Part shown: positions 1 through 37,860 of the stretch, one piece after another
Layout: each line of letters begins with the position of its first letter
Position numbering within the stretch: the first letter of the stretch is position 1
Source of the DNA: Granulosicoccus sp.
GTDB taxonomy: Bacteria > Pseudomonadota > Gammaproteobacteria > Granulosicoccales > Granulosicoccaceae
NCBI GenBank assembly: GCA_023301795.1
Contig: JALZVU010000219.1
Span: 1 to 37,860, forward strand
Reading direction: 5' to 3'
Length of the DNA: 37,860 nt
Position numbers and translations under genes: made by a program
Notes under the pieces: generated by a model
Database searches by the model: none
Seen by the model: only the letters and a program-made list of their open reading frames with translations
Told to the model about the DNA's origin: nothing

Positions 1-144
1 GCTTAGGCGGTTTACTCTCTGCTGCACTTTCCGTAGGCTCACGCCCCCCAGGTATTACCTGGCGCCTTGTCCTATGGAGCCCGGACTTTCCTCCCCTGAT
101 AAACCGCTTGCGCGCAAATCAGCAGCGATAGCCTGGCCAACTCC
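1..144 (-). ncRNA. rnpB: RNase P RNA, 5' part (cut by window edge)
   Basis: Catalytic RNA subunit of RNase P, which matures the 5' ends of tRNAs. Read on the minus strand, the segment carries the bacterial type A landmarks: the GAGGAAAGTCCGGGCTCC block near position 93-75, then the CCAGGTAA..CCTGGGGGG hairpin, then CAGAGAGTAAACCGCC close to the left edge. The 5' end is placed near 144 by comparison with the remembered E. coli RNA. The 3' part lies outside the window. A possible -10 (GATACT on the minus strand, 154-159) sits just upstream, but no good -35 is visible. Its position behind rsmI matches Pseudomonas. Confidence 0.93.
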
Positions 145-276
145 GAGGCGGATAGTATCACTTGTAGCGTATGCACCCGCGCATCTGACATAACTATCTT
201 GGGCAGTCAGTTGAATTCGACAAGGCGTGAATCTCGTGCTTGCAACGGGTTTAAACACAAACCGCTTAAACCTGAC

Positions 277-1128
277 CTACTTGCCCTGAAGCAACAACGC
301 CCTGTCGTAGGCTGTGCGCTTATTAATAGAAAATAAATCGGCAGCCGCTTTGGCCGCACTTTTCACCGGCAAATGCTCCAGCAACACCCGCAAAGTACGA
401 TCGAGCTCGACGACCGATTCACCGTCAGCTTTATCACTCGCCGGTCTACCAGCGATAACAATGACAAATTCGCCCCGCTGCTGATTGGCATCAGCGACCA
501 CAATAGACAGAATCTGGGCCGCAGATCCATATAAGAGCGTTTCAAACTTCTTGGTCAGCTCGCGGCCAACGCTCAGCTCACGCTCAGGGCCATAAACCTC
601 GACAATATCGTGTAGACAATCAACAATCCGGTGCGGCGACTCGTACAGCACCTGCGTATGCTCCAACATTTCCAGAGGTTGCAGCCAGGCGATGCGCGCA
701 GAACGCTTGTGTGGGGCAAAACCCACAAATTGGAACCGGTCAGTAGGCAAACCGCTCACACTCAGTGCTGCTGTCAATGCGCAGGCCCCGGGCACGGGAG
801 ACACTTTGATTCCAGCCTGTTGACACGCCCGTACCAATCTATACCCCGGATCACTTATGAGCGGCGTGCCTGCGTCACTGATCAGAGCGGCACTATGCCC
901 GTCGCGCAAATGCTCGAGAACCACATCAATCTGCGACTCCTCATTATGCTCGTGCAACGCCCAAATACGCGTTTCAATGCCCTGATGCCTGAGTAAGGTT
1001 AAGCTATGGCGTGTATCCTCTGCATATATCCGATCCACGTTGCGCAACACATCCACGGCGCGAGCTGATATGTCGTCTCGATGACCAATGGGCGTTGCCA
1101 CAATGTATAAAACTTGCTCAGACAACAT
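277..1128 (-). CDS. rsmI: 16S rRNA (cytidine(1402)-2'-O)-methyltransferase RsmI
   Basis: SAM-dependent enzyme that 2'-O-methylates C1402 of 16S rRNA. The 283-residue product matches the usual family length of about 286. It has the tetrapyrrole-methylase-type N-terminus (LYIVATPIG), the EDTRHS motif and the loop SDAGTPLISDPGYRLV. The reading frame is open further upstream to 1302, but that stretch has no family similarity. The start MLSEQVLYIVATPIG at 1128 is preferred, with a modest AAGG about 11 nt upstream. This start codon overlaps the divergent lpoA start. Downstream, a weak stem (248-254 with 266-272) separates the gene from rnpB and has no T-run. Confidence 0.95.
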   Translation of the reverse strand: MLSEQVLYIVATPIGHRDDISARAVDVLRNVDRIYAEDTRHSLTLLRHQGIETRIWALHEHNEESQIDVVLEHLRDGHSAALISDAGTPLISDPGYRLVRACQQAGIKVSPVPGACALTAALSVSGLPTDRFQFVGFAPHKRSARIAWLQPLEMLEHTQVLYESPHRIVDCLHDIVEVYGPERELSVGRELTKKFETLLYGSAAQILSIVVADANQQRGEFVIVIAGRPASDKADGESVVELDRTLRVLLEHLPVKSAAKAAADLFSINKRTAYDRALLLQGK

Positions 1129-3064
1129 GATGAATTTGACCTTTTTGCGATGGATTCTGCTGCTTTTGCTAACCAGCGCGTTATCAGCCTGCGGCACCAC
1201 ATCGATACCGCCGCTACCTGACAGCCCAATGAACGTCAGAATAGCAGACCAAGATGCACGCAGGCAGCTGCAACTTGGCAACCCTCTCGCTGCTGCCGAC
1301 ATCTACAGCCGTCGAGCCACCCGCGCAAATGACCCTGCAGAGCAACAAGACTTCCTGCTCATTGCCTCAGAAATACTGTTCGACCGAGACCTGATAGAAC
1401 AGGCGCAGGTGAAACTGGCTGCTGTCCCGACTCAGACAGCATCGATTGATCTTGCACATCGCCGCGATATTCTGGTGGCCAAAAGCTTTATTTACGAAAG
1501 CGATCCGGACGCCGCTCTGGCCGCCTTACCCGATCCCATTACCGTCGACACAGCGCTTAATCGGGGCCGTGTTTTCGAAACGCGCGCACAAGCGTTCGAA
1601 ATGCTACAAGATCCGGACAATGAGCTGATCGCCAGAATCAATCTGGAAGGGCAACTGAGCAACCCTGTCGTCATTGAGCGTGGCCATCAACAAATCTGGC
1701 AGCTTCTCACTACAGAACCCTTGTCCACACTGCGCAAGATGACTACCAATGTACGCGGCGATACCTATCAAGGCTGGATTGAGCTGGCGCTTGCGTACAC
1801 AGGTGCAGGCACCGATGCGCAAACACGACAAAACTCAATGAGCAATTGGCAGAATCGATTTCCAGCCCATCCAGCCAACCCGCAATTTGCCACCTCCCTG
1901 TACGCGCCAAGCGATTTCGATAGTTTTGACAACAACGGAGCCATTGATCAGATCGCTGTTCTACTGCCATTCTCAGGTGCCAACACGCAAGCGGTGGCAG
2001 CCGCTATTCGAGATGGACTGATAACGGCTCACCAAAGGGCGAGTACACAACAAAAGGCGCCGGTACTGCGCTTTTATGATGTGGGCGACAACGCTGGCTA
2101 CGTCAGAACCGCTTACAGCAACGCACTAGCTGACGGCGCTGATGCGGTCATTGGACCATTAACGAAGGAAGCCGTTGCAGCAGTGGTCTCGCAGCGCGAA
2201 ATACCAGTTCCTACCATCACGCTGAACACCATCGAATCTGCAAACCTTGGCGGTAATATGTCAAATGTCATTCAATTTGGCCTCGCCCCGGAAGATGAAG
2301 CGGTGGCCGCTGCCTCACGTGCTGCGGGTTTAGGTTATAAAAATGCCATCGTATTTCAAACCGATGATTCTCGAGGAGATCGTGAGGCGCGTGCGTTTCG
2401 CGATGCAATGTATCTTTACGGCGGTGATGTCGTGCACGTGGCTGTCTTGCCAGCGGACACCTACGATTATTCCAGTGAGATAAAAGAAGCGCTATCGATT
2501 GACCAAAGCGATGGACGTTTCCGAGGCTTGAGCCGTGCCATTGGCGAGAAACTTTTTTTCGAGCCGTCAATCCGTACTGACGCCGATCTGGTCTTTCTAG
2601 CCGTAAGTAACGAGCAGGCCAGATCAGTCAGAACACAGTTGGATTTCTTCTTCGCTCGCAACCTGCCCAGATTGGGCACAACACGCATTGCAGGCTCAGA
2701 CGACGATCAGAAGAAAAATGCAGATCTGAACACCATCTACTATCCGGAAGCACCGTGGGTGCTGCGCAAGTCTTTGGACAATGACCCACTCAAGCAACAG
2801 ATACTGGAAAATTTTGAGAATGCAGACGGTGTGTATGGAAAACTCTATGCGCTGGGCGCGGATGCCTATCAGATTGTTACCAGTCTGGATAAACTCGGTG
2901 CAGGAGAGCGTCTCAGCGGATTCACCGGCGATCTTGAGCTGCGATCCGATGGCCGGATTCAACGTTATCTGGATTGGGCGCAATACGTTGAAGGGGTTAG
3001 TCAGAATGTAGAAAGCGTGGATGCTCCATCGCTTCCATCGTTACGTTCAAGCGTTATAAATTAA
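1127..3064 (+). CDS. lpoA: Penicillin-binding protein activator LpoA (LppC family lipoprotein)
   Basis: Outer-membrane lipoprotein which in Enterobacteria stimulates the peptidoglycan synthase PBP1A. The start chosen is the tandem ATG at 1127/1130. It gives a classical lipoprotein signal: a short N-terminus with Arg8, a leucine-rich core and the lipobox LSAC, with the lipidated Cys at residue 22. The N-terminal third is helical and TPR-like. The rest, from about residue 270 (IDQIAVLLPFSG), has the periplasmic-binding-protein fold seen in LppC proteins. Length of about 645 residues fits the family. A longer start at 1088 is open but would put extra residues before the signal peptide. Activation of PBP1A is inferred by homology; no PBP gene is in the window. 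Confidence 0.92.
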   Translation: MMNLTFLRWILLLLLTSALSACGTTSIPPLPDSPMNVRIADQDARRQLQLGNPLAAADIYSRRATRANDPAEQQDFLLIASEILFDRDLIEQAQVKLAAVPTQTASIDLAHRRDILVAKSFIYESDPDAALAALPDPITVDTALNRGRVFETRAQAFEMLQDPDNELIARINLEGQLSNPVVIERGHQQIWQLLTTEPLSTLRKMTTNVRGDTYQGWIELALAYTGAGTDAQTRQNSMSNWQNRFPAHPANPQFATSLYAPSDFDSFDNNGAIDQIAVLLPFSGANTQAVAAAIRDGLITAHQRASTQQKAPVLRFYDVGDNAGYVRTAYSNALADGADAVIGPLTKEAVAAVVSQREIPVPTITLNTIESANLGGNMSNVIQFGLAPEDEAVAAASRAAGLGYKNAIVFQTDDSRGDREARAFRDAMYLYGGDVVHVAVLPADTYDYSSEIKEALSIDQSDGRFRGLSRAIGEKLFFEPSIRTDADLVFLAVSNEQARSVRTQLDFFFARNLPRLGTTRIAGSDDDQKKNADLNTIYYPEAPWVLRKSLDNDPLKQQILENFENADGVYGKLYALGADAYQIVTSLDKLGAGERLSGFTGDLELRSDGRIQRYLDWAQYVEGVSQNVESVDAPSLPSLRSSVIN

Positions 3065-3076
3065 TGCATTGAGTTC

Positions 3077-3102
3077 GCGCAGCAGGAGCCAACCGGCTGC
3101 GC
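3077..3102. other. Hairpin between lpoA and yraN
   Basis: A 7-bp inverted repeat, GCGCAGC at 3077-3083 and GCTGCGC at 3096-3102, with a 12-nt loop. It lies in the 76-nt gap behind lpoA. No T-run follows, so it is more likely an mRNA-processing or attenuation hairpin than an intrinsic terminator. The role is not known. Confidence 0.4.
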
Positions 3103-3140
3103 AGGCTATCACGGTAAAACCAGATCAAGGATGATCAAAC

Positions 3141-3551
3141 ATGAAAAAGCAGGAACAGGGCGCACTGGGTGAGGCGCTTGCCAGAAGTTATCTGGAGTCT
3201 CTAGGCTACCGATTTATTGGCGCAAACTTCAGGCGTCGAGTCGGTGAAATCGATTTGATCATGCAGGAGCCACGCTCCCTTGATTTGCAACAACCCATCG
3301 TATTTGTAGAGGTTCGATACCGCGCCACCTCGAAATTCGGAGGCGCTATCGAGAGTATTGACTGGCGCAAGCAACGAAAAATGCTGCGTGTGGCTCTGGC
3401 CTGGCTTCAACAGAATGCACCGAGCACTCAAACCGCACGCATCGATGTTATTGCCATCAAACCACATCAAATGCTAGTGCCTGATGGCGAAATTTTGTGG
3501 AAACACCATCAGCTCACGTGGCTGCAAAACGCGGTAGAGACGATTACTTGA
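3141..3551 (+). CDS. yraN: YraN family protein (UPF0102, endonuclease-like fold)
   Basis: Small conserved protein of 136 residues with no established reaction. It has the nuclease-like core of the UPF0102 family: the N-terminal QGALGEALARSYLESLGY helix, GEIDLI near residue 36 and VFVEVR near residue 55. These resemble the D...ExK motif of restriction-type nucleases, with Arg in place of the usual Lys. The start is supported by AAGGA nine bases upstream. It follows lpoA as in E. coli and Pseudomonas, but diaA and dolP, which often come next, are absent. Its last 8 nt overlap the convergent end of sspB. Confidence 0.93.
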   Translation: MKKQEQGALGEALARSYLESLGYRFIGANFRRRVGEIDLIMQEPRSLDLQQPIVFVEVRYRATSKFGGAIESIDWRKQRKMLRVALAWLQQNAPSTQTARIDVIAIKPHQMLVPDGEILWKHHQLTWLQNAVETIT

Positions 3552-3954
3552 CGATTTTCAAGCTGGGTCGTTTCACCTCAGGTGGAGCGCTTGGTCCCTT
3601 GTCCGCATCAGACTTTGTGCCATTACCCGGATCAGGCGGCGTATCGTCTTGATCCCCGAACATCATTCCCTGTCCGTTTTCACGCGCGTAGATAGCAAGC
3701 ACACTGACCACCGGGACGTGAACATCCATCGCAGTACCACTGAACCGCGCATTGAATGTCACAGCCTCATTACCCAGAACCAGGCTATGCGTGGCCTCGG
3801 GGCTGATGTTCAAGATAATTCTACCGTTTTCAACGAATGCACGAGGCACTTCAACAACGTCAAGCGCTGTGTCCACAAGCATATAGGGCGTAAAGCCATT
3901 ATCAACGATCCACTCGTACAGAGCGCGGATCAGATACGGTCTACTCGATGTCAT
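3544..3954 (-). CDS. sspB: ClpXP protease specificity-enhancing factor SspB
   Basis: Adaptor that delivers ssrA-tagged proteins, and in E. coli RseA fragments, to ClpXP. The 136-residue product has the SspB core (MTSSRPYLIRALYEWIVDNG at the start, then a beta-rich domain to about residue 95), a flexible Pro/Asp/Gly-rich linker, and the C-terminal ClpX-docking tail RPSLKIVK, which closely resembles the E. coli RPALRVVK tail. It overlaps the end of sspA by 4 nt (ATGA), indicating translational coupling. Delivery of RseA-like fragments could link it to the AlgW/DegS protease encoded 4 kb away, but no anti-sigma factor is in the window. Confidence 0.96.
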   Translation of the reverse strand: MTSSRPYLIRALYEWIVDNGFTPYMLVDTALDVVEVPRAFVENGRIILNISPEATHSLVLGNEAVTFNARFSGTAMDVHVPVVSVLAIYARENGQGMMFGDQDDTPPDPGNGTKSDADKGPSAPPEVKRPSLKIVK

Positions 3955-4589
3955 CGATTCAAGTCTCTTTCAACGTCGGTCAAGCTAGCAATAAAACCTT
4001 CCCTAGCAAACATTCGTTTTCCATAATCAGTTAAAGCTGAGGCTGATTTTGGCAACACGATGCCATAGGCTGCCAGTCGCCACAACAGAGGTGCAAGCGT
4101 CGCATCAAGAATGGAATACTCCTCGGCGAAGAAAAAAGGCAATGCCTCAAAAACCTCATTAGCCTCTACGAGCGAATCAACCAATGCAGCTTTGGCCTCC
4201 TCATCAGACAATGCCTGATGTGGAGCGCTTGGTAGCAGTGAGTACCAGTCAGCTTCAATTCGGTACAGCGCCAGGCGAGTACGAGCTCGGGATACAGGAT
4301 CGATAGGCATAAACGGTGGATGTGGGTACCGCTCATCGAGATAGTCAATGATAACCCGAGTGTCATACAGGGCAAGATCCCTGTCTACCAAAGTAGGACA
4401 ACTCCCACTTGGATTGACTTGCAAAAGTTCGGCGTTGTGTACGCCATCCTCAACGGCAACCGATTCAAAAGCGATGTCTTTCTCGCTGAGCACCAGACGC
4501 ACACGGTGACTGGACAAGCCTGCCCAGGAGAGCGGGTCTGCTCCCGAATACATCAATACTGTAGATCGTCTGTTGCCGAGAACGGTCAA
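3951..4589 (-). CDS. sspA: Stringent starvation protein A
   Basis: RNA-polymerase-associated regulator with a glutathione-S-transferase fold but no known transferase activity. The 212 residues contain the family landmarks: the N-terminal thioredoxin-like domain, SCPTLVDRDLALYDTRVIIDY near residues 65-85, and the PHPPF segment with R..LYRIEADW. The start is TTG at 4587-4589. GGGAG lies six bases upstream, and the resulting N-terminus (MTVLGNRRSTVLMYSG) lines up residue for residue with E. coli SspA. The gene is first in sspA-sspB and is separated from petC by a terminator, so it probably has its own promoter in the short gap. Confidence 0.95.
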   Translation of the reverse strand: MTVLGNRRSTVLMYSGADPLSWAGLSSHRVRLVLSEKDIAFESVAVEDGVHNAELLQVNPSGSCPTLVDRDLALYDTRVIIDYLDERYPHPPFMPIDPVSRARTRLALYRIEADWYSLLPSAPHQALSDEEAKAALVDSLVEANEVFEALPFFFAEEYSILDATLAPLLWRLAAYGIVLPKSASALTDYGKRMFAREGFIASLTDVERDLNR

Positions 4590-4609
4590 GGATGGCTCCC
4601 TATTATGTT

Positions 4610-4642
4610 AAAAAAGCTCGCATTGAGCCAATGCGAGCTTTC
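4610..4642 (-). terminator. Intrinsic terminator of the pet operon
   Basis: A perfect 12-bp stem (4613-4624 with 4630-4641) closes a 5-nt loop. On the minus strand it is followed by six Ts (4615-4610). It lies between the stop of petC at 4677 and the start of sspA at 4589. The stem ends in A/T pairs, so it may act on both strands. Confidence 0.88.
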
Positions 4643-4676
4643 AGGTTAGGACCAAATTGTACCGATAACGCCGTGC

Positions 4677-5537
4677 TTAGGTGACGTCTTTCCAGTACTC
4701 TTTCTTAAGCAAATAGGCAATGGCTAAAAGTCCAAACAAAAACAGCATCACGATAATGCCGACTCGATGCCGGGTTTGCTTTATAGGATCGGCCATGTAC
4801 GCCATAAAATTGGTGATATCAGCGATTAGATCATCATACTCTTCCGCACTCAAACTCCCTGGATCAGATAACTCCAGAGCGGTAATTGGCCGCGCTCCAT
4901 GAGCCTCTTCACCGTATACCGGTGTTTGCCAGCCTTGCTTTTGCCACAAAACATGTGGCATTGCGGTGCCGGGGTACACAAGGTTGTTGACGCCTGTGGT
5001 TCCAATGCTCGGATCCACGTAGAACGACTTCAAAAATGTGTAAATCCAGTCAGTGCCGCGAGAACGCGCCGTTAGTGACAAATTGGGAGGCACAACGCCA
5101 AAGGATTGCCGGCCATAGTCTTTCGTCATGTTGTTGGATACCAAAGAACCCACTTTTGTTGGCTCACCCGCATCATCTGTTGTGAAAATGAGGTTGTTTT
5201 CAACATCTTCCTCACTCAAACCCAGATCCTGAGCAATTCGACTGTAACGGTTGTAATCCGCACTGTGGCAGCCCAGGCAGTTGTTCACGAATGCCTGTGC
5301 GCCCCGTTGCAACGAGCGCTGATTACCCTGATCGATTAACGGCGTTTCAAGCTCTACCGCAGACCCTGCTGCCTTGGAGTTACTGGCATAGATTAACGCG
5401 CTAGCAGCTATAAGCAATGCTGAACCAAGGATCATGAACCGCGAGTTGTCTGTCTTACGCGCAGCTTTCACGCGTAAGGCAACCCGAGGGCGTTTGCTGT
5501 CGCCGTGATACCGACGATTGTGCCTGTAGTCGACCAT
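4677..5537 (-). CDS. petC: Cytochrome c1, ubiquinol-cytochrome c reductase
   Basis: Haem-c subunit of complex III, passing electrons from the Rieske centre to soluble cytochrome c. The 286 residues contain the haem-attachment motif CLGCH near residue 92, the axial-methionine region YPGTAMPHVLW, and a C-terminal anchor helix (about residues 261-279) ending in KKEYWKDV. The start ATG overlaps the petB stop by one base (TAATG), so translation is coupled. The N-terminus is odd: about 34 basic, Arg-rich residues precede the hydrophobic signal segment (ILGSALLIAASALIYA). A later ATG at codon 35 would give a signal lacking a basic n-region. Confidence 0.96.
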   Translation of the reverse strand: MVDYRHNRRYHGDSKRPRVALRVKAARKTDNSRFMILGSALLIAASALIYASNSKAAGSAVELETPLIDQGNQRSLQRGAQAFVNNCLGCHSADYNRYSRIAQDLGLSEEDVENNLIFTTDDAGEPTKVGSLVSNNMTKDYGRQSFGVVPPNLSLTARSRGTDWIYTFLKSFYVDPSIGTTGVNNLVYPGTAMPHVLWQKQGWQTPVYGEEAHGARPITALELSDPGSLSAEEYDDLIADITNFMAYMADPIKQTRHRVGIIVMLFLFGLLAIAYLLKKEYWKDVT

Positions 5538-6772
5538 TACGCGGTAACCCTCTGAGGCAGTGGCTTGGTCGTTTCGAATTTACTGACAAAGTAAAGACCG
5601 ACAAAAAAGCCAAAATAGATGAATGTTCCAATCTGAGACATCAATGTGTACAGCGGTGTAGCAGGCTTGATACCCAGATACCCAAGCATGATAAATGCCG
5701 CTACAAAAGTAAATAGCAATATCTTGTACCAGATGGAACGATACCGGATTGATCTGACCGGGCTGCGATCGATCCAGGGCAGTACAAACAACACAAGTAT
5801 CGCCGCACCCATGGCTATGACACCACCGAGCTTGTCAGGAATCGCACGCAGAATTGCGTAGAAAGGTGTGAAATACCAGACCGGCGCTATGTGCTCAGGG
5901 GTTTTCAAGGGGTCAGCCGGTATGAAGTTGGCGTGCTCGAGAAAATAGCCGCCCATTTCAGGCGCAAAAAAGACGATAGCGAAAAAGACAATGAGAAATA
6001 CGATAGCTCCCATGAAGTCCTTAACGGTGTAGTAAGGGTGAAACGGGATACCGTCTTTCGGTACACCAGCTTCATTCTTGTTAGCCTTTATATCGATACC
6101 ATCTGGATTGTTCGATCCCACTTCATGGAGCGCCATGATGTGCGCAACAACAAGAAATAGAAGAACTAGCGGCACCGCAATGACGTGCAGGGCGAAAAAT
6201 CGGTTGAGCGTGGCGTCTGACACGATGTAATCGCCTTTCAACCAGATTGTTACTGCGTCACCGATGCCGAAAGGTATGGCACCAAACAATGAAATGATGA
6301 CCTGAGCACCCCAGTAACTCATCTGTCCCCAAGGCAACAGATATCCCATAAACGCTTCTGCCATCAAAACGACGTAGATAAGACAACCGAATACCCACAG
6401 TAATTCGCGAGGCTTTTTATAAGAGCCATACATCAGCCCGCGAAACATGTGCAGGTATACGACCACGAAAAACATTGACGCACCCGTGGAGTGCATGTAG
6501 CGAATAAGCCATCCAAAGTTGACATCACGCATGATGTACTCGACCGATATAAACGCGTAGGCGCCATCGGGCTTGTAACTCATGGTGAGAAAAATACCGG
6601 TAACAATCTGTATGACCAGTACCAGCATTGACAGAGCGCCAAAGTAGTACCAGATGTTGAAATTCTTTGGTGCGTAATACTTGGTTATATGTTCTTCAAG
6701 CAGCTTCGTAAGCGGAAAGCGTTCGTCGATCCACGCCATCGCTCCGTTCTGCTTGTCTAGGTTTGCACTCAT
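5537..6772 (-). CDS. petB: Cytochrome b, ubiquinol-cytochrome c reductase
   Basis: Membrane core of complex III that oxidises ubiquinol and carries two b haems. The 411-residue product is a bacterial cytochrome b with about eight helices. Haem ligands are visible as H94 and H108 in the second helix and H196 and H211 in the fourth (ALHVIAVP...VVAH). The quinol-oxidation motif is PVWY (residues 302-305) in place of the commonest PEWY. The gene overlaps petA by 4 nt upstream and petC by 1 nt downstream, so the three are one transcription and translation unit. Confidence 0.97.
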   Translation of the reverse strand: MSANLDKQNGAMAWIDERFPLTKLLEEHITKYYAPKNFNIWYYFGALSMLVLVIQIVTGIFLTMSYKPDGAYAFISVEYIMRDVNFGWLIRYMHSTGASMFFVVVYLHMFRGLMYGSYKKPRELLWVFGCLIYVVLMAEAFMGYLLPWGQMSYWGAQVIISLFGAIPFGIGDAVTIWLKGDYIVSDATLNRFFALHVIAVPLVLLFLVVAHIMALHEVGSNNPDGIDIKANKNEAGVPKDGIPFHPYYTVKDFMGAIVFLIVFFAIVFFAPEMGGYFLEHANFIPADPLKTPEHIAPVWYFTPFYAILRAIPDKLGGVIAMGAAILVLFVLPWIDRSPVRSIRYRSIWYKILLFTFVAAFIMLGYLGIKPATPLYTLMSQIGTFIYFGFFVGLYFVSKFETTKPLPQRVTA

Positions 6773-7407
6773 GCAGCTACTCCGGAATCTTCGCCAACAA
6801 CGATCAGATCGTCAGTGGCATAACGGTAAGGAGGGATTTCCAGGTTATAAGGCGCTGGCACACCGGCAAAAACCCGCCCGGACATGTCAAATTTAGATCC
6901 ATGACAAGGGCAGAAAAAGCCGCCTCCCCAGTCTTCACCCAGATCTGCCGCAGCAAGTTCTGGCCGGTAACTTGGAGAACAGCCCAGATGTGTGCAAATA
7001 CCTATTACAACAAGAACTTCCGGTTTGATCGAACGTCCAGAGTTCTGAGCGTACTCAGGCTGCATTTCAACAGCAGAATCCGGATCCGACAACACACTAG
7101 TGTTTGCCTCTAAACGTCCCAATGTCTCTTCCGTACGTTTCACTACCCAGACTGGTTTGCCGCGCCACTCGACGGTGAGCAGCTGACCGGGGGTTAGCTT
7201 GCTGATGTCTGCCTCCACTGGTGCACCAGCGGCTTTGGCCCGTGCACTTGGCGACATGGAAAACACCATAGGTGCGGCCAGAGCGGCCGTCCCCAAGCCG
7301 CCAACACCGGCTGCGCTCAATACGAGCATACGACGTCGTTTTGGATCATCTACCTTCTCAACAAACGAGGAATCCCCCGATGCTGCTGAATTGCCTTCCG
7401 CACTCAT
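6769..7407 (-). CDS. petA: Rieske iron-sulfur subunit of the bc1 complex
   Basis: Carries the 2Fe-2S cluster that accepts the first electron from ubiquinol. Cluster ligands lie in CTHLGC and CPCHGS. The N-terminal DDPKRRRMLVLSAAG followed by a hydrophobic helix is a twin-arginine-type signal anchor, as usual for Rieske proteins. The frame is open to 7488, but the start at 7407 (MSAEGNS) has GGAGAG five bases upstream and gives 212 residues, close to family size. It is the first gene of petA-petB-petC. An inverted repeat lies about 60 bp upstream (7466-7486). Confidence 0.96.
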   Translation of the reverse strand: MSAEGNSAASGDSSFVEKVDDPKRRRMLVLSAAGVGGLGTAALAAPMVFSMSPSARAKAAGAPVEADISKLTPGQLLTVEWRGKPVWVVKRTEETLGRLEANTSVLSDPDSAVEMQPEYAQNSGRSIKPEVLVVIGICTHLGCSPSYRPELAAADLGEDWGGGFFCPCHGSKFDMSGRVFAGVPAPYNLEIPPYRYATDDLIVVGEDSGVAA

Positions 7408-7465
7408 GCGATCTCTCCAGAAAACACAAAAATCATTGTCGACCCTGCTCTGCCATGAGGTTATC

Positions 7466-7486
7466 GTACGTTTACAAATAACGTAC
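7466..7486. promoter_or_regulatory. Inverted repeat upstream of petA, possible operator
   Basis: Perfect 7-bp arms, GTACGTT (7466-7472) and AACGTAC (7480-7486), with a 7-nt centre. It lies in the 296-bp divergent region between petA and algW (7408-7703), 59 bp upstream of the petA start. Symmetry and location suit a dimeric regulator or a leader hairpin. No matching regulator family is recognised. Nothing else clear was found in this intergenic region. Confidence 0.35.
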
Positions 7487-7703
7487 AACGGCTAACGTGG
7501 ATAAGCCAGACGCTAATCCTCGAGCACTGCGATAACCTCACATTTTATCACAGGAAATTGAATCATCCCGCCTGTTAGCGGTCGTTTTAACGCGACATGA
7601 AAGGGCTGCATGTTCGTTAAAAACGATACCAGTGGTCCGAATTACCCAGCCATTCCATGTACCATTCACTTAATCTAATTAACATTAACTCTACAAATAC
7701 GCC

Positions 7704-8912
7704 GTGCGCATCGTCTTCCTAACCACCTGCGTGATCACCGGCCTGCTTGCAGGTCTCTGGTGGACAGGCAATTTTTCGCTTCTAACCACTTCGGGGCTGC
7801 GACAAACACAACCTGCTATTAGTACGCAAGCTGACGCGCGACCGCTCACTCAGCAAACGATTGCAGACTCGGCAGAGCAGCCCTCGCCCAAGCCGGTTTA
7901 TGAAGCACTCCCTGTGCCGCAATCGCCCAACATTACGCCCACGCTGAGTTACAACGAGGGCATCGTGCGCGTTGCACCAGCCGTGGTCAGCGTCTATGCC
8001 AGCAATCCGACCTCGAACAATACTGGCGCAACCACTAGTCAGGGTTCTGGCGTGGTTGTGGACGAGGACGGCATCGTTCTTACGAACTTGCACCTGATCG
8101 AAAACTTCGAACTCATCACCGTTGTTCTTAGCGATGGCAGGAGCTACCCGGCCACACTGATCGGCAGTGATATCGAGACAGACCTGGCGGTGGTGTACAT
8201 CGAGGCTGACATGCTGCCGTCGATTAAATTTAACGAGGCACCGCCGCTCAAAGTAGGCGACATCGTGCTAGCCATTGGCAATCCTTTTGGCGTTGGTCAA
8301 ACCGTTACCCAAGGAATTGTAAGTGCAACCAGACGACGCATTGCCAATGGCACGGTCTGGCAGAATTTCATCCAGATAGACGCAGCCATCAACCCCGGAA
8401 ACTCGGGTGGCGCATTAATCAATCCTCTTGGTCAGCTTGTTGGTGTAAACACCGCTGTATTCCGAGGCGTCTCCGGCGCTATCGGCATCGGTTTCGCCAT
8501 TCCAGCTGATTTACTCTCTCAGGTAGTACCGCAGATCATTGAACATGGGTCTGTGTCGAGAGGCTGGCTAGGTCTGGGTGCCGAGGACATCCACATGTTT
8601 CCCTCACTAACCTCTTTGACTGACCAAGGCGTGGTCATCACTTCTGTCCAGGAAGATGGTCCTGCTTACGATATAGGGGTTCGGCCTATGGACATCGTGG
8701 TACAGCTAGGCGAACAACCCATCTACAGTGCGACCCAACTATTACTGGCAGTTTCGGCATTGCCGCCAGGAGCCACAGTCAAGCTCGTTTTACTCAGAAG
8801 CCCTGACCCACAAACTCTCACACGCACCGGTAGCACTGAACCACTCCAGGAAATGATCTACAAAGTGCGCCTGGGCACTCGGCCTATCATCGATAGCTCA
8901 CTGCCTCGTTAA
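7704..8912 (+). CDS. algW: DegS/AlgW-type periplasmic serine protease
   Basis: Membrane-anchored trypsin-like protease of the HtrA group. In relatives it senses unfolded outer-membrane proteins and cuts the anti-sigma factor RseA/MucA. The 402 residues run: N-terminal membrane segment (about 3-20), a Pro/Gln-rich linker, a protease domain with catalytic H130 (TNLH), D160 (SDIETDLAV) and S234 (PGNSGGAL), and one PDZ domain (about 285-375). A single PDZ and an N-terminal anchor favour DegS/AlgW over DegP/MucD. The start is GTG, with no clear ribosome-binding site; no better start is visible. Pseudomonas algW lies in the same neighbourhood. The sigma/anti-sigma genes are not in the window. Confidence 0.88.
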   Translation: MRIVFLTTCVITGLLAGLWWTGNFSLLTTSGLRQTQPAISTQADARPLTQQTIADSAEQPSPKPVYEALPVPQSPNITPTLSYNEGIVRVAPAVVSVYASNPTSNNTGATTSQGSGVVVDEDGIVLTNLHLIENFELITVVLSDGRSYPATLIGSDIETDLAVVYIEADMLPSIKFNEAPPLKVGDIVLAIGNPFGVGQTVTQGIVSATRRRIANGTVWQNFIQIDAAINPGNSGGALINPLGQLVGVNTAVFRGVSGAIGIGFAIPADLLSQVVPQIIEHGSVSRGWLGLGAEDIHMFPSLTSLTDQGVVITSVQEDGPAYDIGVRPMDIVVQLGEQPIYSATQLLLAVSALPPGATVKLVLLRSPDPQTLTRTGSTEPLQEMIYKVRLGTRPIIDSSLPR

Positions 8913-8921
8913 ACCCTTAGG

Positions 8922-11177
8922 TTATGTTCTATCTGACTTACCCAGTACCCTGCATGCCGAGCCGCCATTAACAGCTTGCCCCTGCAAAAATATCCTGATT
9001 ACTGCAGCCAGCATCAATAGCCCCGCCGCTATCCAATTCAAGACTCCAGCAGAGCTGGCAGCGCCCGTTGTGGGGGTGGTAGCCAACTCAACTGACACGG
9101 GTGCAGCGCTCTGCGAAGGCGCCGCAGCAGTCGGCAAGACCTGACCGGATCTCCCGCCCGCAAGAGACACCGTCGCCAGATTGTTAGCTTGTTGTAATTC
9201 CAGGATACCTATCGGGGAGACCTGGGCGGTGACCGGTGCATCGCTGTCCTGGTAATCGTCGCTCACCAGAAACTCGATAATGCGCCCCTCACCAGGTTCA
9301 ACGCCTCTAACGGTACAGCTTGCACTGGTGGGTGACTGCACCTGACAATCTGCTGGCCATTGAAGCTGCCCGGGGACGCTGGTCTCGACAATCAACTCTG
9401 CATCCAGCGTGAGTGCACTGTCTGGATTAACAATGCTGAAACCAACTGCGGTTCCGTTGGAGGCGGCATGTAGAGAGAGATCAACACTGTTCTTCAAACA
9501 GCTTTTGACGCGTGAACCTAGAACGCTTTGCTGACTGCATGTACTGAAATCAGTGTTGGTGCGTTCAGATATATTCGGCCACATGATCGCCTGATTGTTA
9601 TTGCTGCACTGCGTGTCCGAATCGTGCTGTGCACCGAATGAATGGCCTAGCTCGTGCGTCAGAAGCACATCACCAAAACTACTGGGTGTGGTCACGCCCA
9701 CATCATAGCCATCGACACGACAGGCGGTATCAATCCACGCTAGGCCTAAAGTGACATCCGTTTTAGGATTACCCGTAAACAGGTACGACAACGCGCTTTG
9801 CTCGAACGTTGTCTTGTATTCCAGACGGTAGTCGCGAAACGATCTTAAGATGGTTTCCAGCGGCACAGCACCCATTTGCAAAGGGTCTGATAGTTCATCA
9901 AATTGCAGCGCCTCATCCAAGGTCAGAGCAAGCCCGAACTGACGGTATATGCCATCAGCAATGTTCAGTTGATTCAGCGCATTGGCCAGCCCTGCCCCTG
10001 CATAGTAGCGATCGTACTGACTATCTACCACAATGGAAATAGGCACAGCACGTACATCCGTTGCAACACCGCGCGACCTGGCAGTCAACGCAGATCTGGG
10101 TTCAGGCGGTGCCACCAGAACATCCAGCCCTTGCACCCGATCAGCAAGATCGGAGTGCAGACCGCCATGCACGGCAGCCTTACGCGAACGCGGCTGATAA
10201 TAATCCAGGGTTCCCATCAGATTTGCTGGCGCAAGACGTTGCCGTCGGCCATTGATATTAATCACACCGGTTAGTGAGCCATCACGCAACACAGCCCTGA
10301 CCCAGCTATCTGCTACACCCTCTACAGTGCCATCAAACACACCGACGGAGGGTGGCAATTGCTCATTCAAGTCAGCATCAAGCCACTGCGTTGTCCGCGT
10401 TAACGGGCTAGGCTCTAGAAGCAACTGCATATCCACACCGTTCACGCTCACCGACAATCGAAGCAGACCGTCAGCGGTTTGCTGCTGCGAACCAACACGG
10501 CTTGCACTTGAAATCCGCTCCTCAACTATCGCAAGCCGTCTATCCGCGCGATCAAACCAATAACGTGACAGGACACTGCCTGCTGGCCACCGAAAGTTCA
10601 GCGGTAGACTCAATGCGGTATGCCGCTCTCGCAAATCAGTCAGAGACTGACGGGCACCTTCGGTATCGCCTAGTTGCTCCATTGCAATCGCATCGAGATA
10701 TTGAGCAGAATCGCTATACGCTGACTCAGGGAACCGTTGCTGCAAGACCACTAATGCCTTGCGTGCTGCGTCAAAATCAAATCGATCCATCACAAGCAGG
10801 TAAGCACTAATGTACAAAGCATCGTCCGTTAATGCACCCGCAGGATCTGCCAGCGCAATGACATCAAGCTCAGCCAGCGCCTCATCGATGCGTCCCTGAT
10901 CACGCAGCGTCAACGCGTAGAGAAATACCGGCAATGAAGCTCCAGCATCAGCCGACTCTTGAAGCACTGCGATCCGCGTCTGTGCCTGAGCCAGATTCTT
11001 GAACGATGGATATTTTTTCTGCAAGCGTCGCAGACTCGCCAAAGCCTGTGGGTATTGCTGCGCAGAGATGGATGCCAGCGCCTTTTCATAGAGCTGATCA
11101 GCATTGGCATGCGCTCCACCACTGCTCACTAGCAACATGGCCAGAAACATCGCTCGAACCAAGGTAGAAGAACTCAC
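8922..11177 (-). CDS. Secreted, membrane-anchored TPR metalloprotease of ADAM/reprolysin (M12B) type
   Basis: Predicted zinc endopeptidase facing the periplasm or outside. Order along the 751 residues: signal peptide (1-25, ending GGAHANA); TPR-like helices (about 26-185); a region resembling the ADAM propeptide (about 235-320, with FDGTVEGVADSWVRAVLRDG); a metzincin domain (about 376-565); a beta-rich segment with paired cysteines (about 565-675); a low-complexity Ala/Pro/Thr stretch; and a C-terminal membrane helix (about 711-731). The zinc site is HELGHSFGAQHD, with ligands H508, H512, H518 and catalytic E509. The Met-turn methionine is M532 in AIMWP. The following FSTCSQQ...KSCLKN resembles the reprolysin disulfide framework. 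It starts 3 nt after the HAMP gene, so the two are surely co-transcribed. The substrate is unknown. Confidence 0.85.
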   Translation of the reverse strand: MSSSTLVRAMFLAMLLVSSGGAHANADQLYEKALASISAQQYPQALASLRRLQKKYPSFKNLAQAQTRIAVLQESADAGASLPVFLYALTLRDQGRIDEALAELDVIALADPAGALTDDALYISAYLLVMDRFDFDAARKALVVLQQRFPESAYSDSAQYLDAIAMEQLGDTEGARQSLTDLRERHTALSLPLNFRWPAGSVLSRYWFDRADRRLAIVEERISSASRVGSQQQTADGLLRLSVSVNGVDMQLLLEPSPLTRTTQWLDADLNEQLPPSVGVFDGTVEGVADSWVRAVLRDGSLTGVININGRRQRLAPANLMGTLDYYQPRSRKAAVHGGLHSDLADRVQGLDVLVAPPEPRSALTARSRGVATDVRAVPISIVVDSQYDRYYAGAGLANALNQLNIADGIYRQFGLALTLDEALQFDELSDPLQMGAVPLETILRSFRDYRLEYKTTFEQSALSYLFTGNPKTDVTLGLAWIDTACRVDGYDVGVTTPSSFGDVLLTHELGHSFGAQHDSDTQCSNNNQAIMWPNISERTNTDFSTCSQQSVLGSRVKSCLKNSVDLSLHAASNGTAVGFSIVNPDSALTLDAELIVETSVPGQLQWPADCQVQSPTSASCTVRGVEPGEGRIIEFLVSDDYQDSDAPVTAQVSPIGILELQQANNLATVSLAGGRSGQVLPTAAAPSQSAAPVSVELATTPTTGAASSAGVLNWIAAGLLMLAAVIRIFLQGQAVNGGSACRVLGKSDRT

Positions 11178-11180
11178 TAC

Positions 11181-11822
11181 CTAGCTCCGTCCCCTAGAAT
11201 TCAGCGTGTGGGCCGCATCATTACCTGCGACCTTCTGGTCAAAATAGCTGAGCACGTCGGCACATTCGCTCATCGCCTTTAACACCGCCTTTTCATCAGG
11301 TACGGGCTGAGTCTCCAGCGAATCCACAATTCGTGTCAAATCGCGAGCTTCGCTGATCTTGGCGTGCACCCGCTCCATAGCGCGATTCAGCGCTTCGCAC
11401 AGTTCACCAAATTCACGCGAATCGTTTACGCGCAATCGCACTTCCAGATTGCCATCACCAATCTCATTCAGTGCTCTTTTGATAGCAAGCAGAGGATTGC
11501 CGAGCCGGCGCAGTATGTAGACAGCGATACCAGTGGTGATAACTGCATTGATGACAAGCATCACCAACAGCCATTGACCTAGAACGGCACCTAAGGATGG
11601 CACTGCCTCGCTCATGGCACCTATGTCTTCAGAGGCAAACAACAGGGGGGCGTTTCCCTGCACGAGGTTCCCGAGCAGTGTGTGGTAGAAAACCCCGAGA
11701 ACCAGCGTGGACTGCACGATGAAAAACAGGGTAAGCAGCAAAACCCGCCGGATCTGACGCACCTGAAAGACTTTGTCACGAATCAGCGACATCGGAAAAG
11801 CAGCGTCAGATGAACGTGCCAT
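11181..11822 (-). CDS. Two-helix membrane protein with HAMP domain and no output domain
   Basis: Not a named gene. The 213 residues show a basic N-terminus, a first membrane helix (about 26-46), a short extracytoplasmic loop of about 35 residues, a second helix (about 82-104), and a HAMP domain (about 105-157, with the conserved Pro110 and the REFGELCEALNRAMERV helix). A short helical tail follows with no kinase, methyl-accepting or cyclase domain. AAGGGG seven bases upstream supports the ATG at 11822; an in-frame ATG at codon 11 is the alternative. Immediately followed by the metalloprotease gene, it looks like a signal-sensing partner of that protease. This role is inference. Confidence 0.8.
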   Translation of the reverse strand: MARSSDAAFPMSLIRDKVFQVRQIRRVLLLTLFFIVQSTLVLGVFYHTLLGNLVQGNAPLLFASEDIGAMSEAVPSLGAVLGQWLLVMLVINAVITTGIAVYILRRLGNPLLAIKRALNEIGDGNLEVRLRVNDSREFGELCEALNRAMERVHAKISEARDLTRIVDSLETQPVPDEKAVLKAMSECADVLSYFDQKVAGNDAAHTLNSRGRS

Positions 11823-12013
11823 GACTTACCCCTTGAACATTCGTTAGCCGGGGCCAATGCCCAACCGTTAGGGTAAAAGTCGGCTCGCTCTCAATTTACT
11901 GAACCTTGGAAGCTGCTCAAGTGTGCACCAATCATCAAACACGCTTGAAGATTTTCTTACAACGAAGTACACATATTCTAGGGGTCGCTATCCGCTTATA
12001 CTCGGACAGCATC

Positions 12014-13069
12014 CTAACCTTTGCGTCGCGCCTCAACTGCCTGTGCCAACTGCTCCAACAACGGCACTGTGGCCTCCCACCCTAGGCAGGCATCCGTCAC
12101 ACTTTGCCCTCGCACCAGCGGTTTGTTACTGATGCTCTGCGCACCTTCCACTAGATTACTTTCGATCATGACGCCCATGATGCGTCGATCACCATCGATA
12201 ACTTGTGCACAAATATCCCTACAAACATAGCTCTGACGCCGATGTAGCTTGCGTGAATTAGCGTGACTGCAATCAATCATGACCCGCTCAGGCAATCCGG
12301 CTTTGACAAGATTGGCGCACGCATCGTCGACGCTGGCCGCGTCATAGTTAGTGTGCGCGCTGCCACCCCGTAAAATCAGATGACAATCCTGATTACCTGA
12401 CGTCTGGAAGATCGCTGATTTACCCTGTTTGGTGACAGATAGGAAGTTATGGGCGCCCCGAGCTGCGCCAATTGCATCAACGGCAATTTGCACACTACCG
12501 GCAGTGCCGTTCTTGAAGCCCACTGGGCATGAGAGTCCTGATGCCATTTCCCGATGCCCCTGACTTTCAGTAGTTCGTGCACCAATAGCACCCCAACCGA
12601 CAAAATCCGCAATGTACTGAGGGCTTATCAAATCCAGGTACTCGACCCCTGCAGGCAAGCCTTTTTCATTGATCGAAGATAACAGCCTGCGAGCAATCTC
12701 AAGCCCTTCATTAATCTGAAACGTGTTGTCCATCGTCGGGTCGTTAATAAGACCTTTCCAACCAATGGTGGTGCGCGGCTTCTCGAAATACACACGCATC
12801 ACGATGCACAGATGTTCGGCAAGAGATTGTTGGACAGCCGCCAGCTTGTCCGCGTATTCAAGCGCAGCTTCCGGGTCATGTATGGAACAAGGTCCGACAA
12901 CCACCACCATCCGGTCATCAGAGCCCTTGAGAATCTCGCGCACATCATTGCGGCAACGCGTTACCGTCTGAGAAGCCTCTGCGCTGACAGGTAGCAGGCC
13001 GATCAGCTCCTCTGGAGCGCGTAACTGATGGGTGCCGGTGATGCGCAGATCGTCTGTATTGGTGCTCAT
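12014..13069 (-). CDS. aroG: 3-deoxy-7-phosphoheptulonate synthase (DAHP synthase, class I)
   Basis: First step of the shikimate pathway: condenses phosphoenolpyruvate with erythrose 4-phosphate. The 351-residue product matches the AroF/G/H family: VVVVGPCSIHDPEAALEYA near residue 55, RVYFEKPRTTIGWKGLINDP near 92, GARTTESQGHREMASGLS and IDCSHANSRK. Which aromatic amino acid inhibits it cannot be told from sequence, so the paralogue letter is tentative. AAGG lies about 8 nt before the ATG. The gaps on both sides (191 and 110 nt) suggest its own transcription unit. In Pseudomonas, hisD and hisC follow hisG here. Confidence 0.93.
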   Translation of the reverse strand: MSTNTDDLRITGTHQLRAPEELIGLLPVSAEASQTVTRCRNDVREILKGSDDRMVVVVGPCSIHDPEAALEYADKLAAVQQSLAEHLCIVMRVYFEKPRTTIGWKGLINDPTMDNTFQINEGLEIARRLLSSINEKGLPAGVEYLDLISPQYIADFVGWGAIGARTTESQGHREMASGLSCPVGFKNGTAGSVQIAVDAIGAARGAHNFLSVTKQGKSAIFQTSGNQDCHLILRGGSAHTNYDAASVDDACANLVKAGLPERVMIDCSHANSRKLHRRQSYVCRDICAQVIDGDRRIMGVMIESNLVEGAQSISNKPLVRGQSVTDACLGWEATVPLLEQLAQAVEARRKG

Positions 13070-13179
13070 GTCACTACCTTGAATCTATTGGATTTTGATG
13101 TTTACACATAGCCGCGCTGAGGCGAGCAGGTCATCTGGACCCGGGAGGCCACTACGAGGCTAATTCTCGAAAGGTGTGC

Positions 13180-15431
<2,252 letters not shown>

Positions 15432-15435
<4 letters not shown>

Positions 15436-16037
15436 GACTTGCCGTTACGATCCTTCATCGCCTCGATCAGACCGTCAATACCGCCTTTCTCGATTTCATT
15501 ACTAAAAGCCGAGCGATAGCTGGTTACCAGACTTATCTCGTTGACTTCAATGTCATAAATTGACCAGCCCTTCTTGTCCTGGAGCTTGTAGACGACAGGA
15601 ACATCCGATCCGCCCGACTGCGAGAAAACGGCGCGAACCGTAGCACGATCTTCACGACTCTCAGGCCGGAATGGCTGAAACTCGATCGTCTCACCGCTGT
15701 ATTCAGTTAACGCACCTGTGTACGTATTGAGTAGCAACATCGTAAACTCAGTAACCAACTGTTCTTGCTGAGATTTATCTGCGCGACGCCAGAATTTGCT
15801 AACGGCAAGCTTTGTCATGGTATCGAAGTCGAGATTAGGGACGATCAGCTCATCGACTTTGCTCTGCAGATAGACGGGATCTGACTTCAGACGCTCACCA
15901 TCTTCCTTAAATACCGCCAACATGGCCGATATCGCATCAACCACAAGAATTTGCGCAGGATGCTCCTCGGCCACTGCCGTCGAGCTTGCAATTACCATCA
16001 CCAGCGCACTTGCGATAATCCCGAAACGTTTGAACAT
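15432..16037 (-). CDS. mlaC: Periplasmic phospholipid-binding protein MlaC
   Basis: Soluble shuttle carrying phospholipids between MlaA in the outer membrane and MlaFEDB in the inner membrane. The frame is open to 16151, but the ATG at 16037 gives a proper Sec signal (MFKRFGIIASALVMVIASSTAVAE), and AGGA lies eight bases upstream; the product is 201 residues. The mature part has the Tol-Tol-Ttg2 pattern, with DELIVPNLDFDTMTKLAVSKFWR and a C-terminal YDIEVNEISLVTSYRSAFSNEI. It is separated from mlaD by a 132-nt gap with a strong stem-loop, so mlaC-mlaB may be expressed at a different level from mlaFED. Confidence 0.95.
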
Positions 16038-16117
16038 GATTAATTTCCTGATTTGTGTGTTGCACCTGCCTAGAAAGCAAGCATCACTTCTTGTGAAATA
16101 AACAAAACAAAAGCCGA

Positions 16118-16161
16118 ACCTCGGTAGGCAATATCCACGATATTGCCTCATTACCGAAGGT
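16118..16161 (-). terminator. Stem-loop with T-rich tail between mlaD and mlaC (attenuator-like)
   Basis: The core is a perfect 8-bp stem, GGCAATAT (16127-16134) and ATATTGCC (16140-16147), with a 5-nt loop. It extends outward by TCGGTA/TACCGA (16121-16126 with 16152-16157) across a 4-nt bulge, then ACC/GGT. In the minus-strand transcript it starts nine bases after the mlaD stop and is followed by a T-rich run broken by G (16117-16090). It looks like a leaky terminator or an mRNA-processing site within the operon. Confidence 0.6.
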
Positions 16162-16169
16162 AAAGAGCG

Positions 16170-16631
16170 CTAGTCTCCACCAGATCGGCTGAACAGCACC
16201 TGACCGATAAGCCGCTCGAGCACAAGTGCGGACTGTGTATCGTCAATTTCGTCCGAGTTGACTAATACATCAAGCTCCGCACCCGGTTCGAGTCCAATGT
16301 ACTGCTCGCCCAGCAAACCTGCAGTGTAGATATTTGCCGAGGTATCCAATGGAAAAGCACTAAACTTCGTGTCTATACTAAGGTTGACAATGGCCTCAAA
16401 AGTTTCAACGTCATAGACAATAGACTCGACTTTGCCTACGCGAACGCCACTGGCGGACACTGAAGCTCCGGATTTGAGACCACCAATGTTCTCAAATTTG
16501 GCTATTAGCGAATAAGACTCGCCCCCAGAGAGACTTGTCAAATTACTGACCCGCAATGCAAGCACCAGCATCGCGGCAAGAAAAATCAGCATAAATACGC
16601 CGACCATCAGTTTAACTGCGCGTGAGTTCAT
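16170..16631 (-). CDS. mlaD: MCE-domain phospholipid-binding protein MlaD
   Basis: Inner-membrane-anchored protein whose hexameric MCE ring forms the periplasmic lipid channel of MlaFEDB. The 153 residues have one N-terminal membrane helix (about 7-27, VKLMVGVFMLIFLAAMLVLAL), then one MCE domain (about 37-117) with YSLIAKFENIGGLKSGASVSASGVRVGKV and the GLLGEQYIGLEPG hydrophobic loop. The tail is short and helical (LERLIGQVLFS). It sits between mlaE (58 nt upstream) and the stem-loop preceding mlaC. Confidence 0.96.
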   Translation of the reverse strand: MNSRAVKLMVGVFMLIFLAAMLVLALRVSNLTSLSGGESYSLIAKFENIGGLKSGASVSASGVRVGKVESIVYDVETFEAIVNLSIDTKFSAFPLDTSANIYTAGLLGEQYIGLEPGAELDVLVNSDEIDDTQSALVLERLIGQVLFSRSGGD

Positions 16632-16689
16632 TGGACGTCCCGAGTTGTTGGATTAAAGCACATGCAAAGAATGTTCAAGGTGTGATGGC

Positions 16690-17463
16690 TCAAAACATCA
16701 CCGCCGTCAGGAGGAAGTCCAGTGCAAGGATTGCCAAGGAGGAATAGACAACGGTGCGCGTGGTGGCGCTACTGACACCTTCTGACGTGGGGATACATTC
16801 CGCTCCCTGATAAATGGCTATCCAAGTGACGACAAACCCGAACACTGCCCCCTTGATCAGACCGTTACAGACGTCGGCGGTAAAACTGACCGAGAGTTGC
16901 ATCAAAGACCAGTAGGCGCTTGAGTCAACACCTAACACCAGTACCGTGAGCAAATAGCCACCAAATGCGCCGACAGCACTGAACATGGCGGCAAGCATTG
17001 GCAAAGAGAGGCAACCTGCGACAAACCGCGGTGCAAAAACACGCTTGAAAGGATCGACAGCCATCATCTCCAACCCGGACAACTGCTCCGTGGCTTTCAT
17101 CAAGCCGATTTCCGCGGTCATGGCAGACCCTGCTCTGCCTGCGAACAGAAGACCGGTAACCACCGGCCCAAGTTCGCGCACCAAAGTGAGTGCCACCAAC
17201 GTGCCAGTCCTGTTCTCTTGTCCGAAATCTATCAGAATATTGTAGCCCTGAAGCGCCAGAACCATACCAACGAACAAGCCGGACACAAGGATAATGGAGA
17301 GCGTCATGACGCCAGTGGAATACATTTCCTTAACCAGCAACGAAGGCCGCTTGAGCAGGGAAGGCAAGGAGCTGAGCATTTGGGCCAGAAATAATGTGGC
17401 ATTACCCAGACTGACCAACAGATCAAGCCACCAACCACCAAATTTTTCTATGAAATTTACCAT
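16690..17463 (-). CDS. mlaE: Phospholipid ABC transporter permease MlaE
   Basis: Permease of the MlaFEDB complex in the inner membrane. The 257 residues contain an amphipathic N-terminal helix and about five membrane helices. Family motifs include LVRELGPVVTGLLFAGRAGSAMTAEIGLMKATEQLSGLEMM, written here only as a run of short landmarks: RELGPV, AGRAGSAM, AEIG, EQ..GLEMM. The start overlaps the mlaF stop by one base (TGATG), so translation is coupled to the ATPase gene. Confidence 0.96.
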   Translation of the reverse strand: MVNFIEKFGGWWLDLLVSLGNATLFLAQMLSSLPSLLKRPSLLVKEMYSTGVMTLSIILVSGLFVGMVLALQGYNILIDFGQENRTGTLVALTLVRELGPVVTGLLFAGRAGSAMTAEIGLMKATEQLSGLEMMAVDPFKRVFAPRFVAGCLSLPMLAAMFSAVGAFGGYLLTVLVLGVDSSAYWSLMQLSVSFTADVCNGLIKGAVFGFVVTWIAIYQGAECIPTSEGVSSATTRTVVYSSLAILALDFLLTAVMF

Positions 17464-18284
17464 CAGTGAAGGCCGCCAGATGCGCCGAGTAACTCGGTTT
17501 CATAATCTGGAGCTGCAGCCTGAAACGGCACAGGACCATCAGGTTTGCCCTGAAGAAACTGCTGGACCCAGGCAGACTCCGAAGCACGCAACTGCTCAGG
17601 CGAACCTGCCTCAACAACAACGCCTTCAGAAATAATCACTGCGTAGTCGGAGATGGACAGCGCCTCGTTAAGGTCATGAGACACCATCAGACTGGTCAGA
17701 CCCAGCGCGGCATTCACTGTCTTGATAAGCGCAAGTAAGATGCCCATCGAAATAGGATCCTGACCAGTGAAGGGTTCGTCGTACATTATCATCATCGGAT
17801 CGAAGACAAGTGCCCTGGCAAGCGCTGCACGTCTGGCCATGCCACCCGACAGTTCTGCCGGCGCAAGATCGCGTGCGCCACGTAAACCCACCGCATGCAG
17901 GCGCATTAGCACAAGATGACTGATCAGATTTTCAGGTAAGTCGGTATGCTCACGCAAAGGAAAAGCGATGTTATCGAACACGCTGAGGTCGGTAAGAAGA
18001 GCGCCGGACTGAAACAACATACCCATTCGCTTTCGCAGCGCATACAGATCACGGCGGTTCAGCTTACCGACTTCAAGACCGTCCACATGGATGGTGCCTT
18101 GATCCGATTTGAGCTGACCACCGATGAGTTTCAGTAGCGTTGTCTTGCCTGTGCCACTAGGCCCAAGAATGGTGGTCACTTTCCCGCGGGGGATATCCAC
18201 GTCGAGCCCACGAAAAATATGTTTACTGCCACGCGAGAAATGCAGATCGCGTATCTGCACGAGCGCCGTACTGTCGTCCGACAT
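17463..18284 (-). CDS. mlaF: Phospholipid ABC transporter ATP-binding protein MlaF
   Basis: ATPase that powers MlaFEDB. It has Walker A GPSGTGKTT, signature LSGGMARRAALARAL (nearly identical to E. coli MlaF), Walker B MIMYDEP followed by FTGQDPIS, and the H-loop VSHD. The start chosen is ATG at 18284 (MSDDSTALVQIRDL, 273 residues). A TTG seven codons upstream (18305) is open but has no ribosome-binding site. It is the first gene of mlaFEDCB, with an extended -10 promoter about 35 bp upstream and a palindrome next to it. Transcription diverges from mlaA, its functional partner. Confidence 0.95.
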   Translation of the reverse strand: MSDDSTALVQIRDLHFSRGSKHIFRGLDVDIPRGKVTTILGPSGTGKTTLLKLIGGQLKSDQGTIHVDGLEVGKLNRRDLYALRKRMGMLFQSGALLTDLSVFDNIAFPLREHTDLPENLISHLVLMRLHAVGLRGARDLAPAELSGGMARRAALARALVFDPMMIMYDEPFTGQDPISMGILLALIKTVNAALGLTSLMVSHDLNEALSISDYAVIISEGVVVEAGSPEQLRASESAWVQQFLQGKPDGPVPFQAAAPDYETELLGASGGLH

Positions 18285-18318
18285 AGCGTTTTGGATCTCA
18301 CGCAAGTTATCAAATTAA

Positions 18319-18324
18319 ATTATA
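18319..18324 (-). promoter_or_regulatory. Extended -10 promoter of mlaFEDCB
   Basis: On the minus strand the sequence reads TGGTATAAT, a consensus TATAAT hexamer with the TGn extension (TGG at 18327-18325). Transcription would start near 18312, about 28 nt before the mlaF ATG. No good -35 is visible, which is usual for extended -10 promoters. The 18331-18355 palindrome occupies the -35 region. Confidence 0.6.
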
Positions 18325-18330
18325 CCAGCT

Positions 18331-18355
18331 TGCTGTGCAATACCATTGCACAGCA
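18331..18355. promoter_or_regulatory. Perfect 10-bp palindrome in the mlaF-mlaA divergent region
   Basis: Arms TGCTGTGCAA (18331-18340) and TTGCACAGCA (18346-18355) are exact inverted copies around a 5-bp centre. It starts six bases upstream of the extended -10 motif serving mlaF, covering the -35 zone. With no T-run after it and no gene reading into it, an operator for a dimeric regulator is more likely than a terminator. It could also affect mlaA, which starts at 18467. Confidence 0.55.
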
Positions 18356-18466
18356 CAGTGTTACGCGTCAGCTACACTTTCGATCAATTGGTCGCGAGCG
18401 GGCTTAGTCTTGCACGAGTCAAGTCGTGAACCATAACCAGACCAATCTGACCGGAAACTACATGCA

Positions 18467-19393
18467 ATGATACGCCTATTCGCCATTCTGGCCCTTCTAA
18501 GCCTTATTAGCGGCTGCGCAAGCAATCCCTCCAACGGACCTGTCCATGATCCACTGGAAAAGATAAACAGATCAATTTTCAAGTTTAACGATGCGCTCGA
18601 CCGAACAGTGCTGGTTCCTGTCGCAAAAGGCTACCGCTATGTAACCCCTGATTTCGTTGAAGTAGGTGTCAGAAATTTCTTCAGCAATCTGGATGACGTC
18701 AACGTGATTGCCAACGATCTTCTGCAAGGTAAATTTCGTCAGGCAGGCATGGACACCGGCAGGTTTCTTTATAACTCAACGGCGGGCGTTCTGGGCTTTA
18801 TCGACTTCAGCACACGCGCAGGTCTTGTTAAGCATAATGAGTCGTTTGGTCAAACTCTTGGCGTATGGGGCATTGGTGAGGGTCCGTTTGTAATGCTGCC
18901 TCTGCTTGGACCTAACAATATCCGCTCATCTACCGGCATAGTGGTGGAAAGCTTCACAACCGACGTTCCCAATCTGGTGATCGACGACGGTGGCACTCGA
19001 ACGGCGGTGACAGTGGTGGATCTTGTCTCGTTTCGGGCAAGCCTGCTATCGGCCGGCAATCTGCTGAACGCAGCAGCACTTGATCCCTATTTACTTCTTC
19101 GAGATTTCTGGGTCCAGAGCCATAGACGCGCAACCTGTGACGGTAAATGCAATTCAAGGCTCAACACGGCAAGAAGCGGCGATGAACTTGACGAACTCGA
19201 TGCTCTGGACGAACTCGACGAACTCGACGAACTTGATGCGCTGGATGAACTTGACGAGCTCGATGCGCTGAACGAACTCGATGAACTCGATGAACTCGAT
19301 GAACTCGATGAACTCGATGAACTCGATGAACTCGATGAACTCGATGAACTCGATGAACTCGATGAACTCGATGAACTCAACAAGTTAGACTAG
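18467..19393 (+). CDS. mlaA: MlaA (VacJ) outer-membrane lipoprotein with a Glu-Leu-Asp repeat tail
   Basis: Removes misplaced phospholipids from the outer leaflet of the outer membrane and passes them to MlaC. The 308 residues begin with a lipoprotein signal whose lipobox is LISGC (Cys17), then the MlaA core: DPLEKINRSIFKFNDALD, VGVRNFFSNLDDVNVIANDLLQGKF, and the GVWGIGEGPFVMLPLLGP segment, ending near RDFWVQSHRR (about residue 225). After a CDGKC stretch comes a tail of about 70 residues made of ELD triplets. The core is normal for the family; the tail is not. It lies divergent from mlaF and 4 nt before kdsD. Confidence 0.95.
   Translation: MIRLFAILALLSLISGCASNPSNGPVHDPLEKINRSIFKFNDALDRTVLVPVAKGYRYVTPDFVEVGVRNFFSNLDDVNVIANDLLQGKFRQAGMDTGRFLYNSTAGVLGFIDFSTRAGLVKHNESFGQTLGVWGIGEGPFVMLPLLGPNNIRSSTGIVVESFTTDVPNLVIDDGGTRTAVTVVDLVSFRASLLSAGNLLNAAALDPYLLLRDFWVQSHRRATCDGKCNSRLNTARSGDELDELDALDELDELDELDALDELDELDALNELDELDELDELDELDELDELDELDELDELDELDELNKLD
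19184..19381 (+). repeat. 9-bp tandem repeat coding (Glu-Leu-Asp)n in mlaA
   Basis: Twenty-two in-frame 9-bp units. The first ten (19184-19273) are diverged and code ELD, ALD or ALN. The next eleven (19274-19372) are identical copies of GAACTCGAT. The last (19373-19381) is GAACTCAAC. Identity at every base, including synonymous sites, indicates recent slippage or unequal crossing-over. Because the unit is 9 bp, copy-number change alters tail length without shifting the frame. The tail carries about 39 negative charges. Confidence 0.97.
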
Positions 19394-19397
19394 AGCC

Positions 19398-20381
19398 ATG
19401 AGCGATGTAGCAACTATAGAAGACGCCCTGCTCTCCCTGGCCCGATCGGTGATCCGGATAGAGTCGGAAGCCGTTCAGGCTCTGCTCGCGCGTGTTGATG
19501 AGAAATTTGCAAAGGCCTGCCAGATTCTACTTGGCTGCAACGGGCGAATTGTCGTTTGCGGTATCGGCAAGTCTGGCCATATCGGTGCAAAACTGGCCGC
19601 CACTTTCGCCAGCACAGGCAGCCCGGCATTCTTTGTTCACGCAGCAGAGGCTAGCCATGGCGACCTGGGCATGTTCCGAAGCAACGATGTGCTCATAGCC
19701 ATATCATACTCAGGCAATTCGTCTGAACTGATGGCCATGATTCCCGGTGTACGCAGACTAGGCGTCCCCATCATCAGTCTCTGCGGAGAGTCAAAATCCG
19801 CGCTGGCGCAAGCTTCAGACATCTGCCTGAGTACGTACGTAGCGCGAGAAGCCTGCCCACTCGGGCTCGCCCCAACCGCTAGCACCACGGCCACTTTGGT
19901 GTTGGGTGACGCCTTGGCCATTGCCATGTTAAGTGCTCGTGGCTTTACCGAAGAGGATTTTGCTCGCTCACATCCTGGCGGTCGGCTAGGACGCAGACTG
20001 CTGCTCAAAGTCAGTGATGTCATGGTCAGCGGCGATGATTTGCCGCTGTGCTCTGACGCGACAACTGTCGTAAAAGCCTTAGTAGAAATATCGGGCAAAG
20101 GGCTAGGGATGGTGGCTCTTTTCAACGAGCAACAGAATCTCTCTGGCATCTTTACCGACGGCGACATACGACGCACCCTCGAGAAAAACATTGATATTCG
20201 CAAGCTCAACATCGCAGATGTCATGACGCACAATCCCAGCACAATCACCTCAGACACCTTGGCAATCAGCGCTGTGACTCGTATGCAAGAACTCAAGATT
20301 ACCTCGCTTCCCGTGGTGGACAACGAGAAGCTGGTGGGCGTCATTACCATGCATGCATTGCTGACGGCGGGCGTGGTGTAG
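19398..20381 (+). CDS. kdsD: Arabinose-5-phosphate isomerase
   Basis: Interconverts ribulose 5-phosphate and arabinose 5-phosphate, supplying Kdo for LPS. The 327 residues comprise an N-terminal SIS domain (about 35-175, with VVCGIGKSGHIGAKLAATFASTGSP split here as GIGKSGHIG and TFASTGSP, HAAEASHGDLGM, SYSGNSSE and APTAST) and two CBS domains (about 205-325). It begins 4 nt after mlaA. The phosphatase gene kdsC, normally next, is absent: lptC follows after one base. Confidence 0.96.
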   Translation: MSDVATIEDALLSLARSVIRIESEAVQALLARVDEKFAKACQILLGCNGRIVVCGIGKSGHIGAKLAATFASTGSPAFFVHAAEASHGDLGMFRSNDVLIAISYSGNSSELMAMIPGVRRLGVPIISLCGESKSALAQASDICLSTYVAREACPLGLAPTASTTATLVLGDALAIAMLSARGFTEEDFARSHPGGRLGRRLLLKVSDVMVSGDDLPLCSDATTVVKALVEISGKGLGMVALFNEQQNLSGIFTDGDIRRTLEKNIDIRKLNIADVMTHNPSTITSDTLAISAVTRMQELKITSLPVVDNEKLVGVITMHALLTAGVV

Positions 20382-20382
20382 C

Positions 20383-20982
20383 GTGATACGGCGCCTGGTC
20401 ACACGCTACTGGTTGCTGCTACCACTGCTCATTCTTGCAGTAGTCATTCTTGATCGCGTGGAGCAACCTGATATTGTTCAGACAGAGGAGACCATCGATA
20501 TGCGCCAGACTCAGTCTGACTACTACCTGAGCGAATTCAGTACGGCTCGATTTGGTCTGGATGGCAATATCGAGTATCGGGTTGAAGGTTTTACCCTTGC
20601 CCACTACCCGGATGATGATCGATCAGAAATAACTGCTCCCAAACTTCAACTCAAAAGAGGCGAGATCCGGTGGCTAGTGCAGTCGGATATGGGCCAATAT
20701 GATCCAGCACCCACTCTGTTCACACTACAAGGCCAAGTCACCGTAAACCGCACGCTGCAAGACGATGAATCGACAACCATCACCATGGTGAGCGAGTCGC
20801 TGCGAATTACCACCGACACTAACCTGATTGAAACTGACGATCTGATTGAAATCACTGCCCCCACATGGCGACTCCAGGCAACCGGTATGCGGGGCGCCAT
20901 CGACGAACCACACTTAAGCTTGCTATCCAATGTCACGGGACGCTATGAGTTACCTGACACCCCACAAGACAGTACCCAATAG
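20383..20982 (+). CDS. lptC: LPS export protein LptC
   Basis: Bitopic inner-membrane protein that receives LPS from LptB2FG and hands it to LptA. The 199 residues have one N-terminal membrane helix (about 9-25) and a periplasmic beta-jellyroll with YYLSEFSTARFGLDGNIEYRV, read as YYLSEF, FGLDG and EYRV, followed by ITAPKLQL, a typical LptC pattern. The start is GTG one base after the kdsD stop, so expression is coupled to kdsD. Identification rests on pattern and on position before lptA-lptB. Confidence 0.9.
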   Translation: MIRRLVTRYWLLLPLLILAVVILDRVEQPDIVQTEETIDMRQTQSDYYLSEFSTARFGLDGNIEYRVEGFTLAHYPDDDRSEITAPKLQLKRGEIRWLVQSDMGQYDPAPTLFTLQGQVTVNRTLQDDESTTITMVSESLRITTDTNLIETDDLIEITAPTWRLQATGMRGAIDEPHLSLLSNVTGRYELPDTPQDSTQ

Positions 20983-20994
20983 AGTTGATATACC

Positions 20995-21525
20995 GTGAAT
21001 TTCAAAGCCACTAGCAACCGCAAGAATATGAGGCGCACCTCTGCTGTGCTTCTTTTCATATCATTGTGCATGTCAGCGCAATCGGGAATCACTCGCCTGA
21101 GCGATAGGAACCAACCCATTGATGTACGTGCAGACTCTTCTGAATTTGACGAAAAGGCTGGAGTACAAACGCTCACTGGCAATGTTCAAATCACTCAGGG
21201 AAGCATGAAAATCAGCGCAGACTTCATCGCTATTTCGTTAAAAGACAACGCGCTTAGCAAAATTGAGGGACGTGGCTCGCCTATTCTCTTCAGTCAGGAA
21301 AATGAAGCGGGTGAGCTTATGCAAGGTGAAGCCAGCTCAATCATCTACGACGCGATAAACGGAATACTGACCTTGAAAGGTGCAGCCAGTCTCAGCCAGC
21401 CCAAACAAAGCCTCACCAGTGAAACGATCACGTTCAACACGCTAACGCAAAAAGTAAGCGCAGACGGAGGGGAGAACAACGGACGCGTCAGCATACAAAT
21501 TCAACCGCCGAGCACTGGGCAATGA
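20995..21525 (+). CDS. lptA: LPS transport periplasmic protein LptA
   Basis: Periplasmic bridge protein carrying LPS between the two membranes. The 176 residues start with a signal peptide and contain the OstA-like jellyroll: [30 protein letters not shown] is visible as PIDVRAD, FDEK and [10 protein letters not shown], then ISAD and GEASSIIYD. The start used is GTG at 20995. An in-frame ATG at 21028 ([13 protein letters not shown]) would give a tidier signal peptide and is a real alternative. The 3' end overlaps lptB by 4 nt (ATGA). Confidence 0.92.
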
Positions 21526-22256
21526 CAACAAAGCGCACCTTGCGGGCTGAAGGCCTGCACAAGGCGTACAAAAAGCGACAAATTCTGTCCGGTGTGTCAC
21601 TTTCAGTGAGCAGTGGCGATGTGGTCGGCTTGCTGGGACCGAACGGGGCCGGCAAAACAACATGCTTTTACATGGTGGTGGGGCTTGTCAAACCCGATGC
21701 AGGCGTCATAGCGCTGGACGGCACCGACATAACAGCTCATCCCATGCACGAGCGCGCTCGACTAGGCGTCGGCTACCTGCCTCAGGAAGCTTCGGTGTTC
21801 CGCCAGCTAAGTGTTTCCCAGAACATCATGGCCATCCTTGAGACCCGCAAATCTCTGAGCGCCATTGAGCGCAAAGATCGCCTGGAATCCTTACTCGAAG
21901 AACTACAAATCACCCACATTCGTGACAGTCTCGGCATTAGCTTGTCAGGTGGGGAGAGGCGACGGGTTGAAATTGCACGTGCCTTGTCGGCCGATCCGGG
22001 GTTTATTTTGCTCGATGAGCCATTTGCAGGCGTAGATCCTATCTCTGTACTTGATATTCAACGCATTATTATTCATCTCAAAGAGCGTAATATTGGCGTG
22101 TTGATCACAGATCACAATGTTCGCGAAACCTTGGGTATTTGCGACACTGCGTACATCCTCAGCCAGGGCAAAGTCATTGCTGAAGGCGCTCCAGAGCTTG
22201 TTTTAGCTAACGAAGAGGTTCGTAACGTTTACCTGGGGGAGAACTTCAAAATTTGA
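21522..22256 (+). CDS. lptB: LPS export ABC transporter ATP-binding protein LptB
   Basis: Cytoplasmic ATPase of LptB2FG. The 244 residues contain Walker [17 protein letters not shown], the LptB-typical [19 protein letters not shown] (Q-loop), signature [15 protein letters not shown], Walker [17 protein letters not shown] and H-loop [10 protein letters not shown], all as in E. coli LptB. Translation is coupled to lptA. It precedes rpoN, separated by 185 nt holding no strong terminator or promoter that could be called with confidence. Confidence 0.97.
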
Positions 22257-22441
22257 CAATCACCTGAAAAAAACCAGGCAGTCGGCCGCTAAGGTTCTCA
22301 GTACCAAGGCTATGGAGGCGATCAACATTAATTTTTTGTAATGTATTAACGGTGCTTCATTCCTGCATTCGGCCAGCAAATTGCGTTGAATAAAAGAATC
22401 GTGCCGCATGTCAACCACAGCCCTTCACCCGGACTAGCCGA

Positions 22442-23977
22442 ATGAAACAGTCACTGCAAATCAAGATGGGCCAATCACTGGCCATGACTCCCCAGCTGCA
22501 GCAGGCTATCAAGTTATTGCAGCTGTCCACTCTGGAACTACAGACAGAAATCCAAACTGCTCTGGAAAGTAACCCAATGTTGGAGATGCAGGAAGACGAG
22601 GGCTCCGAACCTGGCGAGGCAGATTTTGCCAACGAGTCCAGCGAGACTCGCGAAGCCCAGCGCGAAGCTGAAACGGCCCGGGCAGAGGAAAAACAGACTG
22701 CTAGTGAACTTGAGCTAGCGGGTGAGAACACCGGAGGCTCGGATGAAATCATGCCAGAAGATCTGCCGGTAGACAGTGGCTGGGATGATGTCTACGAGTC
22801 GAGCACACCCGGCAGCGCCAGCTCATCGGGGAGTGATGGAGAATCGCGCGATTTCACCGAATTTCACAATGCTGGAATCACCAGCATTCAAGATCACCTG
22901 AACGAACAGATTCGCTTTGCTCCGTTGTCCGAACGCGATCAGACCATTGCTGAAACGATTATCGATGCGGTTGATGACAATGGTTACTTGCTTGATGGCG
23001 TGGATGCGTTACTCGAAGGGTTGAACCGCGAAGTGGTGGACCCGGAAGATGAATTCATGCTGGACGAGTTCGAAACGGTTCTGCACCTGGTACAACATCT
23101 GGACCCAGCGGGATGTGCAGCACGTGATGCCAGCGACTGTATGGGCATACAGCTAAGTCAATTACCTAAGTCTGACCTTGTAGATCACGCTCAGACTATC
23201 GTCAAAAAACATCTGGAACTACTGGCGGCGCATGATTTTGCGCGTCTACGCCGACTGCTTAAGATCAACGAAGATCAGCTGCAAGAAGCAATCGCTCTAA
23301 TCCGCTCGCTCAATCCGAGACCTGGGCGCCAGATCGTAAACGATCATGATCAGTACATCGTGCCCGATGTGTTCGTCAAGAAAGTTAAAGGCGTGTGGCG
23401 TGTCGAACTCAACCCTGACATTGCACCAAAACTTGGCATCAATGCCATGTATGCGGGCATGGTGAAGCGTGCGGACAAGAGCGACGATAACAACTTCATG
23501 CGTAACCACTTGCAGGAAGCACGCTGGTTCATCAAAAGTTTGCAGAGTCGTAACGAAACGTTGTTACGTGTAGCAACTGCCATTGTGGAGCGTCAAAGAA
23601 GTTTTCTAGAGTACGGTGATGAGGCCATGAAACCTCTGGTACTAAGGGATATTGCAGAACAACTAACTCTGCACGAGTCCACTATATCGCGGGTTACAAC
23701 ACACAAGTACATTCATACGCCGCGCGGAATTTTCGAGTTCAAGTATTTCTTTTCCAGCCACGTATCAACCGCAAATGGTGGCGAGTGCTCGGCCACAGCG
23801 ATACGCGCAATGATCCGAAAGTTCATTGCTGCGGAGGATGCCACAAAACCACTATCCGACAGTAAAATTGCCAGTACGTTAGTCGCTGAGGGTATACAGG
23901 TTGCGCGACGCACCGTAGCCAAGTATCGTGAATCCATGGCCATCCCGCCATCGAACGAACGCAAGCGGATGAACTGA
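22442..23977 (+). CDS. rpoN: RNA polymerase sigma-54 factor RpoN
   Basis: Sigma factor for promoters with -24/-12 elements, activated by enhancer-binding ATPases. The 511 residues show the Gln/Leu-rich region I (MGQSLAMTPQLQQAIKLLQ), an acidic region II (about 50-140, many Glu/Asp/Ser), the core-binding domain, and the DNA-binding region ending in the RpoN box ARRTVAKYRE. The position behind lptB and before hpf-ptsN is the classical proteobacterial arrangement. The ATG has no strong ribosome-binding site. Confidence 0.97.
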   Translation: MKQSLQIKMGQSLAMTPQLQQAIKLLQLSTLELQTEIQTALESNPMLEMQEDEGSEPGEADFANESSETREAQREAETARAEEKQTASELELAGENTGGSDEIMPEDLPVDSGWDDVYESSTPGSASSSGSDGESRDFTEFHNAGITSIQDHLNEQIRFAPLSERDQTIAETIIDAVDDNGYLLDGVDALLEGLNREVVDPEDEFMLDEFETVLHLVQHLDPAGCAARDASDCMGIQLSQLPKSDLVDHAQTIVKKHLELLAAHDFARLRRLLKINEDQLQEAIALIRSLNPRPGRQIVNDHDQYIVPDVFVKKVKGVWRVELNPDIAPKLGINAMYAGMVKRADKSDDNNFMRNHLQEARWFIKSLQSRNETLLRVATAIVERQRSFLEYGDEAMKPLVLRDIAEQLTLHESTISRVTTHKYIHTPRGIFEFKYFFSSHVSTANGGECSATAIRAMIRKFIAAEDATKPLSDSKIASTLVAEGIQVARRTVAKYRESMAIPPSNERKRMN

Positions 23978-24286
23978 TGTTAGACGCACAAGCCTCTGAA
24001 CAACGTTACCCGGCAGCAACGCCCTTCGCGCGGTGCTCAAGTGGAACCTTGGCTTGTGCTTTGCCCCAAGCGCGGCAGTTTTCAAGCCGCGTGACACTAC
24101 GGGTGTGCAATGCGCCCCGGGGTTTGCCCGAGTATAGGCATCGTTGCGAGCAGTCTATTTTCGAACAACCCCAAGTTAAGCTGCGGAGTCGTTGAGATGT
24201 AATGTCAACCACCTCCATTCCTAGTTAAACCCGTTTATCAAAACCCATTGCGGTTTTTCATTAACGTTGAATTTCAGGAGATGCTC
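23978..24286. other. rpoN-hpf intergenic region with stem-loops
   Basis: No convincing gene. A 72-codon frame starts in the rpoN stop (TGATG), but its composition is unlike a protein and it has no family similarity. The region holds a stem CGCGGC (24071-24076) with GCCGCG (24086-24091), a GC-rich CGCCCCGGGG stretch near 24112-24121, and an A/T-type hairpin at 24240-24257. It probably carries the hpf promoter or mRNA-processing elements; no single promoter can be picked. Confidence 0.4.
24240..24258 (+). terminator. Weak hairpin with T-run upstream of hpf
   Basis: AAAACC (24240-24245) pairs with GGTTTT (24252-24257) around a 6-nt loop, and further T follows. It lies 30 nt upstream of the hpf start. 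The stem is weak, so partial termination of rpoN transcripts is the most that can be suggested. Confidence 0.35.
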
Positions 24287-24610
24287 ATGAACCTTACAGT
24301 TACAGGCCACCACGTAGACGTAACCAGCTCAATGCGAAATTACGTAACCGGCAAAATGGAACGCCTCCAACGACGCTCGGACAGGGTGTTCGGGGTTCAC
24401 GTAATTCTTTCAGTGGAAAAAATGCGGCAAACCGCTGAAGCCACCATACAAGTCGCAGGCACCAAACTATTCGCTCAAACCACTGAACCTGACATGTACG
24501 CAGCCATCGACCTTCTCACCGACAAACTGGATCGACAGTTGGTTCGGCACAAGGAAAAGCTCAAAACCCATCGTCGCGGCAAAGATGAACTGGTGGCAGA
24601 AGAAGACTAG
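24287..24610 (+). CDS. hpf: Ribosome hibernation promoting factor
   Basis: Binds the 30S decoding region in stationary phase and helps inactivate ribosomes. The start MNLTVTGHHVDVTSSMRNYV at 24287 is preferred over upstream ATGs because AGGAG sits seven bases before it. The product is 107 residues, the short-HPF type, slightly longer than E. coli HPF (95) through a charged KTHRRGKDELVAEED tail. It is placed between rpoN and ptsN as usual. No long-form C-terminal dimerisation domain is present. Confidence 0.95.
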   Translation: MNLTVTGHHVDVTSSMRNYVTGKMERLQRRSDRVFGVHVILSVEKMRQTAEATIQVAGTKLFAQTTEPDMYAAIDLLTDKLDRQLVRHKEKLKTHRRGKDELVAEED

Positions 24611-24774
24611 AAAAAGCGATTAACATGGCCTTTATTTAGACAAACAGCACGGCCGTTGCAGCCAACGTGAGCCCCACCGGGCATTGACCACAAGCTCCCA
24701 CGTCAAGGCTGTTCGGCTTAAGGCCCTTTTAATCCAAGCTGCGAGAGCGCACAATAGCGCTATCGCAACTGCTG

Positions 24775-24823
24775 CGAAGGCCCTGAATTGCGTAAACTAC
24801 GCGCTTCGAGTTCAGGGCCTTCG
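24775..24823. promoter_or_regulatory. 13-bp inverted repeat in the ptsN leader
   Basis: CGAAGGCCCTGAA (24775-24787) and TTCAGGGCCTTCG (24811-24823) are perfect inverted copies. Inside lies a second small hairpin, GCGTA (24790-24794) with TACGC (24798-24802). The structure ends 30 nt before the ptsN ATG and has no T-run. An upstream AAGGCCCT at 24720-24727, followed by TTT, could pair with the same right arm, which would give a choice between two folds. The 243-nt hpf-ptsN gap shows nothing else clear. Confidence 0.55.
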
Positions 24824-24853
24824 GGCTGACAAACGCTTCCACTACAAGACTCA

Positions 24854-25435
24854 ATGGATTTATCCCAACTGCTCTCCCCAGAGCGTATCAGCTGCCAGTG
24901 CAAGGTGCAGAGCAAAAAACGCGCGCTCCAGACACTCGCAGAAGTACTGAGCCAATCGTTGCTTGCACCTGAACAAGACCCTGAACTTGAAGAGCCAACT
25001 GCTGACTCAAATGGTTCAATAGGATCTCTGGCTAGCAAGCTACTGAAATCACGAGTAAAATCTGATGAGAGTGACCACAAAGGCACACTCTCTGAAATGG
25101 GTATCCTCGATGCATTTATCAGCCGTGAACGGCTTGGCAGCACCTGCCTGGACCATGGCTTTGCCCTACCTCACAGCCGCATTGGCCTCATAGACAAGCC
25201 TATTGCCGCACTCATCACACTTGAGGAAGGAATCGATTTCGGCGCAAACGACAAACAGGCGGTCGATCTGGTTGTAGGCTTACTGGTACCCGAAGAATGT
25301 AACGATGGACATCTCCAAATTCTGGCTATGCTGGCAAAACGCTTTAGCGAGCCCGGATTCAGAGAAAAACTGCGCTCCTACTCGGATCCAGTTGAGCTTC
25401 ACACTTATCTGACCCAACTACCTCCCGTTCAGTAA
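24854..25435 (+). CDS. ptsN: Nitrogen-regulatory PTS protein EIIA-Ntr
   Basis: Last phosphoacceptor of the PTS-Ntr relay; regulates potassium transport and other targets in relatives. The 193 residues have the PTS EIIA type-2 fold with the phosphorylated His107 in ALPHSRI, the preceding helix region ILDAFISRERLGST, and DLVVGLLVPEECNDGHLQILAMLAKRF split as DLVVGLLVP and HLQILAMLAKRF. About 40 extra acidic and Ser-rich residues (about 39-80) are inserted between the N-terminal part and ILDAF compared with the 163-residue E. coli protein. hprK follows 9 nt later. Confidence 0.94.
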   Translation: MDLSQLLSPERISCQCKVQSKKRALQTLAEVLSQSLLAPEQDPELEEPTADSNGSIGSLASKLLKSRVKSDESDHKGTLSEMGILDAFISRERLGSTCLDHGFALPHSRIGLIDKPIAALITLEEGIDFGANDKQAVDLVVGLLVPEECNDGHLQILAMLAKRFSEPGFREKLRSYSDPVELHTYLTQLPPVQ

Positions 25436-25444
25436 CCGACGACA

Positions 25445-26491
25445 ATGGCTTCCCGTCAACTGAGTGTCGGACAGGCTTTCGAGTCTTTAAACGATGAACT
25501 CAGCCTGCGCTGGGTTGCGGGACACTCGGCCAGCTCAAGGCTGATTACCCGCGACAAACGTGACGGCAAGCGTCCTAGACTGCTTGGCCCTTTAAATTTC
25601 AACAGCCCCAACCGCATCCAGCTCCTCGGTGCCTCCGAAGTCAGCCTGTATGGACGCGAGACCAACATTGATGAAAGCCGGTTTGAATACCCGCTAACGT
25701 CCACCTGTGACCTGATGGTGGTATCGGATGACCATAATCCACCACAATGCCTTGTCGATCTGGCTGAACGAGAGCATATAGGCTTGATGGTATCGGAGCT
25801 TCCCTATAGCTCGTTGCACAGCCGAATGCGCAACATGCTGACTCATCTGCTCGCTGAGCGTGAGATCATCCATGGCGTGATGATGGATGTACACGGTACC
25901 GGTATACTGATAACAGGGGATGCCAGCGTTGGTAAAAGTGAGCTGGCGCTGGAACTCATCAGTCGAGGGCATATTCTAGTGGCTGATGACGCACCAGAAT
26001 TTACACGTATAGCGCCCGGAACCATTGAATGCCAGTGCCCTCCCCTGCTTCAAGACTTTCTGGAGGTAAGGGGCCTCGGTATTCTCAACATAGCCTTGAT
26101 GTACGGCGATGCACACACCCGGGAGCGAAAGATCTTGCGTTTCATCGTGCATCTGCAGCGTGTATCGGGCGACGACTTCAGCAAGGATCTGGCATCCATT
26201 GCTGGAGATCGTATTTCCGAACCATCAACCACGCGCGAAGTACTGGGTGTCAATGTGTCAGAACGTACTATTCCGGTAGCACCCGGACGTAATATTGCGG
26301 TGCTGGTTGAAGCTGCTGTTCGTGATCAGATTCTACGCGCGGGCGGCTACAGCGCATCACAGGATCTGGTTGAAAAACAAGAATTGGCACTGGCTCGTTC
26401 AGCAGCACGCAGCGTATCAAGGCGTTTGGACGATAGCTTGAGTAACAACAAACCTGCAAAACCCAAATCGGGTACAGAGAAAAAACCTTAG
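25445..26491 (+). CDS. hprK: HPr kinase/phosphorylase
   Basis: Phosphorylates and dephosphorylates the regulatory serine of HPr. The 348 residues comprise the N-terminal domain (about 1-130) and the catalytic domain, with Walker A GDASVGKS (158-165), LVADDAPEF (about 178-186) and the HprK signature EVRGLGILNIALMYG (207-221). The C-terminal 35 residues are basic and look unstructured. The presence of hprK between ptsN and rapZ is known from Xanthomonas and many alpha- and betaproteobacteria, but not from E. coli or Pseudomonas. Its likely target is the HPr encoded downstream, which keeps Ser46. Confidence 0.95.
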   Translation: MASRQLSVGQAFESLNDELSLRWVAGHSASSRLITRDKRDGKRPRLLGPLNFNSPNRIQLLGASEVSLYGRETNIDESRFEYPLTSTCDLMVVSDDHNPPQCLVDLAEREHIGLMVSELPYSSLHSRMRNMLTHLLAEREIIHGVMMDVHGTGILITGDASVGKSELALELISRGHILVADDAPEFTRIAPGTIECQCPPLLQDFLEVRGLGILNIALMYGDAHTRERKILRFIVHLQRVSGDDFSKDLASIAGDRISEPSTTREVLGVNVSERTIPVAPGRNIAVLVEAAVRDQILRAGGYSASQDLVEKQELALARSAARSVSRRLDDSLSNNKPAKPKSGTEKKP

Positions 26492-26494
26492 CGT

Positions 26495-27358
26495 ATGACT
26501 CGAGTAACCATCGTCACAGGCCTGTCAGGCTCCGGCAAAAGTGTGGCACTGCACACATTGGAGGATGAAGGCTTCTACTGCATAGACAATCTGCCTTCGC
26601 ACCTGCTGTCAGACATCATCGACAAACTGCTGGCCAGCGGCTCGAATCTCTATGAAAAACTGGCTATAGGCATCGACATGCGGAGCGAAAGAGCTTCTGC
26701 CGACAATCTGCTGAAATTACTCAAGGAGCTGCGCGCGCGCCAAGATGCACAGGTAGAGGTGCTTTTCCTCGATACGGATCGCTCCACTCTAGTGACACGT
26801 TTTTCTGAAACCCGCCGAAAACACCCCTTGAGCACTCAGGACCTGCCCCTGATCAGTGCTATCGATGAAGAGGCGCGATTGCTCGAACCCGTAAAATCTA
26901 CAGCGGAATTAGTCGTCGACACCTCCGCGCTGAACTTGCATGATCTTCGTGACATCATCGGCACTTATCTACTGGGAAAGACCAAGGTAGGACTTGCACT
27001 TATTTTTCAGTCATTCGGCTTCAAACACGGCACTCCGGCCAGCACGGATTTCATGTTCGACGTGCGCTGTCTTCCTAATCCGCATTGGGAACCAAACTTG
27101 CGCGCCTTTGATGGCCGCGAACAACCCATCATCAAATTTCTCGAGTCGCAATCTGACGTACAGGATATGCGTAATGATATTCAGGAGTTTGTTACACGCT
27201 GGCTTCCAAGGTTCGAAGATGAAAACCGAGCCTACCTGACTGTCTCGGTAGGCTGCACTGGCGGACGCCATCGTTCGGTGTATCTGGTAGAACAACTGAG
27301 CAACTACTTTGGTGCAAGCCGCGACAATGTGTCGCGCCGCCATCGTGAATTACGTTAA
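26495..27358 (+). CDS. rapZ: RNase adapter protein RapZ
   Basis: Nucleotide-binding protein which in E. coli directs RNase E to the small RNA GlmZ and so tunes amino-sugar synthesis. The 287 residues include Walker A GLSGSGKS at residue 8, CIDNLPSHLL near 30, SFGFKHGTP near 171 and the C-terminal VSVGCTGGRHRSVYLVEQL (short landmarks SVGCTGG and HRSVYL). It starts 3 nt after hprK. In Xanthomonas a mannose-type EIIA gene follows; here HPr comes directly. Confidence 0.97.
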   Translation: MTRVTIVTGLSGSGKSVALHTLEDEGFYCIDNLPSHLLSDIIDKLLASGSNLYEKLAIGIDMRSERASADNLLKLLKELRARQDAQVEVLFLDTDRSTLVTRFSETRRKHPLSTQDLPLISAIDEEARLLEPVKSTAELVVDTSALNLHDLRDIIGTYLLGKTKVGLALIFQSFGFKHGTPASTDFMFDVRCLPNPHWEPNLRAFDGREQPIIKFLESQSDVQDMRNDIQEFVTRWLPRFEDENRAYLTVSVGCTGGRHRSVYLVEQLSNYFGASRDNVSRRHRELR

Positions 27359-27440
27359 TTGTTGCAGTGTCATCAACAACAAGCTGCGTTACCCGTTTGC
27401 TGGTTACACTACAACCACTCGAAGAGAAAAGAGTTTTATT

Positions 27441-27710
27441 GTGATAACGCGCGAACTTCCCATCATTAATAAATTAGGCTTGCATGCACGTGCCGCAGCG
27501 AAACTGGTCAAACTCTCGTCATCTTTTGAGGCTAGTATAGATATTGAGAAAGACGGCCAGCGTGTAAACAGCAAAAGTATCATGGGCGTCATGATGCTGG
27601 CAGCCAGTTGCGGCTCACAAGTGACACTCACTGCCGAAGGCAATGATGAGACTGCTGCCATGAATGCCATTACTGATCTGATTAATCGTCGCTTCGACGA
27701 AGAGGAGTAG
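27441..27710 (+). CDS. ptsH: Phosphocarrier protein HPr (NPr-type position)
   Basis: Small phosphocarrier between enzyme I and EIIA. Starting at the GTG at 27441, the product is 89 residues. This start places the phosphorylated histidine at the canonical H15 (KLGLHARAA) and the regulatory serine at S46 (NSKSIMGVMML). The open frame continues upstream into rapZ, but that part is not HPr. With HprK and a classical enzyme I next to it, it probably takes phosphate at both H15 and S46. Because it sits in the rpoN-ptsN cluster, ptsO would be an equally fair name. Confidence 0.93.
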   Translation: MITRELPIINKLGLHARAAAKLVKLSSSFEASIDIEKDGQRVNSKSIMGVMMLAASCGSQVTLTAEGNDETAAMNAITDLINRRFDEEE

Positions 27711-27715
27711 CGCAC

Positions 27716-29479
27716 ATGAGCCTGATGTTTACCGGCATCGGAGTCTCTCGGGGTATCGCTATTGGCGATGCCTATCTGCTGCGACGTAACCAAATTGATG
27801 TTACGTCACGCTCGCTTTCCAAAAAATCCGTACCCGTAGAAATCCGGCGACTCAAACGTGCGCTCAAGATTGCGCGCCAACAGCTGCTGGATACGCGTGA
27901 CAACATACCCAAAGATGCACCCACTGATGTCAGTTCTTTCATTGAGACGCATATCCTTATGCTCGATGACGATGCACTCTCGCAACGTCCCATCGAAATC
28001 ATAAAAGCTGAGTTAATCAACGCTGAAGCAGCGCTACAGAAACAAAGAGAAGAATTGGGCCGTGTGTTTGGCTCCATGGAAGATTCCTACCTGGCCACTC
28101 GGATAGACGATGTCAATCACGTCATCGACTCTGTGCTTCGGGCATTGGATGGAGGCGCTGAACCTGTTGTCGGGTCAGAGAACTGGAAAGGCCAGATTAT
28201 TGTTGCGGACGATCTGACACCCGCTGACACTGTCGCCATGCAGCATCACGGCGTTGCAGGGTTTGTTACTGAAACGGGTGGGCAGTTATCACATACCGCC
28301 ATATTGGCCAGAAGCCTGGGAATTCCGGCCATCGTTGGCGTATCCAATATACGCCGGTACGTGAAAGCGGGAGAGATTCTCACTCTGGATGGCAACGCCG
28401 GCATGGTGTTGGCGGAACCCACAGCGGAGATGCTCACCAACTTCAAACGACGCCAGAAAGAGACGCGCTTACAACAAAAAGAGCTTGGCAAGCTCATCGA
28501 CACAGACGCCATTACACTCGACGGGGTAGCGCTCAAGCTGTCTGCCAATATCGAGATAGAAGATGATTTGAAAGCGTTAAAACGTGTCAATGCTAATGGT
28601 GTCGGTTTGTACCGCACCGAATTCCTTTACATGAACAGGCCCACGATCCCGACCGAACAGGAGCACTACAAGGTTTACACCAAGGTAGTACGGGCATTGA
28701 AGGGCGAAACACTGACAATCAGAACAGCGGATCTTGGTGCTGACAAGCAGCTTTCAGGCAGCGCCGCAGCTGCAAGTGCTGTTGCAAGCAGACCACTTTC
28801 ACACAACCCTGCCATGGGATTGCGCGGCATACGTCTATGCCTGAGTGAGACCCATTTATTCATACCCCAGCTTCGCGCTATTCTCAGAGCATCAGCCAAG
28901 GGCTCCATTCGCATGCTCATCCCCATGCTCACCAACATCAGTGAGGTAGAGCAATGCCTGCAACTTGTCGAGCAAGTTAAGCAAAAACTGCGCGCAGAAA
29001 ACATCGCGTTTGACGAAAAAATGCCAGTGGGTGCCATGATCGAAGTACCCGCGGCTGCCATATCAGCGCATCTGTTTGCCGAACGCCTCGATTTTCTGTC
29101 GATCGGCACCAACGATCTTATTCAGTACACATTGGCAATAGACCGAATTGATGATCAGGTTAACTACCTGTACGACCCGCTTCATCCAGCGGTACTGCAT
29201 CTGATAAAAATGATTATTGAGGCAGGAAAAGCGGCAGGTATTCCCGTGGCTATGTGCGGCGAAATGGCGGGTGATGTTCGCTATGTCAGAATTCTGTTAG
29301 GCCTTGGCCTGACAGATTTCAGCATGCCCCCTAATCTGATACTAGAGACAAAGAAGACGCTTATAGCAGCCAGACGTGCCACGGTTAAAAAGCAGGTTAT
29401 AGCCCTGATGGCAACAGCCCATACACCAGAGGAACGACATCGCATTCTGGATAAGATCAATTCGGTGACAGCCAAATAA
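27716..29479 (+). CDS. ptsI: Phosphoenolpyruvate-protein phosphotransferase (enzyme I)
   Basis: Starts the PTS relay by taking phosphate from PEP and passing it to HPr. The 587 residues match classical enzyme I in length: N-terminal HPr-binding helical domain, phosphohistidine loop GGQLSHTAILARSLGIPA, and the PEP-binding barrel with GLYRTEFLYMNR, MIEVPAA, FLSIGTNDLIQYTLA and MCGEMAGD. There is no GAF domain, so it is not the PtsP (EI-Ntr) type usually found with PtsN. A good GGAG lies in the end of the HPr gene, eight bases before ATG. Confidence 0.96.
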   Translation: MSLMFTGIGVSRGIAIGDAYLLRRNQIDVTSRSLSKKSVPVEIRRLKRALKIARQQLLDTRDNIPKDAPTDVSSFIETHILMLDDDALSQRPIEIIKAELINAEAALQKQREELGRVFGSMEDSYLATRIDDVNHVIDSVLRALDGGAEPVVGSENWKGQIIVADDLTPADTVAMQHHGVAGFVTETGGQLSHTAILARSLGIPAIVGVSNIRRYVKAGEILTLDGNAGMVLAEPTAEMLTNFKRRQKETRLQQKELGKLIDTDAITLDGVALKLSANIEIEDDLKALKRVNANGVGLYRTEFLYMNRPTIPTEQEHYKVYTKVVRALKGETLTIRTADLGADKQLSGSAAAASAVASRPLSHNPAMGLRGIRLCLSETHLFIPQLRAILRASAKGSIRMLIPMLTNISEVEQCLQLVEQVKQKLRAENIAFDEKMPVGAMIEVPAAAISAHLFAERLDFLSIGTNDLIQYTLAIDRIDDQVNYLYDPLHPAVLHLIKMIIEAGKAAGIPVAMCGEMAGDVRYVRILLGLGLTDFSMPPNLILETKKTLIAARRATVKKQVIALMATAHTPEERHRILDKINSVTAK

Positions 29480-29483
29480 ACTG

Positions 29484-30827
29484 ATGAGCGAAATAGAACA
29501 AGAGCAGCAATCAAGCACACTGGCTGACAACATCAGCGATGGCTCGCTGGCCTCTGCCCGCACCATCATGGTGGCAATGCATCCGGCAGAAATTGCCGAC
29601 GCTCTTGAAGCACTACCACCCGCACGTCGCCGAATATTGTGGGAACTGATTGAGCCGGATCTTGAAGGTGAGATCCTGATGGAAGTGCACGACGAGGTTC
29701 GAGAGAGCCTGGTGCGCGACATGGATATGGAAGAGTTGGTGGCAGCCACCGAACAGCTCGACCTGGATGATCTTGCTGACTTCATACAATCACTGCCTGA
29801 AAAACTTACCGCTGATGTGCTGGCTGGCATGGACCGCCAGGATCGGACGCGTCTGGAACAGGTACTTGCCTACCCTGAAGACAGCGCGGGTGGTCTGATG
29901 AACCTGGACACCATCACCGTACGTGGTAATGTCAGCCTCGATGTGGTGCTGCGTTTTTTACGACGCAGAGGCGAAATGCCAAGACACACCGATCGGCTGT
30001 GGGTCACCGACCGGTATGGGCGCTACAGAGGTGAACTGCCATTACGTGTTTTGTTGACCACAAGCCCGGATACGCTGGTTAATGATGTACTTACACACAG
30101 AACAGAACCCCTTCATGTGCTCACTAAAGACACAGATGTTGCCAGAGCGTTCGAGGATTTCGATCTTGTCTCAGCACCAGTAATTGACGATAACAATTTG
30201 CTGATCGGGCGAGTCACCATTGATGATGTAGTTGATGTCATTCGTGAGACAGCCGAGCAATCCGTCATGAGCATGGCGGGTCTGAAGCAAGAGGACGATA
30301 TATTTGCACCGGTTCTGCGCAGTACACGCAAGCGTGCATTGTGGCTGGGAGTCAATCTATTGACTGCTCTTCTAGCCTCTTGGGTAATTGCCCAATTTGA
30401 AGGCACACTTGAACGCATAGTCACGCTTGCAGTGCTGATGAGCGTTGTTCCCAGTATGGGCGGCATTGCCGGTAGCCAAACCTTAACGCTGGTTATTCGC
30501 GGGCAGGCGCTCAACCAGATAAGCAAAAGCAACCTGCGCGACCTACTCACGCGCGAAGTGGCCATAGGCCTGCTAAATGGTATTTTGTGGGCCATGATTG
30601 TGGCGGTGCTGGTGTGGGTCTGGTTTGGTGATCAGCAGATCGGTCTTATCATCGGTGCTGCACTGATCGTCAACCTGGTCACTGCCGCTTACGCTGGAGC
30701 TATGTTGCCTGTGCTCATGCGTCGCTTTGGTATTGACCCTGCGCTCGCGGGTGGCGTGGCACTGACCACCATCACCGATGTAGTCGGACTGGCAACCTTT
30801 TTGGGTCTTGCCACCCTCCTCTTATAG
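29484..30827 (+). CDS. mgtE: Magnesium transporter MgtE
   Basis: Mg2+-gated Mg2+ channel in the inner membrane. The 447 residues have the acidic N domain of MgtE helices (about 20-130, HPAEIADALEALPP), a CBS pair (about 130-255) and five membrane helices (about 285-447) with the conserved pore region PSMGGIAGSQTLTLVIRG and DPALAGGVALTTITDVVG (split in the sequence by two helices). It begins 4 nt after ptsI, so it is co-transcribed with the PTS genes, as in Xanthomonas. Confidence 0.95.
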   Translation: MSEIEQEQQSSTLADNISDGSLASARTIMVAMHPAEIADALEALPPARRRILWELIEPDLEGEILMEVHDEVRESLVRDMDMEELVAATEQLDLDDLADFIQSLPEKLTADVLAGMDRQDRTRLEQVLAYPEDSAGGLMNLDTITVRGNVSLDVVLRFLRRRGEMPRHTDRLWVTDRYGRYRGELPLRVLLTTSPDTLVNDVLTHRTEPLHVLTKDTDVARAFEDFDLVSAPVIDDNNLLIGRVTIDDVVDVIRETAEQSVMSMAGLKQEDDIFAPVLRSTRKRALWLGVNLLTALLASWVIAQFEGTLERIVTLAVLMSVVPSMGGIAGSQTLTLVIRGQALNQISKSNLRDLLTREVAIGLLNGILWAMIVAVLVWVWFGDQQIGLIIGAALIVNLVTAAYAGAMLPVLMRRFGIDPALAGGVALTTITDVVGLATFLGLATLLL

Positions 30828-30858
30828 CTATCTACTTTTCACCTGAGTACTCTCACCG

Positions 30859-31254
30859 ATGAATAAAGGAGCGATTTTCGCAGCAGTAATTCTCGCGCTG
30901 TATATCGGCGTTGAAGCTTACGCGATACGCAAGGTGAGTCACCGCATAGAACCCGGGTACATTCATGCCATGCTGGTAAAAGCGCAGAGCGCTACCGAGC
31001 AGTGCAATTCTGAAGCACTTGACTACGCACCACGGTTTTCTCAAACCTTATCGCGCGTTACTGCCAGTTACCGTCAGGCCTTAGCTGATGCCGATCCGAA
31101 GTTGACCTCAACGGACATCGATCTTAAATTGAACGAAGAGATCCTGAATGCGCAGGCTGCTGTTACCAACGCAATCACATCGTTAGGCTGCGCAGATCCG
31201 GAGCTCAAAGCACACTTTCAGCGTTACCGGATCTACGCGAAAAAAACTCGCTAG
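30859..31254 (+). CDS. Small membrane-anchored protein of unknown function
   Basis: Not recognised. The 131 residues begin with one hydrophobic helix (about 5-23, IFAAVILALYIGVEAYAI), either a membrane anchor or an uncleaved signal. The rest is polar, mostly helical by pattern, with two cysteines (CNSE near 49 and GCADPE near 113) that could pair outside the cytoplasm, and a basic end (RYRIYAKKTR). It follows mgtE by 31 nt and may belong to the same transcript. Its last 4 nt overlap the convergent DUF3391 gene. Confidence 0.7.
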   Translation: MNKGAIFAAVILALYIGVEAYAIRKVSHRIEPGYIHAMLVKAQSATEQCNSEALDYAPRFSQTLSRVTASYRQALADADPKLTSTDIDLKLNEEILNAQAAVTNAITSLGCADPELKAHFQRYRIYAKKTR

Positions 31255-31643
31255 GGTGTTATCGGTTTGCACCTACCTACTAGACGGTGAGTACTTTTAG
31301 ATGACACCTTCGCCAACTTCGTTGTTTGCACGTCGGCATATTCGCAAGCGTCTTGCACTTGTCTAAGCAGCTCGTTGCTGTCGATGACAAACCCCTGAAA
31401 CATGAACCGGGTTTGCTCCCACGGCTTATCGAGTTCGTTAACGTACATACCCACTTCTAGCTGGCTACAGTGTACCCAGCGTCGATCGGCTACTGGCCGT
31501 GTTGATATCGTGCAATCGAGCCGGCTGTTTGAGCTGGCAGTCTTGCGGTTGGTAGATTTTTTAGCATTGCTGAAGAACATAGCGGCAATCTCCGTTGTCG
31601 GGCTAAAACCCGATCTCGTTGTCGATGGGTGGAGATTACTCAT
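31251..31643 (-). CDS. Stand-alone DUF3391-like protein (HD-GYP N-terminal domain without the HD-GYP part)
   Basis: The central part (about residues 55-115) reads like the DUF3391 domain that precedes HD-GYP cyclic-di-GMP phosphodiesterases: LEVGMYVNELDKPWEQTRFMFQGF, seen in short pieces as VGMYV, ELDKPW and FMFQGFVI, then a helix ending CEYADV. The protein stops about 20 residues later, with no HD or GYP motif in this frame or downstream. The first 50 residues are Ser/Thr/Lys-rich and look disordered, and no ribosome-binding site supports the ATG at 31643, so the true start is uncertain; an ATG at codon 22 is the alternative. It may be a regulator or a relic. Confidence 0.65.
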   Translation of the reverse strand: MSNLHPSTTRSGFSPTTEIAAMFFSNAKKSTNRKTASSNSRLDCTISTRPVADRRWVHCSQLEVGMYVNELDKPWEQTRFMFQGFVIDSNELLRQVQDACEYADVQTTKLAKVSSKSTHRLVGRCKPITP

Positions 31644-31806
31644 GCCAAGGCCACACTGCCAGCGAATTGGCGAAAGATCGAGAGGCTGTGCACGCTTTGC
31701 AGCACGTGTTTCGAGAGTATGAGAATGCGTTCACATCGGTATTGACAATGCCATGACGTTACTTCTGAAGTGACAATTTTACGACGCATAATCGATTGAT
31801 TCAGGG

Positions 31807-31837
31807 TTATCCCAAGCTTATCCACAGCTTATACCCA
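31807..31837 (+). promoter_or_regulatory. Three DnaA-box-like sites at 11-bp spacing
   Basis: TTATCCCAA (31807-31815), TTATCCACA (31818-31826, perfect DnaA box) and TTATACCCA (31829-31837) are on the same strand and start exactly 11 bp apart. The outer two match the consensus at 7 of 9 bases. DnaA control of ribonucleotide reductase genes is known from E. coli nrdAB. Confidence 0.6.
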
Positions 31838-31874
31838 AGTTCTACACGATACATCCACCGATCAACCCTGAAAA

Positions 31875-31890
31875 CCACAACATCTAGTGT
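31875..31890. promoter_or_regulatory. nrdR box: NrdR-like box 1
   Basis: CCACAACATCTAGTGT matches the symmetric form ACACTATATATAGTGT at 12 of 16 positions and keeps all six invariant bases of the published NrdR consensus (acaCwAtATaTwGtgt). It is paired with box 2, whose start is 31 bp away, three helical turns. Confidence 0.6.
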
Positions 31891-31905
31891 TCATTTCGAG
31901 CACAA

Positions 31906-31921
31906 CAGCTAGATATAGTGT
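31906..31921. promoter_or_regulatory. nrdR box: NrdR-like box 2
   Basis: CAGCTAGATATAGTGT matches 12 of 16 positions and keeps the six invariant bases. It contains TATAGT (31914-31919), a possible -10 hexamer, so NrdR binding would block that promoter. Confidence 0.65.
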
Positions 31922-32044
31922 CTGGAGCATTGACCCGACGTGGCTTACAACGCTACACTTCGCCTCCCTTCGATGAACGCGACGCGTAACCTCTGCAATC
32001 GCTAATTTGCGCAGAGTTAATGCACACAGTCATCAAAGTTAACT

Positions 32045-32060
32045 ACACTACATGTAGCGC
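32045..32060. promoter_or_regulatory. nrdR box: NrdR-like box 3
   Basis: ACACTACATGTAGCGC matches 12 of 16 positions with all six invariant bases. It is paired with box 4, 32 bp away. Confidence 0.65.
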
Positions 32061-32076
32061 AAGGAGTGGCGCTGCA

Positions 32077-32092
32077 ACACCATATATAGTGC
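32077..32092. promoter_or_regulatory. nrdR box: NrdR-like box 4
   Basis: ACACCATATATAGTGC matches 14 of 16 positions, the best of the four, and keeps the six invariant bases. It contains TATAGT and lies about 90 bp before the nrdJa start. Confidence 0.75.
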
Positions 32093-32183
32093 TTCTCACC
32101 AACCACTATAAACCTCAAGGATTGAGAAAAACCCAAACAACTGCCGCCCCATGCACCGGCACGATAAGGAGAATACGGTTTCG

Positions 32184-34379
32184 ATGAGCACTGACGTCCT
32201 CGCCATTAAATCCATACCCGCAAAGGCTTCCGCTGCCCAGCCGGCTTCCAGAGCCGCTGCACCCAAAGCACTGCCATTGCAAGAAACTTCACTGGATATC
32301 TGGGATAAGAAGTACAGACTCAAAACCAAAGAAGGCGACAACGTAGATGGGAACATTCATGACACGCTAAAGCGTGTAGCTCGTGCACTGGCCGATGTGG
32401 AACGTTCTGATAAAGAACGTGAGTTCTGGTACGGCGAGTTCCTCTGGGCTCTGGAGCAAGGCGCCATCCCTGCAGGACGCATTACCTCCAACGCAGGTGC
32501 GCTGGCTCACAAACCTGCCACCTCCACTATTAACTGCACAGTCAGTGGCACCATCACCGACTCCATGGATGACATTCTGGGTAAAGTCCACGAAGCAGGA
32601 CTCACCTTGAAAGCTGGCTGCGGAATCGGCTACGACTTCTCCACACTGCGTCCACGTGGCGCCTATGTCTCTGGTGCAGGTGCCTACACATCGGGCCCAT
32701 TGTCCTTCATGGATATCTTCGACAAAATGTGTTTCACCGTATCGTCAGCAGGTGGTCGGCGTGGTGCTCAAATGGGCACATTCGACGTGCGCCATCCTGA
32801 CGTGCTGGAGTTCATCAAGGCTAAACGCGAGGACGGCAGATTACGCCAGTTCAACCTGTCTCTATTAATCACTGAAGATTTCATCCAGGCTGTAAAGGCT
32901 GATGAACAATGGCAGCTAGCGTTTCCTGTTCGCCAGAAAGAGCTGGACGATGGCGATATCGAGCTTGACAACCCTGACCAGATTGTCTGGCGTGACTGGC
33001 CTTCCCATGATCAGGTAGTCGCCAATAGTGAAGGCCTGGTGGCCTGCCGTATTTACCGTACTCTGCCTGCTCGTCGTTTGTGGGATCTGATCATGGCATC
33101 TACCTACGACTTCGCAGAACCCGGTTTCATCCTCATCGACAAAGTCAACGAGATGAACAACAACTGGTTTGATGAATCTATCCGCGCAACCAACCCTTGT
33201 GGTGAGCAGCCCTTGCCACCTTACGGTGCATGTTTGCTGGGATCGATTAACCTCACCCGTTTTGTTCTGGATCCATTCACAGACACAGCCCGTTTTGACT
33301 GGGAGCGGTTCACCAGTACCGTAGAGATTTTTACGCGCATGCTAGACAACGTGGTCGAAATTAACGGACTACCACTGGAACAGCAACGTAACGAGATCCG
33401 TCGCAAGCGTCGCCATGGCATGGGCTATTTGGGTCTGGGTTCATCGTTGACACTCATGGGCCTGCGCTATGGCAGCGAAAAATCCCTGGAATTTACCGAA
33501 AAAGTCACTCGTGAACTGGCAATGGCTGGTTGGCGTGCAGCCCTTACCCTGTCAAAGGAAAAAGGACCAGCCCCCATCATGGACGAAACCTTCGGCGTCA
33601 CTGCAGAGATGCTTCGAAAGCGCCCCGAAATGAAAACTGACGGTTATAAAATCGGTGATCTGGTGACTGGCAAAATTTTGCATGCCCGTTACAGCCGCTA
33701 CATGCAGCGTATAGCCGAAATCGACCCCGAACTGGTAGAGCAGCTGGCCCAACATGGCGCGCGTTTCTCTCACCACAGCTCCATCGCACCCACCGGCACT
33801 ATTTCACTGTCATTGGCCAACAATGCCAGTAACGGTATAGAGCCAAGCTTTGCGCATCACTACGCGCGCAACGTTATTCGCGAAGGACGCAAGAGTAAGG
33901 AAAAAGTCGATGTTTTCTCTTATGAGCTGCTTGCCTACCAGGCACTTGTGAATGACAAAGCCATGCCATACAGCGACGACGCTGAAGCCCAGCTACCTGA
34001 CTATTTCATGTCAGCTGATGACATCACGCCCAAGGATCACGTAGCTGTACAGGCAGCTGCCCAGCGCTGGATTGATTCCTCTATCTCCAAAACAGCCAAT
34101 GTCCCTACAGACTTCCCATTTGAGGAATTCAAGGACATCTACATGTACGCCTACGATCAAGGACTGAAAGGCTGCACCACCTTTCGCTTTAACCCTGAGA
34201 ATTTTCAAGGCGTACTGGTCAAGGAGCAGGATCTTGCAGATACCGAGTACGAGTTCACACTGGACGACGGCTCAACTATTAGCGTTAAAGGTAACGAAGA
34301 GATCGAATACGACGGCGAGATGCACACAGCCGCTAACTTGTACGATGCCTTGAAAGAAGGCTACTACGGCAAACTGTAG
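32184..34379 (+). CDS. nrdJa: Class II (adenosylcobalamin-dependent) ribonucleotide reductase, large part NrdJa
   Basis: Makes deoxyribonucleotides with a radical generated from adenosylcobalamin. With the ATG at 32184 (MSTDVLAIKS) the product is 731 residues; AAGGAG lies 12 nt upstream, a long but usable spacing. An in-frame ATG at 32151 has no ribosome-binding site. Family motifs: INCTVSGT with the first redox cysteine, LKAGCGIGYDFSTLRPRG, AGGRRGAQM, the radical-cysteine loop NPCGEQPLPPYGACLLGSINL (short pieces NPCGE and GACLLGSINL), SSIAPTGTIS and GCTTFRFNPE. There is no ATP-cone at the N-terminus, and the C-terminal cysteine pair is missing; it lies in the next gene. This is not the class I NrdA. 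Confidence 0.93.
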   Translation: MSTDVLAIKSIPAKASAAQPASRAAAPKALPLQETSLDIWDKKYRLKTKEGDNVDGNIHDTLKRVARALADVERSDKEREFWYGEFLWALEQGAIPAGRITSNAGALAHKPATSTINCTVSGTITDSMDDILGKVHEAGLTLKAGCGIGYDFSTLRPRGAYVSGAGAYTSGPLSFMDIFDKMCFTVSSAGGRRGAQMGTFDVRHPDVLEFIKAKREDGRLRQFNLSLLITEDFIQAVKADEQWQLAFPVRQKELDDGDIELDNPDQIVWRDWPSHDQVVANSEGLVACRIYRTLPARRLWDLIMASTYDFAEPGFILIDKVNEMNNNWFDESIRATNPCGEQPLPPYGACLLGSINLTRFVLDPFTDTARFDWERFTSTVEIFTRMLDNVVEINGLPLEQQRNEIRRKRRHGMGYLGLGSSLTLMGLRYGSEKSLEFTEKVTRELAMAGWRAALTLSKEKGPAPIMDETFGVTAEMLRKRPEMKTDGYKIGDLVTGKILHARYSRYMQRIAEIDPELVEQLAQHGARFSHHSSIAPTGTISLSLANNASNGIEPSFAHHYARNVIREGRKSKEKVDVFSYELLAYQALVNDKAMPYSDDAEAQLPDYFMSADDITPKDHVAVQAAAQRWIDSSISKTANVPTDFPFEEFKDIYMYAYDQGLKGCTTFRFNPENFQGVLVKEQDLADTEYEFTLDDGSTISVKGNEEIEYDGEMHTAANLYDALKEGYYGKL

Positions 34380-34390
34380 AGAGAGCCAAC

Positions 34391-35122
34391 ATGAAAATAA
34401 GTAAGAAAATTGTTGGCTATGCGGTTGCAAAACCTGCGGACGCGAACTCACAAGACAAGAACGGGTCAGATATTGCATCCAAGACGGAAGGCACCAAAGC
34501 CGATGTCATCCAGATGCATGAAAAACTCGAACGTCCCAACAAGCTGATCGGCTCGACGTACAAGCTCAAAACTCCGGATCACGTCTCGGAGCATGCCATG
34601 TACATCACCATCAATGACATCGTGCTCAACGAGGGCACGGAGAACGAGCTGCGTCGTCCATTCGAAGTGTTCATCAATTCCAAGAATCTTGAACACTATC
34701 AGTGGATCGTAGCCCTCACCCTCATCATGTCTGCTGTATTCAGAAAAGGTGGTGATATCACTTTCCTGGTGGACGAGCTGCGTTCAGTATTCGACCCACG
34801 CGGCGGCTATTGGAACAAAGGCAAATACATGCCATCCATTATTGCCGAGATTGGTGAGGTTATCGAAAGCCATCTTATCGATATCGGCATGCTCAAGGCC
34901 CTCGCCCCTTCTGACGAACAGGCCAAATTGATCGAAGAAAAGAAGGCAGAGTATCGTGCTAAAGGCGCTGCTGACGCTGCCGCCCAAAGCGCAACAACAA
35001 GCGATACCGATGAGCCCTGGATGGCAACCGCCTCACTGTGTTCCAAGTGCAGTAGTAAATCAGTTGTACTGATGGACGGGTGCCAGACTTGTATGAATTG
35101 TGGTGATAGTAAGTGCGGTTAG
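34391..35122 (+). CDS. nrdJb: Class II ribonucleotide reductase, C-terminal part NrdJb
   Basis: Partner of NrdJa. The 243 residues include the TSCPD-like domain (about 60-165, RPFEVFINSKNLEHYQWIVALTLIMSAVFRKGGD seen in pieces as RPFEVFIN and VFRKGGD) and a C-terminal Cys-rich end, CSKC then CQTCMNCGDSKCG, which carries the zinc ribbon and the cysteines that re-reduce the active site in the joined class II enzymes. It begins 11 nt after nrdJa with AGAGAG before the ATG. The same split into nrdJa and nrdJb is known in Pseudomonas aeruginosa. No nrdA/nrdB pair is in the window. Confidence 0.9.
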   Translation: MKISKKIVGYAVAKPADANSQDKNGSDIASKTEGTKADVIQMHEKLERPNKLIGSTYKLKTPDHVSEHAMYITINDIVLNEGTENELRRPFEVFINSKNLEHYQWIVALTLIMSAVFRKGGDITFLVDELRSVFDPRGGYWNKGKYMPSIIAEIGEVIESHLIDIGMLKALAPSDEQAKLIEEKKAEYRAKGAADAAAQSATTSDTDEPWMATASLCSKCSSKSVVLMDGCQTCMNCGDSKCG

Positions 35123-35145
35123 TGCTTAAGGCCTAACCGATTGTC

Positions 35146-35163
35146 CGGCGCAAGGATGCGCCG
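35146..35163. terminator. GC-rich hairpin between nrdJb and the GGDEF-EAL gene
   Basis: CGGCGC (35146-35151) and GCGCCG (35158-35163) form a perfect 6-bp stem with a 6-nt loop in the 70-nt gap between the convergent genes. No clear T-run follows on either strand, so it is a possible terminator only. Confidence 0.4.
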
Positions 35164-35192
35164 ATAGTGCATTTGCATTCATCCAAATACAC

Positions 35193-37860
35193 TTAAAACC
35201 GCTCCGGCCTATGCAAATAAAAGCCCTGAGCCTTATCAACACCCATGGCGCGGAGCTGCTCAAGTGTTGCCTCGTCTTCAATGCACTCTGCAACGATTTT
35301 AAGTTCCAGAGATTTGCCCAGCTCCCCCATGGAGCGCACTAGGGTTTCGCTTCGCCTTTCATGCATCATGGCCATGACAAAAGAACCATCGATTTTCAGT
35401 ATGTCGATAGGCAGCTCTTTCAGATAGGCAAACGAGCACAGGCCGGTGCCGAAATCATCCAGAGAAAACTGAATACCTTTTTCAGACAAAGCACTCATCA
35501 AACGCTTGGCTACTGACAGATGAGTTACGGTGGCGGTCTCTGTTACCTCAAAAATCAGTGTTTTCGGATCCACAGCGTAACGTGTCAACGCATCAAGGAT
35601 CCATGGCAAAAACGTGGGATCACCCAGCGTCTGCCCTGACAGATTAATAGCACACGATGTCAGACCACGCGCCGCCAAAGAGCTCTCTGACAATGCAGTT
35701 AGTGTGAGTCCGATGATATGTCTGTCCAGCTTGTTAGCGATACCCAACCGCTCCGCCGAGGGCAAAAACGTTGCTGGCATCAACAACTCACCATCAATAT
35801 CTCGAAGCCGTACAAGTATCTCCACATCCGGATGAAACTCATCTTTAAGAGAAACGACTTTCTGGGCAACAAGCTCAAACCGATTCTCAGCAATAGCCTT
35901 ACTGATGCGTACCCTGTCCAACTCCACGGCAGAGCCTGGATCCGTATCTACCTGGAAGGTGCTGACCTGATAACTACCTTCTGCTTTCGCCTGCAAACAG
36001 GCCGTACCAGCATCACGCAAAGCTGCTGTTGGTCCCAGCGTTTCAACATTCAGATCCAGAGCACCCACAGACACAGCCACCGTGAACCCTCTGTCAATCC
36101 AGCCAAACTGAAACGCTTCAACATCACTTCGTAGCTGCTCAAAGAAGCCCATCATCGATTGCACATCTTGCCCCTCAACAAGCACGGCGAACTCATCACC
36201 ACCCGTACGAGCAACAGTAACTGATGGCTGTGATTTGGAGCCATCGAGCAACAACATCGCTATCTGACGCAACAACTCATCACCACCGCTATATCCAATT
36301 TCTTCGTTGATCGAGGCGAAATCAACCAGATCAAAAAGTGCAAGTGCGCTAGGGAGTTGCGACTCGCTCGCCGTATCAATCGCCCGCGTGATTCTTGCTA
36401 TCAGCTCGCACCGGTTAGTGAGCTCAGTCAAGGCATCGTGTGAGGCGGCCCAAGCTAGCTCAGTTCGCAACTGCTGAGCAAGTGTGCGATCGTGTAGTGT
36501 CAACACCGCCCCTTGCGAGTTATCACACTCCACCAACATCGTGACCCCAAGACGAACCTGCAACTCCACGCCATACACCGGAGCCACGACGATCTCGACA
36601 CCATCGCGGCGACTCGATGCAAGTTCGGCATGTAATGATTCGCAAGTAAAACGTTGCCCACTACGTGCATCACGCGCCATCAATACACTCTCTATCGATT
36701 CATTGAGCACCTCACTTTGCTTATGCCCAGTGATTCGCTCTGCAGCTTTATTCAACAATACAACGTTACTGGCTTGGTCAATAACGATCACGCCATCTTC
36801 GATACTTTGCAGCGTAGCTGTTGCTCTCTGGCGCTCAGCATCAAGGGCGTTAAAACTGGCACCTAGCTTCATGCGCATATCATCAAACGCCTGGGCGAGA
36901 GTGCCCACCTCCCGCCCCACAGGTATCGGAACAGATTCGCCAAACTGACCGTCGGCTAATAAGCCAACACTGGCACACAACTTCTCTAATGGCCGTGAGA
37001 CAAGTATTGCAAAACCAGCAACGGCTAGTAACGCGCCCACGATAAGCAACAACGCCAAGGGCACCACACGGTTAACTTGTTCACCGACCGAACTCAGATA
37101 ATCTGCCTTGGGGACAAACACCCCCACTCGCCACGGAGGGGTGCTCATGCTGTCCAATGTGGCAACCGCCAAAAACCCCAGCTCCCCGCCCACACGCGTC
37201 ACACCGCTGACCACTCTATCCTGGGTTACCAGGGAGGGTGTTGCAGCCGCTGGCGCACCAGGTTCACCGAACCCGTAGGCCGCCAACCATTGCTCGCCAA
37301 CCTCCTTTTCAGCGGATGCTGACTCGACTTTATACTTATATCGTATGGCATTAATTTGTGCGACAGCCACTGGCGTGAAACGCAACGAATCAAGAGGGAT
37401 AGATGGCATCCTGCCCTGCTTCGGTGCTCCAGCTGCAGGACTCCAGGCAGCGATTAATTCGCCATCAGCATCCAGAATATGGTGGGCCACGCTGAAGGTT
37501 GGGCTGACAAACCATAAAACCGTCCATCGTTCAGACCGACATAGATGTTCGATACCGAACCAAGTTCGGTCGCCTGCTCAACATCTCTGATAAGACGTTG
37601 CACTGAGCGAGGATTGTTAACATCAACACGTGAGGAACGCAGAGCCAATGCCAACTGCCGGTTGGCGACTGAACCAATCGCCAGAAAATGCTCCAGCTCC
37701 TCCGTGACAGCGGCTTGTGATGACACCGCCGCTTGACGCACAACGTCATCTATCACCTTCTTACCACTTGTGGCCAGCAACCAGACCGTTATGGTCAGCG
37801 TCAGTAGGAGCAGTGATCCATAGATGACAAACAATAGCCGGCGCGCACTGATACTGCGGA
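35193..37860 (-). pseudogene. Membrane GGDEF-EAL protein with frameshift, 5' end beyond window edge
   Basis: Predicted cyclic-di-GMP turnover protein. Frame A, running from the right edge to its stop at 37454, codes a membrane helix (FVIYGSLLLLTLTITVWLLA) and the first half of a periplasmic sensor ending in YVGLNDGRFYGLSAQ. Frame B takes over near 37490 and continues to 35193: rest of the sensor, a second helix (about residues 142-164 of frame B), HAMP, PAS (about 222-335), GGDEF (motif intact at 430-434, no RxxD inhibitory site) and EAL. The EAL motif reads EIL; NLSG, FEVTET, LDDFGTG and KIDGSFV are kept. A single missing base between about 37457 and 37580 would join the frames. It could be a true mutation or a sequence error. 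Confidence 0.8.

What the first reader, a model, noticed from the sequence alone, without database searches (positions are those of the whole stretch)
8922..11822. Two-gene unit: HAMP membrane protein plus TPR/ADAM-type secreted metalloprotease
The sequence shows a HAMP protein without output domain followed after 3 nt by a signal-peptide protein with TPR-like helices, a reprolysin zinc site (HELGHSFGAQHD) and a C-terminal membrane helix. I know no described system with this pairing. Inference: the HAMP protein senses an envelope signal and controls or positions the protease, forming an envelope proteolysis system next to algW.
Basis: partly seen in the sequence, partly recalled or inferred. 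Interest (0 to 1): 0.82.

Follow-up and report, generated by a model that had tools for sequence, protein, structure and literature searches.

The report
Membrane HAMP protein with ADAM-like protease
Marine bacteria of the Granulosicoccus group carry a tightly linked gene pair, a small membrane signalling protein and an exported protease built like the animal enzyme ADAM17; the membrane protein almost always comes with the same repeat domain but with different parts attached, which suggests an undescribed way for bacteria to control exported proteins.

Summary
The protease is an M12B metzincin; its model matches ADAM17 structures that include the prodomain, so it also has an ADAM-type prodomain.

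Of 72 named HAMP loci, 67 have a TPR-bearing gene directly downstream (28 TPR-protease, 39 Ig-TPR); the other five end at contig edges. In another class of the phylum, three of four genomes with a HAMP homologue have it before the same TPR subfamily fused to an unidentified domain; the fourth has no TPR neighbour. The constant unit is HAMP plus TPR with an exchangeable effector.

The coupling is one-way: 16 of 45 TPR-protease genomes in the family show no adjacent HAMP gene, though all 16 have a HAMP/Ig pair elsewhere.

The C-terminal tail is GlyGly-CTERM-like in 25 of 44 homologues, and the genome has rhombosortase and GspD, so surface delivery is likely for many relatives; the window's own tail is degenerate.

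Best reading: the HAMP protein is an inner-membrane docking and regulatory subunit for the TPR domain, controlling a latent ADAM-like protease. Contact, signalling direction and substrate are inferred. A functional algW link is not supported.

The parts
11181..11822 (-). HAMP membrane protein, 213 aa, no output domain
   Evidence: ORF; Pfam HAMP 1.9e-10, residues 103-153; model, pLDDT 71
11739..11822 (-). cytoplasmic N-terminal tail (residues 1-28), the most conserved part of the HAMP family
   Evidence: mean top-residue frequency 0.79 in 72 sequences, against 0.70 for residues 105-153; sidedness inferred
11673..11738 (-). TM1 (residues 29-50)
   Evidence: hydropathy; helix 17-57
11574..11672 (-). 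periplasmic loop (residues 51-83), motif GxAPLLFxSED; G56, P59, F62, P75 invariant in 72 of 72
   Evidence: equivalents also invariant in a 19-row alignment with three other-class homologues; topology inferred
11511..11573 (-). TM2 (residues 84-104)
11364..11516 (-). HAMP domain (residues 103-153); P110 invariant, E137 at least 90%
11178..11180 (-). 3-nt intergenic gap; ribosome-binding-like GGAG lies in the HAMP 3' end
8922..11177 (-). TPR / prodomain / M12B / Ig-like / tail protease, 751 aa
   Evidence: (model pLDDT 82.7, pTM 0.78)
11106..11177 (-). signal peptide (residues 1-24, AHA|NA by eye)
   Evidence: sequence
10506..11105 (-). TPR domain (residues 25-224), the domain shared by the HAMP partners
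10068..10505 (-). ADAM-type prodomain and linker (residues 225-370)
   Evidence: ADAM17 entry 8snl aligned over model 215-660 and chain 32-475, Z 26.0
10122..10124 (-). D352, conserved in 20 of 22, candidate aspartate switch (analogy, recalled)
9486..10064 (-). M12B catalytic domain (residues 372-564)
   Evidence: (snake-venom metalloproteinases Z about 22)
9621..9656 (-). zinc site HELGHSFGAQHD
9144..9485 (-). Ig-like beta domain (residues 565-678) with invariant C611 and C621
   Evidence: DUF11 at E up to 1 in 4 of 22 homologues
8976..9038 (-). C-terminal helix (residues 714-734) of a degenerate GlyGly-CTERM-like tail

Best explanation
A two-gene transmembrane control unit. The exported protease is made as a latent ADAM-type zymogen and is held at the periplasmic face of the inner membrane by its C-terminal helix. 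The HAMP protein, inferred to be a dimer with two membrane helices, an N-in topology and a short conserved periplasmic loop, binds the TPR domain and transmits a state from the cytoplasm through the HAMP domain. That state decides when or where the protease is released or unlocked; [quoted passage not shown] This resembles LapD holding LapG, or iRhom guiding ADAM17, but without a cytoplasmic second-messenger domain. Shown by computation: domain content, the prodomain (predicted model), invariant zinc ligands, HAMP-to-TPR gene coupling with different effectors, and rhombosortase and GspD in the genome. Inferred: physical binding, topology, inside-out direction, zymogen unlocking, substrates.
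For: HAMP gene followed directly by a TPR-bearing gene in 67 of 72 named loci, the other five at contig ends, two of which show the start of an Ig gene; the pair stands in different surroundings in families f1 and f52 and in the B loci. In another class the same TPR subfamily is the HAMP neighbour, with a third C-terminal domain, in 3 of the 4 genomes with a HAMP homologue (167-173 bits, against 32 and 27 for two CpoB-type controls). HAMP distances follow those of the TPR domain (r 0.89) more than prodomain 0.82, M12 0.79, Ig 0.76 or the paralogous TPR of the same genome 0.64; partial HAMP~M12 given TPR is 0.05. Zymogen architecture: ADAM17 with prodomain, Z 26.0. Rhombosortase 150.8 bits against cut-off 84 (over the cut-off in 0 of 14 control genomes); GspD 608 bits against 351 (2 of 14 controls).
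Against: No test of contact was possible: no complex model could be run, and the HAMP model alone is mediocre (pLDDT 71, pTM 0.43). The correlations fall steadily with distance from the HAMP gene, so linkage could explain part of them. The neighbours aroF and hisG reach 0.80-0.82, and algW keeps a partial correlation of 0.50 with HAMP given TPR, so shared descent is strong and the domain preference is modest. For the B pair the excess over the other pair's TPR is not secure (share of subsamples at or below zero 0.113). TPR-protease genes show no adjacent HAMP gene in 16 of 45 family genomes. G453 has a HAMP homologue (108 bits) without a TPR neighbour. The HAMP-B partner has no known catalytic domain, which fits outside-in signalling at least as well. 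Only 2 of 22 homologues score with the GlyGly-CTERM model, the window tail fails a simple tripartite rule, and G022 has no rhombosortase over the cut-off.
Confidence: 0.42

Rival explanations
1. Outside-in signalling: the TPR proteins are exported co-receptors that report envelope or surface state to the HAMP protein, whose conserved cytoplasmic N-tail and C-terminal tail pass the signal to an unlinked kinase or cyclase, as OM lipoprotein QseG does for QseE or GlnH for GlnX.
For: The Ig-TPR partner is a likely lipoprotein (a simple lipobox pattern in 30 of 43) with no catalytic domain found in the three tested. The cytoplasmic N-tail is the best conserved segment. QseG-QseE and GlnH-GlnX-PknG precedents (passages).
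Against: No neighbour family is constant beside pair B (commonest 17 of 39 loci), and the neighbours of pair A differ between f1 and f52. It does not explain why an intact zymogen protease is the partner in pair A.
Confidence: 0.27
2. [quoted passage not shown]
For: GlyGly-CTERM-like tails in 25 of 44 assessed TPR-proteases by a simple rule; rhombosortase and GspD present; one-to-one gene order in 67 of 72 loci.
Against: The paralogous Ig-TPR partner has no C-terminal helix (0 of 43), so the two partners would use different export routes. Genera g3, g4 and g5 keep the protease without an adjacent HAMP gene.
Confidence: 0.16
3. Outer-membrane quality control like BepA: the TPR domain docks on an Omp85-type machine and the protease trims failed outer-membrane proteins; HAMP reports the load.
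For: TPR resembles YbgF/CpoB, BamD and Slam-type TPRs, below the NCBIfam cut-offs in the window protein. In 11 of 11 examined g4/g5 loci the protease is divergent from one gene family whose L052 member scores as Omp85 over the cut-off. BepA is a TPR metallopeptidase acting at the BAM complex (passages).
Against: That Omp85-like gene has no match at 1e-8 in the window's genome and matches 14 of 51 genomes searched; the g3 locus examined does not have it. A GlyGly-CTERM-like tail points to the surface. M12B is not M48.
Confidence: 0.1
4. Operon inertia only: the genes are neighbours by descent without working together.
For: Most of the distance correlation is shared descent: aroF and hisG reach 0.80-0.82, and algW keeps 0.50 given TPR.
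Against: The same HAMP-TPR order recurs after duplication, with changed effectors, in other families and in another class, and in different surroundings.
Confidence: 0.05

Closest known systems
LapD-LapG (c-di-GMP receptor and periplasmic protease)
   Same: inner-membrane HAMP protein that controls a periplasmic protease; inside-out logic (passages of PMC5231407)
   Different: no GGDEF or EAL domain found here; the periplasmic loop is about 33 residues; the protease is an M12B zymogen with TPR, not LapG
ADAM17 with iRhom1/iRhom2
   Same: closest solved structures of the protease, prodomain included (Z 24.7-26.0); a membrane partner governs a latent sheddase (abstract and outline of PMC12184519)
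   Different: iRhom is an inactive rhomboid, not a HAMP protein; here there is a TPR domain, no disintegrin match by Pfam in the window protein, and a bacterial tail
QseG-QseE accessory lipoprotein and HAMP kinase
   Same: exported lipoprotein paired with an inner-membrane HAMP protein, as in pair B (passages of PMC12691602)
   Different: QseE is a full histidine kinase; here no domain follows HAMP
GlnH-GlnX-PknG
   Same: membrane relay without its own output domain, between an exported lipoprotein and a cytoplasmic partner (passages of PMC9769921)
   Different: GlnX has four membrane helices and, per the paper, no HAMP domain; the partner is a binding protein
BepA (M48 + TPR)
   Same: envelope TPR metallopeptidase (passages of PMC8423444)
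   Different: different peptidase family and domain order (TPR C-terminal in BepA); no HAMP partner mentioned in the passages seen
VesB and other GlyGly-CTERM / rhombosortase clients
   Same: exported protease with propeptide and tripartite tail, rhombosortase and type II secretion (passages of PMC6219818)
   Different: VesB is a serine protease; TPR domain and HAMP partner are features of the present pair; the window's own tail is degenerate

Membership tests
M12B (reprolysin/adamalysin) metallopeptidases | HExxHxxGxxHD zinc site and Met-turn | tested here: met
   invariant in 22 of 22; Pfam reprolysin models over cut-off
M12B (reprolysin/adamalysin) metallopeptidases | adamalysin catalytic fold | tested here: met
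   predicted model: Z about 22, 184-187 residues, rmsd 2.1-2.4 to the best venom metalloproteinases
ADAM-type zymogen | N-terminal prodomain of the ADAM fold | tested here: met
   four ADAM17 entries whose aligned chain range starts at residue 32-36, thus in the prodomain, rank first (Z 24.7-26.0, 288-313 residues); rests on a predicted model; no Pfam prodomain hit in the window protein
ADAM (animal sheddases) | disintegrin / cysteine-rich domain after the protease | tested here: not met
   none among the 16 Pfam families listed for the window protein; one search shows only 25 of 49 families for the 22 homologues; an Ig-like beta domain follows in the model. So ADAM-like, not filed as an ADAM
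GlyGly-CTERM / rhombosortase clients | curated tail model TIGR03501 | tested here: not met
   window protein no hit; 2 of 22 homologues hit; its authors say the model cannot find all true cases (passage of PMC3237569)
GlyGly-CTERM / rhombosortase clients | tripartite tail: Gly-rich motif, helix, basic end | tested here: inconclusive
   25 of 44 assessed homologues pass a simple rule; the window copy does not (3 truncated rows dropped)
GlyGly-CTERM / rhombosortase clients | rhombosortase and type II secretion in the genome | tested here: met
   TIGR03902 150.8 bits (cut-off 84); GspD 608 bits (cut-off 351)
LapD | HAMP domain | tested here: met
LapD | degenerate GGDEF-EAL module | tested here: not met
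   only 60 residues follow HAMP; no Pfam match there
Sensor histidine kinase / chemoreceptor | cytoplasmic output domain | tested here: not met
   NCBIfam kinase and chemoreceptor hits cover only the part from about TM2 to somewhat past HAMP and fall far below cut-offs
BepA | M48 peptidase domain | tested here: not met
   M12B instead
HAMP-TPR unit as defined here | HAMP protein contacts the TPR domain | not testable with these tools

The most novel reading that the evidence does not exclude
HAMP plus TPR is a general, undescribed transmembrane control module of Gram-negative bacteria into which different exported effectors are plugged: an ADAM17-like zymogen protease, an Ig-domain protein that is probably a lipoprotein, and an unidentified large domain in another class. 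In the window it forms a bacterial counterpart of iRhom-ADAM17, an inside-out switch for a surface sheddase.
Probability: 0.3. Interest if true: 0.9.

Novelty: new variant of a known kind. Interest (0 to 1): 0.72.

Why it matters
HAMP domains normally relay a signal to an attached enzyme. Here the HAMP protein ends shortly after the HAMP domain, and its usual companion is an exported TPR domain that carries different effectors. If the two touch, this is a way to send a cytoplasmic state to an exported enzyme, or the reverse, with interchangeable outputs, and it makes transmembrane HAMP signalling testable without a kinase. It also shows a bacterial protease with the ADAM zymogen layout, which bears on where the prodomain-protease arrangement of ADAM sheddases comes from.

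Tried and rejected
algW as a functional partner: rejected; it is convergent with the protease and not beside the pair in the f52 and f61 loci or in g4; against this, its distances keep a partial correlation of 0.50 with HAMP given TPR, which I read as shared descent. A constant third gene beside pair B: none; the commonest neighbour family is at 17 of 39 loci. Short HAMP proteins of G225, G254 and G090: 40-52 bits, no TPR gene in the stretch seen; not the same family in my reading. TPR hits in G055, G105 and G225: CpoB/YbgF-like, beside genes that look like pal (by eye). The third effector domain (L243, L242): looked glycosidase-like by eye, but Pfam and NCBIfam named nothing in it and a PDB sequence search with one 577-aa stretch gave one row at E 0.37, so it is called unidentified. 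The Foldseek search with the HAMP model gave no match at E 0.001 or better; top rows are HAMP fusions. The literature library gave nothing on the pair: no paper held two of the four product or organism terms; the papers listed (15 of 16, 2 of 2, 10 of 13, 10 of 58) did not look like descriptions of it from title and abstract start. 'Aspartate switch' at D352 is an analogy from memory; the papers listed were not opened.

Rows dropped or subsets: one search left out ten duplicate loci; A2 used 22 of the 47 TPR-M12 sequences, A4 18, A5 29 (window plus 28 loci), A6 72 (window plus 71 of 72 loci; L225 is open at the contig end); one search examined 12 loci (10 of the 14 g4 genomes, one g5, one g3); one search dropped 3 truncated sequences; searches used the 26 genomes with both pairs; one search used 20 or 25 loci.
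Full report
WHAT IS THERE. Named relatives with the same HAMP gene are titled Granulosicoccus, Granulosicoccaceae, Chromatiales or Gammaproteobacteria. On the minus strand a 213-aa HAMP protein (11181-11822) is followed after 3 nt by a 751-aa protein (8922-11177) starting with GTG. The order along the strand is MurA, HisG, DAHP synthase, HAMP, protease, with an AlgW/DegS-like gene convergent at the end (the MurA and HisG names are recalled from the sequence, no call named them).

THE HAMP PROTEIN. Pfam finds HAMP at residues 103-153 (1.9e-10) and nothing else over its cut-off. Hydropathy and the model give two membrane helices with a loop of about 33 residues between them. In 72 sequences the N-terminal tail is the best conserved segment (mean top-residue frequency 0.79, against HAMP 0.70, loop 0.66, helices 0.59, C-terminal tail 0.39). 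Loop residues G56, P59, F62 and P75, and W84 at the start of TM2, are invariant in the 72, and their equivalents in a 19-row alignment with three homologues from another class. Topology (N-in) is inferred.

THE PROTEASE. TPR repeats (25-224), a beta domain (about 227-315) plus linker, the M12B catalytic domain (372-564), an Ig-like domain (565-678), a low-confidence stretch and a helix (714-734) make up the model (pLDDT 82.7, pTM 0.78). Against solved structures the first four rows are ADAM17 entries aligned from chain residue 32-36 on, that is with the prodomain (Z 24.7-26.0, 288-313 residues), ahead of catalytic-only venom enzymes (Z about 22, 184-187 residues); Foldseek likewise ranks ADAM17 and the ADAM17 prodomain-metalloproteinase entry first. 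So the region between TPR and protease is read as an ADAM-type prodomain. Zinc ligands, the Met-turn and six cysteines (486, 524, 547, 560, 611, 621) are invariant in 22 of 22.

EXPORT AND TAIL. Of 44 assessed TPR-proteases, 41 have a C-terminal hydrophobic stretch and 25 pass a simple GG-motif, helix and basic-end rule; the window copy does not pass. The curated GlyGly-CTERM model hits 2 of 22, the MYXO-CTERM model also 2. The genome has a rhombosortase and a GspD secretin, each over its cut-off. Rhombosortase over the cut-off is listed for 47 of the 48 family genomes (G000-G047; not G022), and for 0 of 14 control genomes. In G091 a relative of the protease matched outside the TPR part lies next to the rhombosortase gene (coordinates), the arrangement described for dedicated pairs (passages of PMC3237569). 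Surface delivery is therefore likely for many relatives and open for the window copy.

COUPLING. A scan of a collection of 84,980 species genomes with the HAMP alignment gave 72 loci. In 28 the next gene on the same strand is TPR-M12, in 39 an Ig-TPR protein (gap -194 to 109 nt counted from the first possible start, median 10), and in five the contig ends; two of these five show the start of an Ig gene, one of them broken in frame. So the family has two paralogous pairs. Pair A is the window's. Pair B lies at G000:C195 in the same genome and consists of a HAMP protein and an Ig-TPR protein; the Ig part matches ASH- and HYDIN-type Ig models only below their cut-offs, and a simple lipobox pattern is found in 30 of 43 such proteins. 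In trees HAMP-A of this family (support 0.97) and HAMP-B (no support value shown) are separate groups with the f52 sequences outside both, and the B-type TPRs, with the TPR-sulfatases, nest within the A-type TPRs (support 0.96). The root is weak because the only outgroup is a long branch.

BEYOND THE FAMILY. In an even draw of 369 class genomes strong HAMP hits (240 bits or more) occur only in families f1 and f52, and a weak one (39 bits) in G107 of f61. f52 has the TPR-M12 protease in 4 of 4 genomes, with HAMP directly upstream in G098, G236 and G340, and in G791 if, as contig number and position suggest, it is locus L222. Surroundings differ between f52 genomes and from f1. G107 keeps the pair with a very divergent HAMP protein, 20% identical to the window's. 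A phylum draw of 398 genomes found HAMP homologues in four genomes of another class. In three (G481, G501, G593, about 140 bits) the next gene is a protein with the same TPR subfamily (166.8-172.9 bits with a model of the A and B TPRs, against 32.0 and 27.2 for two CpoB-type controls) and a large C-terminal domain that no library named. The fourth, G453, has no TPR gene beside it. In 78 genomes of that class only these three score about 250 bits with a joint model; G453 scores 108 and the rest 50 or less.

AGAINST STRICT PAIRING. Read from the protease side the rule fails. By my count, 45 of the 48 family genomes have the TPR-M12 protease; 28 have HAMP adjacent, G020 is split by contig ends, and 16 (one g3, fourteen g4, one g5) show no adjacent HAMP, though G046 has only 366 nt of sequence upstream. 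All 16 have a HAMP gene beside an Ig gene elsewhere (in G028 the Ig gene runs off the contig). In 11 of 11 examined g4/g5 loci the protease is divergent from one gene family; its L052 member scores as Omp85 over the cut-off, and POTRA scores in L052 and L057 are just below theirs. This gene has no match at 1e-8 in the window's genome. G001, G031 and G034 lack the TPR-protease, and G031 has no HAMP hit better than 9e-4.

WHICH DOMAIN DOES HAMP FOLLOW. In 26 genomes with both pairs, HAMP-A distances correlate with TPR-A 0.89, prodomain 0.82, M12 0.79, Ig 0.76, and the other pair's TPR-B 0.64. Given TPR-A, little is left for M12 (0.05), prodomain (0.09) or Ig (-0.16), but 0.30 for TPR-B and 0.42 for the other pair's Ig part. 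The excess of TPR-A over each other region held in all 1000 subsamples of genomes. Cautions: the values fall in gene order; in 20 to 25 loci the neighbours aroF and hisG reach 0.80-0.82 and algW 0.75; partial HAMP~TPR given aroF is 0.52-0.71, but HAMP~algW given TPR is still 0.50. For HAMP-B the excess of TPR-B over the other pair's TPR or over its own Ig part is not secure. This is modest support that HAMP works with TPR.

MECHANISM. The minimal reading is that HAMP and TPR are the constant regulatory pair and the rest is exchangeable output. For pair A I favour inside-out control of a latent protease because the partner is a zymogen with an intact catalytic site. LapD-LapG shows that a HAMP protein can act on a periplasmic protease (passages of PMC5231407), and iRhom-ADAM17 that a membrane partner governs an ADAM zymogen (abstract and outline of PMC12184519). 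Pair B fits outside-in signalling as well (QseG-QseE, passages; GlnH-GlnX, passages). Contact, direction and substrate are not shown.

STANDING. The parts belong to known families; the pairing with exchangeable effectors I could not find described (an open-licence library, listings only). I file the protease as M12B and ADAM-like in zymogen layout, not as an ADAM, and the pair as a new variant of HAMP-protein and exported-partner systems.

Noticed in passing
L052:7942-9531, L057:8622-10277 and nine further g4/g5 loci: A gene family with an Omp85-type member lies divergent from the TPR-protease in 11 of 11 examined g4/g5 loci; it has no match at 1e-8 in the window's genome.
   Followed up: partly
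L063:717-2825, L064:5425-7515, L065:4456-6582, L066:4120-6249: The same TPR subfamily is fused to a sulfatase (Pfam Sulfatase 9.8e-51 in L063, 6e-56 in L066; the other two by likeness) in proteins with a lipobox-like start, with no HAMP gene in the stretch fetched.
   Followed up: partly
L243:5467-7998, L242:556-3204: Third HAMP partner in another class: TPR plus a large C-terminal domain that Pfam, NCBIfam and a PDB sequence search did not name; glycosidase-like by eye only.
   Followed up: partly
G091:C1:1002069-1004009: An M12 relative matched outside the TPR part sits beside a rhombosortase gene, as expected of a dedicated sorting pair.
   Followed up: no
L241:1483-2049 (G453): A HAMP homologue of 188 aa (108 bits with the joint model) stands downstream of a response-regulator/HD-GYP-like gene (by eye), without a TPR neighbour.
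   Followed up: no
G022 (genome): Family genome, 94% complete, without a rhombosortase over the cut-off although its TPR-protease has a GG-type tail.
   Followed up: no
window 35193-37490: HAMP-PAS-GGDEF-EAL protein near the end of the contig, so c-di-GMP turnover is probably present in this genome.
   Followed up: no
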